From assembly GCF_037031285.1 (NCBI RefSeq), contig NZ_JAYEZO010000001.1, positions 1,798,001 through 1,862,000 of the forward strand: 64,000 bases of DNA. Reading direction: 5' to 3'. Each line of letters opens with the position of its first letter. Within the stretch, counting starts at the first letter, position 1. Of this stretch, positions 1 through 64,000 are shown piece after piece. Position numbers and translations under genes: made by a program. This DNA is from Halobellus sp. LT62 (GTDB lineage: Archaea > Halobacteriota > Halobacteria > Halobacteriales > Haloferacaceae). The notes beneath the pieces are model-generated. The model saw only the letters and a list, made by a program, of their open reading frames with translations. It did not search any database and was not told the DNA's origin.

Positions 1-60
1 TTGATCTCGCTAGCACGTGAACCGTCCCTGTCGCCCTCCGGAACCGTTCAACCGACGAGG

Positions 61-88
61 AGGATAACACAAGTACATCTGTTATCCT
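61..88. repeat. Perfect 9-bp inverted repeat (possible operator or hairpin)
   Basis: AGGATAACA (61-69) and TGTTATCCT (80-88) are exact reverse complements separated by 10 nt. The centre-to-centre distance of 19 bp is about two helical turns, which suits a dimeric regulator. No gene lies close on its right, so it may belong to a gene beyond the left edge. Function is unproven. Confidence 0.45.
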
Positions 89-189
89 TTGGTCGGTGGT
101 CTCTCTCGCCTCGGGCGGTCGGGGTTACGTCCTGCCCAAACACAACTGTATGTGGTCGTATCGCTCCCCAGCCGTGTTCGGTTTCGTGA

Positions 190-410
190 CGCCGGTGGAA
201 CCATTATGTAGGATCACAATACTAATCAATTTTTAGATATTATTCTACTACTATCAACGATAAGTACTACTGTAGATCTTTGATTCATCATCACGTTGAT
301 GTATTACTCGCTTTAACTGGCGTTATTTTTCTTTCGGTCATCTCGTTTATGCAACTAGTTCTTTAACTGATTGATATTTAATCTTAGACATATACTGAAT
401 ATCTAAGTTT
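190..410. other. AT-rich gene-free island upstream of hyuA
   Basis: The stretch 1-662 holds no gene I can support. Inside it, roughly 190-410 is far richer in A and T than the rest of the window. It contains short dyads, for example CTTAGA (383-388) with TCTAAG (402-407). A TATAAG-like box lies near 513-518 before hyuA. It could be a promoter region or the scar of a lost mobile element; no transposase remnant was recognised. Confidence 0.4.
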
Positions 411-662
411 ATGGCAGAGGGGATGGTTCGAGCTGAGTCACAACCGCAGAGATCGGTCGTACACCGAAGGCCCCGAACGCTCGATTAGCGGTCCTGCCCC
501 GACAACTCATTATAAGTCAGTCCGGAAGCGACACCGACTATGTCGCGTAGCCGGAATATGCTGTCCAGCGACGATCTTCGCGGTGACGGGAGCCGAAAGA
601 CGAGCAGATCCGTGCGTACCACAGTCGAGAGCGGGACAGGAGCCGTATCGAGGGTGTCCTGA

Positions 663-2657
663 ATGGGCCGGAGACCGATCGGCGTCGACGTCGGCGGCAC
701 GTTCACCGACGTCACGCTGTTGTGCGACGGCGAACTCGTGACCGCGAAAGTCCCGAGCACCGAGGACCAAAGCGAGGGCGTGCTGGCCGGGATCGAGAAG
801 GCCTGTGAGGAGGCCGGGATCGAACCCGAGACGCTGACGGGGTTCTCCCACGCGATGACCGTCTCCGTCAACGCGCTCTTGGAGGACGCGGGCGCGAGGA
901 CAGCGCTCGTCACCACCGCTGGCTTCCGCGACGTCCTCGAAATCGGGCGACAGGACCGACCGTCGCTGTACGATCTCGACGCCGAGAAGCGCACCCCGCT
1001 CGTTCCGCGCCGCCGCCGCTTCGAGGTGTCCGAGCGGGCGACCGTCGACGGGATCGAACAGTCGGTCGACGAAGCGGAAGTGCGGGCGATCGCCGACGAG
1101 ATCCGAGACGCCGACGCGGAGGCCGTCGCCGTTTCGCTGCTGCACGCGTACGCCCACCCGGAGAACGAGAGGCGCGTCGCGAGCACGCTGCGAGGGGAAC
1201 TCGAAATACCGGTGTCGGCGTCTCACGAAGTGCTCGCGGAGTTTCGCGAGTACGAGCGGACCTCGACGACGGTCGTCGACGCGTACGTCCGCCCGGCGAT
1301 CGACCGGTACGTCGGCCACCTCACCGAGCGCGCGAGCGAGGCCGGGATCCCACGGCCGCAGATTATGCAGGCGAACGGCGGCATTTCCGACGCCGACACG
1401 GTCAGAGAAAACGCCGTCTCGACGGTCCTCTCCGGACCTGCCGCGGGCGTCGTGGGCGCGAGCGCGATGGCGGGCGAGGAGGGTGAGGGCCTCGTCACCT
1501 TCGATATGGGCGGGACCTCCAGCGACGTGAGCCTCATCCGCGATGGCGAGGCCGAGCGGACGACCGAGGGCGTCATCAACGGCCGGCCGATCCGGACGCC
1601 GATGGTCGACATCGAGACGGTCGGCGCGGGCGGCGGGTCGATCGCGTGGGTCGACTCCGGCGGCGCGCTCCGAATCGGCCCGAAATCGGCCGGAGCGGAT
1701 CCGGGACCGGCCTGCTACGGCAACGGCGGCACCGAACCGACCGTCACGGACGCGAACCTCGTCTTGGGCTATATCGGGGAACGCACCAGCCTCGGCGGCG
1801 AGCTATCCCTCGACGCCGCGGCCGCCTACGAAGCCCTCACCGGTCTCGCCGACGAGGCGGGAATGGACGGCCCGCTCGACGCCGCCCGCGGGGTGTATCG
1901 CGTCGCGAACGCGAATATGACGCGGGCGATCCGCGCGGTGACCGTCGAGCGCGGCATCGACCCGCGGACGTTCGGGCTCGTCGCGTTCGGCGGTGCGGGG
2001 CCGATGCACGCCGTCTCGATCGCGGACGACCTCGATATGGATCGGGTGCTCGTCCCGCGCGCCTCGGGCGTGTTGTCCGCCTTCGGCCTCCTCGCAGCCG
2101 ATGAGAAGCGAGACGCGGTCCGGACGTACCAGCGTCCCCTCGACGAGGCCGGTTCCGACGACGTCGACGGGGTGTACGAGGAACTGGCCGAGGGATTGCT
2201 CTCGGAGGTCAGCGACCGGGACGGGGCGACCGTGACGCACTCGGCGGATCTCAGATACGCCGGCCAGAGCTTCGAGCTCACGGTCGAGATCGATACGCCG
2301 TTCGACGCCGACGAGGTGAGAACACGCTTCGCCGACGCTCACGAGGCCGCGTACGGCTATCAGACGGACGAACCGATCCACCTCGTCAACTGCCGCGTGA
2401 CGGCGACTGTCTCCCGGAGCCCGCCGGAGATCGAATACGCGGGCGGTGGAGACGCGCGGAAGGGAACCCGTGAGGCGACGTTTACAGACGGAAGCCACGA
2501 GACGCCGGTCCACGAGCGAGAGCAGTTGGCCGCCGGGGGGACCGTCGAGGGCCCGGCGATCGTCGAGGGAGAGGAGAGCACCGTCGTCGTCCCGCCCGCG
2601 TGGGACCTGCAGGTGCGCGACGACGGCGCGTTAATCGCGGAGGTGAACGGAGAATGA
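663..2657 (+). CDS. hyuA: Hydantoinase/oxoprolinase family protein, subunit A
   Basis: 664-residue ATP-hydrolysing subunit of an N-methylhydantoinase/5-oxoprolinase/acetone-carboxylase-type enzyme. The N-terminus carries the phosphate-binding motif GVDVGGTFTDVTL (about residues 6-18). A second ASKHA phosphate loop, DMGGTSSDVSLI, lies near residue 281, and a GGAGPMHA motif in the C-terminal half; these are the Hydant_A_N, hydantoinase and C-terminal domains in order. The start ATG at 663 places the ATPase motif directly at the N-terminus. Its stop overlaps the hyuB start (ATGA), indicating translational coupling. The family opens cyclic amides with ATP; the true substrate (hydantoin, N-methylhydantoin, oxoproline or another) cannot be read from the sequence. 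Confidence 0.93.
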   Translation: MGRRPIGVDVGGTFTDVTLLCDGELVTAKVPSTEDQSEGVLAGIEKACEEAGIEPETLTGFSHAMTVSVNALLEDAGARTALVTTAGFRDVLEIGRQDRPSLYDLDAEKRTPLVPRRRRFEVSERATVDGIEQSVDEAEVRAIADEIRDADAEAVAVSLLHAYAHPENERRVASTLRGELEIPVSASHEVLAEFREYERTSTTVVDAYVRPAIDRYVGHLTERASEAGIPRPQIMQANGGISDADTVRENAVSTVLSGPAAGVVGASAMAGEEGEGLVTFDMGGTSSDVSLIRDGEAERTTEGVINGRPIRTPMVDIETVGAGGGSIAWVDSGGALRIGPKSAGADPGPACYGNGGTEPTVTDANLVLGYIGERTSLGGELSLDAAAAYEALTGLADEAGMDGPLDAARGVYRVANANMTRAIRAVTVERGIDPRTFGLVAFGGAGPMHAVSIADDLDMDRVLVPRASGVLSAFGLLAADEKRDAVRTYQRPLDEAGSDDVDGVYEELAEGLLSEVSDRDGATVTHSADLRYAGQSFELTVEIDTPFDADEVRTRFADAHEAAYGYQTDEPIHLVNCRVTATVSRSPPEIEYAGGGDARKGTREATFTDGSHETPVHEREQLAAGGTVEGPAIVEGEESTVVVPPAWDLQVRDDGALIAEVNGE

Positions 2658-4288
2658 GCGACGAATCTCGCACGTCCGACGGGGTGATCGACCCGGTAAC
2701 GCTGGAGATACTCAGAAACCAACTGGAGAGTGTCGCCACCGAGATGGGGCACGTGCTCATTCGCGGGGCCTACTCGCCGAACATCAAGGAGCGGCAGGAC
2801 TGTTCGACCGCGCTCTTCGACGCGTCGGGGCGGATGATCGCGCAGGCCGAGCACATCCCGGTCCACCTCGGCGCGATGCCCGACGCCGTCGAGGTCGTCT
2901 TGGAGAAAGAGCCGAAGCCCGGGGACGTCTTCGTCGTCAACGACCCCTTTGCGGGCGGGACGCACCTCCCCGACATCACGCTCGTCTCGCCCATCGCGCC
3001 CGACGACGAGGTGATCGGCTTCGCCGTGTCGAGAGCGCACCACGCCGACGTCGGCGGCGGGTCACCCGGGAGTATGCCACCCGGAGCGCGGGAGATATAT
3101 GAGGAAGGCCTCAGACTGCCGGCGGTCCGACTCGTCGACGGCGGCGAGCCGAACGAGGCGGTGCACGAACTGATCCGCGCGAACGTCCGCACGCCGGACG
3201 AGCGGAAGGCCGACCTCCGTGCCCAGCGCGCGGCCAACGCGCGGGCAGAGGAACGCGTCGGCGAACTACTGGACGAACACGGCGCGCGACTGCTCGACGC
3301 GTTCGACGCCGTCATCGACTACTCTCGCGAGCGCGTCGAGGCCGAGTTGACCGACCTCCCGAACGGCACCTACCGCGCCCACGACGTCCTCGAAGGCGAC
3401 GGCGTGACCGACGAGGACATCCCGATCGAGGTGGCGGTCACGATCGACGGCGCGACAATCGACGTCGACTTCGCCGGGACTGCCGAGCAGGTGGCGGGCA
3501 ACCTGAACGCGCCGCTGTCGGTCGCCAAGAGCGCGGTGTACTTCGTCGTTCGCGCGGTTACCAACCCGGAGATACCGCCGAACCACGGCTGCTACGAGCC
3601 GGTGTCGGTGTCGGCACCCGAGGGTTCAGTGCTCAACCCCACGCCCCCGGCGGCGGTCGTCGGCGGGAACGTCGAGACCAGCCAGCGGGTGATGGACGTC
3701 ACGCTGGCGGCGCTGGCGGAGGCGGTTCCCGCGGAGATCCCCGCCGGCGGACAGGGTACGATGAACAACCTCATCATCGGCGACAGGCGTGGGGAGTTCA
3801 CCTACTACGAGACCATCGGCGGCGGATTCGGTGCCCGCTCGGACAGAGACGGGATGGACGGCGTCCAAGTGGGGATGACTAACACGCTCAACACGCCGGT
3901 CGAGGCGCTGGAGACCGCGTACCCGCTCCGCGTCGAGCGGTACGGGCTCCGCCCCGACAGCGGCGGCGACGGGCGGTTCCGCGGCGGACTTGGGATCGAA
4001 CGGACCGTCACCGTCGAGACCGACGCGACGGTGTCGCTGATCACCGAGCGCCGCCGGACCGCTCCCGCGGGGGTCGACGGCGGCGGCGACGGCGCGACCG
4101 GCGAGAACCTCGTCGACGGCGAACCGGTCCCCTCGAAGGCGTCCGTCGACGTCGAATCGGGAACGACCGTCTCGATCCTGACGCCGGGCGGCGGCGGCCA
4201 CGGCGACCCGGCCGAGCGCGACCCGACAGCTCGGGAACGCGATCGGCGCGACGGAAAAAGTGGACAGGGAGTGAGCGCCCGTCAGTAG
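2654..4288 (+). CDS. hyuB: Hydantoinase/oxoprolinase family protein, subunit B
   Basis: 544-residue hydantoinase B-type subunit, partner of the upstream subunit. The start at 2654 overlaps the hyuA stop by 4 nt and begins the family-typical phrase DPVTLEILRNQLESVATEMG. NDPFAGGTHLPDITL near residue 97 and a late Gly-rich segment (GGGFGARSDRDG) are characteristic of HyuB. The protein is acidic throughout and near the usual family length. The last 7 nt run into the 3' end of the convergent VOC gene. Together the two subunits would form a cytosolic ATP-dependent cyclic-amide hydrolase; a carboxylase role as in acetone carboxylase is the main alternative, but no third small subunit is present. Confidence 0.93.
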   Translation: MSDESRTSDGVIDPVTLEILRNQLESVATEMGHVLIRGAYSPNIKERQDCSTALFDASGRMIAQAEHIPVHLGAMPDAVEVVLEKEPKPGDVFVVNDPFAGGTHLPDITLVSPIAPDDEVIGFAVSRAHHADVGGGSPGSMPPGAREIYEEGLRLPAVRLVDGGEPNEAVHELIRANVRTPDERKADLRAQRAANARAEERVGELLDEHGARLLDAFDAVIDYSRERVEAELTDLPNGTYRAHDVLEGDGVTDEDIPIEVAVTIDGATIDVDFAGTAEQVAGNLNAPLSVAKSAVYFVVRAVTNPEIPPNHGCYEPVSVSAPEGSVLNPTPPAAVVGGNVETSQRVMDVTLAALAEAVPAEIPAGGQGTMNNLIIGDRRGEFTYYETIGGGFGARSDRDGMDGVQVGMTNTLNTPVEALETAYPLRVERYGLRPDSGGDGRFRGGLGIERTVTVETDATVSLITERRRTAPAGVDGGGDGATGENLVDGEPVPSKASVDVESGTTVSILTPGGGGHGDPAERDPTARERDRRDGKSGQGVSARQ

Positions 4289-5193
4289 ACGGACGCTGAC
4301 CGCAGTCGGATCCCGATCCCGTCCGGGTCGACGAATTCGATGCCGGTGACTGAGTCGGTGTCAGCGACGTCGACATCGCGGTCAGTCGCGTCGCAGTCAG
4401 CGACGTCGCGCTCGGCGACGGCGACGCCGGTGTTTTCGAGGCGGCTTCGAACCGCGTGTACGGCATCGGCGCTCGGAAGAACGACCTCGAACCAGTCGAG
4501 ACCGCGGCCGCCCGCGGGTTCGGAGCGCCGGTTCCACGCGTTGAGTCCGAGGTGGTGGTGGTAGCCGCCCGCGGAGACGAACAGCGCGGAGCCGACATCC
4601 ATCTGCACGTCGAACCCGAGCGTCCGGACGTAGAACTCGCGAGCGGTCGGGACCGAGCTCACCTCGAGGTGGACGTGTCCGAGCGTCGTCCCCGCGGGGG
4701 CCGGTGACGTGCCGTCTGACTCGGCGGCGACATCGTCGAGATCCAGCGGGAGCGTCGGCATCTCGACGCCGCCGTCGGCCGTGGTCGGCCACGCCGCGCG
4801 CGGTCGGTCGCGGTAGAGTTCGACGCCGTTTCCCTCCGGGTCCGAGAGGTACAGCGCCTCGCTCACCCGGTGGTCGGACGCGCCGTCGAGCGTCCAGCGC
4901 TCTCGGACGCGTTCGAGTGCGGCACCCAGCGCGGCATGGGAGGGAAAGAGGAACGCGTTGTGGAACAGTCCGGCCTGTTCGCGACCCCGTTTCGGCGCGT
5001 CGGCGTCTTCTCGCAGGACGAGAAGCGGCACGTCGTCGACGCCGAGCGTCGCGCCGTCGTCGATCCGCTCGATGACCGCGAGGCCGACGACAGTTCGATA
5101 AAAGTCGATCATCGATTCGAGGTCGTTTACGCGGAGTGCGGTCCGGCCGAGCCGCGTCCCGGCGGGCAGCGACGGAGCGGTGGCGTCAGTCAT
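4282..5193 (-). CDS. VOC family protein, catechol-2,3-dioxygenase-like
   Basis: 303-residue two-module VOC (glyoxalase/extradiol dioxygenase) protein. The first module starts at [18 protein letters not shown], the second at [31 protein letters not shown] and [12 protein letters not shown] close the modules. The pattern resembles the CatE/YwbC-type single-chain extradiol dioxygenases. His in GHVHLEV, His in the YHHHLGLN segment and Glu in GVELY are plausible metal-site residues. I chose the start at 5193 because residues upstream in the same frame are Arg-rich and unlike any haloarchaeal protein. It converges with hyuB. The substrate is unknown. Confidence 0.85.
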
Positions 5194-5306
5194 TCGTTCG
5201 AATGGATAGTCGATGCCGGCCCGTGAAGCAGTTTCGGTGGAAGAGAGGTGGTAGCCGACGATGCCGAGTGGCACGTCGGGAACGACGACGCCCTGTCGAT
5301 AGAACA

Positions 5307-5663
5307 CCACTCGCGGAAGGCGCTCGCGCAGTCCTCGCAGTAGCAGCGGACGGTCTCGTGACAGCCGTACTCGTTGTCGGTCTGCCAGCCGACGACGGCG
5401 TCGACGTCGGCGTACCGCTCGGTCATCTCCCGGGCGATTCGCTCGGTCTCCTCTCGGTACACATCGGAGTTGAAGCAGTAGTGACGACGACTGCCGAAGT
5501 CGCGGGGCGTTCCGTCGGGTTCGACCTGGAGGATCTCGGGGTACTCGTCGATCAGCCACTTCGGCGGCGTCGCTGTCGGGGTGCAGAGTACCACGTCGAT
5601 CCCGGCCTCGCCGAGCAGCGAGACGGCCGTATCGAGCCATTCGCAATCGAACTCGACCTGACC
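5307..5663 (-). pseudogene. Internal fragment of a GH42 beta-galactosidase
   Basis: About 119 codons match the middle of the catalytic barrel of glycoside hydrolase family 42. Visible are [11 protein letters not shown], then CFNSDVY, then WQTDNEYG with the catalytic acid/base Glu, then CYCEDC. The Cys residues correspond to the structural zinc cluster known in this family. Upstream the frame meets TGA at 5681-5679 with only a few unrelated codons. Downstream, homology stops at REW and the frame runs on through unrelated sequence. A full GH42 enzyme is about 650-700 residues, so both ends and the nucleophile Glu are gone. It sits just before a sugar-acid aldolase gene, suggesting a decayed sugar cluster. 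Confidence 0.82.
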
Positions 5664-5765
5664 GACTGATCGGAGCGTTCACTACTAGCGAACGGATTCT
5701 TGTGTACCAGTGTTGTGTACTGATAGCGAACTGCATTGTGCGTCTCGAATCCGTTCGCCGGGGGC

Positions 5766-5771
5766 TTTATT
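5766..5771 (+). promoter_or_regulatory. TATA-like box of the aldolase gene
   Basis: TTTATT centred about 27 nt before ATG 5796. Archaeal TATA boxes lie some 25 nt before the transcription start, so the mRNA would be leaderless or nearly so, which supports the chosen start. Confidence 0.5.
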
Positions 5772-5795
5772 TGCGATTCCCGACACAGAGAGCGT

Positions 5796-6449
5796 ATGAG
5801 TCGGAATCGACACACGGATCTGGAGCGGCTTTTCGACACTGGAATCGTCGGCATCCTCCGCGGGGTTCCCGCCGAAAAAACGGTCGATGTCGCCGACGCG
5901 CTCGTCGCGGGCGGCGTCGACGTGATCGAGGTGACAGCCGACACCGACGGTGCGCTCGACACGATCGCACGCCTGCGAGAGACGTTCGACCGTTCCGAGG
6001 CGCTCGTCGGCGCTGGGACCGTCCTCGATAGCGACACCGCCGGGGCGGCGCTCCGCGCCGGGGCGTCGTTCGTCGTCACTCCGAACTTCGACGAGGAGGT
6101 CGTCCGGACGTGCAACCGCTACGGGGCCGTCGTCGCGCCGGGCGTGATGACCCCGACAGAAGCCGTGAACGCGTACGAAGCGGGCGCGGACGTGCTGAAG
6201 ATATTCCCCGCGTCGACGCTCGGTCCCGGGCACCTGCGGAGCATCAAGGGACCGCTCGATCAGCTCCCGCTCGTCCCGACCGGCGGCGTCTCGCTCGACA
6301 ACGTCGAGGCCTTCGTCGGGGCCGGGGCCGACGCTGTCGGCGTCGGGAGCGGGCTGGTCGACGGCGAGGCCGTTGCCAACGAGGACTACGAAGCGCTGAC
6401 CGAACGGGCCGAGGCGTTCCGCGGAGCGATCGACGACGCTCGGGAGTGA
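5796..6449 (+). CDS. eda: 2-dehydro-3-deoxy-6-phosphogluconate (KDPG)-type aldolase
   Basis: 217-residue class I aldolase of the bacterial Eda family, cleaving KDPG (or KDPGal) to pyruvate and glyceraldehyde 3-phosphate. GIVGILRG opens the barrel. The Glu in VIEVTADT and the Lys in LKIFPAS (Schiff-base lysine) are the catalytic residues of the family. VPTGGVSLDN and GVGSGLVD form the phosphate-binding end. The start at 5796 fits a TATA-like box about 27 nt upstream; an in-frame extension further upstream has no homology-like character. Its neighbours are the GH42 remnant and PEP carboxykinase, consistent with sugar-acid catabolism feeding central carbon metabolism. Confidence 0.92.
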   Translation: MSRNRHTDLERLFDTGIVGILRGVPAEKTVDVADALVAGGVDVIEVTADTDGALDTIARLRETFDRSEALVGAGTVLDSDTAGAALRAGASFVVTPNFDEEVVRTCNRYGAVVAPGVMTPTEAVNAYEAGADVLKIFPASTLGPGHLRSIKGPLDQLPLVPTGGVSLDNVEAFVGAGADAVGVGSGLVDGEAVANEDYEALTERAEAFRGAIDDARE

Positions 6450-6732
6450 TCGACGGCACACTATCGGTGACGACCGGTGTCGCCGGTACGTGAACCGCCG
6501 GTAGTCGGGAGCCGCCGTGCAACGCGGCCCTCGCGGCCGTCTGCAATACGTATCGTAGATTGATAGTTTCACTATAGATTAATCATCGCATACCAATTGC
6601 GGTAACTGCTACCACAGCACGTCAAATCGGCAGTTTCAACGATCGAGAAACCATCAATTTCCAGATTGATTGTGATAATAAGAGGAGTTTTCCAGCAAGC
6701 TTAACCGTCGGAATCGTCGACAGTCGACCGAG

Positions 6733-8355
6733 ATGGCAAACGCGACCCGCTGGCCGGCAGTCGAGGACTTCCCCGATCCGACGACAGCGGACCACATCAC
6801 GTACAACCCGTCAGATGCCGAACTCCGCGGGTACTCCTCTGAGATGGAGACGACCACCGCGTTCGGCGCGCCGTCGTACGTGAGCGACTACCGCTCCAGA
6901 AGTGCGGACCGAACCTCGAACGCTGTGGACGTACCCTTCGGTGACGACGACTTCGACACCTTCGAGACGGCGCTCGAGTGGGTGAACGACCCCGAAAACG
7001 ACGTGCTCTGCGTCGACCGAAGGGTGGGGCGTCACGAGAGCGTGTCCGCCGTGTGCCGGCTGTTTCTTCCGAAGAAGTACGGTCGCATCGCGCTCGCGTG
7101 GGCGAAGCTCCTCGATCCGGTCGATGGAACCGACGGCTCGGCGCATTCCGACCCGGTCGATGGGATCGCCGACCCGCCCCACACAGTGGAGCCGGATTTC
7201 GTCACGGTCCAGCTTCCGGACGCCACCGACGAGCCGACGATCCGCATCCTCCCGGACGAAGGACTCACGGCCGTCCTCGGCAGCGACTACACCGGCGAGG
7301 CGAAGAAGTCGTTCCTCCGGCTGTATATGTACCGCGCGAAGCAGGCGGGCGGCCTCGGACTCCACGCGGGGAGCAAGCGGGTCACGCTCGACGATGAGGA
7401 CGGCCCCCGTGAGGTCGGCCAACTCTTCTTGGGACTGTCCGGCACGGGCAAGTCGACGCTGACCAGTCACGGCCTCTGGTTGGACGAACCCGAGGGCGCG
7501 GAGATGCTCCAAGACGACGTCTGCGCGCTGCTGCCGTCGGGGACCGTCGCGGGCAGCGAGGGCGGCGGCCTCTACATCAAGACGCTCGGACTGGACGCCG
7601 ACGAACAGCCTGAACTGTACGACGCCGCCACCGACGCCGGGGCCGTCCTCGAAAACGTCGCCGTCGACGGTGAGCGACGCCCGCCGTCCGCAAGCGGGAC
7701 AGCGTCCCGCCCTGTCAACGACGACGGGGCCGTTCATTTCGACGAACCCCGATACGGCCGGAACGCGCGGGCGGTGATCCGCCGCGATCACCTCGAAAGC
7801 TCGGCCAAGGAGATCGATCTGCCGCGGGTCGATCAGGTGTTCTTCATCACGCGGAACCCGCTGATGCCGCCGATCGCGAAGCTGACGAAGACGCAGGCGG
7901 CCGCGGCGTTCATGCTCGGGGAGTCCGTCGAAACGAGCGCCGGCGACCCATCCCGCATCGGCGAATCGATTCGCGTCGTCGGCACGAACCCGTTCATCGT
8001 CGGCTCGAAAGGCGAGGAGGGGAACCGCTTCCGCGAGCTGATCGACGACCTCGATCTCGACTGCTTCGTCATCAACACCGGCGTCGTCGGGACCGACAAT
8101 CCCGTCGACGTCGGCGTCGAAGAGACCGTCGCGATCTTGGAGGGCACCGCCCGCGGGAGCGTCGAGTGGACCGAAGACGATTCGATCGGTCTGACAGTGC
8201 CCGCGACGATCCCCGGCGTCGACATCGACGAGTTCGCGGTCGAAGATCACGTCGACGACTTCGGGGACGCCCACGGTGATCTCCGCGCGGAGCGCCGCGC
8301 GTACCTCTCGCAGTTCGACGATCTCGACGACGAGATCGTCGGGTCGGCGTACTGA
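6733..8355 (+). CDS. pckA: Phosphoenolpyruvate carboxykinase (ATP)
   Basis: 540-residue ATP-dependent PEPCK, which converts oxaloacetate and ATP to PEP, CO2 and ADP in gluconeogenesis. The kinase-1a P-loop GLSGTGKSTL lies near residue 233, followed by the metal-binding region containing LQDDVC. SKRVTLDDEDG precedes the P-loop and FFITRNPLMPPIAKLT follows. Length agrees with the usual 525-540 residues. It stands alone on its strand, 283 bp after the aldolase. That upstream gap is AT-rich and I see no gene in it. Confidence 0.95.
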   Translation: MANATRWPAVEDFPDPTTADHITYNPSDAELRGYSSEMETTTAFGAPSYVSDYRSRSADRTSNAVDVPFGDDDFDTFETALEWVNDPENDVLCVDRRVGRHESVSAVCRLFLPKKYGRIALAWAKLLDPVDGTDGSAHSDPVDGIADPPHTVEPDFVTVQLPDATDEPTIRILPDEGLTAVLGSDYTGEAKKSFLRLYMYRAKQAGGLGLHAGSKRVTLDDEDGPREVGQLFLGLSGTGKSTLTSHGLWLDEPEGAEMLQDDVCALLPSGTVAGSEGGGLYIKTLGLDADEQPELYDAATDAGAVLENVAVDGERRPPSASGTASRPVNDDGAVHFDEPRYGRNARAVIRRDHLESSAKEIDLPRVDQVFFITRNPLMPPIAKLTKTQAAAAFMLGESVETSAGDPSRIGESIRVVGTNPFIVGSKGEEGNRFRELIDDLDLDCFVINTGVVGTDNPVDVGVEETVAILEGTARGSVEWTEDDSIGLTVPATIPGVDIDEFAVEDHVDDFGDAHGDLRAERRAYLSQFDDLDDEIVGSAY

Positions 8356-8489
8356 ATCGCGGTCGCATTCGATAGAACGTACGAATACGTCGACTGCGGT
8401 GACGACCGCCCGTACGTCCGTCCGGAACGGACACGAGCCCAGTCGTGCCGGCCAATTACTGCCACTCACGTACCGATGGTTACGGTAAG

Positions 8490-8505
8490 TTTTCGTTTTG
8501 GTTTT
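8490..8505 (+). terminator. T-rich terminator of pckA
   Basis: Three T4 tracts (8490-8493, 8496-8499, 8502-8505) follow the pckA stop by about 135 nt. Archaeal termination depends mainly on U-runs, so this is a reasonable terminator. Confidence 0.45.
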
Positions 8506-8548
8506 CCGGTCGTTGGATAACAAAGCGGGTCCGCAGACGCGTCGGTGT

Positions 8549-11500
8549 ATGGACCGCAGCGTGTTACAGGAGGGCCTTCCACTGGTATTCGTACTCGTGA
8601 CGTTCGTCGTGTTGGGGGGCGCGGTCGTCGCCGTGAGCGAGTTCGTCGTCGACGACGGACCCGGCGAGTCGATTCTCGCCGATCCGAACCTGAACGAGCA
8701 GAACGTGAGTTCGCTGACCGGCGGGGCCGATCAGACGGGCGGCTCCGACCGAGCCGCGGTAGCGAACGGAGGAGCTGACTTCCACGGAGTCAACGCGACG
8801 GTTCGGGGAGTGACGGCGAACGGGACTGCAGGCTACGACATCGCCACCGGAGACGTCAACGGTGACGGATATCAGGACCTTCTCATCGCCGCCCCGGCCG
8901 CCACGAACGGCGTCGATCCGGAGACGGCGACCGTCCGTTCGGAGCCGACTACAGTCTACTTGTTTTACGGCCCGATCGAGGGGGAAACGATCGACGTCGA
9001 CGACGCGGACGTCACGTTCACCGGCGGCAGGGGCGACGGCGTCGGCTGGTCGGTCGCGATCGGGAACCTGACCGCGGACGATCGCGCCGACATCGTGATC
9101 GGCGCGCCGTTCGATGCCCGGAGCAACAGCGACAACGCGACGGAAGGCGTCGTCTACGTCGTCCGCGGCGAGGACCTGTCCGGCGGGGAGATGGACGTAT
9201 CGAGCGAGGCGTACGCCACCTACTACGGCGTCGGCGACGGCGACCGGGCCGGATACGCCGTCGCGGTCTCGAACGATCGTCGACGCGAGGGGACCGCGTC
9301 CGACTCGGGAGCGCGAAGCGGAACGGGGACCGACGCGCTGGTGATCGGCGCACCCTATGCGACACCGAACGGGAGCGAATCGGGTGCCGCCTACCTGATC
9401 GAGCGAATCGCGCCGGGGAGACATCGTCTCGATGAGGGAGCGAACAGCACCTACGCGGGCGTCAGCGGTGGCGACCGTGCGGGCTGGTCGGTCGCCGCAG
9501 CCGACGTCACCGCGGACGGCGACCGAGAGGTGCTCGTCGGTGCGCCGTTCAACGACAGCAACGGGGTCGACGCCGGCGCGGTCTACGTACTCTCGGCGAC
9601 CTCGGACGGAGGGACCGCTGCCGACGCTGGGAGCGGCGGTGCAGACGACAGCGGCGTCGTCTCAGTCGACACCGGACAAACGCTCGAAGGCGTCGCGGCG
9701 GGTGACGCCGCCGGGTTCTCCCTCGAACCCGTGGGACAGGTTGTGGAGAGAGAAAGGGGGAGCTCAGCCGGGAATCGAGGTCCCGACATCGCGATCGGCG
9801 CACCGTTCAGCGACGCCGCCGCGACCGACGCCGGCGCGGTCTACGTCATCGAATCCGGTGAATTCGACGGCCTCGACGCCGACGAGCGCGATCGGCGGAC
9901 GTCGCTCTCGGGAGCCGAAGCGACGGTGACGGGCGAGACCGCGGGCGACCGGGCGGGCTGGAGCGTCGCCGGCGACACCCAACTCCGCTGTACCCGCCAC
10001 GACGATCTCGTGGTCGGAGCCCCCTTCAGTAACAACGGGGCCACCGAATCGGGATCCGCCTACGTCGTCGGCGGTCTCGACGGCGAGCGGCAACTGGACG
10101 GTGACGACGTGCGAATCGACGGTGCAGCGGCGTTCGATCGCGCCGGGTGGGCGGTCACGAGCGTCTCGGACGCGACGGGCGACGGCGCGACGGACGTCCT
10201 CGTCGGAGCACCGTTCTCCGACAGCGGAGCACCCGACGGCGGTGCAGTATATCTCGTCGCCGGGAGCTGTCAGGAGACGAAAGACGACAGAGGATCGGGC
10301 GGCGGCGATGGCGAGCGGGACGACGGAGACGACCGCGGTCGGGACAGGAGCGACGACCGCGACCGTGACGAGCGAGATCGTGATAGCGGAGACGGAGACG
10401 GCCGCGACGACAGAGATGGCAGAGACAGTCGCGACCGCGACGATCGCGGTGATAGAGACGATCGTGGGGATCGTGGGGATCGTGACGACAGAGACAACAG
10501 CGACGGGAGAGATCGAGATCGGAGCGATGACCGCGACGACAGGGACGATAGAGACGACGACTCGGAAACAGACACGCCCACCGATGGGGCCCGAGCGATC
10601 GACTCCTGTACCGTCATCGACGAGCCGGGCGCTTACGCGCTGACGACCGACATTCAGAGCGGGACGTCGGGGACCTGTGTCTTGATCAGTTCGAGCGACG
10701 TCGAACTGACCGGTGACGGCCACTCGATCGACGGCGAGCGCGTCAACGACAGCGTCGGGCTCCAAGTGGCTACCCGGGGCAGGGCCACCATCGAGAACGT
10801 CACGATCCGCGACGTCAGTGCCACGAACTGGGAGACGGGCATCGAAATCGGAGACTTCAATAATGCGTATCCGGTGGCTGCGACGCTCTCGAACGTCGAG
10901 TCGAGCGAAAACGAGTGGGGGGGAATCTTCTTCGTGGACGCCTCCGGCTCGGTGCTCGAGGACGCGAGCGCCACCGGGAACGGATACAACGGAATCACGC
11001 TCTGGGAGACGAACGACGTGCGGTTCGAGGACGTGACCGCAGCCGAGAACGGACGGTCAGGACTGTGGATATGGGACAGCGTCGGCGACAGTGAGTTCGT
11101 CCGGGTGACGGCGACGGGCAATGCGGACCACGGAATCCGAACGGGGACGGACGTGTTCCGTAACACCATCTCCGAGTCCACCGTCGCGGACAACGGAGAT
11201 CACGGGATCGAAATAGACAGAGACAGCGGTCGCTCGAACGTCATTCGAGACACGACTGTCGAACGGAACGGCGGAGCGGGAATCCGAGCTGCCGACGGCG
11301 GCGAACTCGAAGACGTCGTCGTCCGCGATAACGACGGCAGGGAGTTGGACGCTCGTGTCGATTTCGCCCAACCGGCCCTATCCGCCTCGGAGTTGACGAT
11401 CGGCGACAACGCGGGGTTCGAGTTCACCGACGAGGCGCTCGCAATCGAGACCGTCGATCGGGAGTCGCTTCCGGGGCTGCCCGCCGACGCGCAGGCCGTC

Positions 11501-12775
11501 GGTGACGGCGTCGAGGTCGTCGACGTCGAGAGCGCAACCGTGACCCTCCAGTACGACGACGGCGTCAGCGGGGATCAGATCGAACTGTGGCGCTACGACG
11601 GGAGCGAGTGGGACCCAGTGGAGACGTTCGAGGCCACGGGCGGGGAAATCACCGCCGAACTCACCGAGGACGGCACCTACGCCCCCATCGAGGTAGCTCA
11701 GAGCGGGTCGTCTACGTCGGGAGCGGACACGGAAGCGACGACCACTACCGAACCGACGACGACCGCTGACGAAACCGCCACGGTCACTGACGAACCGACG
11801 GCAACCGCGGATGAAACCGCCACGACCACTAACGAACCCACGATGGCCACCGACGAACCCACAGCGACGACAGCAGAGACACCCAGCACCGAGGACTCGA
11901 ACTCGACGTCCGCGGAGACGCCGACGACCGCCGACGCGTCGACAGAGCCACCGGACGAGACACCCACGGCCACCGACGAGCCGACGGAGCCACCCGCTGA
12001 AAACCCGACAGCCATCGACGAACCGACCGAATCAGCTGATGAAACCCCCACAGACGAGGACGAGTCGGATCTGGCTGCGGCCATAGAGGCGTCCACGGAT
12101 GGGGAGACGACGGCCGATCCGACCGACGAATCGACGACGGCTTCGACTCCCCAACAAACCACAACGGCGGCGGCCGAAACCGAGACACCATCGACCGCGG
12201 AGCCCGGATCGACGGAGGCGTCGGGAACAACAGAATCGATCACAGCCGAGCCGCAGACGACAGCGGTAACCACAGCGACCGAACAAGCGACGACAGGAGC
12301 ACAGACTACGGAATCGCCGACTACGACATCACCAGCTACGGCGTCACCAACTACGGAGCCTCCGACAGCGACCGAAACACCCACAACTGAACCACAGACA
12401 GCGACCCAGTCGACGACCGAACCGCCAACTACCGAACCGCCGTCCCCTGATACCGGACCTCCCGTGGAGGTCGAACGGAGCGACCCGAGTGCAGCGGACG
12501 ACGAGACGGAGACACCGACGCAGACGACCGCCACAGCGACGCCAGAGGAGAGAGAAACGGAAGAAGACGACAGTTCGGAGGAGGAAACGTCGGAAGCGAA
12601 TGACGAAGAAACGACAGAATCCGAAGAACAGACTGACGAGGAAACGACAGAATCCGAAGAACCGTCAGCGAGTGATGAAGCGTCGACAGCGGAGAGTCGG
12701 GGACGGGGACCGCCGGCTACTCGGGGGAAAGAAGCGGCCGAAAAAGCGGGCAGATCCTCACGCGGATCTGGATAG
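8549..12775 (+). CDS. Giant FG-GAP / beta-helix surface protein
   Basis: 1408-residue secreted or cell-surface protein. The start at 8549 gives a short charged N-terminus and one hydrophobic segment (about residues 8-35), a signal or membrane anchor. Residues about 80-575 hold seven FG-GAP/integrin-alpha-like blades with recurring GAPF motifs followed by Gly-Ala-Val-Tyr, and Ca-binding DVNGDGYQD-type loops. About 579-674 is almost only Asp and Arg. About 680-950 is a right-handed beta-helix of NosD/PbH1 type rich in Asn-Gly turns. About 985-1050 resembles a small beta-sandwich. Residues from about 1052 are Thr/Pro/Glu repeats, probably an O-glycosylated stalk. No PGF-CTERM or C-terminal helix is visible. 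It could mediate adhesion or bind polysaccharide. Confidence 0.85.
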   Translation: MDRSVLQEGLPLVFVLVTFVVLGGAVVAVSEFVVDDGPGESILADPNLNEQNVSSLTGGADQTGGSDRAAVANGGADFHGVNATVRGVTANGTAGYDIATGDVNGDGYQDLLIAAPAATNGVDPETATVRSEPTTVYLFYGPIEGETIDVDDADVTFTGGRGDGVGWSVAIGNLTADDRADIVIGAPFDARSNSDNATEGVVYVVRGEDLSGGEMDVSSEAYATYYGVGDGDRAGYAVAVSNDRRREGTASDSGARSGTGTDALVIGAPYATPNGSESGAAYLIERIAPGRHRLDEGANSTYAGVSGGDRAGWSVAAADVTADGDREVLVGAPFNDSNGVDAGAVYVLSATSDGGTAADAGSGGADDSGVVSVDTGQTLEGVAAGDAAGFSLEPVGQVVERERGSSAGNRGPDIAIGAPFSDAAATDAGAVYVIESGEFDGLDADERDRRTSLSGAEATVTGETAGDRAGWSVAGDTQLRCTRHDDLVVGAPFSNNGATESGSAYVVGGLDGERQLDGDDVRIDGAAAFDRAGWAVTSVSDATGDGATDVLVGAPFSDSGAPDGGAVYLVAGSCQETKDDRGSGGGDGERDDGDDRGRDRSDDRDRDERDRDSGDGDGRDDRDGRDSRDRDDRGDRDDRGDRGDRDDRDNSDGRDRDRSDDRDDRDDRDDDSETDTPTDGARAIDSCTVIDEPGAYALTTDIQSGTSGTCVLISSSDVELTGDGHSIDGERVNDSVGLQVATRGRATIENVTIRDVSATNWETGIEIGDFNNAYPVAATLSNVESSENEWGGIFFVDASGSVLEDASATGNGYNGITLWETNDVRFEDVTAAENGRSGLWIWDSVGDSEFVRVTATGNADHGIRTGTDVFRNTISESTVADNGDHGIEIDRDSGRSNVIRDTTVERNGGAGIRAADGGELEDVVVRDNDGRELDARVDFAQPALSASELTIGDNAGFEFTDEALAIETVDRESLPGLPADAQAVGDGVEVVDVESATVTLQYDDGVSGDQIELWRYDGSEWDPVETFEATGGEITAELTEDGTYAPIEVAQSGSSTSGADTEATTTTEPTTTADETATVTDEPTATADETATTTNEPTMATDEPTATTAETPSTEDSNSTSAETPTTADASTEPPDETPTATDEPTEPPAENPTAIDEPTESADETPTDEDESDLAAAIEASTDGETTADPTDESTTASTPQQTTTAAAETETPSTAEPGSTEASGTTESITAEPQTTAVTTATEQATTGAQTTESPTTTSPATASPTTEPPTATETPTTEPQTATQSTTEPPTTEPPSPDTGPPVEVERSDPSAADDETETPTQTTATATPEERETEEDDSSEEETSEANDEETTESEEQTDEETTESEEPSASDEASTAESRGRGPPATRGKEAAEKAGRSSRGSG

Positions 12776-12968
12776 ATATCCACGAACTTGTACATCGACC
12801 GTTCACTTACACAAGACTTTTACTGAATTCGTATAATAATCTGGATACGGTCGCGGACGAACGCGTCGACGGGCGCGCGGGTAGGGGTACACGAGCGAAC
12901 GTCGACCGCCGTCCGACGGACATTTTTCGGGAACCAACGGGGAGAGCCGAGAGTATCGACGACATCGA

Positions 12969-13970
12969 TTAGGCGACTAGCGCGACGTACACGACGGCGT
13001 ACCCCACGAGCGCGACGGTGGTCCCGGCGAGCGCGATCGCGACGAACGCGAGATCGGGCCGGAACGCTCGCGGGTCGAACCTGTCGGTGCCGATCACCGC
13101 GTAGAGCGGCGGCATCGATCGGTACCACGCGAGGACGCCGCAGACGGAGCCGACAGCGAGGATCGAGAACACGAAGTGATACGACACGTCGAGCGTCGGC
13201 GGCGCGAGAACGATCGCCGCGGCCCCGTACGTCGCGCCCAATGCAGCGGTCCGATCCGAAAAGAGCCGAACGGAACGGTCAGTGAGTCGCACAACGGCCA
13301 ACACGGCGAGCCAGACGACCGCCAGTTCGAGCGCGAACGCGCCGAGGAGGTGGATCGTCGGATCGGGGTGTAACGCGACCCGGCCGTCGAACACGGTGAA
13401 CTGCAGCGGATACAGCAGCCGCGGCGGCTCGCCAGTCACGAGATCGCCCCACGGATGCGTGAGGAGCCCCGCAGTGGCGGCGAGCGCGATCTGGCGAGGA
13501 GACAGCGGGGTCCGACGCGCCGCGAGCGTGGCGAGCGCGGCACCGCCCACGACGAACGCGCCCATCACGAGCGTCCCCAGCGGTCCGCTGACGGCCGTCG
13601 CGACCGCGACCAGACCGAGCAGCAGCGTCACGGCCCCCGTCCGAGCGAGCCATTTCCTCCGAGGCGGGGCGTGCCGAACAGCCCAGAGACCGGCCGCGGG
13701 ACCGGCGACCGCAGCGACGAGAAGCGAGTGCGTCATCGACCGATGGACCGCGTTGGCGGCGCTCCAGAACACCTCGGGGTCGACGGAGCCGCCGCCGAGG
13801 AACCGTCCGCCGTCGATCGCGGCCAGCGCGTAGACGACGTCGATGTCGGGTAACGCCGCGAACAGCCCGGTCACGATGCCCAGAAACAGCGCGTTCCGTG
13901 CCGGCCAGCCTCGCCACTCTGCGAACAGGACCGCGAGGGCGAACGCGAGCAGCGCGTGGCCGACGAACAC
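12969..13970 (-). CDS. Membrane-bound metal-dependent hydrolase (YdjM/DUF457-like)
   Basis: 333-residue integral membrane protein of the LexA-binding, inner-membrane-associated hydrolase family. It begins MFVGHALLAFALAVLF, followed by LPDIDVVY and HRSMTHSLL, with LTHPWGDLVT later. These His/Asp clusters are the conserved putative metal ligands of the family. About eight hydrophobic segments are apparent. The biochemical reaction of this family is not established. It is divergent from the aminotransferase at 14225; the 254-bp gap is partly AT-rich and shows no other gene. Confidence 0.82.
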   Translation of the reverse strand: MFVGHALLAFALAVLFAEWRGWPARNALFLGIVTGLFAALPDIDVVYALAAIDGGRFLGGGSVDPEVFWSAANAVHRSMTHSLLVAAVAGPAAGLWAVRHAPPRRKWLARTGAVTLLLGLVAVATAVSGPLGTLVMGAFVVGGAALATLAARRTPLSPRQIALAATAGLLTHPWGDLVTGEPPRLLYPLQFTVFDGRVALHPDPTIHLLGAFALELAVVWLAVLAVVRLTDRSVRLFSDRTAALGATYGAAAIVLAPPTLDVSYHFVFSILAVGSVCGVLAWYRSMPPLYAVIGTDRFDPRAFRPDLAFVAIALAGTTVALVGYAVVYVALVA

Positions 13971-14224
13971 GGGTATACAGCCGCACGCGTCGAATATAAG
14001 CGTCTCGTCTGCGTGATAGCAGAGCGCACGGGGTCGGGTATCGTAGCGTTAACTGATTGCTCACCCGACCGTACGACCGCATTCGATCGATGAGTGAAGA
14101 CTTCCAAACGCTACTGTAGAGACGCCGTACCGACGTATCCACCAAAGCGACTGACGGTCCACACACCGGTAACCGAAGTATCTCGACCAAATTGCCGTCC
14201 AACAGACTAAGTGTCGACGACGAG

Positions 14225-15379
14225 ATGTCCACCGCGATGACGACGCCAGCCGAGGTTCGGGAGTCGGTCCCGATTTTCGATGAGACGAGGTATCTGAACA
14301 CCGGTGCGAGCGGACCGAGCCCGCGGCCGGTCGTCGAGCGGGCACAGGAGACGATCGAAGCGCACGAGTGGGAGTCCGCGGCCGATCCGGGGCCGTACCC
14401 GTACGCGTTCGGCGTCTACGAGGACGCGAGAGCGGACGCCGCCTCGTTCGTCGGTGCCGACGCCGACGAGATCGCGCTGACGCAGAGCACGACCGACGGC
14501 ATCAACCGGATCGCCTGCGCGTTAGAGTGGGAACCCGGCGACGTGATCGTCCGGACCGATCTCGAACACCCGGCCGGTATCCTCCCGTGGGAGCGGCTCG
14601 AACGGCAGGACTGCGAGGTGCGCGTCGCGCCCACGATCGAAGGTCGGATCGATCGCGACGCGTACCGCGACGCCGTCGCGGACGCGAAACTCGTCTGTCT
14701 GAGCGCGTTGACGTGGAACTACGGGACGCACCTCCCGGTGACGCAACTGGTCGAGGAGGCCCACGACGCCGGAGCGCGCGTGCTCGTCGACGCCGTCCAA
14801 GTCCCGGGCCAGTGCGAATTCGACGTGAGCGAGTGGGGCGCAGACGCCGTCGCGATGGCGAGTCACAAGTGGATGCTCGGCCTCTGGGGCGGCGGCTTCC
14901 TCTACGTGAACGAAGACGTCGTCGACGAGTTACACCCCGGGCAGATCGGCTACCGGAGCGTCGCAAGTTCGGGCGGCGCTGACTCGGACGAAGACGGGTA
15001 CGAGCTGAAGCGCGGCGCGGCGCGCTTCGAGATCGGGACGACCAACCCCGCACCGTACGCGGCGCTCTCGGAATCCATCGAACTCCTCGAATCGGTCGGG
15101 CTCGACACGATCGAGTCACATATCCACGAACTCTCGACCCGGTTCGTCGACGGCGTGCCAGAGGAACGGCTGGTGAGCCCGCGAGAGCCCGAATCGGGGC
15201 TCGTGACGGTCCGCGTCGACGACCCCGAGGAAACGGTCGAGCGCCTCCGAGAGGAGTACGGCGTCGTCGTCCGCTCGCTCCCGTATCCGGAGGGCGTCGT
15301 CAGGGCCTCCCTGCACGTGTACAACGACGCGAGCGACGTCGATCGGCTGCTGGAGGGCCTCGACGAGATCGGGTGGTAG
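14225..15379 (+). CDS. Class V aminotransferase (cysteine desulfurase-like)
   Basis: 384-residue PLP enzyme of fold type I, class V. FDETRYLNTGASGPSPRPV is the typical N-terminal start. TQSTTDGINRIA follows, then LVDAVQVPGQ with the PLP-contacting Asp, and MASHKWMLGLWGGGFLYV containing the Schiff-base Lys. No conserved desulfurase Cys loop is evident, so isopenicillin-N-epimerase-like or selenocysteine-lyase-like chemistry is equally possible. The start at 14225 is preferred; another in-frame ATG lies at 14237. It converges on the arsenic operon. Confidence 0.87.
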   Translation: MSTAMTTPAEVRESVPIFDETRYLNTGASGPSPRPVVERAQETIEAHEWESAADPGPYPYAFGVYEDARADAASFVGADADEIALTQSTTDGINRIACALEWEPGDVIVRTDLEHPAGILPWERLERQDCEVRVAPTIEGRIDRDAYRDAVADAKLVCLSALTWNYGTHLPVTQLVEEAHDAGARVLVDAVQVPGQCEFDVSEWGADAVAMASHKWMLGLWGGGFLYVNEDVVDELHPGQIGYRSVASSGGADSDEDGYELKRGAARFEIGTTNPAPYAALSESIELLESVGLDTIESHIHELSTRFVDGVPEERLVSPREPESGLVTVRVDDPEETVERLREEYGVVVRSLPYPEGVVRASLHVYNDASDVDRLLEGLDEIGW

Positions 15380-15385
15380 CTCGCG

Positions 15386-15871
15386 TTACGCAGCAGTCTC
15401 CGCCAGTTCGTCGAACAGTTCGCGCACGCGGCGCTCGATCTCGTCGCGGATCCCCGAGACAGCGTCCGATGATCCGCCGTCGGGGTCGTCCAACCCCCAG
15501 TCTCTGTTCTCTCCGCCCCAGCCCGCCGGACAGACGTCCTCGGCGGAACAGCCCATCGTGATGACGTACTGGCAGGGTTGGATCTCCTCGAAAGAGATTT
15601 CTCTCGGTTCCCGCCCGGAGACGTCGATTCCGACGTCCGCCATCGCCTCGACGACTTCCGGATGGACGTGATCGGCGGGGCGGGTCCCACCGGTGAGCAG
15701 TTCGAGTTCGTCCTCCAGTCCGCGGCGGTGTCGCTCGCGCTCGGCGAAGGCGTACGCCATCTGCGAGCGCCCCGCGTTCTGCACGCAGACGAAGGCGACG
15801 CGCGTGGGAGTCGCCTCGGTGGAGTCGTCGGTCATCGAGTCGTCGAGGGAATCGGGTGTTTCGGTTGTCAT
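15386..15871 (-). CDS. arsC: Arsenate reductase, low-molecular-weight phosphatase type
   Basis: 161-residue protein of the LMW protein-tyrosine-phosphatase/ArsC family. The P-loop VCVQNAGRSQ (C-x5-R) lies near residue 30. GIDVSGREPREIS and ITMGCSAEDVCPAGW follow, giving the later Cys residues used in thioredoxin-coupled ArsC. It reduces arsenate to arsenite for export by the neighbouring Acr3. It is the last gene of arsR-acr3-arsC, 18 bp after acr3. The first 20 residues are a Ser/Asp-rich extension; Met 13 is an alternative start. Confidence 0.92.
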   Translation of the reverse strand: MTTETPDSLDDSMTDDSTEATPTRVAFVCVQNAGRSQMAYAFAERERHRRGLEDELELLTGGTRPADHVHPEVVEAMADVGIDVSGREPREISFEEIQPCQYVITMGCSAEDVCPAGWGGENRDWGLDDPDGGSSDAVSGIRDEIERRVRELFDELAETAA

Positions 15872-15889
15872 ATCAGGCGTGTGGGGCAG

Positions 15890-17053
15890 TTAGTCGTTCT
15901 TGGGTGAGACGTCCGGAGCCGTCGAATCGAGCGATCCGGTCTCGAAGCCTCGCCAGTCGAAACGTCGCTGGAAGTACAGCGCCACATTGACGAGCGCGAG
16001 CAACACGGGGACCTCGATCAGCGGGCCGACGACCGTCGCGAAGGCGACGCCGGAGCCGACGCCGAACACCGCGACGGCGACGGCGATCGCGAGCTCGAAG
16101 TTGTTGGATGCTGCTGTGAACCCGATCGCAGTCGTCGTCGAGTAGTCCGCGCCGATCTCCCGGCCCATCCCGAAGCTCACGAGGAACATCACGACGAAGT
16201 AGATCGTCAGCGGAACCGCGATGAGCAGCACGTCCGCCGGCGAGGCGACGATCGCGCCACCCTGCGTGGCGAACATAACGATCACGGTGAAAAGCAACGC
16301 GACGAGCGTCAGCGGACCGATCTTCGGGATCAATGTCTCGTCGTACCACTCCTCGCCCTTCGTTCGCGTCCCGACGTAACGGGTGAGAAAACCGCCCGCG
16401 AAGGGGATTCCGAGGAAGATCACGATCGCCTCGAACACCTGCATCGGCGTGATATCGAACGCCGAGATCCCGGCGACGAGCGATTCCATCCCGAGCAGCG
16501 GCGGAAGCACGAGCGCGAAGAACCAGACGTAGACGCCGTAGGTAACGATCTGAAAGAGGCTGTTGAACGCGACGAGCCCCGTCACGTACTCCGTCGAACC
16601 CTCAGCCAACTCGTTCCAGACGAGCACCATCGCGATACAGCGCGCCATCCCGATGAACACGAGGCCGAGGAAGTACTCCGGGCGCGCCGGGAGGCCGGGG
16701 ACGAGGCCGCCGAAGAAGACGACCGCGAGCCCGAACATCAGCGTCGGCCCGATGAGCCAGTTTTGGAGCAGGCTCAGCCCCAGCACCCGCCAGTTGCGGA
16801 AGACTGTCGGCAGGCGGGAGTAGTCCGCCTTCGCCAGCGGCGGGTACATCATCAGGACGAGACCGATCTCGACGAGATGGAAATCCTGAATCGGTGCGGT
16901 CACAGACGGGGCGACGAATCCGATTCCGACGCCGATGGCCATCGCGCCGAAGATCCAGACGGTGAGGTACTTATCGAGGACGTCCATCGACCGCGGATCG
17001 CCGCAGGCCTCGCAGTCGCAGTTCGGCCCGTGCTCGTGCGCGCCGCCGCTCAT
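15890..17053 (-). CDS. acr3: Arsenite efflux permease, ACR3 family
   Basis: 387-residue membrane transporter with about ten helices. After a short His/Cys-rich N-terminus (HEHGPNCDCEACG) the ACR3 core begins at LDKYLTVWIFGAMAIGVG. GMARCIAMVLVWNELA carries the conserved Cys thought to handle arsenite, and FTAASNNFELAIAVAVAVFG is the second family signature. It exports arsenite from the cytoplasm using the membrane potential. The start overlaps the arsR stop (ATGA). The Cys-containing N-terminal extension could bind the metalloid before transport, which is an inference. Confidence 0.94.
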   Translation of the reverse strand: MSGGAHEHGPNCDCEACGDPRSMDVLDKYLTVWIFGAMAIGVGIGFVAPSVTAPIQDFHLVEIGLVLMMYPPLAKADYSRLPTVFRNWRVLGLSLLQNWLIGPTLMFGLAVVFFGGLVPGLPARPEYFLGLVFIGMARCIAMVLVWNELAEGSTEYVTGLVAFNSLFQIVTYGVYVWFFALVLPPLLGMESLVAGISAFDITPMQVFEAIVIFLGIPFAGGFLTRYVGTRTKGEEWYDETLIPKIGPLTLVALLFTVIVMFATQGGAIVASPADVLLIAVPLTIYFVVMFLVSFGMGREIGADYSTTTAIGFTAASNNFELAIAVAVAVFGVGSGVAFATVVGPLIEVPVLLALVNVALYFQRRFDWRGFETGSLDSTAPDVSPKND

Positions 17054-17529
17054 TCGCAGTCACATCCGCTCGTCGTCTCCGACACGTCTCCGCCAGCGTT
17101 CGGCGTGTCCGCCACGTCGCCGCGTGGGGTTGGCGGGACCGCATCGACCCCGTCGAGTACGGTCACCAGTGCGACGGCGACGGTGGTGGCGCGGTACTTC
17201 CGCCACCGACCGTCCCTGCGGCGGGTCACAACGCCCGCCTCGGTCAGCGCCGAGAGCGCGTGACTGATCGCGCTCTCGCTCCTGTCGACCACGGCGTTCA
17301 GCTCGCAGACGCACAGCTCCCCCTCGGCGGCGACGAGTAGTCGAACGAGCTTGTACCGCGTCTCGTTCGAGAGCGCCGCGAGGACGTCGAGGTCGTGGTC
17401 GATCCGATCCGTCGAGAGGACCGACTCCAGCGCGTCCAACTCGTCGAGCCGTTCCTCGACGTCTTCGGACCGACACTCGGTCAGTTCGTCTTCGAGGTAT
17501 CGCCGTAGTCGCTGCGTCGCTGTCGACAT
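17050..17529 (-). CDS. arsR: ArsR family transcriptional repressor
   Basis: 159-residue winged-helix regulator. The HTH core reads ALSNETRYKLVRLL, then ELCVCELNAVVDRSESAISHAL, the Cys pair being the likely arsenite sensor. RRRDGRWRKYRA forms the wing. A CDCE tail adds two more cysteines. The start is ATG at 17529; a TTG three codons upstream is weaker. First gene of the arsR-acr3-arsC operon, so it should repress itself and release DNA on arsenite. Short repeats upstream (17531-17542 and 17657-17666) are candidate operators. Confidence 0.92.
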   Translation of the reverse strand: MSTATQRLRRYLEDELTECRSEDVEERLDELDALESVLSTDRIDHDLDVLAALSNETRYKLVRLLVAAEGELCVCELNAVVDRSESAISHALSALTEAGVVTRRRDGRWRKYRATTVAVALVTVLDGVDAVPPTPRGDVADTPNAGGDVSETTSGCDCE

Positions 17530-17530
17530 A

Positions 17531-17542
17531 CAATTCAATTGA
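17531..17542. promoter_or_regulatory. Candidate ArsR operator, copy 1
   Basis: CAATTCAATTGA immediately abuts the arsR start. The 10-mer AATTCAATTG recurs at 17657-17666. AT-rich short-arm repeats of this kind are typical of ArsR-type sites, but binding is not shown. Confidence 0.4.
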
Positions 17543-17656
17543 AGAAGTTCTCAATTAAGGCTTTCGAGACTGGGTTCGAATATTATGGAAGGACACTAAT
17601 CGAGGCGGTTTGAATTTGATTTTGGCCACACAAGGACCGAGGTTCAAATATAGAGT

Positions 17657-17666
17657 AATTCAATTG
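17657..17666. promoter_or_regulatory. Candidate ArsR operator, copy 2
   Basis: Second copy of AATTCAATTG, 125 bp from the first, lying between arsR and the divergent aldo/keto reductase. It might serve either promoter. Confidence 0.35.
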
Positions 17667-17715
17667 TAGTGCAACTAATTAAGATCAGAGCGAATAACGG
17701 AGCCAAGACGAGACC

Positions 17716-17747
17716 GTGCGGTCGGATCACTTATTTTCGGACCGCAC
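17716..17747. promoter_or_regulatory. Inverted repeat enclosing the TATA box of the aldo/keto reductase
   Basis: GTGCGGTC (17716-17723) and GACCGCAC (17740-17747) are perfect complements, and the TATA-like TTATTTTC (about 17731-17738) lies between them. The start GTG 17760 is about 25-28 nt after the TATA box, so the transcript is leaderless. A repressor on these arms would block TBP, as expected for an operator. Confidence 0.5.
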
Positions 17748-17759
17748 GAGGGGGAGACC

Positions 17760-18611
17760 GTGACACTTCGGAACGCGAGCGATACGTTCGACATCGGCGG
17801 GGAACTGACCGTCCATCGTCTCGGCTACGGAGCCCTGCGAATCACGGGCGAGGACGTCATCGGCGAGCCCGACGACGTCGAGAACGCAGAGCGCGTCCTC
17901 CAGACCGCAGTGAGCCTCGGCGTGGACTTCATCGACACCGCAGACTCCTACGGGCCGGGTGTCTCAGAGCGGCTGATCCGCGAGGCGCTCTCGCCGTACG
18001 CCGACGACCTCGTGATCGCGACGAAGGGCGGACTGCTCAGAAACCGCGAGGGGGAATGGCTCAAGCGCGGCGATCCCGACTCGCTGCGGAACGCGCTCCT
18101 CTGTAGTCTCGACCGACTCGGCGTCGACTGCATCGACCTGTATCAGTACCACCGGGTCGACCCCGACGCCGACTTCGAGGAGTCGGTCACGGCGCTCGCG
18201 GAGCTGAAAGACGACGGCGAGATCCGCCACATCGGCCTGAGCAACGTGAGCGTCGAGCAACTGGAGACGGCGCGGGAGATCGTCGACATCGCGACCGTAC
18301 AGAACCAGTACAACCTCGCGAACCGCGAGTCGGAGGCCGTCCTCGACGTCTGCGAGTCGGCGGGGATCGGCTTCATTCCGTGGTTCCCGCTCGGCGCGGG
18401 AGACCTAGGGTCGAAAGCGGGAGTTCTTTCGACGGTCGCCGACGCCCACGACGCCTCGAAATACCAAGTCGCGCTCGCGTGGCTGCTCCAGCATTCGCCC
18501 GTGATCCTACCGATTCCCGGGACCTCGTCGGTGGCGCACCTCCGAGAGAACGTCGCTGCCTCCCATCTCGAACTGACGGCCGACGAGATGCGGCGGCTCG
18601 ACGGTCAGTGA
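17760..18611 (+). CDS. Aldo/keto reductase
   Basis: 283-residue NAD(P)H-dependent oxidoreductase of the AKR barrel fold. DFIDTADSYGPG supplies the catalytic Asp and Tyr, VIATKGG the Lys, and LYQYHRVDPD the His of the tetrad. GLSNVSVEQL and LPIPGTSSVAHLREN (nucleotide phosphate-binding end) follow. The GTG start at 17760 is supported by the TATA-like box upstream. It reduces aldehydes or ketones to alcohols, or the reverse; the substrate is unknown. It is divergent from the arsenic operon. Confidence 0.92.
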   Translation: MTLRNASDTFDIGGELTVHRLGYGALRITGEDVIGEPDDVENAERVLQTAVSLGVDFIDTADSYGPGVSERLIREALSPYADDLVIATKGGLLRNREGEWLKRGDPDSLRNALLCSLDRLGVDCIDLYQYHRVDPDADFEESVTALAELKDDGEIRHIGLSNVSVEQLETAREIVDIATVQNQYNLANRESEAVLDVCESAGIGFIPWFPLGAGDLGSKAGVLSTVADAHDASKYQVALAWLLQHSPVILPIPGTSSVAHLRENVAASHLELTADEMRRLDGQ

Positions 18612-18648
18612 ACGCGACGAACGACGGTCAGTAAGCGCGTACCGGTGA

Positions 18649-20373
18649 TCAGCTATCGGGATCGTCGGCGTCGTTAACGGCGGATTGCGTCGATTCTTCG
18701 GGAGAGCGATGGCCGAGTGCGACGAAGACCGGCACCACGAGGAGTCCCAAGAGAATCGGCGGCGCGACATCCAGCGCGACCGCCGGAACCGTGATCGAAA
18801 CGAGAACGAGACCGTAGGCGACGACGAGCCGTGCCGGGCGGTCCGCGTGCGCTCCCGCCCAGCGATCGACGGGGGTGAGATAGTACAGCCAAGAGAGAAG
18901 CAGTACAACGACGACGGTTAACGGGAGGAGTCGCCACAGTGGAGTGACGAGCGCGTACGCGATCACGAGCGTCGAACCGAACGCGACGAACATCGGCGGT
19001 CCCTCGCTCAGTACGACGACGGACTCGGCGTCCTGTCCGCCGGTCGGCGTCCGCCGTATCGTCGCGAACACCAGCAGCGTCAGAAGCGGCCAGCTACTCG
19101 CGAAGAGCAGCTCCACAGTGCCCGGGGAGAGAGCGCCGCGAAGCGAACCCACCGAGAGCTCGATTTCGAGCGTTCGCGCGAGCGCGAGCGCCGCGGCCGG
19201 CAAAAGCATCCCGACGGGCCGGGCGGGGACCGTCTCGGGCGGAGCGGTGGATTCGCCATCCGCGGCGGTCGCAGGCTGCAGTGCCGGCAACCGTTGGATC
19301 TCTCGAAACCAGAACCACACCGCGGCCGTCGCCGCGATCGGAATCGAGAGGAGCTCACCGGTCGCGGCGACGGCCGCCACGAGCCCATCGAAGACGGTCG
19401 TCAGCCGGACGGTGGCGAAGAGCCATCGATACAGATACTCGAACGCGAGCCCCCACGCCGAAATCGCATACCGCGGCGTGAGATAGCCCCCGTTGAGGAG
19501 GACAACGATGGAACCGACCGGGGCGATGACCCCCAGAACGGCGGTGATAGCTCCGGCGGCACCGGTCGAACCGCGTGTCACGACCGTCAGGTGATCGTAA
19601 AACGTGTCTTCGATTTCGGGAAACGCCGACGACAGCCGCGAGTCGGCGTCAGCGTCGCCGGTGAATCTGAGTAGCAACCCGCAGAGAACCACCAGTTCTA
19701 ACACCGGGAAGACGGCGTTGAGCGCGCCGCCGAGCAACCCGAATAGGATCATCGGAATGACGTGCGAGGCGGCGACCGAGGTGGCGACGACGATGGTCGT
19801 TCCGGCTTGGTGCCACTGCGGCAGCGACGCCGACAGCCACGTTCCCAACGGCGTCGAAGCCGAATCGTATCGTCGCTCAGGAATGATCGCGTGTGCCTTC
19901 CCGGACGGATCGATCAGCGCCTCGCGCTGCGTCCCGCGTAGGAATGCCGCGGTGACCGCAAGCGTCAGCGCGGTCGCCGCCACCAAGTAGATAGATAAGA
20001 GACCGCCGGTCCAGCCGGCGGCGGTCCAGACGCCGGTCGAGAGGAGGACGACCGGCAGCGAGTACACACCCGCGACGAGCGCCAACGTGGCCCGGTAGGG
20101 AGGTTCGCGCGCGGCCCGCTGGCTCGCATCGCCGGGGAGAACCGACGGGAGGAACGCATAGAACGAGACGACGAGGAAGAGAACCTGACTCCCCGCGAGG
20201 ACGAACCGGTTCTGGATCCCGAGGTTGATCGCCGCCGAGGCGGCCACGACACCGAGCGTCGTATCGAGGACTCCGGGGGAATCGAAGAGTGCCTTCGCGG
20301 CGAGCTCAACCGCGCCCGACCCGAGGACGGCCAACCCACTCCGGCCCAGTCGATCGGTGAGACGACCCCACAT
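18649..20373 (-). CDS. Polytopic membrane protein of unknown function
   Basis: 574-residue integral membrane protein with ten or more hydrophobic segments. I do not recognise a transporter or enzyme motif. A soluble acidic loop lies near the middle (FTGDADADSRLSSAFPEIED) and a variable Ala/Pro-rich loop around residues 370-385. Amphipathic charged ends flank the helices as expected for a haloarchaeal membrane protein. It converges with the aldo/keto reductase, 38 bp apart. It is probably haloarchaea-specific; no function is proposed. Confidence 0.8.
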   Translation of the reverse strand: MWGRLTDRLGRSGLAVLGSGAVELAAKALFDSPGVLDTTLGVVAASAAINLGIQNRFVLAGSQVLFLVVSFYAFLPSVLPGDASQRAAREPPYRATLALVAGVYSLPVVLLSTGVWTAAGWTGGLLSIYLVAATALTLAVTAAFLRGTQREALIDPSGKAHAIIPERRYDSASTPLGTWLSASLPQWHQAGTTIVVATSVAASHVIPMILFGLLGGALNAVFPVLELVVLCGLLLRFTGDADADSRLSSAFPEIEDTFYDHLTVVTRGSTGAAGAITAVLGVIAPVGSIVVLLNGGYLTPRYAISAWGLAFEYLYRWLFATVRLTTVFDGLVAAVAATGELLSIPIAATAAVWFWFREIQRLPALQPATAADGESTAPPETVPARPVGMLLPAAALALARTLEIELSVGSLRGALSPGTVELLFASSWPLLTLLVFATIRRTPTGGQDAESVVVLSEGPPMFVAFGSTLVIAYALVTPLWRLLPLTVVVVLLLSWLYYLTPVDRWAGAHADRPARLVVAYGLVLVSITVPAVALDVAPPILLGLLVVPVFVALGHRSPEESTQSAVNDADDPDS

Positions 20374-20471
20374 AACCCGAATGGTGGCGGTATCGTACTT
20401 AAACGTTCGTCGGGGACGCTCGCTACTGTGTAGTTTGGGGTGAAACCGTCGAAACGCGGTGGAGAAGACCG

Positions 20472-20584
20472 TGGAAGCCCCCGCGCTCTCGACTCGATGC
20501 GTTCGCTGTGGTCCTCATCGTTCGCTCCACTCACTCTTGCGGTCCTTGCGTCGCGCGTCGGCGTCGAGAGCGCGGCCCCTTCCA
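20472..20584. repeat. 113-bp hairpin element with 22-bp terminal inverted repeats
   Basis: Outer arms 20472-20493 and 20563-20584 are reverse complements except for a four-base mismatch block; the inner part is Cys/Ser-like tcgttcgctccactcact-type sequence. No open frame of its own is convincing. The arrangement resembles the small dispersed hairpin (MITE- or REP-like) elements found in haloarchaeal genomes. No second copy was noticed in this window. Confidence 0.5.
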
Positions 20585-20939
20585 TTCCCGATGGAGGCGG
20601 CGGGCCGATCCGACGTCGAGAGCGGTCCCGATCCGCAGACAATCCGGTCGACAAGATTCCAGATGGAACCGGTGATTTCCGCCGTTTTCGTGGAGTAAGC
20701 GGGCAGGTTACAGCGGACAGGGTGGTGTTCCCCTGCCCCCGGATCGAAGATATTTAAATACCGGAGTGTACAGAGACTGTCTTTTAAATGCGAGCGGGAA
20801 AATGCGCGGTGTTACACACCACATAACATACATTGTCTTTATTACACGTTATCGTATCCACATATTTGTAACGATTGCACGCAATTAACTGACCATATAA
20901 TTCGGGTATGTTGTAGTTTCGATGCGGAATAGCCAGAGA

Positions 20940-20945
20940 TTTAAA
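20940..20945 (+). promoter_or_regulatory. TATA box of the TAXI solute-binding protein gene
   Basis: TTTAAA centred about 30 nt before ATG 20972, implying a leaderless or very short-leader transcript. Confidence 0.55.
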
Positions 20946-20971
20946 CCTCGGTAGTGTTACTGTGAGTTGGT

Positions 20972-22015
20972 ATGTCATCCGAAGAAACTCGACGACGATT
21001 CCTCGAAGCGGCCGGACTCGCTGGCGTTGCCGCGCTCGCTGGTTGTAGCGGCAACGGTGGCGACGGAAGCGGTGACGGCGGTGACGGCGGTGACGGTGGC
21101 GAAGACACCGAAACTGACACCGAAACTGAAACGGAGACGGGAGGCGACGACGGCGGCTCCGAGACGCGTCTGAGCTGGCATGCGGGTGGCACGGGCGGCA
21201 CGTACTACCCGCTCTCGAACGAGTTCAAGACCATCGTCGAGGAGAACACGGACTTCACCCTGAACGTCCAGTCGACGGGTGCGAGCGTCGAGAACGTCGG
21301 CAGTCTCGCCGACGAATCGGCCGACTTCGCGCTGATTCAGAACGACATCGCGTACTTCGCGCGGAACGGAACGGGCATCGAGACGTTCGAGGGCAACGCG
21401 ATCGAGAACCTCCGCGGCGTCGCGACGCTGTACCCCGAGACGATCACGCTCGTCACGCTCGCAGACAGCGGCATCGAAACGCTCGAGGATCTCAGCGGCG
21501 CGACCATCAATACCGGCGACCTCGGCTCGGGGACGCAGGTCAACGCGCTGCAGATCCTCGAAGCCGTCGGAGTCGAGGACTTCAACGAGCAGAACGCGGG
21601 GTTCTCGCAGGCGTCAGAACAGCTCGCTAACGGCGATATCGACGCCGCGTTCGTCGTCGGCGGCTGGCCCGTGGGTGCCATCGAAGACCTCGCGACCACG
21701 AACGACATCCGGATCGTCCCCATCGACGGCGAGGCTCGGGAATCGGTCAAGGACGCCGCGTCCTGGTTCGCCGACGACACGATCCCGGGTGGAACCTACA
21801 GCGGCGTCGAAGAGGACATCGAGACCGTCGCCGTGCAGGCGATGATCGCCACGAACGCGGGCGTTCCCGCCGACACCGTCGAGACGGTCACCGCAGCCAT
21901 CTTCGACAACGTCGATGACCTCACGATCAAGACGGACTTCATCACCGTCGACAGCGCACAGGACGGGATGTCCATCGAACTCCACGAGGGCGCTGCGGCG
22001 TACTTCGGCGAGTAA
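20972..22015 (+). CDS. TRAP transporter solute-binding lipoprotein, TAXI family
   Basis: 347-residue extracytoplasmic binding protein. A twin-arginine signal (TRRRFLEAAG) is followed by a lipobox LAGC with Cys 25 as the lipid-modified residue. A Gly/Asp/Thr/Glu linker spans about residues 26-60. The mature domain starts at RLSWHAGGTGGTYYPLSNEF, the TAXI signature. FALIQNDIAYFARNG and INTGDLGSGTQ follow. It captures a substrate outside the membrane and delivers it to the permease at 22605. TAXI ligands known elsewhere include glutamate and other acids, but here the ligand is unknown. First gene of the SBP-DUF1850-permease cluster. Confidence 0.95.
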   Translation: MSSEETRRRFLEAAGLAGVAALAGCSGNGGDGSGDGGDGGDGGEDTETDTETETETGGDDGGSETRLSWHAGGTGGTYYPLSNEFKTIVEENTDFTLNVQSTGASVENVGSLADESADFALIQNDIAYFARNGTGIETFEGNAIENLRGVATLYPETITLVTLADSGIETLEDLSGATINTGDLGSGTQVNALQILEAVGVEDFNEQNAGFSQASEQLANGDIDAAFVVGGWPVGAIEDLATTNDIRIVPIDGEARESVKDAASWFADDTIPGGTYSGVEEDIETVAVQAMIATNAGVPADTVETVTAAIFDNVDDLTIKTDFITVDSAQDGMSIELHEGAAAYFGE

Positions 22016-22046
22016 AGATACCGCCCCCATCGACGGTTTCCCACTA

Positions 22047-22052
22047 TTTTTT
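22047..22052 (+). terminator. T6 run after the solute-binding protein gene
   Basis: Six T residues 32 nt after the stop of the SBP gene and just before the DUF1850 gene. It may terminate part of the transcripts, giving more binding protein than permease. Confidence 0.35.
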
Positions 22053-22083
22053 CGTATCGTAGGCGTCAAAAGAGCGCGCGACA

Positions 22084-22608
22084 TTGTCTGAACCGGTGAA
22101 CCGAACGACGATCACCCGGCGTCCTCTCGTTTCGACACTGTTAGCGGTCGCTGTCGTGCTCGCCGTCGCGGGAGTCGGCGTAGCCGCGACGGTCCCGACG
22201 GAGAAGGTCCTCGTCGTCGAAGACGTCGACACGGGCGAACATTATATTACGCAACCCGTCGACGATGGGAGTACGATCGGGCTCGAATACATGCACAGCG
22301 TCGAGAAATCCCGCGTGTACGACGAATATCGGGTATCGGGACAGACGCTCGTGAACACGCGAATGGAGTTCGAGTCCTACGGCTGGGGGCTCCCGTCGGG
22401 AGTCGAGGTGGAGAACGTCAACGGGACGCTCGTGTACGATCCGGAGGGGCCGATAACCGAATTGGAGACGCTGTCGATCTCTCCGGGGCGGATCGCGAAC
22501 CACACGCTGATCGTCGACGAACAGCGGTATGACTTGGTCGCCGAGACGAACGCAAACGACGTCCGGATGCATATCGAGCGGCAACCACTGATGGATACGC
22601 TCTTATGA
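22084..22608 (+). CDS. DUF1850 domain-containing protein of the TRAP-TAXI cluster
   Basis: About 174 residues. One hydrophobic helix near the N-terminus (residues 16-35) is followed by a small extracytoplasmic beta domain containing YMHSVEKSRVYDEY, the hallmark of DUF1850. DUF1850 proteins usually sit between the binding protein and the fused permease of TAXI-type TRAP systems, as here. The start is uncertain: TTG at 22084 or GTG at 22096. Its stop overlaps the permease ATG (ATGA). Role unknown; assembly or substrate transfer at the permease is an inference. Confidence 0.85.
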   Translation: MSEPVNRTTITRRPLVSTLLAVAVVLAVAGVGVAATVPTEKVLVVEDVDTGEHYITQPVDDGSTIGLEYMHSVEKSRVYDEYRVSGQTLVNTRMEFESYGWGLPSGVEVENVNGTLVYDPEGPITELETLSISPGRIANHTLIVDEQRYDLVAETNANDVRMHIERQPLMDTLL

Positions 22609-25304
22609 GTACGAACAACGCAGCAGACGACGAGGTCGACGCAGAGATCACCAGAGAGGAGGCGGCGGAGCTCATCGAAGAGATCGAACGGCGACGATCG
22701 CTGAAGGGGCTCGCCGCGCTCGCCGTCGCCGTTATCGGGATCTGCTTTTCGCTGTTTCAGTTGGCGCTGGCGGCGCGGAGTTTCACGTTTACGATTCCGA
22801 TCCCGATCATCGACAACATCCAAGTGTCGATACAGCTCCTGCAGGCGAACGCGATCCACGTCGCGTTCGCGCTCGTTCTCACCTTCTTGATGTTCCCGGC
22901 GACGATGGGAGAGGGGTTCGTCGCGAGGGGGCTCGGACGTGTCGACGAGGCCGTCGAAGAGACGGTCGGTTCCGGGAATCCCGTCACGAGCGTCGTCGAC
23001 CGGGTCCGCGCGCTGTTCCGCTGGGCGTTCGTCGATCCGAACCGCAACCGCGTCACGCCGTTCGACGTGCTCTGTATGATCACGGCGGTCCTCTCCGCGA
23101 TTTACTTCCTGATGGAGTTCCCCGAAATCCAAGATATGCGGGTGTTCGGCCTCGAATCCGGGCGGCCGGTCACGGAGATCTACACGTTCCTCGAACCCGT
23201 ACTCGGCGGCGTTCCCTTCATCAGCGAGTACTCCTACGCGATGATTTTGGGAGTCGTCGGCGTGCTCTTGGTCTTGGAGGCGACCCGTCGAACGCTCGGT
23301 CTGCCGCTGATGTTGATCGTCGCCACGTTCATCGTGTACGCCCGCTGGGGGTACCTGATCAGTACCGGCACGCCGTTCCTCGGCCTGCTCGCGATCCCGG
23401 AACTGACGTGGCCCGACATCGTCCAGAACCTGTGGTACAACACCGAAAACGGTGTTTTCGGGATTCCGGTCACGGTCTCCGTCAGCTTCATTTACATCTT
23501 CATCCTGTTCGGTTCGTTCCTCGAGATGAGCGGTGCCGGACAGTGGTTCATCGACCTCGCGTACTCCGCGACTGGGAAGCGAAAGGGCGGCCCCGCGAAG
23601 GCGAGTATTCTCGCGAGCGGCTTTATGGGGACGATCTCAGGGTCCTCGATCGCGAACACGGTGACGACGGGGGCGTTCACGATCCCGCTGATGAAGCGAT
23701 CCGGATACTCCCCGGAATTCTCCGGTGCAGTGGAGTCGTCGGCGTCGTCGGGAGGACAGATCCTCCCGCCGGTGATGGGAGCCGCGGCGTTCCTGATGGT
23801 GCAGTACACCGCGACCCCGTTCCGCGAGATCATCATCCTCGCGACGATCCCCGCGATCGTGTTCTTCTTCGGCGTCTGGGTGATGGTCCATCTAAAGGCC
23901 GTCCAAGAGGGGATCGGGGGGCTCGAAGAGACGACGCCGATGCGAGAGCACCTGCGGACGGGGTGGTTCTACCTCGTGCCGATCTTCCTGCTCCTGTATT
24001 ACCTCATCATCGAGCGGCTCTCGGTGTCTCGCTCCGCGTGGTTCACGCTCGTCGCGCTCGTCGCGCTCATCGCCTTCATCGCGGCGTACAGCAAGGAGAC
24101 CCGCGCGTTTCTCCTCGGATCGCTCGCCGTTATCTTCGGCGTCGAGCTCGCGAGCTACGCCATCACCGGCACGGCCGTACTCGGAGTACTCGGCGGGGGC
24201 GGCGGGGCGAGCGTCCCGCTCGAAACGGCCTTCTCGGTCATCGGCCCCCGGGTCGGCTGGTACGCGATGCTCGCCAGTGCGATCACGATGCTCGTCCACC
24301 CCCGGATGGAGTCGAAGGTGCTAGCGCTGAATCCGACGGTGCAGAAGTCGGCCACGGCAGCCGGTGAGACTCTCGACCGCGACATCGGGGAGAACCAGCT
24401 GTTTCGTGTCGGGACGTTCGTGATCAAGTCGATGGAGGAGGGCGCGCGGACCGCCGTTCCCGTCGTGATCGCGGTCGCCGCCGCGGGCATCATCCCCGGC
24501 GTCATCAGCGTGTCGGGACTGGGACCGAACCTCACCTCGCTGCTCTTGGCGCTTTCGGGCGGCTCGATCGTGGTAATGCTCCTCGTGACCGCCGTCGCCA
24601 GCATCATCCTCGGGATGGGAATGCCCACGACCGTCACCTACATCATCCTGATCTCGATGCTCGCGACGCCGCTCGTCGAGTTCGGGATCCCGCTCTTGGC
24701 GGCGCACCTGTTCATCCTCTACTTCGGCGTCATTGCCGACATCACGCCGCCGGTCGCCGTCGCCGCCTACGCGGCCAGCGGGGTCGCGAAGTCCGATCCC
24801 TTCGAGACCGGCGTGAAGGCGTTCTCGCTCTCGTTGAACAAGGCGATCGTGCCCTTCGCGTTCGTTCTCGCTCCCGGGATCGTGCTGCTCCGACAGAAGG
24901 ACAACGCCGCCGAGTTGCCGATCCGCGAACAGTACCGCGTCGTCAACTTCGCTGACCTGGCCGAACTGTCGTACTCGGTTCCGGAGATCCTCGTGCCCGT
25001 CATCGGCGTCTTCCTCGGCGTCGTCGCGCTCGGGGCGACGGTCATCGGAACGCTGTACGGGCACGTGAACCGCCTCGAACGGACCGGGTTCGCCGTCAGT
25101 TCGCTGCTGTTGATGGCTCCGGGGCTCCCGTCGGCCGCGGTGTTCGATCTCCTCGGCGTTTTCGGCGTCAGTGTCTCCGTCGACGCCCTCTTGCTCGATC
25201 TCGCGCTTCGGGGCATCGGCTTCGTCCTGTTCGTCGCGTTGGTTGCGAAGAACAAGCGGGAGTCGACGTCGACGCGAGGTCGAGCCGAGGGGATATCGGC
25301 GTAG
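22605..25304 (+). CDS. TRAP transporter permease, fused 4TM/12TM subunits
   Basis: 899-residue membrane protein in which the small (DctQ-like) and large (DctM-like) TRAP subunits are fused, as usual for TAXI systems. After an acidic cytoplasmic N-terminus there are four helices, then the DctM domain. Signatures are SGFMGTISGSSIANTVTTG and SSASSGGQILPPVMGAAAFL, and later GMGMPTTVTYIIL and ADITPPVAVAAYAASG. It imports the ligand of the TAXI protein with a sodium or proton gradient; sodium is likely in a halophile but not shown. The extra C-terminal helices after about residue 790 are typical of long homologues. Confidence 0.95.
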   Translation: MSTNNAADDEVDAEITREEAAELIEEIERRRSLKGLAALAVAVIGICFSLFQLALAARSFTFTIPIPIIDNIQVSIQLLQANAIHVAFALVLTFLMFPATMGEGFVARGLGRVDEAVEETVGSGNPVTSVVDRVRALFRWAFVDPNRNRVTPFDVLCMITAVLSAIYFLMEFPEIQDMRVFGLESGRPVTEIYTFLEPVLGGVPFISEYSYAMILGVVGVLLVLEATRRTLGLPLMLIVATFIVYARWGYLISTGTPFLGLLAIPELTWPDIVQNLWYNTENGVFGIPVTVSVSFIYIFILFGSFLEMSGAGQWFIDLAYSATGKRKGGPAKASILASGFMGTISGSSIANTVTTGAFTIPLMKRSGYSPEFSGAVESSASSGGQILPPVMGAAAFLMVQYTATPFREIIILATIPAIVFFFGVWVMVHLKAVQEGIGGLEETTPMREHLRTGWFYLVPIFLLLYYLIIERLSVSRSAWFTLVALVALIAFIAAYSKETRAFLLGSLAVIFGVELASYAITGTAVLGVLGGGGGASVPLETAFSVIGPRVGWYAMLASAITMLVHPRMESKVLALNPTVQKSATAAGETLDRDIGENQLFRVGTFVIKSMEEGARTAVPVVIAVAAAGIIPGVISVSGLGPNLTSLLLALSGGSIVVMLLVTAVASIILGMGMPTTVTYIILISMLATPLVEFGIPLLAAHLFILYFGVIADITPPVAVAAYAASGVAKSDPFETGVKAFSLSLNKAIVPFAFVLAPGIVLLRQKDNAAELPIREQYRVVNFADLAELSYSVPEILVPVIGVFLGVVALGATVIGTLYGHVNRLERTGFAVSSLLLMAPGLPSAAVFDLLGVFGVSVSVDALLLDLALRGIGFVLFVALVAKNKRESTSTRGRAEGISA

Positions 25305-25320
25305 GCCGTCGAAACCGACC

Positions 25321-25325
25321 GTTTT
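25321..25325 (+). terminator. T5 run after the TRAP permease
   Basis: Five T residues 17 nt after the permease stop, preceded by GC-rich sequence; a plausible end of the transporter transcript. Confidence 0.35.
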
Positions 25326-25469
25326 TGTCGGAAGAGTATCAGTTTCGTGCGGAACGACGGCAGTCGAACCGACAGACACTATTGTCCCGCTGAAAATCTG
25401 GGTGTATCGGTCGGCTCGTTGGGGAGCCAACGCACGCTGGGGACGGCGACAAACGGAGATTCACGAACC

Positions 25470-26120
25470 ATGTCGATTACAGCAAAGGTACACATCGAAC
25501 ACGAACACCTCGCCCTCGTTCCGACGCTGCAACACCTCGACGGCGTCAGTATTCGGGTGATTACGCAGGGGACGACCGATCCCGGGACGACGTACTTTCC
25601 GTTTTTAATCGAGTACGACGACCACGAGGCGCTCGAATCGATGCTCGAAGCCGACGTCACCGTCGAGGGGTTCGAGCTCATCGATCGAACCGGAAACACC
25701 GCGATCTACTACATCGAGCACACGCCGCAAACGAAGCTCATCAGTAGCGTCGTGACCCGAGAAAACGGGTTTCTCGTTCACACCGAAACGAAAGATAACG
25801 GGTGGCTAGTACACCTGTTGTTGCCCGATCGCGCCGCGCTCAACGCCATCTGGGAGTACGCCAGAGAAAACGAGATCGAACTCGATATCATCGAGATATA
25901 CAGCAACGAGGACGCGGGCGGGGAGTCCTCCTACGGACTCACCGACGAACAGCGGGAGGCGTTACAGCTCGCCTTCTCGGAGGGGTACTTCAACGAACCG
26001 CGAGACACCTCTCTCAGCGAGGTCGCAGACGAGATGGAACTCTCCTCGACGGCGATGAGCGGGCGGCTCCGTCGCGGGATGCGAAATCTCATCGCGGCGA
26101 CGATCGCCGATCGGGAGTAG
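25470..26120 (+). CDS. Bacterio-opsin-activator-type HTH-10 regulator
   Basis: 216-residue haloarchaeal transcription regulator. The N-terminal half is a small-molecule sensing domain of Bat type. The C-terminal domain reads YGLTDEQREALQLAFSEGYF, then LSEVADEMELSSTAMSGRLR, the HTH_10 (PF04967) signature. The start at 25470 begins MSITAKVHIEHEHLAL, typical of the family; upstream codons look non-coding. It lies 165 bp after the TRAP permease on the same strand, so control of that transporter is a reasonable guess only. Confidence 0.88.
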   Translation: MSITAKVHIEHEHLALVPTLQHLDGVSIRVITQGTTDPGTTYFPFLIEYDDHEALESMLEADVTVEGFELIDRTGNTAIYYIEHTPQTKLISSVVTRENGFLVHTETKDNGWLVHLLLPDRAALNAIWEYARENEIELDIIEIYSNEDAGGESSYGLTDEQREALQLAFSEGYFNEPRDTSLSEVADEMELSSTAMSGRLRRGMRNLIAATIADRE

Positions 26121-26151
26121 CGGCGCGACGTCGTCGGCCGTCGCCACGGGG

Positions 26152-26928
26152 TCACTCCGCTCCACTCACCGTGACGAGATCGCCGACGCGGAGCCGACGC
26201 CCGCGATCCGGTTCTGGGACGTCGGCGATGAGCATCGCGGTGAAGAAGTGCTCGAAGGCGGACGCGTCGGCCCACTCGGGGAACGTCTCGCGGCGCTTTT
26301 CGACGAACCGCTCCCGGAAGTCGGGCGTGACAGCGCCGGTATCTGGGTCGCGACCGGGAACGACGCAGCGACCGCAGGACGTAACTCCCTCGAACCGGAC
26401 GTCGCCGACCTCGAAGGCCGGGGTGTCGGGGCCGACGAAGCGATCCTCCCAGAACGCCGGGACGCCGGAGATCTCGACGTTGGCGCGGAGTCGACGGCGC
26501 ACGCCGTCGACGGTCAGTTCATCGAACCACGTCGCGATCGCTTCCAGCGTCGCCGTGCTCACGACCGAGGGGCCCATTTCCCGACGGTCGACGAATCCGC
26601 GGTCGACGTCGCGTCGGAGCGTGAGGTCGGCGTCGAAGTAGTCGCCGAACCACGCTTCCGCCCGGTCGTGCTCCCGCGAGAGGTCGAATCGTTTCGTCCC
26701 GCCCGTCGGCGTCTCGACGACGAACGCGCCCGAGTCCGAGTCCAAGTCGGTCGTGAGTTCGTGGACGAGCGCCGAGCGCTTGCCGTTGAGCACGGTTCCG
26801 TCGGCGTCGAAGAAGGCGAACTCGCGGTCGCCCTCGATCGTGCCACCGTCGAGGACGTCGGCGGCGTCGACGTCGACCCCGTCGAACCCCTTGACGGGAT
26901 ACACGCGGATGCGTTCGAGTGCTGGCAT
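26152..26928 (-). CDS. MOSC domain-containing protein (mARC/YcbX-like)
   Basis: 258-residue protein with an N-terminal MOSC_N beta-barrel (IRVYPVKGFDGVDVD) and a C-terminal MOSC domain. The segment TSCGRCVVPGRDPDTG has the conserved Cys that binds the molybdenum or sulfur in mARC-type proteins. Such proteins reduce N-hydroxylated or other oxidised compounds using molybdenum cofactor, or carry sulfur. The start at 26928 is ATG and begins directly with the domain. Molybdopterin enzymes occur elsewhere in the window (56019, 61178), but no direct link is visible. Confidence 0.86.
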   Translation of the reverse strand: MPALERIRVYPVKGFDGVDVDAADVLDGGTIEGDREFAFFDADGTVLNGKRSALVHELTTDLDSDSGAFVVETPTGGTKRFDLSREHDRAEAWFGDYFDADLTLRRDVDRGFVDRREMGPSVVSTATLEAIATWFDELTVDGVRRRLRANVEISGVPAFWEDRFVGPDTPAFEVGDVRFEGVTSCGRCVVPGRDPDTGAVTPDFRERFVEKRRETFPEWADASAFEHFFTAMLIADVPEPDRGRRLRVGDLVTVSGAE

Positions 26929-26989
26929 TGAGGAAAGATATCGCCCCGAAGCCATTACAGTAGCGTTCGAGACGGCGGCTCGGTCGTCG

Positions 26990-27247
26990 CTACCGCTCGG
27001 TGCGATACACCGGTCGGAGCGAGGTAACGTCCTGATCGTAGCCGAGCCACACGCTGAGTGCGGTCGCAACGAGGACGAGATAGACCGGAAAGACGAGCAG
27101 GAAGACGTACCCGAACGCGAATATCGTCATCGTGCCGACCCAGTACAATATCCCCGCGACTGCGAGCCCGACGAGCCCACCCGCGGCGATGCCGAGCCGA
27201 AACGCTCGTGCGGCGTCCGGTCCCGGCCGCGGTCGATAGGGAGCCAT
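26990..27247 (-). CDS. Small membrane protein, function unknown
   Basis: 85 residues with an N-terminal Pro/Arg-rich stretch (MAPYRPRPGPDAARAF) and two hydrophobic helices, then a short charged tail. No family recognised. Composition is ordinary for a haloarchaeal small membrane protein, and the ATG at 27247 is the sensible start. Confidence 0.65.
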   Translation of the reverse strand: MAPYRPRPGPDAARAFRLGIAAGGLVGLAVAGILYWVGTMTIFAFGYVFLLVFPVYLVLVATALSVWLGYDQDVTSLRPVYRTER

Positions 27248-27415
27248 AGGAGCGCTTTGCGACGCGAGGAAATAAGCGGAGCGTGTTGGCGTCGCATTTG
27301 CCATATTCGTTGCGCATAGTTGTTCGAACGCCCGATATCACTTCACGGGTACTCACACCGCGTCAGCATCGCACAACCAAGACGAAAATAAAAGTACGGT
27401 ACTATCAAGGGGCCA

Positions 27416-27423
27416 TTTTATTG
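27416..27423 (+). promoter_or_regulatory. TATA-like box of the DmdA/GcvT-like gene
   Basis: TTTTATTG centred about 28 nt before ATG 27448; implies a leaderless transcript and supports that start over the internal ATG at 27547. Confidence 0.5.
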
Positions 27424-27447
27424 AGGTGTGGTATCTCTTTTCAGAGG

Positions 27448-28827
27448 ATGTCAGGGGACTACGATCATCCGAACCATCCGAGTATCGATCAATCCGATAG
27501 AACTCTCCCGCGGAATCTCCGCCAGACCGGCGACCCCGGGATCCAAATGCTGGTGTCGACTCGCGTTCGAAAGTCCCCCTTCTTCGATAAGTCGTTCAAC
27601 GAGGAGGGAGCGTGGCGCTGTACGGTGTACAACCGGATCTACCACCCGCGCGGACTCGTCGAACCCGAAGACGGCGGTGCGATGGCCGAGTACGAGGCGC
27701 TGACGAATACAGTCACGCTGTGGGACGTCGCCGTCGAGCGACAGATCCGCGTGAAGGGACCTGACGCGGAGGCGCTCACCGACTACGTCATCACCCGCGA
27801 TGCAACTGAAATCGAGTCGATGCACGGCAAGTACGTCATCCTCTGCAACGAGGACGGCGGCATCCTCAACGATCCGATCCTGCTGCGCGTTTCGGAGGAC
27901 GAGTTCTGGTTCTCGATTTCGGACTCGACGCTGATGCAGTGGCTCCAGGGCGTCAACGTCGGAATGGACTTCGACGTCGAGATCGACGAGATCGACGTCG
28001 CCCCGATGCAGATCCAAGGCCCGCGCTCCGAGGACGTGATGCGGGAAGTCGTCGGCGAGGAAGTCTCCGATATCCCCTACTACGGTCTGATGGAAGCCGA
28101 GATCAACGGCGCGTCGGTGCTGGTGAGCCAGACCGGCTTCTCCGGAGAGAAGGGCTTCGAGATCTACGTGCGCGACGCGACCGAGACCGCAGAGCGCGTG
28201 TGGGATCCGGTGCTCGATACGGTCAAAGACCACGGCGGTCGACAGATCGCCCCAGGCCACCACCGGCGCATCGCCGCGGGGATCCTCTCGTGGGGTCAGG
28301 ACATGGACCACGAGACCTCGCCGTTCCAAGTCAACCTCGGCTACCAAGTGCCGGACGACAAGGACGGCGATTACATCGGCAAGGAGGAGCTCGAACGGCA
28401 GAAGGAGCTCATCGAGGACGGCGAGTACCCATTCAACCTCAAACTGGTCGGCCTCAAGATGGCGGGCGAGCCGATCCGCGATTACGCCCCCGACTTCTGG
28501 CTCATCTCCGACCCCGAGACGGGCGAGGAGTGCGGTTACATGACGTCGCCGTGGTGGAACCCCGATCTGGAGACGAACATCGGTCTCGGCTTCGTCCCGG
28601 CCGACAAACTCGAAGACGCCGCGCAGGCCACGCTGGACGACGAGATCTACGAGAACGATCTCGACCTCGAATTCGAGGTGCACCTCCCCGACGAGTACGC
28701 CGAAGAGGATGGCGAACCGGTGTTCGCGACGGTCTCGGAAGTGCCGTTCAAGGAGTCGGTCAATCCGAGCGCACGCGAACAGGCGAAGCTCGGCGCGAAG
28801 AAGCGAGCCCAGCAGAACGGCGACTGA
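27448..28827 (+). CDS. GcvT/DmdA-like aminomethyl or demethylase family protein
   Basis: 459-residue THF-dependent methyl-transfer protein of the GcvT fold. GGILNDPILLRVSEDEFW, MQIQGPRSEDVM and GFSGEKGFEIYV are shared with glycine-cleavage T protein and DmdA. GHHRRIAAGILSWGQDMD, then FQVNLGYQV and YIGKEEL, resemble DMSP demethylase (DmdA) more than the true T protein. The about 460-residue length exceeds DmdA (about 370) and GcvT, the extra part being an N-terminal and a C-terminal acidic extension. The presumed role is moving a methyl or methylene group from a methylated amine or sulfonium compound to THF. No gcvP or gcvH lies nearby, which argues against glycine cleavage. Confidence 0.85.
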   Translation: MSGDYDHPNHPSIDQSDRTLPRNLRQTGDPGIQMLVSTRVRKSPFFDKSFNEEGAWRCTVYNRIYHPRGLVEPEDGGAMAEYEALTNTVTLWDVAVERQIRVKGPDAEALTDYVITRDATEIESMHGKYVILCNEDGGILNDPILLRVSEDEFWFSISDSTLMQWLQGVNVGMDFDVEIDEIDVAPMQIQGPRSEDVMREVVGEEVSDIPYYGLMEAEINGASVLVSQTGFSGEKGFEIYVRDATETAERVWDPVLDTVKDHGGRQIAPGHHRRIAAGILSWGQDMDHETSPFQVNLGYQVPDDKDGDYIGKEELERQKELIEDGEYPFNLKLVGLKMAGEPIRDYAPDFWLISDPETGEECGYMTSPWWNPDLETNIGLGFVPADKLEDAAQATLDDEIYENDLDLEFEVHLPDEYAEEDGEPVFATVSEVPFKESVNPSAREQAKLGAKKRAQQNGD

Positions 28828-28833
28828 TCGAAC

Positions 28834-28884
28834 CGGCCGCTTCGGCCGATCCGTAGCGTACGGGCGTCTCCCAATCCGTTTTTT
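28834..28884 (+). terminator. Stem-loop and T6 run after the GcvT/DmdA-like gene
   Basis: CGGCCG (28834-28839) and CGGCCG (28843-28848) form a 6-bp stem with a 3-nt loop 7 nt after the stop; a T6 run follows at 28879-28884. The T run is the more likely archaeal signal. Confidence 0.4.
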
Positions 28885-28986
28885 CACACCGCCGATCCCG
28901 ACGAGTCACGCATACGGGGATCGGCGAGACGTCAGCAACGACGACGCGGAGCGAACAGTAACCGTTCGGCGCGAAATCTGAGAGCG

Positions 28987-30321
28987 TCACTCCTCGACGA
29001 GGACCTCAGCGTGGTCTTCGACTCGGCGGCTGACGTCGAGGCGGTAGTGCTTCAGAACGTCGCGTCCGAGAAGCAGCGGATGGGTCATATGCCGCCGGTC
29101 TTCGATGTTCGCCGCGACGGTGTACTGCTCGCCGCCGATACCGATGACGAGGTCGATGACCGGTCGCGTCTTGGCCCGTTTCGAGCTCCCCGACCGCACG
29201 CGAGTCGTCGTGTGAATCGGTCCCGCGCCGATCGCCGCGGCGAGTCGGAGGTCGATGCTCGTACTGGCCGCACCAGTATCCGATTTGGCGATCACGGTCT
29301 TCGTCCCGCTGCTCCCGCTGACGACGACGCGCTCGGTGAATCCGATCGTCATTACGCCTTCGGAGGTGTCGGGAGCGGAGACGGGCTTACACGCGGGGAC
29401 CGAATCGTCCAGCGTCGAGGCGAGCTGTGCGATGCGGTCGTCGTCGACGGAGCCGCCGGCGTAGTCGATCGCCTGCTTTGCGATGTACGGTGCCGGACTC
29501 CGTCCCGTCGCCTCATAGAAACCTTTGAACCCGGCCGTCGGATTGACCTCTAAGACGTACCATACGTCTCCGTCGCCGATCATATCGACGCCCGCGAAGT
29601 CGAGTCCCAACGCCGACGTCGCTCGTCGAGCGATGTCGAGGACGTCGTCGGAGACCGACTGACCGGCGTTCTCGACGCGACCGCCGCGGGCGACGTTCGT
29701 CCGCCAGTCGCTGTCGGCGGCGAACCGGAACATCGCGCCGATCACGTCCTCGTCGACGACGTACACCCGGAGGTCCCGCGGGACGTCTCGTTCGCGTCCG
29801 ATGAATTCCTGCAGGAAGGCCCGCCGCTTGCCGACGCTCGCGGTGAGCGGATCGCCCGCGCGGACTCGCCAGACGCCGCCGCCGTGCGTGCCAATCGCGG
29901 TCTTGTACACGGCCTCCTCGCCGAACTCCTCGCGTAGCTGGTTGAGCTGCGTGTTGGAGAGTGCCATTGCAGTCTTCGGAACCCGAATGCCCTCGTTGAG
30001 CAGGGCGACCGCCGCGGCGGTCTTGTGTGCCGCCCGCGCCGTCGCGTTTGGCGCGTTCAGCATCGGTCGGACCCCGGCGAGCGTGTGCGCCAACCCCAAC
30101 TCCTCGGCCGGTTGCTCGGTGTTCGAGAGGAGGAGCCGATTCACGATCACGTCGACGTCCGGGCTGAGTCGGGCGTTTCCGTCTCCGAATCGGAGGACGG
30201 TGTTCTCCTCGCGGAGCCACTCCGTCTCGTGGCCGAGCGCGTCGACGGCGTTCAAGATGGCCTTCGTCTCCTTGCTGTTGTGGAGGCTCAACACGCCGAC
30301 TCGAACGGACGTATCAGCCAT
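28987..30321 (-). CDS. RimK-type ATP-grasp ligase fused to a RimB-like aspartyl protease domain
   Basis: 444 residues in two parts. Residues about 1-300 are a RimK-like ATP-grasp ligase: PMLNAPNATARAAHKTAAA, then VYKTAIGTHGGGVWRV (nucleotide-binding Lys and loop), then GLDFAGVDMIGDGDVWYVLEVNP with metal-binding Glu and Asn. Residues about 330-444 are a retropepsin-like domain of the DUF785/RimB family with active-site AKSDTGAASTSID and LLGRDVLKHY. RimK enzymes add Glu or other amino acids to C-termini or small molecules; RimB-type proteins cut such tails. The fusion would put adding and removing activities on one chain. The target is unknown. Confidence 0.87.
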   Translation of the reverse strand: MADTSVRVGVLSLHNSKETKAILNAVDALGHETEWLREENTVLRFGDGNARLSPDVDVIVNRLLLSNTEQPAEELGLAHTLAGVRPMLNAPNATARAAHKTAAAVALLNEGIRVPKTAMALSNTQLNQLREEFGEEAVYKTAIGTHGGGVWRVRAGDPLTASVGKRRAFLQEFIGRERDVPRDLRVYVVDEDVIGAMFRFAADSDWRTNVARGGRVENAGQSVSDDVLDIARRATSALGLDFAGVDMIGDGDVWYVLEVNPTAGFKGFYEATGRSPAPYIAKQAIDYAGGSVDDDRIAQLASTLDDSVPACKPVSAPDTSEGVMTIGFTERVVVSGSSGTKTVIAKSDTGAASTSIDLRLAAAIGAGPIHTTTRVRSGSSKRAKTRPVIDLVIGIGGEQYTVAANIEDRRHMTHPLLLGRDVLKHYRLDVSRRVEDHAEVLVEE

Positions 30322-30415
30322 CGCCGCTCCCGGGGTAGCGACTGCTGCTGTTCGAGTGCATAGTTCGACGCAACGCGGTGAGCCGCATTGTTACAGACAG
30401 GCAAGCGGGGGGTGC

Positions 30416-30440
30416 GACGTTCTCAGGTGCGAAGAACGTC
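30416..30440. repeat. 8-bp inverted repeat between metF and the RimK-like gene
   Basis: GACGTTCT (30416-30423) and AGAACGTC (30433-30440) are perfect complements with a 9-nt spacer, and flanking GTGCG/CGCAC nearly extends the stem. It is about 95-120 bp upstream of the RimK-like start, so operator or metF 3' hairpin are both possible. Confidence 0.4.
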
Positions 30441-30482
30441 CGCACGCCCATCCTACTGGTAGGTTGGTCGTGCGGTCCTCGC

Positions 30483-30519
30483 GAAGAGAAGGGGGGAGGT
30501 CTGGAGGGGGGAAGAGAAG
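30483..30519. repeat. Perfect 37-bp polypurine mirror repeat (H-DNA candidate)
   Basis: The plus strand reads identically forwards and backwards about 30501: two 17-nt homopurine arms (30483-30499 and 30503-30519) flank TCT. Each arm contains GAAGAGAA and a G6 run. Polypurine mirror repeats are the classic sequence requirement for intramolecular triplex DNA. It starts 8 bp beyond the metF stop, so the metF transcript would end in a C/U-rich tract, which may also act as a terminator. Confidence 0.75.
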
Positions 30520-30526
30520 GGGAGAA

Positions 30527-31384
30527 CTACTCAGCCAGTTTCCGCTGTCGCCACTCTTCGAGGTCGGGCGTCTGATTGAACGTGTACAGATGTAAGCCCC
30601 GCAGTTTGTACGTGTCGTCGCCGACGTAGGGCGCGAGCCCCTCGACCAACTCGTCCGGCTTGTACCGGCCGCGGGAGCCGATGAACTGTTTGATGAACCC
30701 CACGATGCCGGTCGTCTTCCGCAGGAACCTCACCGAGTCGCCGACGCCGACCTTTCGAGAGATGCCCAACAGTTTCTCGTACTTCATCACGCCCGGAATG
30801 CCGACTTCGACGGGGAGGTCGATTCCGCGGTCGCGGATCTCCTCGATCCACTCGACAATCGTCTCGGGGTCATAGCACAGTTGCGTCACGATGTACGTCG
30901 CGTAGGGCGCTTTCTTCTCCATCGCCTCCGCCAGCTCCGCGTCGGAGATGAACGCGTGGCCCTCGGGGTAGCCGGTGATGCCGACCTCCTCGAACTCGTG
31001 ATCGAGGTCGTCTAAGGCGACGAGCAGATCGTGAGCGGACTCGAACTCGCCGACCGGCTCTTCTCTGTCGCCGCCGGGGACGAAAATATCCGTGATGCCC
31101 GCCTCCCGCAGTCGCCCGCAGATCTCGTCGAGTTCGTCGGGACCCTCGATGTACCGCGCGGCGATGTGCGGGATCACCTCGTAGCCGGCCTCCGCGGCCG
31201 CGACGCTCTTCTCGACGGTGCGGTCGATACCCAACTGCGGCGAGGTGGTAATCGCCACGCTCGCCCCCTCCGGGAGGTGCGATAGCTCCTCCTCGAAGCT
31301 GTCGAACGGCATCAACTCGAACCGCACCGAGGTCAAGAGCTCTCTGACGCCGTCTGACCCTCCACGCTGTGTGCCTACTGACAT
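30527..31384 (-). CDS. metF: Methylenetetrahydrofolate reductase
   Basis: 285-residue FAD enzyme interconverting 5,10-methylene-THF and 5-methyl-THF. FELMPFDSFEEELSHLP, then VAITTSPQLGIDRT, then VIPHIAARYIEGPDEL outline the barrel. IFVPGGDRE, then GITGYPEGHAF, then TQLCYDPETIVEWI are MTHFR hallmarks, and a PGVMKYEKLLGISRKVG loop follows. The C-terminus (LHLYTFNQT) is the typical end. It links the methyl and methylene levels of the folate C1 pool formed by the demethylating enzymes in this region. The start at 31384 is ATG; seven codons of acidic/Gly-rich sequence precede the core. Confidence 0.93.
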   Translation of the reverse strand: MSVGTQRGGSDGVRELLTSVRFELMPFDSFEEELSHLPEGASVAITTSPQLGIDRTVEKSVAAAEAGYEVIPHIAARYIEGPDELDEICGRLREAGITDIFVPGGDREEPVGEFESAHDLLVALDDLDHEFEEVGITGYPEGHAFISDAELAEAMEKKAPYATYIVTQLCYDPETIVEWIEEIRDRGIDLPVEVGIPGVMKYEKLLGISRKVGVGDSVRFLRKTTGIVGFIKQFIGSRGRYKPDELVEGLAPYVGDDTYKLRGLHLYTFNQTPDLEEWRQRKLAE

Positions 31385-31455
31385 CTGTGTGTATCGATAG
31401 GGCAGGATCTACTTTTGTCTATTGGCGAGACGGCTCCCGAGCGAGAACGCGACGA

Positions 31456-32634
31456 TCAGGACGCGTCGGGTGCGGACTCTCGAATCCGCGCGGCCACGTC
31501 CTCGGTGGAGACCTCGCGCTCCGGGTCCGCGGAAACCCGTCGGAGAACCAGATCGAGGACGTTGAGTTGACGCAGGAGTCGGCGGGTGCGATCGTGCTCT
31601 AAACCGAGGTCACGCCCGACTTCGTGAACCGTTCGAGCCTCGAGAACGGCGTCGACGACGTCGTGGAGCGTCAGCCGCTCGGGGAACCCGATGCCGTCGG
31701 TGACCAACTGCTCGTCGGGGAGCGAGTCCGTCGAAACGTCGATGTGGTCCGGATCGCGAGCGGGCTCGTCCGCCGTCGCAGTCCCCGTCGACGAGTCGCC
31801 AGAACTGGTTTCGTACGACGCGGGGGAGTGAACGCCCGCGTCGATCATATACCGGCGGACCGTCTCCGCGGAAACGTCCATATCGATCCGTCGGCTCATC
31901 TCCTCGAACGTGTCGCAGACGTCGTACAGACGCCGGAGATACGCCGTATCGTCGTACGGCGGGACCGACTCGTCGCGGGCTGCTACGAGCGAATCCGTCG
32001 AGTCCGTCGAATCCGCGTCACCGATCTCCTGCGTGGTCTCGGCAGTCGCTTGCGTGGACTCAGCATATTCTTGCGTCGTCTCGGCGGCTTCCTCCGTCGT
32101 CTCGGCGGCCTCCCGAGTCGTCTCACCGAGAGCCAGTTCGCTCGTCGTCGCCCTCGCTCCCCCACGGGTGAAATCGTCCTGTGAACCGCTCGTTTCGGTC
32201 GATTCCGTGCGAGAATCCACGGCGACACCCGAAGTTGCCCCCGAACGGTTCGAAGACGCCGTATCGATGGTGACTGTCAGGGTGACGAGCGTATTTCCGT
32301 CGGCGAGCTGAACGTCTCGCACGTGCGTCGAAACCGACGTTTCATCCGGAAGCTCCGCGTCGATTGCGCCGTCGCCGGACGGAAAGATCGGGACGCTGAG
32401 GGTGATTTCGAGATCAGCGGTCCCGACATCCGCCGACAGCCGGTCGGAATCCGAACGCGCGCCGGCGTCGACTACCTCCGAGAGCGGGATCTCGACCTCG
32501 ACTGTCGCACGCAGCGGCCCGTCCGTATCGCCACCGGCAGCCGCCTCGGCCCGACGCACGGTCCGGTCTCCGGACCCGATCCGTTCGAGCACGCGAGAGA
32601 GCGCGTCGAACGACGATTGCGGCTGCATCGCCAT
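31456..32634 (-). CDS. Haloarchaeal protein with heptad repeats and C-terminal HTH-like segments
   Basis: About 392 residues; I do not recognise the family. Residues about 1-130 look like a beta-rich domain (ATVEVEIPLSEVV; LEITLSVPIFPSG). Near the middle are four exact 7-residue units (AETTEEA, AETTQEY, AESTQAT, AETTQEI), a likely helical spacer. After it come two helical segments of the kind seen in small HTH proteins (FEEMSRRIDMDVSAETVRRY; EVGRDLGLEHDRTRRLLRQL). It may bind DNA or nucleoprotein, but that is inference. Two ATGs (32634, 32628) are both reasonable starts; upstream lies the AT-rich promoter. It precedes metF on the same strand (71-bp gap). Confidence 0.75.
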   Translation of the reverse strand: MAMQPQSSFDALSRVLERIGSGDRTVRRAEAAAGGDTDGPLRATVEVEIPLSEVVDAGARSDSDRLSADVGTADLEITLSVPIFPSGDGAIDAELPDETSVSTHVRDVQLADGNTLVTLTVTIDTASSNRSGATSGVAVDSRTESTETSGSQDDFTRGGARATTSELALGETTREAAETTEEAAETTQEYAESTQATAETTQEIGDADSTDSTDSLVAARDESVPPYDDTAYLRRLYDVCDTFEEMSRRIDMDVSAETVRRYMIDAGVHSPASYETSSGDSSTGTATADEPARDPDHIDVSTDSLPDEQLVTDGIGFPERLTLHDVVDAVLEARTVHEVGRDLGLEHDRTRRLLRQLNVLDLVLRRVSADPEREVSTEDVAARIRESAPDAS

Positions 32635-32766
32635 TGTACTGGTACCAACCGACACATTGTGATTGGTTAACGCTACGTGCGGAATGGTGAGGGCCTTCAA
32701 AAGCGGCGAGACGACCGAACGCGTGACTCGTCGGTTTACCGGGCGAGAGTCAGCAGCGACGGGAGG

Positions 32767-33720
32767 TTACGAATCCGCGGCGATGCTCGCGATTCGTTCG
32801 CCGGTGACGACGACGCCGCCCCGCGAGACGGAGTAGAGCACGCCGGCCCCGCTCGCGGTGATCGTCTCCAACCGCTCGAACGACGACGGGTCGTACACGG
32901 CTCCGAGTTCCTCGTCGGCGGCGACCGTGTCGCTGACGGCGAGATCCGGGCGAAGCTCGAAGAGCCCCGACTGTTCGGCGACGACCGGCGGCACGTCGTC
33001 GGAGAGAACTCGCTGCCCCGACGTCGGCTCGACCGGTTCGTCGACGACGTCGAGTTCGCGGAGGACGTTCCAGACTCCCTCGACGCCGGAGCGCACGGCG
33101 GGGCGCGCCACGGTCCGGCTGTTCGAGAGCTCAGCGGTGATCGCCGGAACGCCGGCTTGGGCGGCCGCGAGTCGGAATTTCCCGGAGAACTCGTCGTCGT
33201 CGACGAGGTCGTCGTCGGCCAAGAGGTATTCCGTGCCGAACGCCGCTGCGAGCGCCCGCGCGTCGTCGTCGCCGCGGCTGAACCGGACGTGTTCGAGCAT
33301 CTCCGGCATCCCGGTGTGGAGGTCGACCGCGGCGTCGCTCTCCTCGACGAGCGGCCAGAGGTTCGCGACCAACCGCTCCTGGAAACTGCCGTCGGCGTCG
33401 CCGGGCCAGATGCGGTTGAAATTCGAGTGAAAGGCGTCGTAGGCCTCCGGCGTCAGATACGAGCGGTGGTCGAACGCGAGCGGGTTCGTGACCGGGACGG
33501 CGACGACCGTCCCCGCGACCTCGGCATCGACGAGGCGGTCGTGGACGCGTCGGAGCGCCGCCGGCCCGTTGAGTTCGATGCCGTGCTGGGCCGCCTGCAC
33601 GAACACCGTCGGCCCGTCGCCGCCCTCGTAGCGGTGGACGGTCACGGAGACGTCGCGCCCCGAGGGGAAGTGTCCGAGCAGGCGATCGGACACCGTGTGC
33701 GTCACCGAGTCGTAGTTCAT
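32767..33720 (-). CDS. Succinylglutamate desuccinylase/aspartoacylase family protein
   Basis: 317-residue zinc carboxypeptidase-fold hydrolase. VQAAQHGIELNGP carries the His and Glu zinc ligands (H-x2-E), NFNRIWPGD the substrate-carboxylate Arg, and DLHTGMPEM the third ligand. ITAELSNSRTV supplies the late catalytic Glu region. The family removes acyl groups from N-acyl amino acids such as N-acetylaspartate or succinylglutamate. In halophiles related enzymes also act on ectoine intermediates, so N-acyl osmolyte metabolism is possible. It is divergent from the creatininase-family gene. Confidence 0.88.
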   Translation of the reverse strand: MNYDSVTHTVSDRLLGHFPSGRDVSVTVHRYEGGDGPTVFVQAAQHGIELNGPAALRRVHDRLVDAEVAGTVVAVPVTNPLAFDHRSYLTPEAYDAFHSNFNRIWPGDADGSFQERLVANLWPLVEESDAAVDLHTGMPEMLEHVRFSRGDDDARALAAAFGTEYLLADDDLVDDDEFSGKFRLAAAQAGVPAITAELSNSRTVARPAVRSGVEGVWNVLRELDVVDEPVEPTSGQRVLSDDVPPVVAEQSGLFELRPDLAVSDTVAADEELGAVYDPSSFERLETITASGAGVLYSVSRGGVVVTGERIASIAADS

Positions 33721-33826
33721 ATACGAGAGGGCGCGTCGCCGGGGTAAAAATCTCCGGACGGAAGAAACGCGAGTGACCTCGTGCCGAGCGCCGCTCGAAG
33801 CGTGCGAGTTACGACCACGCCACGCC

Positions 33827-33832
33827 TTTTAT
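33827..33832 (+). promoter_or_regulatory. TATA-like box of the creatininase-family gene
   Basis: TTTTAT centred about 28 nt before ATG 33858, consistent with leaderless transcription. Confidence 0.45.
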
Positions 33833-33857
33833 CCGGCCGCTCGGAGAACCGGCGCGT

Positions 33858-34589
33858 ATGCAGTTAGCACGCGAGACGTGGACCGACGCCGAGGAGTCGG
33901 CGGCGGAGGTGGCGCTGCTACCCGTCGGGAGCACGGAACAGCACGGACCGCACGCGCCGCTCGGCACCGACACGCTCGACGCGGAGGCCGTCGCCAGTGC
34001 CGCCGCCGAGCGGTACGACGATCCCGTGGTCGTCGCGCCCGCGGTCCCGGTGGGGATCGCCGAGGAGCACCGGGAGTTCGCGGGGACGCTGTGGACGACG
34101 GAGTCGACTTTCCGCGCGTACGTCCGCGATGTGATCGGAAGCCTCGCCTCGCACGGCTGGGACCGCGTCGTCGTCGTGAACGGTCACGGCGGGAACATCG
34201 CGGCGCTGAAGGAGGTCACGGCGCGAATCGTCCGCCACGACGACGCCTACGCCGTTCCGTTCACGTGGTTCGACGAGGTCGGAGAGCACAGTTCGGAGAT
34301 GGGTCACGCCGGACCGTTAGAGACGTCGCTGCTGCGCCATACGAACCCGGATACGGTCCACGAGGACCGACTCGACGAGGCCGCAGACGGCGGGAGCGAC
34401 GGCTGGGGCGACTGGCAGGGCCGGGTCAACCTCGCCGTCGACTCCCACGAGTTCACCGAGAACGGGGTCGTCGGCGACCCGCGAGAGTCGAGCGCGGAAC
34501 TCGGCGAGGAGTTGCTGGACCGGTCCGCTCACGCCCTCTGTGCGCTGCTCGATGCGGTTCGAGACCACGACCCGAGTCCGCGGGTGTAG
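33858..34589 (+). CDS. Creatininase family protein (creatinine amidohydrolase-like)
   Basis: 243-residue metal-dependent amidohydrolase. LLPVGSTEQHGPHAPLGTDT contains the Glu-Gln-His-Gly-Pro-His metal site, VVVNGHGGNIAAL the second motif, and MGHAGPLETSLL the third. True creatininase opens creatinine to creatine. The family also includes mycofactocin MftE and FAPy deformylases, so the reaction is not certain. Its position just before a dimethylglycine/sarcosine dehydrogenase-like gene makes an N-methylated substrate attractive, but that rests on context. Confidence 0.87.
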   Translation: MQLARETWTDAEESAAEVALLPVGSTEQHGPHAPLGTDTLDAEAVASAAAERYDDPVVVAPAVPVGIAEEHREFAGTLWTTESTFRAYVRDVIGSLASHGWDRVVVVNGHGGNIAALKEVTARIVRHDDAYAVPFTWFDEVGEHSSEMGHAGPLETSLLRHTNPDTVHEDRLDEAADGGSDGWGDWQGRVNLAVDSHEFTENGVVGDPRESSAELGEELLDRSAHALCALLDAVRDHDPSPRV

Positions 34590-34764
34590 ATCGACCGTCT
34601 TCGACTCGTTTTGTCGGATCGGTGTCAATCTGTGTCGGCGGGAGACGAGTTCAAAAGTTGGGGGCGAGATACGGGGGGTCTCCATCGTGGTCGAAGCGGC
34701 AGTATTCGGTGCCTGTCCGCCCCTATCCGGCGTTTTCGTCTTCAGTGACTAGCGGCCACCGTGG

Positions 34765-34772
34765 TATTTAAG
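34765..34772 (+). promoter_or_regulatory. TATA-like box of the first FAD-GcvT dehydrogenase gene
   Basis: TATTTAAG about 36 nt before ATG 34805. An out-of-frame ATG at 34794 lies near the expected transcription start, so a leader of a few nucleotides is likely. Confidence 0.45.
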
Positions 34773-34804
34773 CCCGTGACACCGTCACCGTGAAATGAAC
34801 ACGA

Positions 34805-37354
34805 ATGAGCACTCCGGAACTTCCGTCGCAGGCGGAGACCGTGATCGTCGGTGCCGGTGCAGTCGGCTGCAGCGTCGCCTACCACCTCCACGAACTCGGC
34901 GCAGAGGACGTCGTCGTCGTCGACCAAGGACCGCTCCCCGTCACCGGCGGCTCGTCGGTGCACGCGCCGGGGATTATGTTCCAGACGTCGCCCTCGAAGC
35001 TCCAGACGAAGGCCGCGTACTACACGAGTCGGCTGCTCTCCGAGGCCGGCGTCTACGACGAGGTCGGCGGTATCGAACTCGCGCGCAGCGAGGAGCGGAT
35101 GGACTTTCTCGAACGGCGCGTCGAGTGGGCCGAGTCGTACGGCCTGCCCGACCCGCAACTGCTCTCGCCCGAGGAGGTGACCGAGCGCCTGCCGCTCGTG
35201 GACGAAGACGAGATCCTCGGCGGGTACTACTCCCCGACGGACGGCCGCGTCGACGGCATCGCGGCCCTGCAGTGGTACATCGCGAATTCGGGAGCCGACT
35301 TCTTCGGCAACACCGAGGTCACGGACCTCGACGTGTCCGGCGGCGAGATCAACGCCGTCGAAACCGACCGCGGGACGATCGACTGCGAGCGCTGCGTCAT
35401 CGCGACGAACAACTGGGGCTACCAGACGGCGCAGATGGCGGATCTGGACCTCCCGATCGCGCCCGTCGAACACCAGTACGTCGTCACCGAGCCGCTGGAG
35501 GAACTCGCCGGGGCGGATTCGAACGTCGGTGAGAACACCGATGGTCTGCTCGTTCCGGGCGACCGCAGCATCCAAGAGTACATGAGCGAGGCCCCGCACC
35601 AGCCCGTCGGTCGCGACCAGGACAACTCGCTGTACTTCCGCACCCACGGCGACTCGCTCGGGATGGGCTCGTACAACCACGAGACGCTCTCCGTCGACCC
35701 CGACTCGATGGGGAAGAACGACGACCGGCAGGCGTCGGTCCGCGGTTTCACCCGCGAGCACTGGGAGGAGCCGACGCATCCGGACCGGGAGAAGTCCGCG
35801 AAGCAGGCGTTCGACGAGTTGCTACCGGTGACCGAAGGCGTCGACTACGAGATGACCGAGAACGGCATCTTCGTCTTCACGCCGGACGGGATGCCCGCGG
35901 TGGGACCGACCGCGCAGGTCGACGGCCTCTGGAGCGCGCTTGCGATCTGGTGGACCCACTCCGGCGGCTACGGCAAGATCGTCGCCGAGTGGATGGAGAA
36001 CGGCGTGCCCCGACTGCCCTCCGGACCGGTCGACACCGGCGGCGTCCACGTCCGCCGCTTCGAGCCGCACGCCGGCGAGAAAGAGTACTTCGTCGACAAG
36101 GGCGCGAAACGCTACCAGCAGGTGTACAGCATCGTCGAACCGCGCTGGCAGCCCGAGGAACACCGCGGCCTCCGGACGAGCCCGTTCTACCACCAGCAGA
36201 AAACGTTGGGCGCGGAGTTCTACCAGTCCGGCGGCTGGGAGTCCGCCCAGTGGTACGAGTCGAACGCCGACCTCGTCGACGAGTACGACGAGGAGATCCC
36301 CGAACAGGAGGGCTGGCGGGGGATCAACCGCTCGGCGATCGAGGGCGCGGAACACCTCCACACCCGCGATGCGGTGTCGATGTTCGATATGACCTCCTTC
36401 AGCAGCATCGTCGTCGAGGGAGCCGGTGCCGCCGACTTCCTCCAGCGGGTGTGCAGCAACGACGTCGACACGGCGGTCGGCAAGGTCCGCTACTCGCTGC
36501 TGTTGAACGAGGGCGGCGGCATCCTCGCGGACGTCACGGTCGTCCGCCTCGACGACGAGCGGTTCCTCGTGACGACCGGCGGCGGCAACTCGCCCGGCAT
36601 CCACGGCGGCTGGCTGGAAGAGCACGCTCCCGACACGGTGTCGGTGCACATCGAGGAGGGCGCGCGAAGCACGGTCGGTCTCTGGGGGCCGAAGTCGCGG
36701 CTCTTGCTCCAGCGGGTGACCGATGCCGACGTCTCGAACGACGGCTTCCCGTACTTCACGGCCAAGCGGATCTACGTCGGCGAGGTGCCCGTCATCGCGA
36801 TGCGCGTCTCCTACGTGGGAGAGCTCGGTTGGGAGCTGTGGGCTCCCACGGAGTACGGCCAGCGCCTCTGGAAGACGCTCTGGGAGGCCGGACAGGACCT
36901 CGACGTCCGGGCGATGGGCGGTGGCGCGCTGGAGTCGATGCGCTTGGAGAAGGGCTTCCGGCTCTGGGGGACCGACATCGACACCGACTCGAATCCGTAC
37001 GAAGCGGGCCTCGGCTTCGCCGTCGATCTCGACACCGACTTCATCGGTCGAGAGGCGCTCGAAGCCGCGAAGGAGTCGGGAATCGATGCCGAGATCACGC
37101 CGATCACGCTGGACGATTCGACCGATATCCTGCTGAGCGGTCGTCCCGTCCTCGTCGACGGCGAGCCGCAGGGGTACGTGCAGGCAGCGGACTTCGGGTA
37201 CAGCGTCGGCGAGTCGATCGCGTACACGTACCTCCCGACGGAGTACACCGAGGCGGGCACCGACGTCCAAGTCCGCTGTGAGGGCGAACTGTACGACGCG
37301 ACCGTCAGAGACGAACCGCTGTTCGACCCCGGCCGCGAAAAGATCATCCGGTAA
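34805..37354 (+). CDS. Dimethylglycine/sarcosine dehydrogenase-like FAD-GcvT protein (copy 1)
   Basis: 849 residues. The N-terminal DAO-type FAD domain has VIVGAGAVGCSVAYHL (residues about 13-28) and GGSSVHAPG, whose His aligns with the residue covalently bound to FAD in dimethylglycine dehydrogenase. The C-terminal half (about 430-849) is a GcvT-like folate domain: MFDMTSFSSIVVEGAGA, then GGILADVTVVRLDDERF, then VSYVGELGWELW. Such enzymes oxidise N-methyl groups, pass electrons to ETF and give formaldehyde equivalents to THF as 5,10-methylene-THF. It is followed by a threonine dehydratase gene. Dimethylglycine, sarcosine or another N-methyl amine cannot be told apart here. Confidence 0.9.
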   Translation: MSTPELPSQAETVIVGAGAVGCSVAYHLHELGAEDVVVVDQGPLPVTGGSSVHAPGIMFQTSPSKLQTKAAYYTSRLLSEAGVYDEVGGIELARSEERMDFLERRVEWAESYGLPDPQLLSPEEVTERLPLVDEDEILGGYYSPTDGRVDGIAALQWYIANSGADFFGNTEVTDLDVSGGEINAVETDRGTIDCERCVIATNNWGYQTAQMADLDLPIAPVEHQYVVTEPLEELAGADSNVGENTDGLLVPGDRSIQEYMSEAPHQPVGRDQDNSLYFRTHGDSLGMGSYNHETLSVDPDSMGKNDDRQASVRGFTREHWEEPTHPDREKSAKQAFDELLPVTEGVDYEMTENGIFVFTPDGMPAVGPTAQVDGLWSALAIWWTHSGGYGKIVAEWMENGVPRLPSGPVDTGGVHVRRFEPHAGEKEYFVDKGAKRYQQVYSIVEPRWQPEEHRGLRTSPFYHQQKTLGAEFYQSGGWESAQWYESNADLVDEYDEEIPEQEGWRGINRSAIEGAEHLHTRDAVSMFDMTSFSSIVVEGAGAADFLQRVCSNDVDTAVGKVRYSLLLNEGGGILADVTVVRLDDERFLVTTGGGNSPGIHGGWLEEHAPDTVSVHIEEGARSTVGLWGPKSRLLLQRVTDADVSNDGFPYFTAKRIYVGEVPVIAMRVSYVGELGWELWAPTEYGQRLWKTLWEAGQDLDVRAMGGGALESMRLEKGFRLWGTDIDTDSNPYEAGLGFAVDLDTDFIGREALEAAKESGIDAEITPITLDDSTDILLSGRPVLVDGEPQGYVQAADFGYSVGESIAYTYLPTEYTEAGTDVQVRCEGELYDATVRDEPLFDPGREKIIR

Positions 37355-37411
37355 GGGCGACTCAGTAGAGCTACCGACGGACCACCCGCATTCAGACGTC
37401 CATCCCACGCC

Positions 37412-38674
37412 ATGACAGACACAGAATCCGACACTGGACCCGACGCATTGCCCGTGCAGTACGTTGACATCGAACGCGCGCGCGAACGCCTCGACGACGA
37501 CACCGTCGTCAAGCAGACGCCCGTCGAGCGGAGCACCTCCCTCGGCGCGCTCGTCGACGCGGAGGTGTACCTGAAGATGGAGCACCTCCAGTGGACGGGG
37601 TCGTTCAAGACCCGCGGCGCGTACAATAAAATCAGCCAAGACGTCGAAAACGGCGTCGAGGAGTTCGTCGCCGCCAGCGCTGGGAACCACGCCCAAGGTG
37701 TCGCGCTCGCGGCGACGCGATGTGGGGCCCAATCGACGATCTATATGCCCGAGGACGCCCCGCAGGCGAAGGTCGACGCGACGCGGAGCTACGGGGCGAC
37801 GGTGAAGTTGGAAGGCAAAGACTTCCAAGAGACGATGAGCCACGCCCAAGCGGCCGTCGAGGAGAGCGACGCGGCGTTCGTCCACGCCTACGACGACACC
37901 GACATCATCGCCGGACAGGGTACGCTCGGAACCGAGATGTACCACGACAACCCCGACGTCGACACGGTGATCGTCCCGATCGGCGGCGGCGGCCTGATCA
38001 GCGGAATCTCGACGGCGCTGAAGCACCTCTCGCCGGAGACGCGCGTCGTCGGCGTGCAGGCCACCGGCGCGGAGACGGTGCACGAGAGCCTCGACAAGGG
38101 CATTCCGGTCACGCTCGACGAGGTCGACACCATCGCCGACGGGATCGCGACCGGCGGCATCTCGGAGGCGACGCTGTCGATCATCCGAGCGAACGTCGAC
38201 GAGGTGGTCACCGTCACCGACACCGAGATCGCCCAAGCGATCCTCTTCTTGATGGAGCGCGCCAAGCAGGTTGTCGAAGGCGCGGGCGCGGCGTCGGTCG
38301 CGGCGCTTCTGAGTGACGATCTCGACGTCTCCGGCGAGACGGTGATGCCGCTTCTCTGCGGCGGCAACCTCGATATGACGCAGTTACAGACGGTCGTCGT
38401 CCACGCGCTGACCCAGCGGAAACAGCGCATCCGCCTGCGCGTCCGCATCGACGACCGCCCGGGGAAGATGCAGGAACTGTCGGGCATCATCGCCGACCAA
38501 GAGGCGAACATCCACGACGTGCGCCACGACCGCTCGGTGGAAGACCTCGAAGTCGGCGAGGCGTACCTCGTCTTCGACGTCGAAACGAGCGGGGCCGAGC
38601 ACGCTGACGCGATCATCGATGCGATCGAGGCGGCCGACTACAGCGTCGAGGACGTGACGCGAGCGGACGCGTAG
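37412..38674 (+). CDS. ilvA: Threonine ammonia-lyase with C-terminal ACT domain
   Basis: 420-residue PLP enzyme converting threonine (or serine) to 2-oxobutyrate (or pyruvate) and ammonia. The Schiff-base Lys is in LQWTGSFKTRGAYNK. SAGNHAQGVALAA and IVPIGGGGLISGIST are the cofactor-phosphate and glycine-loop motifs. Residues about 330-410 form one ACT regulatory domain (VRIDDRPGKMQELSGIIADQ), so effector control is likely. It follows the FAD-GcvT gene by 57 bp on the same strand, so co-transcription is plausible. Its serine activity would pull glycine plus methylene-THF through serine to pyruvate. RidA, which removes its reactive enamine, lies at 63163. Confidence 0.94.
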   Translation: MTDTESDTGPDALPVQYVDIERARERLDDDTVVKQTPVERSTSLGALVDAEVYLKMEHLQWTGSFKTRGAYNKISQDVENGVEEFVAASAGNHAQGVALAATRCGAQSTIYMPEDAPQAKVDATRSYGATVKLEGKDFQETMSHAQAAVEESDAAFVHAYDDTDIIAGQGTLGTEMYHDNPDVDTVIVPIGGGGLISGISTALKHLSPETRVVGVQATGAETVHESLDKGIPVTLDEVDTIADGIATGGISEATLSIIRANVDEVVTVTDTEIAQAILFLMERAKQVVEGAGAASVAALLSDDLDVSGETVMPLLCGGNLDMTQLQTVVVHALTQRKQRIRLRVRIDDRPGKMQELSGIIADQEANIHDVRHDRSVEDLEVGEAYLVFDVETSGAEHADAIIDAIEAADYSVEDVTRADA

Positions 38675-38712
38675 TCAGCGATAAAAACGGATATCGAGGT
38701 GGCGGAGTCGGG

Positions 38713-39684
38713 TTACTCCGCGTGTCCGCGGGCTTCGAGTTCTTCTGCGATCGCGGGCGCGACCTCGTGGAGGTCGGCGATCACCGCGTAGTCGGCCTTC
38801 TGAATGATCGCTGCCTCCGGATCCGTGTTGACCGCGAGGATGTTCTCCGCTCCCTTACAGCCGACCATGTGCTGGACGGCCCCGCTGATCCCGCAGGGGA
38901 TGTAGATCTCGGGTGCGATCTTCGCGCCGGTCTGGCCGATCTGATCGTCGTGGGGTCGCCAGCCCTCGTTGACCGCCGCGCGCGAGGAGCCGAGCGCGGC
39001 GTTCGGGACGCGCTCGACCAGCGCTTCGAGTTCGGAGAAGTCCCCGTCGGTGCCGCGGCCGCCGGAGACGACCACCCGGGCCTCCCCGAGCGGGACGCCC
39101 TCGATATCCGACTCCTCGACCTCAGTGAGTTGTACGCGGAGGTCGCTCTCGTCGACGTCTGGGGCGAACGCCTCCACGGCGGCCGCGTCGCCGCCGGTTT
39201 CGGCCGCCGAGACCTCGTTGGCCGCGACCGTGAGGAGGTTCGTGTCGGCGGTGAGCTTCGAGTGCTCGATGAGCGTGCCGCCCCATCGCTGGCGGGTGAG
39301 CTCGTAGGCCTCGCCGACCGCGACCTCGGTGACCTCCGCGGCCATCGGTTCGTCGAGCTTCGCGGCCGCGTGCGAGAGCGTCTCCGCTCCCCGATCGGTG
39401 CCGGGCGCGATCACAGCTTCGGTGCCGAGTTCCTCGGCGCACTGGACGACCGCCCGTCCGTACGCCTCCGGCGCGTAGTCCGCGAGGGCGTCGTCGTCGA
39501 CGACGCGGAGCGTCTGGACGCCGTGTGCGCCGATTTGTTCTGCGACCGCGTCGGCTTCGGGGCCGAACGCGACCGCATCGAGCGATTCGCCGGTCTGATC
39601 GGCGACGTCTCGGGCGAGCGCGAGAGCCTGCAGCGAGACGTCGTCGACGTCGCCGTCGTCGTGTTCGACGAGTGTGAGCACCAT
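38713..39684 (-). CDS. etfA: Electron transfer flavoprotein, alpha subunit
   Basis: 323-residue large ETF subunit. The N-terminal Rossmann-like domain is followed by the FAD domain: VVSGGRGTDGDFSELEAL, then GSSRAAVNEGWRPHDDQIGQ, then YIPCGISGAVQHMVGCKGA, then AVNTDPEAAIIQKADYAVI. With EtfB it shuttles single electrons from FAD dehydrogenases to a membrane ETF:quinone oxidoreductase. It lies 1 bp after etfB, last in an operon whose first gene is an FAD-GcvT dehydrogenase. Confidence 0.96.
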   Translation of the reverse strand: MVLTLVEHDDGDVDDVSLQALALARDVADQTGESLDAVAFGPEADAVAEQIGAHGVQTLRVVDDDALADYAPEAYGRAVVQCAEELGTEAVIAPGTDRGAETLSHAAAKLDEPMAAEVTEVAVGEAYELTRQRWGGTLIEHSKLTADTNLLTVAANEVSAAETGGDAAAVEAFAPDVDESDLRVQLTEVEESDIEGVPLGEARVVVSGGRGTDGDFSELEALVERVPNAALGSSRAAVNEGWRPHDDQIGQTGAKIAPEIYIPCGISGAVQHMVGCKGAENILAVNTDPEAAIIQKADYAVIADLHEVAPAIAEELEARGHAE

Positions 39685-39685
39685 C

Positions 39686-40441
39686 TCAGACCACCTCCAG
39701 CTCTTCGAGGACGTCGACGACGTCTTCGGCCGCCTCGGGGCTCTCGCCGAGGATCTCGGCGGGGCTGTCGTCGGTCTCCGGAACTTCGAGTTCGACGAGT
39801 TCGAGACCTTCCTCGTGCGGTGCCGGCGACTGCTGGTCGACGGACGCCTTCCGCGCCTGCATCTTCGCGCGCATCGAGGGGTATCGCGGCTCGTTCAGCC
39901 CTTCCTTGACGGTGATGACCGCGGGGAGGTCGATCTCGTAGACCTCCGAGCCGCCGGGGACGTCGCGTTTCGCGGTCGCGATCCCGTCGGCGATGTCGAG
40001 GTCTTTGATCCCGGTGATACAGGGCAGGTCGAGCTGTTCGGCGACTCGAACGCCGATTTGGTGGTTCGCCGTGTCGGCCGACTCGTTCCCGAACAGCAGG
40101 AGGTCGAAGTTGGTATCGCCCTCCTCGACCGCGTCGGCGATGGCACTGGCCGTGCCGACGGGGCCCCACTCCTCGTCTCCTCCATCGAGGAGAATGCCGT
40201 TGTCGGCACCCATCGCGATGGCCGAGCGGAGCTGTTCGGTCGCGTCCTCCGCGCCGAGCGTGAGGATGGTGACGTTGCCGCCGTGTTCCTCGACGAGCTG
40301 GACGCCTTCCTCGACCGCGCACTCCTCGTGCGGGCTGAAGGTGAAACCCAAAGACGTCGTGTCGATCGCTTGTTTGTCGTCGGTCAGTGAGACCTTCGCG
40401 CCCGTTTCCGGGACGCGTTTGATTGCTGTGAGTATCTCCAT
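39686..40441 (-). CDS. etfB: Electron transfer flavoprotein, beta subunit
   Basis: 251-residue small ETF subunit. AIKRVPETGAKVSLTDDKQA is the N-terminus, DLLLFGNESADTANHQIGVR the AMP-binding loop. ITGIKDLDIADG and LPAVITVKEGLNEPRYPSMR are the diagnostic C-terminal motifs. The ATG at 40441 is preferred over one five codons upstream. It lies 23 bp downstream of the FAD-GcvT dehydrogenase, with no terminator between, so these three genes form one operon. Confidence 0.96.
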   Translation of the reverse strand: MEILTAIKRVPETGAKVSLTDDKQAIDTTSLGFTFSPHEECAVEEGVQLVEEHGGNVTILTLGAEDATEQLRSAIAMGADNGILLDGGDEEWGPVGTASAIADAVEEGDTNFDLLLFGNESADTANHQIGVRVAEQLDLPCITGIKDLDIADGIATAKRDVPGGSEVYEIDLPAVITVKEGLNEPRYPSMRAKMQARKASVDQQSPAPHEEGLELVELEVPETDDSPAEILGESPEAAEDVVDVLEELEVV

Positions 40442-40464
40442 TGGTGTGTCCTCCATCTCCTCCG

Positions 40465-43002
40465 TCAGTACTCGTTGCGGAAGAGGCGGTCGTTGTCGGG
40501 GTCGAAGACGCCGCCGTTACCGGCGACCTCGACCTCGACGGGGTACTGCTGGCCGAAGTACTCGACTTGAAGCTGTTCGCCCTCATTGGCGTACTCCTGC
40601 GGCAGATAGGAGAGGAGAAGGTGCTTGCCGACCGAGGGGCCGGTTCCGGCGGAGGTGACGTAGGAGCGACGTCCCTCGTCGTCGATGAGGACCGCTCCAT
40701 CGCTGTCGAGTACGGGTTCGCCGCCCGTCATAAACCGCGGCTCGCCGCCGTCCGGCGCGTGGTCCGTGACCGACAGCGTACACAGCGTCGCCGTGTTCTC
40801 CTCGTCGATCGCCTCGGCGTAGGCCTCCTTGCCGATGAAATCGGCGTCCTTGACGCCGTGGAAGGTCAGCCCCGCCTCGGCGGGGTTGTAGTCGATTTCG
40901 AGCTCCGCGCCCATCAGGCGGTAGCTCTTCTCCATTCGTCCGGTCTCGCCGTAGACGCCGGTGCCGACGGGGCGGATGTCGAACTCTTGGCCGGCCTCGT
41001 AGATGGTGTCCCAGAGGCGCTGACCGCGGTCCATCGGCGCGTAGATCTCCCACCCGAACTCGCCGACGTAGGAGATGCGCAGCGCCTTCGCGGTGACGCC
41101 GTTGATTGTGACGTCCTTCATCTCCGCGAAGTCGAAGGAATCGGCCGTCATCGGTTCCTCGCTGATGGAGTCCATCAGAGCCTCCGCGTTCGGGCCCCAG
41201 ACGCCGAGCGTACAGAGCTCCGAAGAGCGGCCGATGAGTTCGGCGTCGCCTTCCAGTTTCCCGCCGAACCACGTGCGGTCCTGGCCGGCGTGGGCACCGC
41301 CGGTGATGACGCGGTAGTGGTTCTCGCCGAGGCGGGCGACGGTCAGGTCCGCGACGAATCCCGCGTTCGGCGCGAGAATCGGCGTGTAGACCGCGTCGTC
41401 GACGGCGATATCCATCCTAGCGACGCAGAGTCGTTCCATATTCTCCTCGGCGTCGCTGCCGATGATGTCGAAGATACCGAAGCCGGTGTCGCCGACCATC
41501 CCGACGTGGTTCCGCAGGTGGAGGTGCTCGCCGAGGATAATGTCCGACCACCAGCGGCTGTCCCACTCGTTCGGTCGCTGGAGGTCCTCGATCTGGTCTG
41601 CGTACTTCTCGACGAGGTCGGCGTTAGACTCGAACCAGCGCGGGCGCTCCCAGCCGCCGGCCTCGAAGAATTCGGCATCCAAGTCCTCCTGTCGGTTGTA
41701 GAACGCGCTCGTTCGGAGCGGCCGCGTGGACTGCCACTGCTCGCGCGGGTGAACGATGCCGTAGATCTTCTGATAGCCCTCGTGAGCGCGGCTCTTGACG
41801 AACTCGTTCGTCTCGCCGTACTCGTCGAAGCGGGCGACGTGGTCGTGGGCGACGATGTCGATGTCGGGGTGTCCCTTCGTCATCCACTTCGAGACCTCCC
41901 GAGCGATGGCGGGCGCTTCCTTGATCCAGATGGCCGCACAGGACCACAGCCCGTCGACCTCCGGAATCGGGCCGAGCAGCGGGTGCCCGTCGGGCGTCAC
42001 CGAGAGCAGCCCGTCGATCGAGTGACGGACGCCGGCGTCGGGGTCGTCGAGGAGGTCCGGAATGATCTCTAAGGCGTGCTCCATCGACTGCTCGAAGGCG
42101 TCCTCGGTGAGCGGGGGCTGCGTCGGCGACAGCGGCGACTCCGCGATGGAGGGGACGTCCTCGACGTCCCAGAGGATGGGTCGGTGCTCGTAGGAGCCGA
42201 CCTCGATGTCGTTGCCGTGCTGGCGCTCGTACATCTGGGAGTCCATATCCCGGATGACCGGGTAGTTGATCTCCCCTTCGGCACCCTCCTCAAAGCGGTC
42301 GATCGGACCCACGGAGACCATCTGGTGGACGGCGGGCGTGAGCGGGATGTCGACGCCGGCCATATCGGCGATCTTCGGGCTCCACAGCCCCGCGGCGATG
42401 ATGACCTCGTCGGCCTCGACGGTCCCCTTGTCCGTCTCGACGGCCTGGATCTCGCCGCCCTCGACGCGCATATCCAGAACCTCGGTGTTGGCCGCTGTGC
42501 TGAGCGCGTCTTTCTCTTTTGCCTGCTGTCGGTAGAGTTCGCCGGCGCGGAGCGGGTCACACGTCCCGGCTCCCTTGCTGTGGAATCCGCCTTTGATGAT
42601 GTCGGTGTTGACGTACGGAACCAGCTCTTCGACCTCCTCGGGCGTCAGCAGCTCCGCCTCCTCGCCGAAGGACTTCGCGGAGACGACGCGGCGTTTGAGC
42701 TCCGCCATCCGCTCGTCGGTGCGCGCGACCTCGATCCCGCCGGAGTTCGTGAACACCCCGAAATCGCGGTAGATGTCCCGGCTGTCGGAGGTCAACTGCG
42801 TCATATCCTTGCTGTGTTCCACCGGGAAAATGAAGTTCGACGCGTGTCCGGTCGATCCCCCCGGGTCGGAGAGCGGCCCCTTGTCGATCAGGAGGATGTC
42901 GTCGCGGCCCCGCTCGGCCAGTTCGCCCGCCAGCGAGCTCCCGACGATTCCGGCTCCGATGATTACTGTACCTGCGTGTGATGGAAGTTCGTTCGTGCTC
43001 AT
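40465..43002 (-). CDS. Dimethylglycine/sarcosine dehydrogenase-like FAD-GcvT protein (copy 2)
   Basis: 845 residues with the same architecture as copy 1: FAD motif VIIGAGIVGSSLAGELAERG, then GGSTGHASNF with the His expected to carry FAD. The C-terminal folate part has FVADLTVARLGENHYRVITGG, then GVWGPNAEALM, then ISYVGEFGWEIYAP, and MEKSYRLMGAELEIDYNP. Electrons would pass to the ETF encoded directly downstream. Divergence from copy 1 is substantial in the middle region, suggesting different N-methyl substrates (for example dimethylglycine versus sarcosine). A GTGTC-acac-GACAC dyad (43046-43059) lies just upstream. Confidence 0.9.
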   Translation of the reverse strand: MSTNELPSHAGTVIIGAGIVGSSLAGELAERGRDDILLIDKGPLSDPGGSTGHASNFIFPVEHSKDMTQLTSDSRDIYRDFGVFTNSGGIEVARTDERMAELKRRVVSAKSFGEEAELLTPEEVEELVPYVNTDIIKGGFHSKGAGTCDPLRAGELYRQQAKEKDALSTAANTEVLDMRVEGGEIQAVETDKGTVEADEVIIAAGLWSPKIADMAGVDIPLTPAVHQMVSVGPIDRFEEGAEGEINYPVIRDMDSQMYERQHGNDIEVGSYEHRPILWDVEDVPSIAESPLSPTQPPLTEDAFEQSMEHALEIIPDLLDDPDAGVRHSIDGLLSVTPDGHPLLGPIPEVDGLWSCAAIWIKEAPAIAREVSKWMTKGHPDIDIVAHDHVARFDEYGETNEFVKSRAHEGYQKIYGIVHPREQWQSTRPLRTSAFYNRQEDLDAEFFEAGGWERPRWFESNADLVEKYADQIEDLQRPNEWDSRWWSDIILGEHLHLRNHVGMVGDTGFGIFDIIGSDAEENMERLCVARMDIAVDDAVYTPILAPNAGFVADLTVARLGENHYRVITGGAHAGQDRTWFGGKLEGDAELIGRSSELCTLGVWGPNAEALMDSISEEPMTADSFDFAEMKDVTINGVTAKALRISYVGEFGWEIYAPMDRGQRLWDTIYEAGQEFDIRPVGTGVYGETGRMEKSYRLMGAELEIDYNPAEAGLTFHGVKDADFIGKEAYAEAIDEENTATLCTLSVTDHAPDGGEPRFMTGGEPVLDSDGAVLIDDEGRRSYVTSAGTGPSVGKHLLLSYLPQEYANEGEQLQVEYFGQQYPVEVEVAGNGGVFDPDNDRLFRNEY

Positions 43003-43045
43003 CGATGTCCAACCTCAAGTTTGCGTTCGTTCATCTTGGTTTTTG

Positions 43046-43059
43046 GTGTCACACGACAC
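43046..43059. promoter_or_regulatory. Short dyad upstream of the copy-2 dehydrogenase operon
   Basis: GTGTC (43046-43050) and GACAC (43055-43059) are perfect complements with a 4-nt spacer, 44 bp upstream of the start. It could be an operator of the dehydrogenase-etfBA operon. Confidence 0.3.
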
Positions 43060-43176
43060 GGCCCCACACGTCTGTCCGATTGTAGACACCCAGACTCCAT
43101 ACACCTACTACGTCTATACGGATCAATAATTAGGCACACCCTCAATACTACACCTCATTTTATGCGGCGTTTCCGC

Positions 43177-43311
43177 TCAGACGAGCAGAAACAGCAGGAA
43201 CGGAACGACGAAGAGAAGCACGAACAGACCGAGAAGTCCGAGGCCGTAACTGAGCGCGGTCGCGACGCCGGCGGTCCACACCTCGTGGTCGAATCTGGCG
43301 GGAACGTTCAT
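43177..43311 (-). CDS. 44-residue membrane protein
   Basis: Begins MNVPARFDHEVWTAG and is followed by one long, very hydrophobic segment to the C-terminus. Too short to assign. Its position between the dehydrogenase operon and the membrane ETF:quinone oxidoreductase would suit a small accessory subunit, but that is a guess. The Arg-rich upstream extension looks untranslated. Confidence 0.55.
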   Translation of the reverse strand: MNVPARFDHEVWTAGVATALSYGLGLLGLFVLLFVVPFLLFLLV

Positions 43312-43630
43312 AGTTGGTCTCCCTTCGAACGGTCGACGTATAGTCTTACTGACGGACGTAGAGAACGAGCGTGACCGATCCGGAAACGGTCCTACTGGAT
43401 CCACAGAGAGTCAGTTGGTTGGGATGACGAGGGGATCGCGATCTCGACGGCGGCGGCCCCGTCGGACCGCCTCCCGACGGCAGGGATAGCTCCGTCGACG
43501 TCGACGGCCGTCGTGCGCCTCCGAGACCGCCTCACGTGAGTTCTGAGGGACGGCCGAAAACGACAGACACCGGGCGTATCGAGCGGTCCGTGCCAAGATT
43601 TAAGCCGAAATTGGCGAATTACCAATCGTT
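43312..43630. other. 319-bp intergenic region
   Basis: No gene is supported. It holds the promoter of the EMO-like gene, a GATTTAAG box at 43597-43604 about 30 nt before ATG 43631. Confidence 0.5.
43597..43604 (+). promoter_or_regulatory. TATA box of the EMO-like gene
   Basis: GATTTAAG centred about 30 nt before the ATG, indicating a leaderless or near-leaderless mRNA. Confidence 0.55.
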
Positions 43631-45814
43631 ATGGTTGCCGAGGAGACAGTCACGAGGCCGACGTTCTGGGGGATCGGACATCTCGGCGAGGTCGTATTCT
43701 ACGTGCTCGCCGCGCTGACGATTCTCGTGTTCTGCTACGGAGTGTACCGGCGGGTCGACCGACTCACCGACGGACAGGAAGACTGGTTCGATCGACTCGA
43801 TGACCTCCCGGGCCGAATCGTGTCCAGCGCTCGGATCGTCCTCTCGAACCGGAAGCTCTTCGATCGCGACACGGTCGGCGGGCTGATGCACGCGTTCATC
43901 CTCTGGGGTTTTCTGACGCTTCTGATCGGCACGACGATCCTCGCGATCGATATGGACCTCTACCAGCCGATCACCGGACTCGTCGGCACCGAGCAGTCCT
44001 TCTTCGTCGGCGACTTCTACCTCTCGTACTCGCTGGTGATGGACGCGATGGGACTGCTGTTCGTCGTCGGGGTCGGAGTCGCCCTCTACCGACGCTACGC
44101 CGCGCGTAACTGGCGGCTCCACGGGAAGCACACGAGCCTCGAAGACGACCTGTTCATTTGGACGCTCTTTCTCCTCGGCGTCGGCGGGTACCTCACCGAG
44201 GGGCTTCGCATCCTCGGAACGGGCTTTCCGGAGTTCGAGACCGTCAGCTTCGTCGGCTGGTTCGTCGCCGACGTGCTCGCGCTCGCGGGGATGACCCAGT
44301 TGACCGCGGAAGCGATCTACCCGGCCGTCTGGTGGTCCCACGCGCTGCTCGCGTTCGCCTTCATCGCCGCGATTCCGTTCGGCAAACCGTTCCATATGCT
44401 CTCGTCGTACGCGAACGTCGTCACCCGCGACGAGAAGGCCGGCGCGCGCCTCCCGGGCATCCCCGCCGACCTCGACGCCGACACCGGAGCCGAGGAGATT
44501 TCGGACTTCACGTGGAAGGAACTGCTCGACCAAGACGCCTGCACGAAGTGCGGCCGCTGTTCGTCTGCCTGCCCGGCGGAGTCCTCGGGACGACCGTTGG
44601 ACCCGCGGGACGTCATTTTGGACCTCAAGCAGTACCGCGACGCGCTGGACGCCGGTGAGACCGAGGAGGTCGACATCGTCGCCGACGGCGGCGAGAGCGT
44701 CGTCGACGCCGCGACGATGGAATCGTGTATGGCCTGTATGGCCTGTATGGACGCCTGCCCCGTCGACATCGAGCATCTCAGCTCGTTCACGCGGATGAAC
44801 CGCCAGCTGACGGACCAAGGTGACGTCGACTCGAACGTGCAGGACACCTTCGACAACATCATGGGGATGGGCAACACGTTCGGCGACCCGCCGGACGCCC
44901 GCGCCGACTGGGCCGACGACCTCGATTTCGAGGTCACCGACGCCCGCGAGGCGGACGTCGAGTACCTCTGGTACGTCGGCGACTACCCGAGCTACGACGA
45001 GCGAAACAAGAAGGTGGCCCGCTCGCTCGCGAGGATTCTCGAACACGCAGACGTCGAGTACGGCATCCTCTTCGAGGACGAGAAGTACGACGGCAACGAC
45101 ATCCGGCGGCTGGGCGAGGAGTTCCTCTACGTCGACCTCGCGGGCTATCACGTCGAGCGGTTCGAGGAGGTCGATCCGGACAAGATCATCTGCACGGACC
45201 CGCACTCGTACAACACGTTCAAGAACGAGTACCCGGAGATCGAGTACGCCGACTTCGCCGAGGAGCCGCTGATGCAGTTCGAGTTCGACGGCGAGTGGAA
45301 CAAGGATGGGAAAATCGAGGTGCTCCACTGGACGCAGGCGATCGAGGAGCTCGTCGACGACGGCCGATTGGGGCTTCAGGGCACCGAACTCGACTACACG
45401 GTGACCTACCACGATCCGTGTCACCTCGGTCGGTACAACGACGAGTACGAGGCCCCGAGATCGCTCATCCGCGCGACGGGCGCGACGCTGTCTGAGATGC
45501 CGCGCAACCGCAACGAATCGTTCTGCTGTGGCGGCGGCGGCGGCGGCCTCTGGATGGACATCGACGAGGAGTCGAAACCGAGCGAAGAGCGGATGCGCGA
45601 GGCGCTCGAGGACACCGACGCCGGGTCGGCCGTCGAGAAGTTCGTCGTGGCCTGCCCGATGTGTATGACGATGTACGAAGATGGGATGAAAACCGGCGGC
45701 TACGAGGACGACATCGAGATCGTCGACGTCGCCGAACTGCTCGTCGAGGCGATCGAGGCGGGTCCGGGCGTCGACGCACCGGGCGCTTCAGGAGCGACGA
45801 GTCAGGCGGACTGA
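43631..45814 (+). CDS. HdrD/EMO-type membrane Fe-S oxidoreductase (ETF:quinone oxidoreductase-like)
   Basis: 727 residues. The first about 270 form six membrane helices like the NarI/HdrE cytochrome b. Then come two [4Fe-4S] ferredoxin motifs, CTKCGRCSSACP (near 303) and CMACMACMDACP (near 366). Two CCG domains follow: YHDPCHLG near 595 with FCCGGGGGG, and CPMC near 675, as in heterodisulfide reductase D. This architecture is the ETF:(methyl)menaquinone oxidoreductase family (EMO; Rv0338c-like), which takes electrons from ETF into the quinone pool. Being divergent from the dehydrogenase-etfBA operon fits exactly. It could also handle thiol/disulfide electrons. Confidence 0.9.
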   Translation: MVAEETVTRPTFWGIGHLGEVVFYVLAALTILVFCYGVYRRVDRLTDGQEDWFDRLDDLPGRIVSSARIVLSNRKLFDRDTVGGLMHAFILWGFLTLLIGTTILAIDMDLYQPITGLVGTEQSFFVGDFYLSYSLVMDAMGLLFVVGVGVALYRRYAARNWRLHGKHTSLEDDLFIWTLFLLGVGGYLTEGLRILGTGFPEFETVSFVGWFVADVLALAGMTQLTAEAIYPAVWWSHALLAFAFIAAIPFGKPFHMLSSYANVVTRDEKAGARLPGIPADLDADTGAEEISDFTWKELLDQDACTKCGRCSSACPAESSGRPLDPRDVILDLKQYRDALDAGETEEVDIVADGGESVVDAATMESCMACMACMDACPVDIEHLSSFTRMNRQLTDQGDVDSNVQDTFDNIMGMGNTFGDPPDARADWADDLDFEVTDAREADVEYLWYVGDYPSYDERNKKVARSLARILEHADVEYGILFEDEKYDGNDIRRLGEEFLYVDLAGYHVERFEEVDPDKIICTDPHSYNTFKNEYPEIEYADFAEEPLMQFEFDGEWNKDGKIEVLHWTQAIEELVDDGRLGLQGTELDYTVTYHDPCHLGRYNDEYEAPRSLIRATGATLSEMPRNRNESFCCGGGGGGLWMDIDEESKPSEERMREALEDTDAGSAVEKFVVACPMCMTMYEDGMKTGGYEDDIEIVDVAELLVEAIEAGPGVDAPGASGATSQAD

Positions 45815-46001
45815 GTGTACAGGGAGCCGTTCGGATCGGTAGCCGTTCGGACCGGACACGGTTCCGATCGGAGAGCCGACGTTTCTGATTCCGGGGCGTG
45901 CGCCCTCTGTCGCGTTTCTCTGCCAGATTCCGTTCGTTCGTGTCGATAAACGCGGAAAGTTATTTGTGATCGGGTCGTGTCAGTGCGAATGGTTCGCAGG
46001 G

Positions 46002-46445
46002 ATGTACGATCAGATACTGATACCCTACGACGGGAGCGACGAGGCGGAAAAGGGCGCTAAACACGGGATCGAACTCGCTGCTGCACTCGGGTCGACCGTT
46101 CACGGTCTCTACGTCATCGACTTACCGGGGACACCGCGAGCGCTGGCACTGCGAGACGACGAAGAGAAGATGCGCGAGGATTATCGGCGATACGGCGACG
46201 AGGTGCTCTCGGAGCTCTCGGAGATGGGCGAAGAGCACGGCGTCGACGTCGTCACGGAGACGCGGACCGGCACGCCGAGCGAGGAGATCGTCGACTACGC
46301 GAAAGACGAGGGAATGGACGCCATCGTGATGGGATCGGCCTACCGCGGGAAGATCGGCGGCCTGCTCGGCGGCACGATGGACAAAGTGGTGCGGAGCGCG
46401 ACGGTTCCGGTCGTCAGTCAGCGAATGCGGATGGAAGAAGTCTGA
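46002..46445 (+). CDS. Universal stress protein, UspA family
   Basis: 147 residues, one Usp domain. MYDQILIPYDGSDEAEKGAK is the N-terminus; the C-terminal nucleotide-binding motif GSAYRGKIGGLLGGTMDKVV follows the G-2x-G-9x-G-S pattern of ATP-binding Usps. The start at 46002 is chosen because it places the family's first strand at residue 3. Expected role is stress tolerance; no target is indicated. Confidence 0.92.
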   Translation: MYDQILIPYDGSDEAEKGAKHGIELAAALGSTVHGLYVIDLPGTPRALALRDDEEKMREDYRRYGDEVLSELSEMGEEHGVDVVTETRTGTPSEEIVDYAKDEGMDAIVMGSAYRGKIGGLLGGTMDKVVRSATVPVVSQRMRMEEV

Positions 46446-46517
46446 CGTGGAACAGAAACCGTCCCTGGGGTGGGCGACGCGATCGCGAACTCCCTCTCAT
46501 TCGTCAACGAGGCCGTC

Positions 46518-46679
46518 TCAGGGTTTGACGAACCGTTTTTCACGCAGATAGATCACGATACTCGCCGAGAGGAACAACACGCCCGCAACGGCGTAGTTGC
46601 CGATGGTCATCGCCGCGAGTGCGAGGGCCAAGAGCACCACAACAAAGATCGCAGCAGCCGTCGCGAGTGGGTTGTCCAT
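46518..46679 (-). CDS. 53-residue membrane protein
   Basis: Starts MDNPLATAAAIFVVVLLALA and contains two hydrophobic helices with a short connecting turn (MTIGNYAVAG). It ends with the basic tail YLREKRFVKP. The open frame is clean and the hydrophobic pattern is unlike random high-GC sequence. No family is recognised. It is convergent with the universal stress gene. Confidence 0.6.
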   Translation of the reverse strand: MDNPLATAAAIFVVVLLALALAAMTIGNYAVAGVLFLSASIVIYLREKRFVKP

Positions 46680-46724
46680 ACACCGAGACGACACGTGGGA
46701 GAGATAATACTATCGTCGCCGAAA

Positions 46725-47141
46725 TCAGAAGTCGTGTCTGAACTCCCAGTGGTACCGACACCCGTGACAAGTGGCCCACTCCGGAACGTCGATCACCCTC
46801 GGATGCCGCCGTCCGTGCTCCATCTCCGAGCCGCAAACCGGACAGGTGAAATATCGGAGTTCGAGGTCGGGAAACTCGTCGTAGTCGTACGTCGCGACGC
46901 ATCGGGAACAGTCGATATCGTCGTGTGGATGTCGCTGGCTAACGTCGCTGTTACACCGGTTGCAGCGTAACAGTGCGGGCGGACGAGAGGCCCATCCCAC
47001 GTCACCGTCCAGCGTAGTCGTACTCGTCTCGGGGCTCGAAAGTCGGAAGCCCGGGTTATCGGGATCGACGCGGAGCGGTGACACGATTCGCTCCCCGATG
47101 TGACAGACCCACCCGAACACAACACGTAAATAATCAATCAC
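46725..47141 (-). CDS. Zinc-ribbon-like protein of unknown function
   Basis: About 138 residues. Two Cys-pair modules: CNRCN with DCSRC, and CPVCGSEMEHGRRHP with CHGCRYHW, forming one or two treble-clef/zinc-ribbon sites. The start is uncertain: GTG at 47141 gives the ordinary-looking N-terminus IDYLRVVFGWVCHIGERIVS, and a frame to 47228 adds a less likely extension. Probably a small metal-binding protein; function unknown. Confidence 0.6.
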   Translation of the reverse strand: MIDYLRVVFGWVCHIGERIVSPLRVDPDNPGFRLSSPETSTTTLDGDVGWASRPPALLRCNRCNSDVSQRHPHDDIDCSRCVATYDYDEFPDLELRYFTCPVCGSEMEHGRRHPRVIDVPEWATCHGCRYHWEFRHDF

Positions 47142-47622
47142 GATGAGGATGTAGGTCCGTGCACACACGGTAGCCGTCCCGGATTCCAGAGGCGGATACA
47201 CGGCCGAGCCGGCGGTTTTCTGGGCCACAGCCCACGCAGTTGATCAGACACGATGCACGAACACGAATTCGCCGCACGATAGTAAACGCATTGGCCGATA
47301 AAAAGCCGGGCGCGAAGGGGCACGTGCGTTCTCCTATTGAGGAATTACACGGGTTTCAGTCGCTCACAGGCGAATATTGCCCAAGCTTTAATAGAACTCA
47401 ATGATTGTTAGTGCGTGAGGTTGTGTAACATTCCACTACGGAGTGACTCAACCGACAGCACGCGACGGTGGGACACTCCCGGCGTCGAAAGTACAGCCAG
47501 CCAACTGAATCGGACGGGAAAGTGGGTCAGTGAGAGGGACCACGCAAACCACTCACTCCGAATCGACCACAAGACGATGATACCAACACTCAACAACAAT
47601 TGCGGTTCAGCGGAGGTAGCGT
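47142..47622. other. Leader/promoter region of the BCCT gene
   Basis: About 480 bp without a convincing gene. A TATA-like CTTTAATAG lies at 47386-47394, which would give a transcript leader of about 200 nt before the BCCT start. A dyad AGTGAG (47529-47534) / CTCACT (47552-47557) lies within it. A short frame that would begin at GTG 47415 overlaps the BCCT start but has non-halophilic composition. Confidence 0.4.
47612..47617 (+). promoter_or_regulatory. Strong Shine-Dalgarno sequence of the BCCT gene
   Basis: GGAGGT ends 5 nt before ATG 47623. Most genes here look leaderless, so a perfect anti-16S match is unusual and decides this start. Confidence 0.7.
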
Positions 47623-49368
47623 ATGTCAGATAGCGACGACGGAGGGATGTCCGACGGGTTGCAAGTAGAGCTGTTCCATCCGGAATCAGATCGGAGCCCC
47701 GGCGACACCAACATCCAGCGGTTCGGGTTCGATATCCATCCGATCGTCTTCCCGGTCGCACTGCTCTTGATCGCGGTGTTCATCGCCGCGACCGTGCTTC
47801 TCGGAGAGCAGGCCGCACAGGCGTACGCTGCGGTCCGCGGATTCTTCGAGGGCAACTTCGGCTGGTTCTACTTGCTCGCGGTGAACATCTTCATCGTAAC
47901 CATCCTGTACTTCGCGCTCGGGCGGTTCGGAACGATCCGGATCGGCGGCGTCGAAGCCGAAAAGGAGTTCTCGGACTTCTCGTGGATGGCGATGCTGTTC
48001 AGCGCCGGGATGGGTATCGGCCTGATGTTCTTCAGCGTCTCGGAACCGCTGTACTACGTCTCGAACGTGCCCGGGTTCTTCGGCGCTGAGGCGGGGACCG
48101 GCGCGGCCGGCGTCGCCGCGATGACCCAGACGTTCTTCCACTGGGGCTTCCACCCGTGGGCGATTTACGGTCTCGTCGGCCTCGGATTGGCGTTCTTCTC
48201 GTTCAACCGGGGGCTGCCACTGACCTTCCGGTCGATCTTCTGGCCCCTCCTCGGTGAGCGAATTTACGGCTGGCCCGGCCACATCATCGACTTGGTGACC
48301 GTGTTCGCGACGCTGTTCGGACTGGCCACGTCGCTCGGGCTGGGCGTCGCGCAGGTGAACACCGGCCTCTCGTACGTGCTCGGCGATATGCTCGGTCTCG
48401 TGAGCATCCCGACCGGGACGATGCCGCAGGTCGTGCTGATCGCCGGGATTACCGCAATCGCGACGATGTCCGTCGCCGCCGGTCTCGAAGGCGGAGTCAA
48501 GCGGCTGAGTACGATCAACCTTTATTTGATGTTGACCCTGCTCGGGTTCATCATCATCGTCGGCCCGACGCTCTACATCTTCGGCGCGTGGGTCGAAGGA
48601 CTCGGTTCCTACTTCGGAAACCTCCTCTCGCTCGCGTTCTTCACCGGCACGCTCGGTGAAGGCGGCGGAACGGTCGGCGCGTGGACCGTGTTCTACTGGG
48701 CGTGGTGGATCGCTTGGTCGCCCTTCGTCGGGATGTTCATTGCGCGCATCTCGAAGGGCCGGACGGTCCGTGAGTTCGTGATGGGCGTGCTGTTCCTGCC
48801 CTCGCTGTTCTCGACGCTGTGGCTCGCAGCGTTCGGTGGCAGCGCACTGCAGAACACGATTGTCGGTAACGGCGCGGCGCTGGCGACGTACAACGAGCTC
48901 GGACAGACCGTCGCGATGTTCGCCCTGCTGGAGCAGTTCCCGCTCGGGGCGATTTCCGGACTACTCGCGACGCTTCTGGTAATCACCTTCTTCGTCACGT
49001 CTTCGGACTCGGGGTCGCTCGTCATCGACCACCTCACCTCGGGTGGCAAACACGACGTCCCGAAGGTCCAGCGTATCTTCTGGGCCGTCACCGAGGGGGC
49101 CGTCGCGGCAGTCCTGCTCATCGGGGGCGGACTCAACGCGCTGCAGACGGCCGCCATCGCGACCGGGTTCCCGTTCGCGATCATCCTCGTCTTGATGTGT
49201 TACACCGTCTATCAGGGGCTCAAAAACGAGCACGAGATCCTGTCTTCGGAGCAGTTCGCCGAACGCATCCAAGACCTCACGGACCAAGACGAGGTTGACG
49301 TCGTCACCACGGGTAACGAGACGGTAACCGAGATTAGAGGCGGCGCAGACACCGAAGGGGGTGACTAA
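47623..49368 (+). CDS. BCCT family transporter (betaine/choline/carnitine)
   Basis: 581-residue membrane transporter with about 12 helices. FSDFSWMAMLFSAGMGIGL and FSVSEPLYY hold the conserved BCCT signature (betaine-type AGMGIGL motif with following Glu-Pro). YWAWWIAWSPFVGMFIARIS is the Trp-rich substrate-binding helix. Such carriers import glycine betaine, choline or carnitine with sodium or protons. The acidic N- and C-terminal tails may sense osmotic strength. In this region it is the natural entry point for methylated amines consumed by the FAD-GcvT enzymes. Confidence 0.93.
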   Translation: MSDSDDGGMSDGLQVELFHPESDRSPGDTNIQRFGFDIHPIVFPVALLLIAVFIAATVLLGEQAAQAYAAVRGFFEGNFGWFYLLAVNIFIVTILYFALGRFGTIRIGGVEAEKEFSDFSWMAMLFSAGMGIGLMFFSVSEPLYYVSNVPGFFGAEAGTGAAGVAAMTQTFFHWGFHPWAIYGLVGLGLAFFSFNRGLPLTFRSIFWPLLGERIYGWPGHIIDLVTVFATLFGLATSLGLGVAQVNTGLSYVLGDMLGLVSIPTGTMPQVVLIAGITAIATMSVAAGLEGGVKRLSTINLYLMLTLLGFIIIVGPTLYIFGAWVEGLGSYFGNLLSLAFFTGTLGEGGGTVGAWTVFYWAWWIAWSPFVGMFIARISKGRTVREFVMGVLFLPSLFSTLWLAAFGGSALQNTIVGNGAALATYNELGQTVAMFALLEQFPLGAISGLLATLLVITFFVTSSDSGSLVIDHLTSGGKHDVPKVQRIFWAVTEGAVAAVLLIGGGLNALQTAAIATGFPFAIILVLMCYTVYQGLKNEHEILSSEQFAERIQDLTDQDEVDVVTTGNETVTEIRGGADTEGGD

Positions 49369-49554
49369 TCCGGCGGCGACGACCCCCCGAACGGACGTTT
49401 CGACGACGAGTACACCGACTATCTCCTTATCAGAACACTCGATCACTCCGGAGCGACAGCGATATTTCGAGCCGACGAGACGCCGAGTCACGAACTACGA
49501 TACGAGATCCCGGCTCACCGAACCGCAGCAGTCGAACGCCTCAGTCGCCGTTTG

Positions 49555-49803
49555 TCAGTAGTACTTCCACTCGTCGTCGTCCTCGTCGGGCGGGCGTCGG
49601 CTAACTTCATCGTCGTCCGATTCAATATCGTCGGGCCACTGAATCCCCTCGCCTCGCACGCTGCGGTAGAGGAAGCCGACGAACGCGACGAGGAGCAGCA
49701 GTAAGACCAGCGTGCCGGCGAGGCTCACGAGGTCGGCGAGTGATTCGAACGGCAACTGCAGGGCACGCGGGGCGACGCCCGCGAGAGGTGGGGTCGATGC
49801 CAT
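49555..49803 (-). CDS. 82-residue single-helix membrane protein
   Basis: One hydrophobic helix (LVSLAGTLVLLLLLVAFVGF) followed by a very acidic cytoplasmic tail ending DDDEWKYY. No family is recognised. It is convergent with the BCCT gene. A short single-helix subunit of a transporter or redox complex is possible but unproven. Confidence 0.6.
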   Translation of the reverse strand: MASTPPLAGVAPRALQLPFESLADLVSLAGTLVLLLLLVAFVGFLYRSVRGEGIQWPDDIESDDDEVSRRPPDEDDDEWKYY

Positions 49804-49974
49804 GGCTATCGTAGCGTTCGCAGGGTCACTGGCTCGATCGTACGCCGCCGGGGGATCGAACGAGTACGCAGTAGCGAACGGTACGTCGACCTACGGGCTG
49901 GAGACGTTTAATTCCGGGCGGCCGCTTCGACCGCGCAAAGCGCCCGCTGGGAGTACGGCCGCACGTTTTAGACC

Positions 49975-50532
49975 TCAGTTATTTGCTGCTTGTCGCTCGG
50001 CCGCGTCCGCGTGAATCCATCGACGGACCGATCCACCGATACCGAACGCCGCGAGACCGAACCAAGCCACGGCCCCGAGGACGAACGGGAGGACGAGGAC
50101 GGCTACGGCACCGACGAGACTGGCCCCGAGGAGACCGATCCACGGATCTCCCAACCCGGCTCTGTCGGCGAGCCACACGCCGAGGACGACGTATCCGATT
50201 CCGCCGAGCGTGAGCAACGCGCCGCCGAGAACGACGAACGCGATCGTCAAGACGACCGGGGAGCCGACGCCGAGTCCGGCGAGTTGGGTGAATCCGTAGG
50301 CGACGAGAAAGCCCGCCAACGCGTAGGCGAAGAACCCGTAGAATACGGCGAGCGGGAGGTTCTCCGTCGACGCCTCGACCGCAGCCCTGAGACGGTTCCC
50401 GTACCGGTAGTGGACCGCGCCACCGACGAGAACGGTACTCAGAAACGCCGCGGCCGCTCGATACGACGCCGGGGCGGAGGCCACGATCGAGGGGTCGTAG
50501 GCAGTCTGAAGAATCACGACACGAGCTAACAC
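49975..50532 (-). CDS. Membrane protein, probably haloarchaea-specific
   Basis: Up to 185 residues with four to five hydrophobic helices (LPLAVFYGFFAYALAGFLVA; VVLTIAFVVLGGALLTLGG; ALVGAVAVLVLPF-like). The start is GTG at 50532 or GTG at 50517; no ATG is close. No catalytic motif is recognised. It lies just after the folate fusion gene on the same strand with a 59-bp gap. Confidence 0.68.
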   Translation of the reverse strand: MLARVVILQTAYDPSIVASAPASYRAAAAFLSTVLVGGAVHYRYGNRLRAAVEASTENLPLAVFYGFFAYALAGFLVAYGFTQLAGLGVGSPVVLTIAFVVLGGALLTLGGIGYVVLGVWLADRAGLGDPWIGLLGASLVGAVAVLVLPFVLGAVAWFGLAAFGIGGSVRRWIHADAAERQAANN

Positions 50533-50591
50533 AAGACGTCGTGAAAGTGTGTCGATCGGGAACGATCAGGCGGAGTTCTCGATGAGAACTG

Positions 50592-53066
50592 TCACTCCCG
50601 ACTCAGCCGTCCTTCAGCGATCCGCAGCGCCGCCACGTTGGCTTCGACGTCGTGGACGCGAACCACATCCGCACCGCGGTCCGCGGCGATCGCCGTTCCC
50701 GCGACGGTGGGCGTCAGTCGACCGTCGTCGACGTAATCTACCGCCGCGAACATCGACTTCCGCGAGTGACCGATCAGCACCGGACAGCCCAGCGCCCGGA
50801 GCTCCCCGGCGCGGTCGATGAGCGCGAACGACTCGTCAGGCGATTTGCCGAACCCGCACCCGGGATCGATCACGATCTTCCGCGGGTCGATCCCGGCCCG
50901 CTCTGCCCGGATGGTCTGTTCGTTGAGCGCGTCGATCACGTCGTCGACGACGTCGTCGTAGACGGGGGAACTGTCGGGATCGACCGGAATCGAGTGACTG
51001 TGCATCAACACGAGCGAGGCGTCGTGCTCGGCGATCACGAACGGCATCTCCGGATCGGCGAGGCCGGACACGTCGTTGACGATGTCCGCTCCGGCCTCCA
51101 GTGCGGCGTCGGCCACCTCGGCCTTCCACGTGTCGACCGAGATCGGGACGTCGAGGGCGGAGACCGCCTCGATGACCGGAACGACGCGGTCGATCTCCTC
51201 GTCTGCCGAAACCGGATCCGCGCCGGGACGAGTGCTTTCACCACCGATATCGATGACGTCCGCACCGGCGTCGACCATCGCTTCCGCCCGATCGACCGCG
51301 GTTTCGAGCGCCTCGTACTGGCCGCCGTCGTGGAAGCTGTCCGGCGTCACGTTGAGGATGCCCATCACCGCCGTACCGTCCCCGACGAGCGGACCGAGAC
51401 CCGCTTCGGTCGGGGGATCGTTCCGGCCGAGCTGTTCGTCGAGCTGGGTCGCGACGTGTCGGAGTCCGAGTCCCGCGTCCGCGAGTTTCGAGACGAGTTC
51501 GCGAAGTTGCGTCGTCGTTCCGGCGATCACCGTCGCGACCAGTTTTTTCGGGCTCCCCGCGGTCGAGCTGCGGCAGTCGCCGCCGACCGACGAGACGAGT
51601 TCGGCGACTCGTTCGGCCTGGTCGGGCCTGAGGTGCGTCCTGAACAGCTGTCGGTCCACGTCGGCGGCGATGCCGGTGTGATTGGTTTGCGGCGTCTCAC
51701 CCGGAACATCCGCGGATGGGGTGTCGAACGAGGCACCGATGAAGGAGGTGGCGACGTGCGCACGGCGCGTGCTGGCGGTGGGGACCAGACAGCGAGCCCA
51801 GCGGTCTCTCGCCTCCGCGACCGCGTACAGCGAACCCGTGACGAGGACGAAATCGTCGGGATCGGCCGATTCGATTGCCGCTTCGGTCGCCTCTGCGACC
51901 GACGGAACGATCTCGACCGAATCGGCGCGGGAGTCGAGCGTTTCGGCCAGTGCGTCGGGCGCTGCCGCCCGATCGAGGTCCGGACGGGTCGCGTACGCCG
52001 TCGCGATCGGCGGCAGCGGCGCGACCATCTCGCCGTGCGCCTTGTCGGCCATCGCGCCGAACACGAGGTGGAGGTCGTCGTACGTGTAGCGGTCTAGCAG
52101 GGCCGCGAGCGTCTCCGCAGCACCGGGGTTGTGCGATCCGTCGAGGACGACCATCGGCTCCCGAGACATAATCTCGAACCGTCCCGGCCAGACGACCGAC
52201 CGGAGCCCGAGGGCGATCGTCTCGCTGTCGACGTCCGCGATCTGTCGCGCGAGCGTCGCCGCGACGCCCGCGTTTGCGGCTTGATGCGCTCCCAGTAGCG
52301 GTAGCTGCGTCTCCACCGACCAACCGGGACCGGTTATCCGCACCTCGCTTTCGACGGCCGAGTGCATCCCGGTCTCGATCGCGACGACATCGGGGGCCTC
52401 CCCGGTTTCATCGGCCTCTCGCCCGACCGTGATAACGTCCGTGACCTCGCGGATCGCGTCGAGCGCCGCGCCGCGCGCGCCGGTGACGAGCGGGGCGTTC
52501 GCGGGTGCGACTTGGGCCTTGTCGCGAGCGATCTCCTCGACGGTGTCGCCCAAGAGTTCGGTGTGTTCGAGGCTGACGCTCGTGACGGCGCTCGCGACCG
52601 GATCTACCGCGCTCGTCGCGTCGTAGCGGCCGCCGATCCCGACTTCGAGAATGGCCACGTCGACATCCATCTCGCTGAAGTGCCGCAGCGCGATGGCGGT
52701 CAGGACCTCGAAGTGGGTGGGCTCGTCGTCAATCTCACGAAGGCGATCGATGCACGGCGTGATCTCCTCGACGTACGTCGCGAGATTGGATTTCGGAATC
52801 TTCCGCCCGTCGACCTGCACCTGTTCGCGGAAGTCGTTCAGCCCGGGCGAGGTGAAGACCCCGACGCTGACGCCCGCGCGCCGGAGGACGCTGTCTAACA
52901 TCCGCGCGGTGCTCCCCTTCCCGTTCGAGCCCGCGATCTGCACGCAATCGACGTCGCCCTGCGGGTCGTCGAAGTGCGCCAGCATCTGCGCCGTCGTCTC
53001 GATACCGAGTTTCGGCCGCCGCTGCTGGAACGAGGTGAGGTAGTCGGCCGCCTCGTGGTATTTCAT
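50592..53066 (-). CDS. folCP: Bifunctional folylpolyglutamate/dihydrofolate synthase - dihydropteroate synthase
   Basis: 824 residues. Residues about 1-425 are FolC: QIAGSNGKGSTARML (ATP P-loop), then HSSV-type strands, IGGRYDATS and ARQIADVDSETIAL. From about 560 the chain is dihydropteroate synthase (FolP): MGILNVTPDSFHDGG, then VIDIGGESTRPGADP, then ISVDTWKAEVADAAL, then DPGCGFGKSP, then VLIGHSRKSMF. The roughly 130-residue middle includes VAELVSSVGGDC and a linker of haloarchaeal type. Such FolC-FolP fusions are known in haloarchaea, where folate, not methanopterin, carries C1 units. It is divergent from the formate-THF ligase gene. Confidence 0.95.
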   Translation of the reverse strand: MKYHEAADYLTSFQQRRPKLGIETTAQMLAHFDDPQGDVDCVQIAGSNGKGSTARMLDSVLRRAGVSVGVFTSPGLNDFREQVQVDGRKIPKSNLATYVEEITPCIDRLREIDDEPTHFEVLTAIALRHFSEMDVDVAILEVGIGGRYDATSAVDPVASAVTSVSLEHTELLGDTVEEIARDKAQVAPANAPLVTGARGAALDAIREVTDVITVGREADETGEAPDVVAIETGMHSAVESEVRITGPGWSVETQLPLLGAHQAANAGVAATLARQIADVDSETIALGLRSVVWPGRFEIMSREPMVVLDGSHNPGAAETLAALLDRYTYDDLHLVFGAMADKAHGEMVAPLPPIATAYATRPDLDRAAAPDALAETLDSRADSVEIVPSVAEATEAAIESADPDDFVLVTGSLYAVAEARDRWARCLVPTASTRRAHVATSFIGASFDTPSADVPGETPQTNHTGIAADVDRQLFRTHLRPDQAERVAELVSSVGGDCRSSTAGSPKKLVATVIAGTTTQLRELVSKLADAGLGLRHVATQLDEQLGRNDPPTEAGLGPLVGDGTAVMGILNVTPDSFHDGGQYEALETAVDRAEAMVDAGADVIDIGGESTRPGADPVSADEEIDRVVPVIEAVSALDVPISVDTWKAEVADAALEAGADIVNDVSGLADPEMPFVIAEHDASLVLMHSHSIPVDPDSSPVYDDVVDDVIDALNEQTIRAERAGIDPRKIVIDPGCGFGKSPDESFALIDRAGELRALGCPVLIGHSRKSMFAAVDYVDDGRLTPTVAGTAIAADRGADVVRVHDVEANVAALRIAEGRLSRE

Positions 53067-53420
53067 ACCAACGTATCGTCGTCGGTTACCTGATTAACCT
53101 ATCGCAGCGGGATCGACCGCGGAAACTATTACTATTCAGATACTTATCTCGCAGGTGATAATTTTCGAGTATCTCGGATTAGTTCCGATAGGTGAGCGCG
53201 AGTTCCTCGGAGAAACACCCGTCGCTGTATTCGATCTCTTCGCGGAAATTCCGAGAGAATCGCGGTATCTGTGGAATGATATACCCAGCACGCATACATC
53301 GAGACAGACAATTTATCCGGTATGCTCGGAGTGGGTTTGGTGCGATCTGAAACACGTCCTCTCTGATTTCTGTAAATTTTTTCCGATACGCTTACGTGGC
53401 CTCCGCGGACACCCGAGAGT
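53067..53420. other. 354-bp divergent promoter region
   Basis: No gene is supported. It separates folCP and the formate-THF ligase gene and includes AT-rich stretches such as TGTAAATTTTTT (about 53371-53382). Confidence 0.45.
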
Positions 53421-55142
53421 ATGGCGTCCGAAGACGAGGGCGGTTTCCCGACAGACTACGAGATCGCAAAGGCGGCGGAAAAACAACCGATCGGCGACGT
53501 CCTCGAACCGTGGGGAGTCGGCGACGACGACGTCGAACTTTACGGCGACTACAAGGCGAAACTGTCCCACGACGCCGTAACTCGGCTTCGCGACAACGCC
53601 GAGAACAAGGAGGGCAACCTCGTGCTGGTGACGGGGATGACGCCGACGCCGATGGGCGAAGGCAAGACGGTGACGACCGTCGGCCTCGGCCAGACGCTCA
53701 ACCACGTCGGCGAGGACGCGATGATCGCGATCCGCGAACCGTCGCTCGGCCCGGTCTTCGGCGTGAAGGGCGGCGCGGCGGGCGGCGGCTACTCGCAGGT
53801 GCTCCCGATGGAGGACATCAACCTCCACTTCACCGGCGACCTCCACGCGCTCACCTCAGCGCACAACCTCATCGCGGCGATGCTCGACGCGAAGATCTCC
53901 CAGAGCGACGAGATCGACATCGACGTCAACGACGTCGCGTGGCCGCGCGCGATGGATATGAACGAGCGCGCACTCCGCGACATCGTCATCGGCCTCGGCG
54001 GCTCCTCCGGCGGCACGCCCCGAGAGAGCCGCTTCCTGCTCACGGCGGCCTCCGAGCTGATGGCCGTCCTCTGTCTCGCAGAGGACCTCGGCGACCTCAA
54101 AGAGCGCGTCGCGCGCATCATCGTCGCCTACACCGAGGACGGCGACCCCGTCACCGTCGACGACATCGACGCGACCGGCCCGGCCTCGATGCTGCTGAAG
54201 GACGCGATCAAGCCGAACCTCGTCCAAACGCTCGAGGGCACGCCCGCGTTCGTCCACGGCGGCCCATTCGCGAACATCGCACACGGCACGAACTCCCTCA
54301 TCGCCGACAAGGCGGCCTTCGGGATGGGCGATTACCTCGTCACCGAGGCCGGTTTCGGCTCCGACCTCGGTGCGGAGAAGTTCATGAACATCGTCTGCCG
54401 CCTCGGCGATATGACGCCGAACGCGGTCGTGCTCGTCTCGACGGTTCGCGCGCTGAAGTACCACGGAATGGGTATGTGGCCCGCCGACCTCGAAGAGGTC
54501 AAAGAGGCCGGCGTCGACGAGCTCGAAGCCGGGTTCGCGAACCTCGACAAGCACGTCCGTAACCTCCAGAAGTTCGGTGTCCCGGTCGTCGTCGCGCTCA
54601 ACCGCTTCCCCGACGACAGCGACGAGGAGGTCCAAGCGGTTCTAGACCACTGTCGCGAGGATCTCGGCGTCCGGATCGCCGAGTCGAACGTCTTCGCGGA
54701 CGGTAGCGAGGGCGGCGTCGACCTCGCAGAGAACGTCATCGAGGCCGTCGACGAGGGCGACGAGGACGAGTTCGACCACCTCTACCCCGACGACGCCCCG
54801 ATCAAAGAGAAGATCGAGACCGTCGCGACCGAGGTCTACGGTGCCGACGGCGTCAACTTCACCAGCGGTGCGGAGGACGACATCGAGCGACTCGAAGATC
54901 TCGGCTTCGAGGACGTGCCGGTCTGTCTCTCGAAGACCTTCCACTCGCTGAGCGACGACCCCTCGAAGAAGGGCGCACCGTCGGGCTGGACGCTCGAAGT
55001 CCGCGAGCTGTATCCCTCCGCGGGTGCCGGCTTCATCGTCGCGCTGACGGGCGACGTGCTCGACATGCCTGGCCTCCCGGCCGTCCCCGCCGCCGCGGGG
55101 ATGGACATCGACGAGGACGGCAACATCAGCGGCCTGTTCTGA
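53421..55142 (+). CDS. fhs: Formate--tetrahydrofolate ligase
   Basis: 573-residue formyl-THF synthetase (formate + ATP + THF to 10-formyl-THF, reversible with ATP made in the reverse direction). The P-loop TPTPMGEGKTVTTVGL lies near residue 73; REPSLGPVFGVKGGAAGGGY follows. NLHFTGDLHALTSAHNLIAA and PVVVALNRFPDDSDEE are family signatures. The length (about 560) agrees. The acidic N-terminus is haloarchaeal. In the demethylation network it would release formate and ATP from 10-formyl-THF, or reload formate for biosynthesis. Confidence 0.96.
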   Translation: MASEDEGGFPTDYEIAKAAEKQPIGDVLEPWGVGDDDVELYGDYKAKLSHDAVTRLRDNAENKEGNLVLVTGMTPTPMGEGKTVTTVGLGQTLNHVGEDAMIAIREPSLGPVFGVKGGAAGGGYSQVLPMEDINLHFTGDLHALTSAHNLIAAMLDAKISQSDEIDIDVNDVAWPRAMDMNERALRDIVIGLGGSSGGTPRESRFLLTAASELMAVLCLAEDLGDLKERVARIIVAYTEDGDPVTVDDIDATGPASMLLKDAIKPNLVQTLEGTPAFVHGGPFANIAHGTNSLIADKAAFGMGDYLVTEAGFGSDLGAEKFMNIVCRLGDMTPNAVVLVSTVRALKYHGMGMWPADLEEVKEAGVDELEAGFANLDKHVRNLQKFGVPVVVALNRFPDDSDEEVQAVLDHCREDLGVRIAESNVFADGSEGGVDLAENVIEAVDEGDEDEFDHLYPDDAPIKEKIETVATEVYGADGVNFTSGAEDDIERLEDLGFEDVPVCLSKTFHSLSDDPSKKGAPSGWTLEVRELYPSAGAGFIVALTGDVLDMPGLPAVPAAAGMDIDEDGNISGLF

Positions 55143-55202
55143 GGTCGCGAACGCGTCCTCTCACCGGGCAAGAATCGACTGGAGCGCGGACGCCGGCGGA
55201 AA

Positions 55203-55207
55203 TTTTT
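55203..55207 (+). terminator. T5 run after the formate-THF ligase gene
   Basis: Five T residues about 60 nt after the stop, near the convergent gene's end; a possible U-run terminator. Confidence 0.3.
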
Positions 55208-55245
55208 CGAGCCTTCCCGACGATCGTCACCGTTCCTCGCGGGCG

Positions 55246-55806
55246 CTACTGCTCCTCGGCGATCACCCAGAGCGCTCGATAGAGGTCCCACAGCGAGCAC
55301 TCACAGCGCGTCGCGATCATCCGATAGGTCTCCAGATAGCGCTCGTAGTCGGAGACGGTCGGCTCCGCCGGGTAGTCGCCGTCGAGTTCGCCCAGCGACC
55401 GCAGTGTCGACCACTGTCGCTCGTCGATCGCGACGTACCGGCTCGGGTCGATGAACTGGCAGAACGCCGATCCGATCTGGACGTCGACACCCGAGAGCGA
55501 CGTCAGGGACGACAGCATCTCAGCCGCCGTGTCGGCCTCGACGGCCGCCGAGATGGCGGCGTGGACGTCCTCGTAATCGTTGTCGTCGTAGGCGTCCTCG
55601 ATAGCGCGTCGGTCCGCGTTCGGGACCGCGCCCAAGAACCGGCGGCCGTACCACTGGACGACCCACTCGGGATCGCGCCACCCGTAATCGCCGTCGGCGA
55701 ACATCCGCGGCAGGAGGTCGCGATGTTCCTCCTCGACAGTCGAAAGTGGCTGGTACTCGGGGTACGCGTCGATTCGTTCTTCGATTGACGCTGCGGTGAG
55801 TTTCAT
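55246..55806 (-). CDS. Conserved hypothetical protein
   Basis: 186 residues, acidic and mainly helical. I do not recognise the family. The segment FCQFIDPSRYVAIDERQWSTL looks like the HhH/base-excision fold seen in some DNA glycosylase-like families, but the match is weak. The ATG at 55806 is preferred because the upstream frame to 55902 is Arg/Ser-rich. It converges with fhs. Confidence 0.6.
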   Translation of the reverse strand: MKLTAASIEERIDAYPEYQPLSTVEEEHRDLLPRMFADGDYGWRDPEWVVQWYGRRFLGAVPNADRRAIEDAYDDNDYEDVHAAISAAVEADTAAEMLSSLTSLSGVDVQIGSAFCQFIDPSRYVAIDERQWSTLRSLGELDGDYPAEPTVSDYERYLETYRMIATRCECSLWDLYRALWVIAEEQ

Positions 55807-56018
55807 ACTCGCACTAGTACCGCGAGGGTTCTCAGACTGTCGGCTCGTACCGTCGTGAGACGACCGATTGTCGCGGTAGAATCGTTTTTTCATTCCGGGC
55901 AAAACGGCGACCTAGCGCTTTCGTCCGGGATTCTCGGCCGAGGTATGTGAGAAAGATTCATACTCGTGGCAGGGAAGGATTCGAATAGAGATGAGCCACA
56001 ACGCGGAGGAACCACAGT

Positions 56019-58133
56019 ATGTCGAGTGAAGAACAGGAACCGGTGAAAACGATCTGTCCGTACTGCGGTGTCGGCTGCGGCATCCAAGTAATGCCCGGCG
56101 AGGAACCGAGCGATATGCGGTTTATGCCGTGGGGCGACGCCCCCGTCAACGACGGCCGCGTCTGCATCAAAGGCGGCGCGGCGACGCAGGTCGTCGACCA
56201 CGAGGATCGGCTCACCACCCCGCAGATCAAAGAAGACGGCGAGTTCCGCGAGGCGACGTGGGACGAGGCCTACGAGCGCATCGTCTCCGAGATGGAGGAG
56301 ATCCGCGAGGAGTTCGACCCCGACGCGATGGGCTTTTTCGGCTCCTCGAAGACGATGAACGAGGAGAACTACCTCCTCCAGAAGCTCGCGCGCCGCTACG
56401 GCACCAACAACGTCGACAACTGCACGCGGATGTGTCACGCCTCGACGGTTTACGCGCTCCGGACGAGCCTCGGCGCGGGCGCGATGACGAACAGTATGGA
56501 GGACCTCGAAGCGGAGGCCGACGTGCTGTGGATTCAGGGCGCGAACCCCGCCGAACAGCACCCGATCGCCAACAGCAACTACTTCCGACAGGCCGTTCTC
56601 GAGGGCGCGACCGTCATTCAGGTCGACCCGCACGCGAACAAGACGACCCGTTCGTTCGATATCGAGGAGACCGAGCGCCACCAGCACCTTCAGCTGGAGC
56701 CCGGCACCGACATCCCGCTTCTCAACATCGTCCTCAAGACGGTGCTGGAGAACGGTTGGATCGACGAGGAGTTCATCGAAGCGCGCACCGAGGGCATCGA
56801 GCACCTCGAGGAGACGCTCGAAGACTTCGATAAGGAAGCCGCCGCAGAGGAGTGCGGCGTCCCGCTCGAAGACATCGAACTCGCCGCCGAGAAGTACGCG
56901 ACGGCCGACAACGCCACCATCTTCACCGGGATGGGGATGAGCCAGCACACCTGCGGCGTCGACAACGTCCAAAACGAGATCAACCTCGCGCTCATCACCG
57001 GCAACGTCGGTCGCGCCGGCACCGGCGTCAACCCGCTTCGCGGCCAGAACAACGTGCAGGGGACCTCGGACGTCGGCGCGATGCCGAACGTCCTGCCCGG
57101 CTACCAGCTCGTCGACGACGACGAGGCCCGAAAGAGCGTCGAGGACGTCTGGGGATTCGAGATCCCCGACGAGCCCGGCCTGACGAACGTCGAGATCACC
57201 GGCGCGATCGGCGAGCAGATCCAAGGGATGTACGTGATGGGCGAGAATCCGATTATGTCCGAGCCCAACGCGAACCACGTCGCCGACCTGCTCGAGGAAC
57301 TCAACTTCCTCGTCGTCCAAGACATCTTCATGACGGAGACAGCGGAGTACGCCGACGTGTTGCTCCCGGCGACGACGTGGGCCGAGCGCGGCGGCACCGT
57401 CACCAACACCGACCGGCGCGTCCAGCGGATGCGCGGCGTCCAGAAGGTCCACGAGAACACGAAGCACGACCTCGAAATCCTCTGTGAGGTCGGTACCCGC
57501 CTCTTCGGCGAGGGCTTCGAATTCGACACCCCCGAAGAGGTCTTCGAGGAGCTTCGACAGGTCACCCCGAGCTACCACGGAATGACCTACGACGCGCTCG
57601 GCGAGGAGGGCATCCACTGGCCCTGCTACGAGCCGGGCGACGAAGGCGATCAGTTCCTCTACGAGGACGGCTTCGAAACCGAGAGCGGCCTCGGCCACAT
57701 CGAGGGCGTCACCCACCAGCCGCCGAAGGAGGTGCCCGACGACGACTACCCGCTGATCCTCACCACCGCGCGCCTCGAAGAGCACTACAACACCGGGACG
57801 ATGAGCCGCCGGTCGCCGCGGCTCAACAACCAGTACCCAGATAACTTCGTCGACGTGCACCCGAACGACGCCGAGCGCTACGGCATCGAAGACGGCGAGA
57901 CAGTGAGGATCAAGTCCCGCCGCGGCGAGATCGAACTCGAAGCGCACGTGACAGAAGACATCAAGGAGGGCGTCATCTGGACGACGCCGCACTTCGCCGC
58001 CGCGTCGGCGAACGTTCTCACCAACGACGTGCTCGACGAGCGAGCGAAGATTCCGGAGTACAAGGCCGCCGCCGCCGAAATCGAAGTCGGCGTCGAGCCG
58101 AGCGGCTCCGGCAACGCCCCCGCGGACGACTGA
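56019..58133 (+). CDS. fdhA: Formate dehydrogenase-like molybdopterin enzyme, catalytic subunit
   Basis: 704-residue molybdopterin oxidoreductase. The N-terminal [4Fe-4S] site is CPYCGVGC (Cys 13, 16, 20) with a fourth Cys in RVCIKGG. NCTRMCHAST holds the Mo-ligand Cys at residue 139, where many formate dehydrogenases carry selenocysteine; here it is Cys. GVNPLRGQNNVQGTSDVGAM and MGENPIMSEPNANH follow, and the C-terminal dinucleotide-binding domain ends with EGVIWTTPHFA. It oxidises formate to CO2 or reduces CO2. No beta or gamma subunit gene adjoins, so its electron partner is unknown. A 12-codon upstream frame (55991-56029) overlaps the start. Confidence 0.93.
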   Translation: MSSEEQEPVKTICPYCGVGCGIQVMPGEEPSDMRFMPWGDAPVNDGRVCIKGGAATQVVDHEDRLTTPQIKEDGEFREATWDEAYERIVSEMEEIREEFDPDAMGFFGSSKTMNEENYLLQKLARRYGTNNVDNCTRMCHASTVYALRTSLGAGAMTNSMEDLEAEADVLWIQGANPAEQHPIANSNYFRQAVLEGATVIQVDPHANKTTRSFDIEETERHQHLQLEPGTDIPLLNIVLKTVLENGWIDEEFIEARTEGIEHLEETLEDFDKEAAAEECGVPLEDIELAAEKYATADNATIFTGMGMSQHTCGVDNVQNEINLALITGNVGRAGTGVNPLRGQNNVQGTSDVGAMPNVLPGYQLVDDDEARKSVEDVWGFEIPDEPGLTNVEITGAIGEQIQGMYVMGENPIMSEPNANHVADLLEELNFLVVQDIFMTETAEYADVLLPATTWAERGGTVTNTDRRVQRMRGVQKVHENTKHDLEILCEVGTRLFGEGFEFDTPEEVFEELRQVTPSYHGMTYDALGEEGIHWPCYEPGDEGDQFLYEDGFETESGLGHIEGVTHQPPKEVPDDDYPLILTTARLEEHYNTGTMSRRSPRLNNQYPDNFVDVHPNDAERYGIEDGETVRIKSRRGEIELEAHVTEDIKEGVIWTTPHFAAASANVLTNDVLDERAKIPEYKAAAAEIEVGVEPSGSGNAPADD

Positions 58134-58309
58134 GCGGTTCGCGTCGACGGGGCTCCTCCCTCGCGGGCGCTTCTCGACCGTCGACTGGGGCTCACCGCGG
58201 GGAGGGCGCGGCCCACCATTTCTCGATCGACGTTACGTGACTCCAACTGACGGGGTCGCCACTTCGATAATTCACACGACCGACGGGTTCGAGCCGCTGT
58301 CTCTGCGGT

Positions 58310-61126
58310 TCACTCGGCCGACGTGCTGTCCCCGGCTTCCGGCCGTTCGTCGAGCAGTTCGACTGTCCCCCGGGTCCCGTCGATTCTGACGCGTTGCCCG
58401 GTTCGGATCCGCTTCGTCGCTTCGGGAACCGAGACGACGGCAGGCAGACCGTACTCTCTGGCGACGAGCGCGCCGTGGCTGACCGCACCGCCGACCTCGG
58501 AGACCAACCCGGCGGCGTTCAAGAACAGCGGCGTCCACCCGGGGTCTGTCGACGGCGCGACGAGTATCTCCCCGGGTTCGATCGTCGCCGTCGCCGGATC
58601 GCGAATGACGCGGGCCACCCCCTCGACGACGCCCGAGGAAACGCCCGTTCCGGCCAATGTCCCGTCTACGAGCGCGTCGTGCTCGGGGCGTGCACGAACG
58701 GCTTCACCTTCGCTCGTGATCACGGGAGGCGCATCAATCCCGGAATTGCGTGCGTGTTCCCGCCTGCGGGCAGCGATGTCGACAGCGACTGCCTCGCCGT
58801 CGAGCGCGGCGAACAACTCGTCTCGACGGAGGTACCAAACGTCGTCTCGGCGGTCGAGCGCGCCCGCGTCGACGAGTCGTTCGCCGGCCTCCAGCAGCGC
58901 CGTTCTCCACGCGGTAAACGCTCTGGCGGCCTCCTGCTTGGGATATTCCCGGAGGTAGACGGTGTCGCGGTACGTGCGTATCAGCCAGCGCACGTATCGG
59001 CGGCGAAGCGGCCCGAACAAGCCGTGGTCGGCGTGTCCCTCGAGAGAGTCGGCGGCCGCTTCGGCCTCCCCGACGAGGCGTCGGATGCGCTCGCGGTGCT
59101 CGCCCGTCGTTTCGCGTTCGAGATTCGCACGGACGACGGCGAGGAGCATCGACGGGTCCTCTCGCCACCGCGGTCGGCTGAGGTCGATTTCGCCGGTCGC
59201 GCGGTGTCCGAATTCGTCGAGAAAGTCATCGAACGCCTCGCGGAAGCGTTTGCCGCCCTCGGCCTCCGCGATGTCGGAGAGAGATGCGCCGTCTCGGAGG
59301 CCGGCAACGACGTTCGGACGCTCCCGTGCGATGTCCGCGATATCGCCGAGACCGAGGTTGATGCGTGTGACGACATCGCGTTCGAACCCTCGACCGACCG
59401 CGTTCACCTCTTCGGGCCGATCCGGAAACGTTCGCTTGAGCCACCCGCCGACGGCGAACGCGAGAAACAACGGGCTTATTCGCGGGTACACCTCACGAAT
59501 GATCGCCCTGATATCGACTGGGTCAAACACGGCGCGAGCGCGGGCCTCCGGCGTCGGCCCGTCAGTGACCCGTGCCACGAACAGATCACCTAATCGGGTC
59601 CACGACTCGTCTTCGAGCGTGACCCCCCGACCGGCCAGCGCCGCGAGGACGTTCCGGGCGATGCCGGGGATCGCGGGGCCGATCAATCGGACCACCCGCG
59701 CGGACGTCCCGAGATACTGAGAGAGGGCGGTGATCGGGACTCCTCGGGAGGGGAACTCCTCAGGTCGTCGCGATACGATCGTGTCGAGGCCGGCCGAGAT
59801 CGGTTCGTTGATCGCCGCGATCCGCTCGATCAACCGCGAGCGGAGGATCGGCCGACGAAGGAACCCCGTGACGTCGATATAGATCCGTCCCCCGGCCTCG
59901 GCCGTGAGGTCGTCCGAAGCGGAGAGATCCATACCCGAGACCGCGTTTTTCGTGTACGACCGCCAGATGTCGCGGACGAGCGGCGGCATCGCCTCCGGCA
60001 TCGCCTGCATATGACCCATACTGACGTAGACGTGGAGGCGGCCGTCCTCCGGGGTCGGCGACGGTCGCGGAAACAGCGAGGTGATGGGGCGAGACTGCAG
60101 GAGGACGAATCGGCCGTCCGCGAGCGCCCACTCGAGATCCTGCGGCGCGCCGAGCAGCGTTTCGACGCGCTCGCCGAGCCCGACGAGCGTCCGAAGCTGC
60201 TCGTCCGTGAGGACGCGCGACTCTCGGAGGTCGTTCGGAAGGTCGACCCTCCGCGTCCCCCCTCTTTCCGGGGTTCGATCCCCGCCGGATTCGGTCGCTT
60301 GGACCCCCGTATCGGCGATCGGCGGCGTATTCAGCTCGAAGGCGACCCGCTTCGTACCGATCACGTACTCGATCACCTCGTCGCTCCGGGTGTTCACGAG
60401 CGCGTGGTCCGGCGTGACCTCGCCCGCGACGATACTCTCCCCGAGACCGTAGCTCGCATCGATCGACGAGACGCGTCGGTTCCCGGTCGCGGGATCGGCC
60501 GTGAACAGAACGCCCGCGGCCGCGGCGTCGACCATCGGCTGGACGACGACCGCCATCGCCGACTCGGCGTGAGCCATCTCAGTACGGGCTCGGTAGGCGA
60601 CCGCTCGGGCGGTGAAGAGACTGGCCATACAGTCGCGGACGCGATCGGGGACGTCGGCGGGTGCGACGCCCAAGAAGGTGGTGTGTTGACCGGCGAACGA
60701 CGCGCTCGGCAGGTCCTCCGCCGTGGCGCTCGATCGAACGGCGAACGAGCCGGCCGTCTCGCACGAGTCGACAGCGTCGGCGATTGCCGTCTCGACGGCC
60801 TCGATGAGGGATCGACTCTCGATAAGCGAGCGAACGTCGCGAGCGGCCGTCACGAGTGCGTCCGTATCTGAGGAATCGACGTTCTCGAGACGAGCGATCG
60901 CGTCTCTAATCGCCGGTGAGTCGACGAGCTCCCGGTACGCCTCTGTGGTGACGACGAACCCGCCGGGGACGGGGAGGCCGGCCCGCACCATCGCGGTCAA
61001 GTTCGCGCCCTTTCCGCCAGCGACGTCGAGGTCATCGGCTCCGCGCTCGTCGAACCACAGCACAGCGGAGGTGGCATCAGGAGGGACCATCGGTTGGAGA
61101 CGTGAGAGTACGCGCCGGATCGGCAT
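58310..61126 (-). CDS. Rifampicin phosphotransferase/PEP synthase-like enzyme
   Basis: 938 residues. The N-terminal ATP-grasp half has FDERGADDLDVAGGKGANL, then SFAVRSSATAEDLPSASFAG, then LFTADPATGNRR and QDLEWALADGRFVLLQSRP, as in PEP synthase. The phosphohistidine domain GGAVSHGALVAREYGLPAVV lies only about 50 residues from the C-terminus. No PEP-binding TIM-barrel follows, which distinguishes it from PpsA and matches the three-part layout of rifampin phosphotransferase (Rph). The middle substrate domain (about 370-820) is rich in Arg and Glu. The substrate here is unknown. ATG 61090 is an alternative start. Confidence 0.88.
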   Translation of the reverse strand: MPIRRVLSRLQPMVPPDATSAVLWFDERGADDLDVAGGKGANLTAMVRAGLPVPGGFVVTTEAYRELVDSPAIRDAIARLENVDSSDTDALVTAARDVRSLIESRSLIEAVETAIADAVDSCETAGSFAVRSSATAEDLPSASFAGQHTTFLGVAPADVPDRVRDCMASLFTARAVAYRARTEMAHAESAMAVVVQPMVDAAAAGVLFTADPATGNRRVSSIDASYGLGESIVAGEVTPDHALVNTRSDEVIEYVIGTKRVAFELNTPPIADTGVQATESGGDRTPERGGTRRVDLPNDLRESRVLTDEQLRTLVGLGERVETLLGAPQDLEWALADGRFVLLQSRPITSLFPRPSPTPEDGRLHVYVSMGHMQAMPEAMPPLVRDIWRSYTKNAVSGMDLSASDDLTAEAGGRIYIDVTGFLRRPILRSRLIERIAAINEPISAGLDTIVSRRPEEFPSRGVPITALSQYLGTSARVVRLIGPAIPGIARNVLAALAGRGVTLEDESWTRLGDLFVARVTDGPTPEARARAVFDPVDIRAIIREVYPRISPLFLAFAVGGWLKRTFPDRPEEVNAVGRGFERDVVTRINLGLGDIADIARERPNVVAGLRDGASLSDIAEAEGGKRFREAFDDFLDEFGHRATGEIDLSRPRWREDPSMLLAVVRANLERETTGEHRERIRRLVGEAEAAADSLEGHADHGLFGPLRRRYVRWLIRTYRDTVYLREYPKQEAARAFTAWRTALLEAGERLVDAGALDRRDDVWYLRRDELFAALDGEAVAVDIAARRREHARNSGIDAPPVITSEGEAVRARPEHDALVDGTLAGTGVSSGVVEGVARVIRDPATATIEPGEILVAPSTDPGWTPLFLNAAGLVSEVGGAVSHGALVAREYGLPAVVSVPEATKRIRTGQRVRIDGTRGTVELLDERPEAGDSTSAE

Positions 61127-61177
61127 AACGATAGGTCTCCAAAGAACGATACAGCACCCGTGCGCCGAATCGGGCGA

Positions 61178-63007
61178 TCAGTCGCTACAGCGTGCGATCG
61201 AGTCGCGGGCGACCGGCGTGTCGTCGTCGACGACGTCCGAGAGGTTCAGGCGGTCGAGGAGCCCGCGCGTGGGGATCCCGTCGTCGCTCCAGCCGCGCGC
61301 GGCGTAGTACCGGCGGCGGAGGCCGTCGAACCAGTTGGTGTCGATCGCGTTCCCCGCTGCGGGGCCGCCCGCGAGCGGTCGCTCGAACACGGACGGAAGC
61401 GTCTCGTCCGCCGCGTCGAACCCCTCGCGGACGTTGAACAGGCGCGTCAGCGTCCACGTTCGTTCGCCGACGCGGAGCAGTTCCGCCGGGTCGTCCGGGG
61501 CGGGCGTGTCCACGGCAGAGAGCCACTCAGCGCCAAGGTCGTCTTCCAGCACCGCGCCGGCGAAGTCGTCGGCGATCAGACTCCAGAGGACCGCCGTGAT
61601 CGTCTGTTCGCGCATCACCAATCGGACCCTGTCGGCGTCGTCCCACGAGTCGCCCTCGAAGACCTCGGTCTCGGCCGGAAGCGACCGTCTGTGACACGCG
61701 CCGCGGTCGCTCGTCGCGTACGCGAGTGCCGTCGTAGGCGATCCGCGGGGATCGTACGCCGGGAGCTCCATCGACTTGATCGTCGGGACGAGCTCCGCGC
61801 CACCGAGTTGGTCCGCCGCGGCCTCGACGCCGTCGGCCAGCGCGTCACCGAGGTCGGAATTGCGCGTCGCGATCGACTCGATGAGTCGCCGGGCCGCCTG
61901 TTCGTCGCCGAAGTCGAACGTCGACTCCGTGTCGAACTCGGTTGTCGGGTCGACGATTCCGTCCGCAGTCGCTCGAACCGTCCACGCCACGGCGTTGCCC
62001 GCGCTGATGACGTCGAGGCCGAGTCGGTCACATACCTGACCGAGCGCGGCGACGGCGTCGAAGTCGTCGATGCCGAGTCCCGCGCCCAAGGACATCGGCG
62101 TCGCGCCGCGCGGCACCGACTCGCCCGTCGAGGTCTCAACGCGGAAGCCGCCCGGAATTTCGCGTTCCCCGCCGCGCTCGCGGTCGACCGCCGCGTCGCG
62201 AACGGCGTCGATGCCGATGTTCTCTGCGCCCTCGAAGGAGCCTTCCTGCCAGCCGCGGGTCGAGAGGACGCCGACCTCGTCGGCGAAGTCGACGGTTTCG
62301 AGCGTTGCGCTCGCCGCGTGCCAGCGGCCGACATCGGTCTCGCGGAACCGGCGCTCGTACGTCGCTTGGAGCGACGTGACCGCCGGCGCGGGTTGCGGGA
62401 CGGAACCGCGAGCCACGACCGCCTTCAGTCCCTTCGCGCCCATCACCGCGCCCGCGCCCCCGCGACCGGCGTGGTGATCACCGCCGTCGGAGGCGACCGT
62501 CGCGTACCGTACGCGGTTCTCGCCCGCCGGACCGACGCAGGCGACCGCGCCGTCGAACGTCCCACAGGTCTCGACGACGTCGCGGCCCCAGAGGTCCCCC
62601 GCGGGCGAGAGCGTCGCCTCGCCGTCCTCGATTTCGAGGACCTGCGGCTCGTCGGATCGGCCGGTGACGGCGATACCGAGCGCCCCGTCGAGGGCACCGA
62701 CGAGCGCCGACGCGAAGTTCCCGCCGCTGTAGGAGTCGAGGAACGTCCCCGTCAGCGGCGAGCGGGTGATCGCCGCGAACTGCGGCTCACCCGGGAGCAG
62801 CCCGCTCAGCGGACCGAGCATAAACAACAGGTAGTTGTCGGGGCCGAGCGGGTCCGTCCCGGGAGCGAGTCGGTCATAGAGGTAGCGGGCCCCGAGTCCC
62901 TTGCCGCCGACGTACTCCGTCAGCCACCGCTCCGGGATCGGTTCGCGGTGGATCGCCTCCGCGGAGAGATCGACGTGGAGGACGTGCGATGGGGCCGCAT
63001 CAGTCAT
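61178..63007 (-). CDS. Aldehyde:ferredoxin oxidoreductase family protein lacking the cluster cysteines
   Basis: 609 residues matching the tungsten AOR family: HVDLSAEAIHREPIPERWLT, then GGKGLGARYLYD, then GPLSG with ITRSPLTG, and the pterin-binding DHHAGRGGAGAVMGAKGLKA. GIDDFDAVAALGQVCDRLGLD and GLGIDDFDAV continue the match. The usual Cys-x2-Cys-x3-Cys motif is replaced by ERGGEREIPGGFRVE, and the late fourth Cys by TITAVLWSLIADD. Only five scattered cysteines remain. It therefore probably cannot hold the [4Fe-4S] cluster in the usual way. The frame is open throughout with normal codon pattern, so it is not an obvious pseudogene. Confidence 0.85.
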   Translation of the reverse strand: MTDAAPSHVLHVDLSAEAIHREPIPERWLTEYVGGKGLGARYLYDRLAPGTDPLGPDNYLLFMLGPLSGLLPGEPQFAAITRSPLTGTFLDSYSGGNFASALVGALDGALGIAVTGRSDEPQVLEIEDGEATLSPAGDLWGRDVVETCGTFDGAVACVGPAGENRVRYATVASDGGDHHAGRGGAGAVMGAKGLKAVVARGSVPQPAPAVTSLQATYERRFRETDVGRWHAASATLETVDFADEVGVLSTRGWQEGSFEGAENIGIDAVRDAAVDRERGGEREIPGGFRVETSTGESVPRGATPMSLGAGLGIDDFDAVAALGQVCDRLGLDVISAGNAVAWTVRATADGIVDPTTEFDTESTFDFGDEQAARRLIESIATRNSDLGDALADGVEAAADQLGGAELVPTIKSMELPAYDPRGSPTTALAYATSDRGACHRRSLPAETEVFEGDSWDDADRVRLVMREQTITAVLWSLIADDFAGAVLEDDLGAEWLSAVDTPAPDDPAELLRVGERTWTLTRLFNVREGFDAADETLPSVFERPLAGGPAAGNAIDTNWFDGLRRRYYAARGWSDDGIPTRGLLDRLNLSDVVDDDTPVARDSIARCSD

Positions 63008-63162
63008 TCGAGAGGTGATAGCAGGCGAAGACTCATTAAGCGTTTGCTATGGGGCGGTCTCAGTCAGTCTCGACGGTCAGTCAGCCAGTACAACGGGAAA
63101 AGGGGGATCGAAACGCCACGTTTGTCGAGCGGGAATTTTCGGTTTTCAGTTCGCAGCGGGAG

Positions 63163-63543
63163 TTACTCGGTCGTCGCGATCGCTTCGATCTCGACGGCCG
63201 CACCCTTCGGGACCGCGCCCGCGCCGACGGCGCTTCTCGCCGGCGGTTCCTCGTCGAAGAACTCGCTGTAGGCCTCGTTGAACTCGTCGAAGTCGTCGAT
63301 ATCGTCGAGGAAGACAGTCGTCTTCAACAGGTCCGAGAGCGAGAGCCCCTCCGATTCGAGGATGGCCTCGACGTTGCGCATACACTGTCGCGTCTGGTCG
63401 GCGACCGATTCGTCGTCGAGGAGTTCGCCGTCGACCGTCAGCGGGAGCTGTCCCGCCGTGATCAGGAGGCTCCCGTTCGTCGTCGCTTGGCTGTACGCGC
63501 CCACTGCGGCCGGGGCGTCGTCCGTGCTGATGGTCCGTTTCAT
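63163..63543 (-). CDS. ridA: RidA/YjgF family enamine/imine deaminase
   Basis: 126 residues, the full length of the family. VGAYSQATTNGSLLITAGQLP and NVEAILESEGLSLSDLLKTTVFL are diagnostic; the conserved Arg of PPARSAVGAGAVPKGAAVEIE lies near residue 104 and the Glu near the end. RidA hydrolyses reactive 2-aminoacrylate and 2-iminobutanoate released by threonine/serine dehydratases such as IlvA at 37412. Stands alone on its strand. Confidence 0.95.
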   Translation of the reverse strand: MKRTISTDDAPAAVGAYSQATTNGSLLITAGQLPLTVDGELLDDESVADQTRQCMRNVEAILESEGLSLSDLLKTTVFLDDIDDFDEFNEAYSEFFDEEPPARSAVGAGAVPKGAAVEIEAIATTE

Positions 63544-63653
63544 ACGTCACGGGCTACCCCGTCGATCGCCTTAAAACTCGGTTGCTCGAGTCGGGCGAGG
63601 CACAACGTGAACGGGAACCGAGAGGTTGGGTCAGAGACTGTCGTTGACTGGTG

Positions 63654-63698
63654 ACGACAGTGAGTTGGTCGATAACGACAGTAGACTGATCGATAACG
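63654..63698. repeat. Two tandem 21-bp repeats upstream of ridA
   Basis: ACGACAGT (63654, 63675) and TCGATAACG (63669, 63690) recur at exactly 21-bp steps, giving two tandem units with about 16 of 21 matches and a partial third. An inverted ACTGTCGT lies at 63637-63644. The step of two helical turns is typical of cooperative binding sites. They lie about 110-155 bp upstream of ridA. Confidence 0.5.
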
Positions 63699-63704
63699 GC
63701 CGTC

Positions 63705-64000
63705 TCACTGGTTGATGACGACGATGGCGACGAGCGCGAGTCCGATGCCGGCGACTTTCTGCATCGAAAACGGTTCTCCGAGCGCGACGATGCTGATCAC
63801 GGCGGCGGTCACGAAGTACATCCCGCCGATCGTCGAGACGATCGCCGTCGATCCGACGGTGACACCGATGAACGTCGATAGGACGCCGATTGCCGCGGCG
63901 ACGCCGGCGATCGCTGAAAAGAGGAGCCCGCGATTCGTGACCGCGACTGACGCGTCGGAGACCACGACGTATGCCCCCGCCACGATCGTCGCGGTGAGAT
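63705..64000 (-). CDS. EamA/DMT family transporter, C-terminal part (cut by window end)
   Basis: The visible stretch has three to four hydrophobic helices ending in ALVAIVVINQ, with FSAIAGVAAAIGVLSTFIGV and VALGEPFSMQKVAGIGLAL of the EamA (DUF6) repeat. Reading frame continues beyond the right edge. A metabolite or drug exporter; substrate unknown. Confidence 0.8.
   Translation of the reverse strand, partial: LTATIVAGAYVVVSDASVAVTNRGLLFSAIAGVAAAIGVLSTFIGVTVGSTAIVSTIGGMYFVTAAVISIVALGEPFSMQKVAGIGLALVAIVVINQ

Follow-up and report, generated by a model that had tools for sequence, protein, structure and literature searches.

A polypyrimidine tract containing a perfect mirror repeat behind a metF-like gene in Halobellus as a candidate 3'-end signal

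Introduction

What does a long and exact purine/pyrimidine mirror do just behind a haloarchaeal metF-like gene? The question is posed by a Halobellus genome (3.2 Mb in three contigs, with H. rufus and H. captivus as named close relatives), from which we analyzed a stretch of 64,000 nucleotides, here called the window. Reading of its letters had drawn attention to a 37-bp polypurine mirror repeat next to metF, which the original prediction assigned to the class of sequences that form intramolecular triplexes (H-DNA), suggesting that it may end the metF transcript or mark a recombination site. The terminators known from archaea are U-tracts, and a genome of 65% GC can maintain these only with difficulty; together with the nuclease FttA/aCPSF1, they have been described through the T stretches of Haloferax (PMC7237163), aCPSF1 and its U-tracts (PMC8716108), and the structure of FttA (PMC11616081). 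In Haloferax, transcription terminates at T stretches that include a conserved TC and are mostly hairpin-free, hairpins lying upstream of some of them, and the terminator tested in that genus is T5C (PMC7237163). The nuclease that acts in archaeal termination, FttA, has a preference for U-rich RNA (PMC11616081).

Results

The locus and its neighboring genes

The features of the locus are the following.

28987..30321, minus strand: rimK-like gene downstream of metF, a RimK-type ATP-grasp ligase with a C-terminal retropepsin-like/Zn_protease-family domain
30314..30361, minus strand: conserved upstream ORF of 15 codons (MHSN...DG*), whose stop overlaps the rimK-like start codon
30386..30399, minus strand: candidate promoter element of the rimK-like gene, TGTCTGTAACAATG, conserved in the three species with the metF-to-rimK-like junction
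30416..30440, minus strand: second inverted repeat, GACGTTCT...AGAACGTC
30440..30475, minus strand: imperfect inverted repeat CCGCACG...CGTGCGG, 7 nt past the tract in the metF direction
30483..30519, no strand assigned: perfect homopurine/homopyrimidine mirror of 37 bp, centered on TCT (AGA in the metF sense)
30483..30526, minus strand: polypyrimidine tract of 44 nt, about 60% C with a single AGA interruption, proposed 3'-UTR/terminator element
30527..31384, minus strand: metF-like gene, methylenetetrahydrofolate reductase (Pfam MTHFR, E 1.6e-13)

The metF-like gene ends with a TAG on the minus strand (30527-30529) and may alternatively start at 31312. The rimK-like gene begins 161 nt past the tract on the same strand. 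We found no evidence for the suggested recombination site and rejected a mobile-element copy as well, because the 205 bp of intergenic DNA between the two genes are single-copy in the genome, with only short matches elsewhere, at chance level. Because TGTCTGTAACAAT and the 15-codon ORF overlapping the rimK start are kept in 3/3 species with the junction, a separate promoter seems to serve the rimK-like gene, about 85 nt past the tract; the element at 30386..30399 is the presumed promoter. TAACAAT or TAACTAT is also found upstream of the relocated rimK-like orthologue in two other Halobellus. The short ORF has the same length in the three species and is a possible case of translational coupling or of a leader peptide. 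Most Halobellus genomes encode several paralogues of the RimK-type/retropepsin-like fusion; relocation of this copy behind metF is restricted to three species, and one copy, in one genome, carries an in-frame TAG.

Past the tract, the two adjacent inverted repeats (30416-30475) form strong predicted hairpins in the species of the window (folding z -3.7), possibly an operator or a 3'-end hairpin, and H. captivus has the CCAGTAGG core in common. Folding gave no support for either of them in H. rufus or H. captivus (z +1.1 and -0.5, with few consistent pairs), and a conserved RNA hairpin past the tract was rejected on these grounds.

The mirror repeat and the tract that contains it

Read backwards, positions 30483-30519, GAAGAGAAGGGGGGAGG-TCT-GGAGGGGGGAAGAGAAG, give the same letters again, so that the repeat is as exact as had been claimed: two 17-nt homopurine arms about TCT without a mismatch or, counted otherwise, 18-nt arms about one base. 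With such arms (about 10 nt or more are needed) and a loop of 1 to 3 nt, it also belongs to the H-DNA sequence class, as the original prediction held. The position beside the metF stop was correct as well and can be refined, as the run of pure purines extends to 30526, abuts the stop codon, and makes a whole tract of 44 bp that is pyrimidine on the metF strand. There it reads TTCTCCCCTTCTCTTCCCCCCTCCAGACCTCCCCCCTTCTCTTC and starts at the first base of the 3'-UTR; since it begins right after the stop of a minus-strand gene, the metF transcript would carry a C-rich polypyrimidine (Y) 3'-UTR. A pyrimidine-rich run in the sense strand directly after the stop (30483-30526) is a trait of archaeal U-tract/FttA terminators, and the U run of 4-5 or more at the 3' end, another such trait, is missing, as no T run in the tract is longer than 2. 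The tract holds a 12-nt direct repeat, CCCCTTCTCTTC, which occurs twice, 28 nt apart, and is built of self-mirror blocks. It is not a tandem array (microsatellite), the best period match being 0.62 on its 24-nt uninterrupted part.

When the tract was shuffled 20,000 times by mononucleotides and 20,000 times by dinucleotides, no 37-nt mirror arose (the best had 31); random C/T strings of 44 nt and equal composition gave one in 26 cases out of 200,000 (about 1.3 in 10,000). The runner-up of any composition is 20 bp long within 464 kb of this genome (the window and 400 kb more), which is the span that the claim of a longest mirror covers. Composition alone thus does not explain the symmetry. However, its 17 matched positions should not be taken as fully independent, because the 12-nt direct repeat is made of self-mirror blocks, the trace expected from duplication or slippage in a two-letter sequence. 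Two-letter units of up to 5 nt are all achiral, so that any tandem C/T array of them is a mirror by construction, and a striking mirror repeat of this kind need not signal selected H-DNA. We infer that the symmetry is probably a product of slippage or duplication of short C/T blocks and, as such, probably a by-product of repetitive sequence and not the working part.

The same site in relatives

Among 17 Halobellus genomes, the junction of metF with the rimK-like gene is present only in the window genome, H. rufus, and H. captivus; in most others, metF is followed by glyA without a long tract. The metF DNA of H. rufus is about 88% identical to that of the window. After its stop codon, H. rufus reads CTGTTCTCACCCCTCTCCAGACCTCTCCCCTTCTTCCCCTCTCC, with a Y-rich tract from about 8 nt past the stop that includes a 21-bp perfect mirror about the same AGA (one C-to-T change is found in both arms) and a second, overlapping mirror of 23 bp, while symmetry is missing from its outer arms. 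In H. captivus, (TCTCC)n starts 8 nt past the metF stop and runs into a 10-N assembly gap. What is kept across the three species is a pyrimidine-rich tract in the sense strand at the same place, whereas its sequence and the exact mirror are not, and conservation, which had been named as a check, holds for the former alone. Several (TCTCC)n tracts, at three loci, coincide with N gaps or contig ends, and such tracts are accordingly under-counted in draft genomes. Halobellus has a second set of four loci, where 48-130 nt of (TCTCC)n follow the stops of neighboring small-protein genes; in three genomes, these tracts lie on the same contig as metF, roughly 20-25 kb away.

Tracts across the Haloferacaceae

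Runs of (TCTCC)4 or longer occur in 17/170 genomes of the family, mostly 0-62 nt past the stops of unrelated genes and pyrimidine on the sense side. We then searched 167 Haloferacaceae genomes for all tracts of at least 28 pyrimidines, the genes around the tracts being called approximately, by codon usage, with our own caller. This yielded 161 distinct tracts, 82 of them coding and 79 intergenic (24 nt or longer). Coding tracts are almost always purine-sense (80/82), the opposite of the bias in the intergenic ones: among the 79, those within 100 nt of the nearest stop are 42 Y-sense versus 11 purine-sense (R-sense; p=2e-5). The bias remains with one count per gene family (33 versus 11, p=0.0013) and in co-directional pairs (22 versus 8, p=0.016). 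In 18/22 of the co-directional Y-sense pairs, the tract is closer to the upstream stop than to the next start, with median distances of 15.5 nt and 105 nt, respectively. Where orthologous genes carry a tract in different genomes, it is Y-sense in 10/10 recurrent families, which include orc1/cdc6-like, serS-like, coxA-like, and aldehyde dehydrogenase-like genes, names that are our reading of the protein starts. A combined count of 59 versus 27 gene families includes loci from a pattern search that were chosen for a stop-like triplet, and for this reason it was not used as the main test. Independently of gene calls, the pattern TRA+Y22 was found at 42 places versus about 29 for the reversed control, a weak difference.

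The stop-proximal Y-sense pattern is thus solid in Haloferacaceae, concerns few genes per genome, and is unproven beyond the family. Two other haloarchaeal families gave a trend only (25 versus 17 tracts, p=0.28; 22 versus 14 gene families, p=0.24). Within the genome of the window, Y runs of 10 or more were not enriched after stops (6 sense versus 6 antisense in 194 3' regions of a 400-kb sample), so that the polypyrimidine tract is not the common terminator here; a Y tract as a general rule for all its genes was rejected. T5 in the same 194 regions gave 11 versus 3 (p=0.057). Mirror symmetry was likewise rejected as a feature of the class beyond simple tandem repeats, since non-tandem tracts show no mirror excess over their shuffles (4/26 at p<0.05, median p of 0.56).

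Discussion

A proposed polypyrimidine 3'-end signal

The reading that we prefer, with a probability of about 0.5, is that the tract ends or trims the metF transcript as a putative sense-strand polypyrimidine 3'-end or terminator element; by analogy, a C-rich relative of the archaeal U-tract terminators would be its best explanation. The tract, situated in the metF 3'-UTR and upstream of a separate rimK-like promoter, would mark where the metF transcript ends. The RNA emerging from the polymerase behind the gene would be an unstructured and almost G-free pyrimidine stretch. RNA-DNA hybrids of the rY:dR type are weak, which would favor pausing and release, and the pyrimidine RNA may also, or instead, load FttA/aCPSF1, whose part here we infer. 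In a high-GC genome, the element would then work like the U-tracts, C having taken over many of the U positions. The earlier suggestion of a transcript end is, in this respect, consistent with the sense Y tracts that recur after stops across the family. Against it, the T runs of the tract do not exceed 2, whereas the terminator tested in Haloferax is T5C and FttA prefers U; several T-rich members of the class consist of repeated T5C, and the metF tract lies at the C-rich end of the range.

Like the terminators read by FttA, the tracts are pyrimidine-rich, lie directly downstream of genes, and require no hairpin, and the repeated T5C of some T-rich members recalls Haloferax. Unlike them, the metF tract is about 60% C and 44 nt long with U runs of at most 2, its class is often tandem-repetitive and sits at few genes per genome, and its terminator role is one that we propose. 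The bacterial PIT/BoxC/TMECO elements (PMC4666352) are also intergenic, purine/pyrimidine, and triplex-capable, but they are multi-copy, fold within one strand, and combine inverted and mirror arrangements, whereas the window tract is single-copy and shares its sequence with no other locus. Prokaryotic simple repeats such as (GGGAA)n in Halogeometricum (PMC8044849) resemble the H. captivus tract and many class members, which are pentanucleotide arrays of the same make-up; in contrast, the window tract is not tandem, and members of the class favor one strand and one position with respect to stops.

Alternative explanations

The main rival, which we regard as rather unlikely, is neutral simple sequence, in which C/T tracts slip into the unconstrained DNA after stops and the metF tract does nothing, the sense bias arising from mutation or from the removal of purine-sense, R-loop-prone transcribed tracts. 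Complete sequence turnover at the metF site between species agrees with it, as do the lack of overall Y enrichment in the 3' ends of this genome and the (CT)n arrays of one genus in another family, in which we saw no clear orientation bias. Neutrality does not explain, however, why the tracts lie near the upstream stop instead of the next start (18/22), nor why Y-sense tracts recur after orthologous genes across genera and families. The alternative that the hairpins at 30416-30475 are the true 3' end, with the tract as an unstructured spacer parting the ribosome from them, draws on their strength in the species of the window and on the hairpins that precede some Haloferax termination sites (PMC7237163); their want of support in both relatives speaks against it, and we give this reading the least credence.

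Two DNA structures could be the working part instead. In the H-DNA proposal, negative supercoiling would make the mirror fold, and the fold would halt RNA polymerase or take up supercoils. The perfect 18-nt arms, of pure purines or pyrimidines, and the minimal loop are those of H-DNA-forming repeats, a likeness read from the letters of the tract; the C-to-T change on both sides of the AGA in H. rufus, its second mirror, and the inherently mirror-like (TCTCC)n fit as well. Yet selected H-DNA should leave a mirror excess in non-tandem tracts, and with its absence there (4/26) H-DNA is not the best explanation; the symmetry is not maintained across the class, and the mirror is not kept as such in H. 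captivus and is broken in the outer arms of H. rufus. With so much C, the pyrimidine triplex would form only at low pH, and the potassium-rich haloarchaeal cytoplasm would disfavor the purine triplex and favor the quadruplex, so that high potassium and neutral pH speak against a triplex here, under ionic conditions that differ from those in which H-DNA is usually shown. PIT elements of Escherichia coli, a different triplex class, had no terminator activity in work cited in PMC4666352. H-DNA at the tract is possible but unproven, and as the working principle that had been proposed we consider it very improbable. A G-quadruplex competes with the triplex, since the purine strand, which is the metF template, scores as a quadruplex former (G4Hunter 1.75 in the window and 1.48 in H. 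rufus) and has a G2-type motif; a folded G-rich template would block RNA polymerase, and the potassium level would be favorable. We find this highly doubtful: the canonical motif (four runs of at least 3 G with 1-7-nt loops) is absent by regular expression, the score of H. captivus is no higher than 1.0, a T-rich make-up leaves many members of the class with only short G runs on the opposite strand, and potential quadruplex sequences are reported to be under-represented in many high-GC haloarchaea (PMC8044849).

A possible wider class of 3'-end signals

The preferred reading, a polypyrimidine 3'-end signal, allows a tentative generalization that we advance as a conjecture with the odds somewhat against it. 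In Haloarchaea, at least in Haloferacaceae, long C-rich sense polypyrimidine tracts after stops may form a distinct class of 3'-end signals that replace the U-tract in high-GC genomes, persist behind orthologous genes (metF, orc1/cdc6-like, serS-like, coxA-like, and others) as slippage renews their sequence, and are often mirror-symmetric, hence triplex-capable. If this is true, a strand-specific, C-containing Y tract would be a simple answer to the problem of ending transcripts in high-GC genomes, and it would offer a clear test of whether FttA or RNA polymerase recognizes pyrimidines in general or U in particular. Open-licence papers on polypyrimidine or pyrimidine-rich 3' ends in haloarchaea contained nothing on such tracts, nor did open-licence surveys of prokaryotic mirror repeats and triplex elements describe them; as the search was confined to this literature, it is weak evidence of novelty.

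Two further observations concern individual groups of tracts. The orc1/cdc6-like genes of four genomes have a polypyrimidine tract 0-2 nt past the stop, and these tracts could be tied to replication origins instead of transcription. In the genus with (CT)n arrays, a genome may have as many as 18 scattered (CT)14-24 arrays, with an identical unit at many intergenic sites, an unusual microsatellite load for an archaeon.
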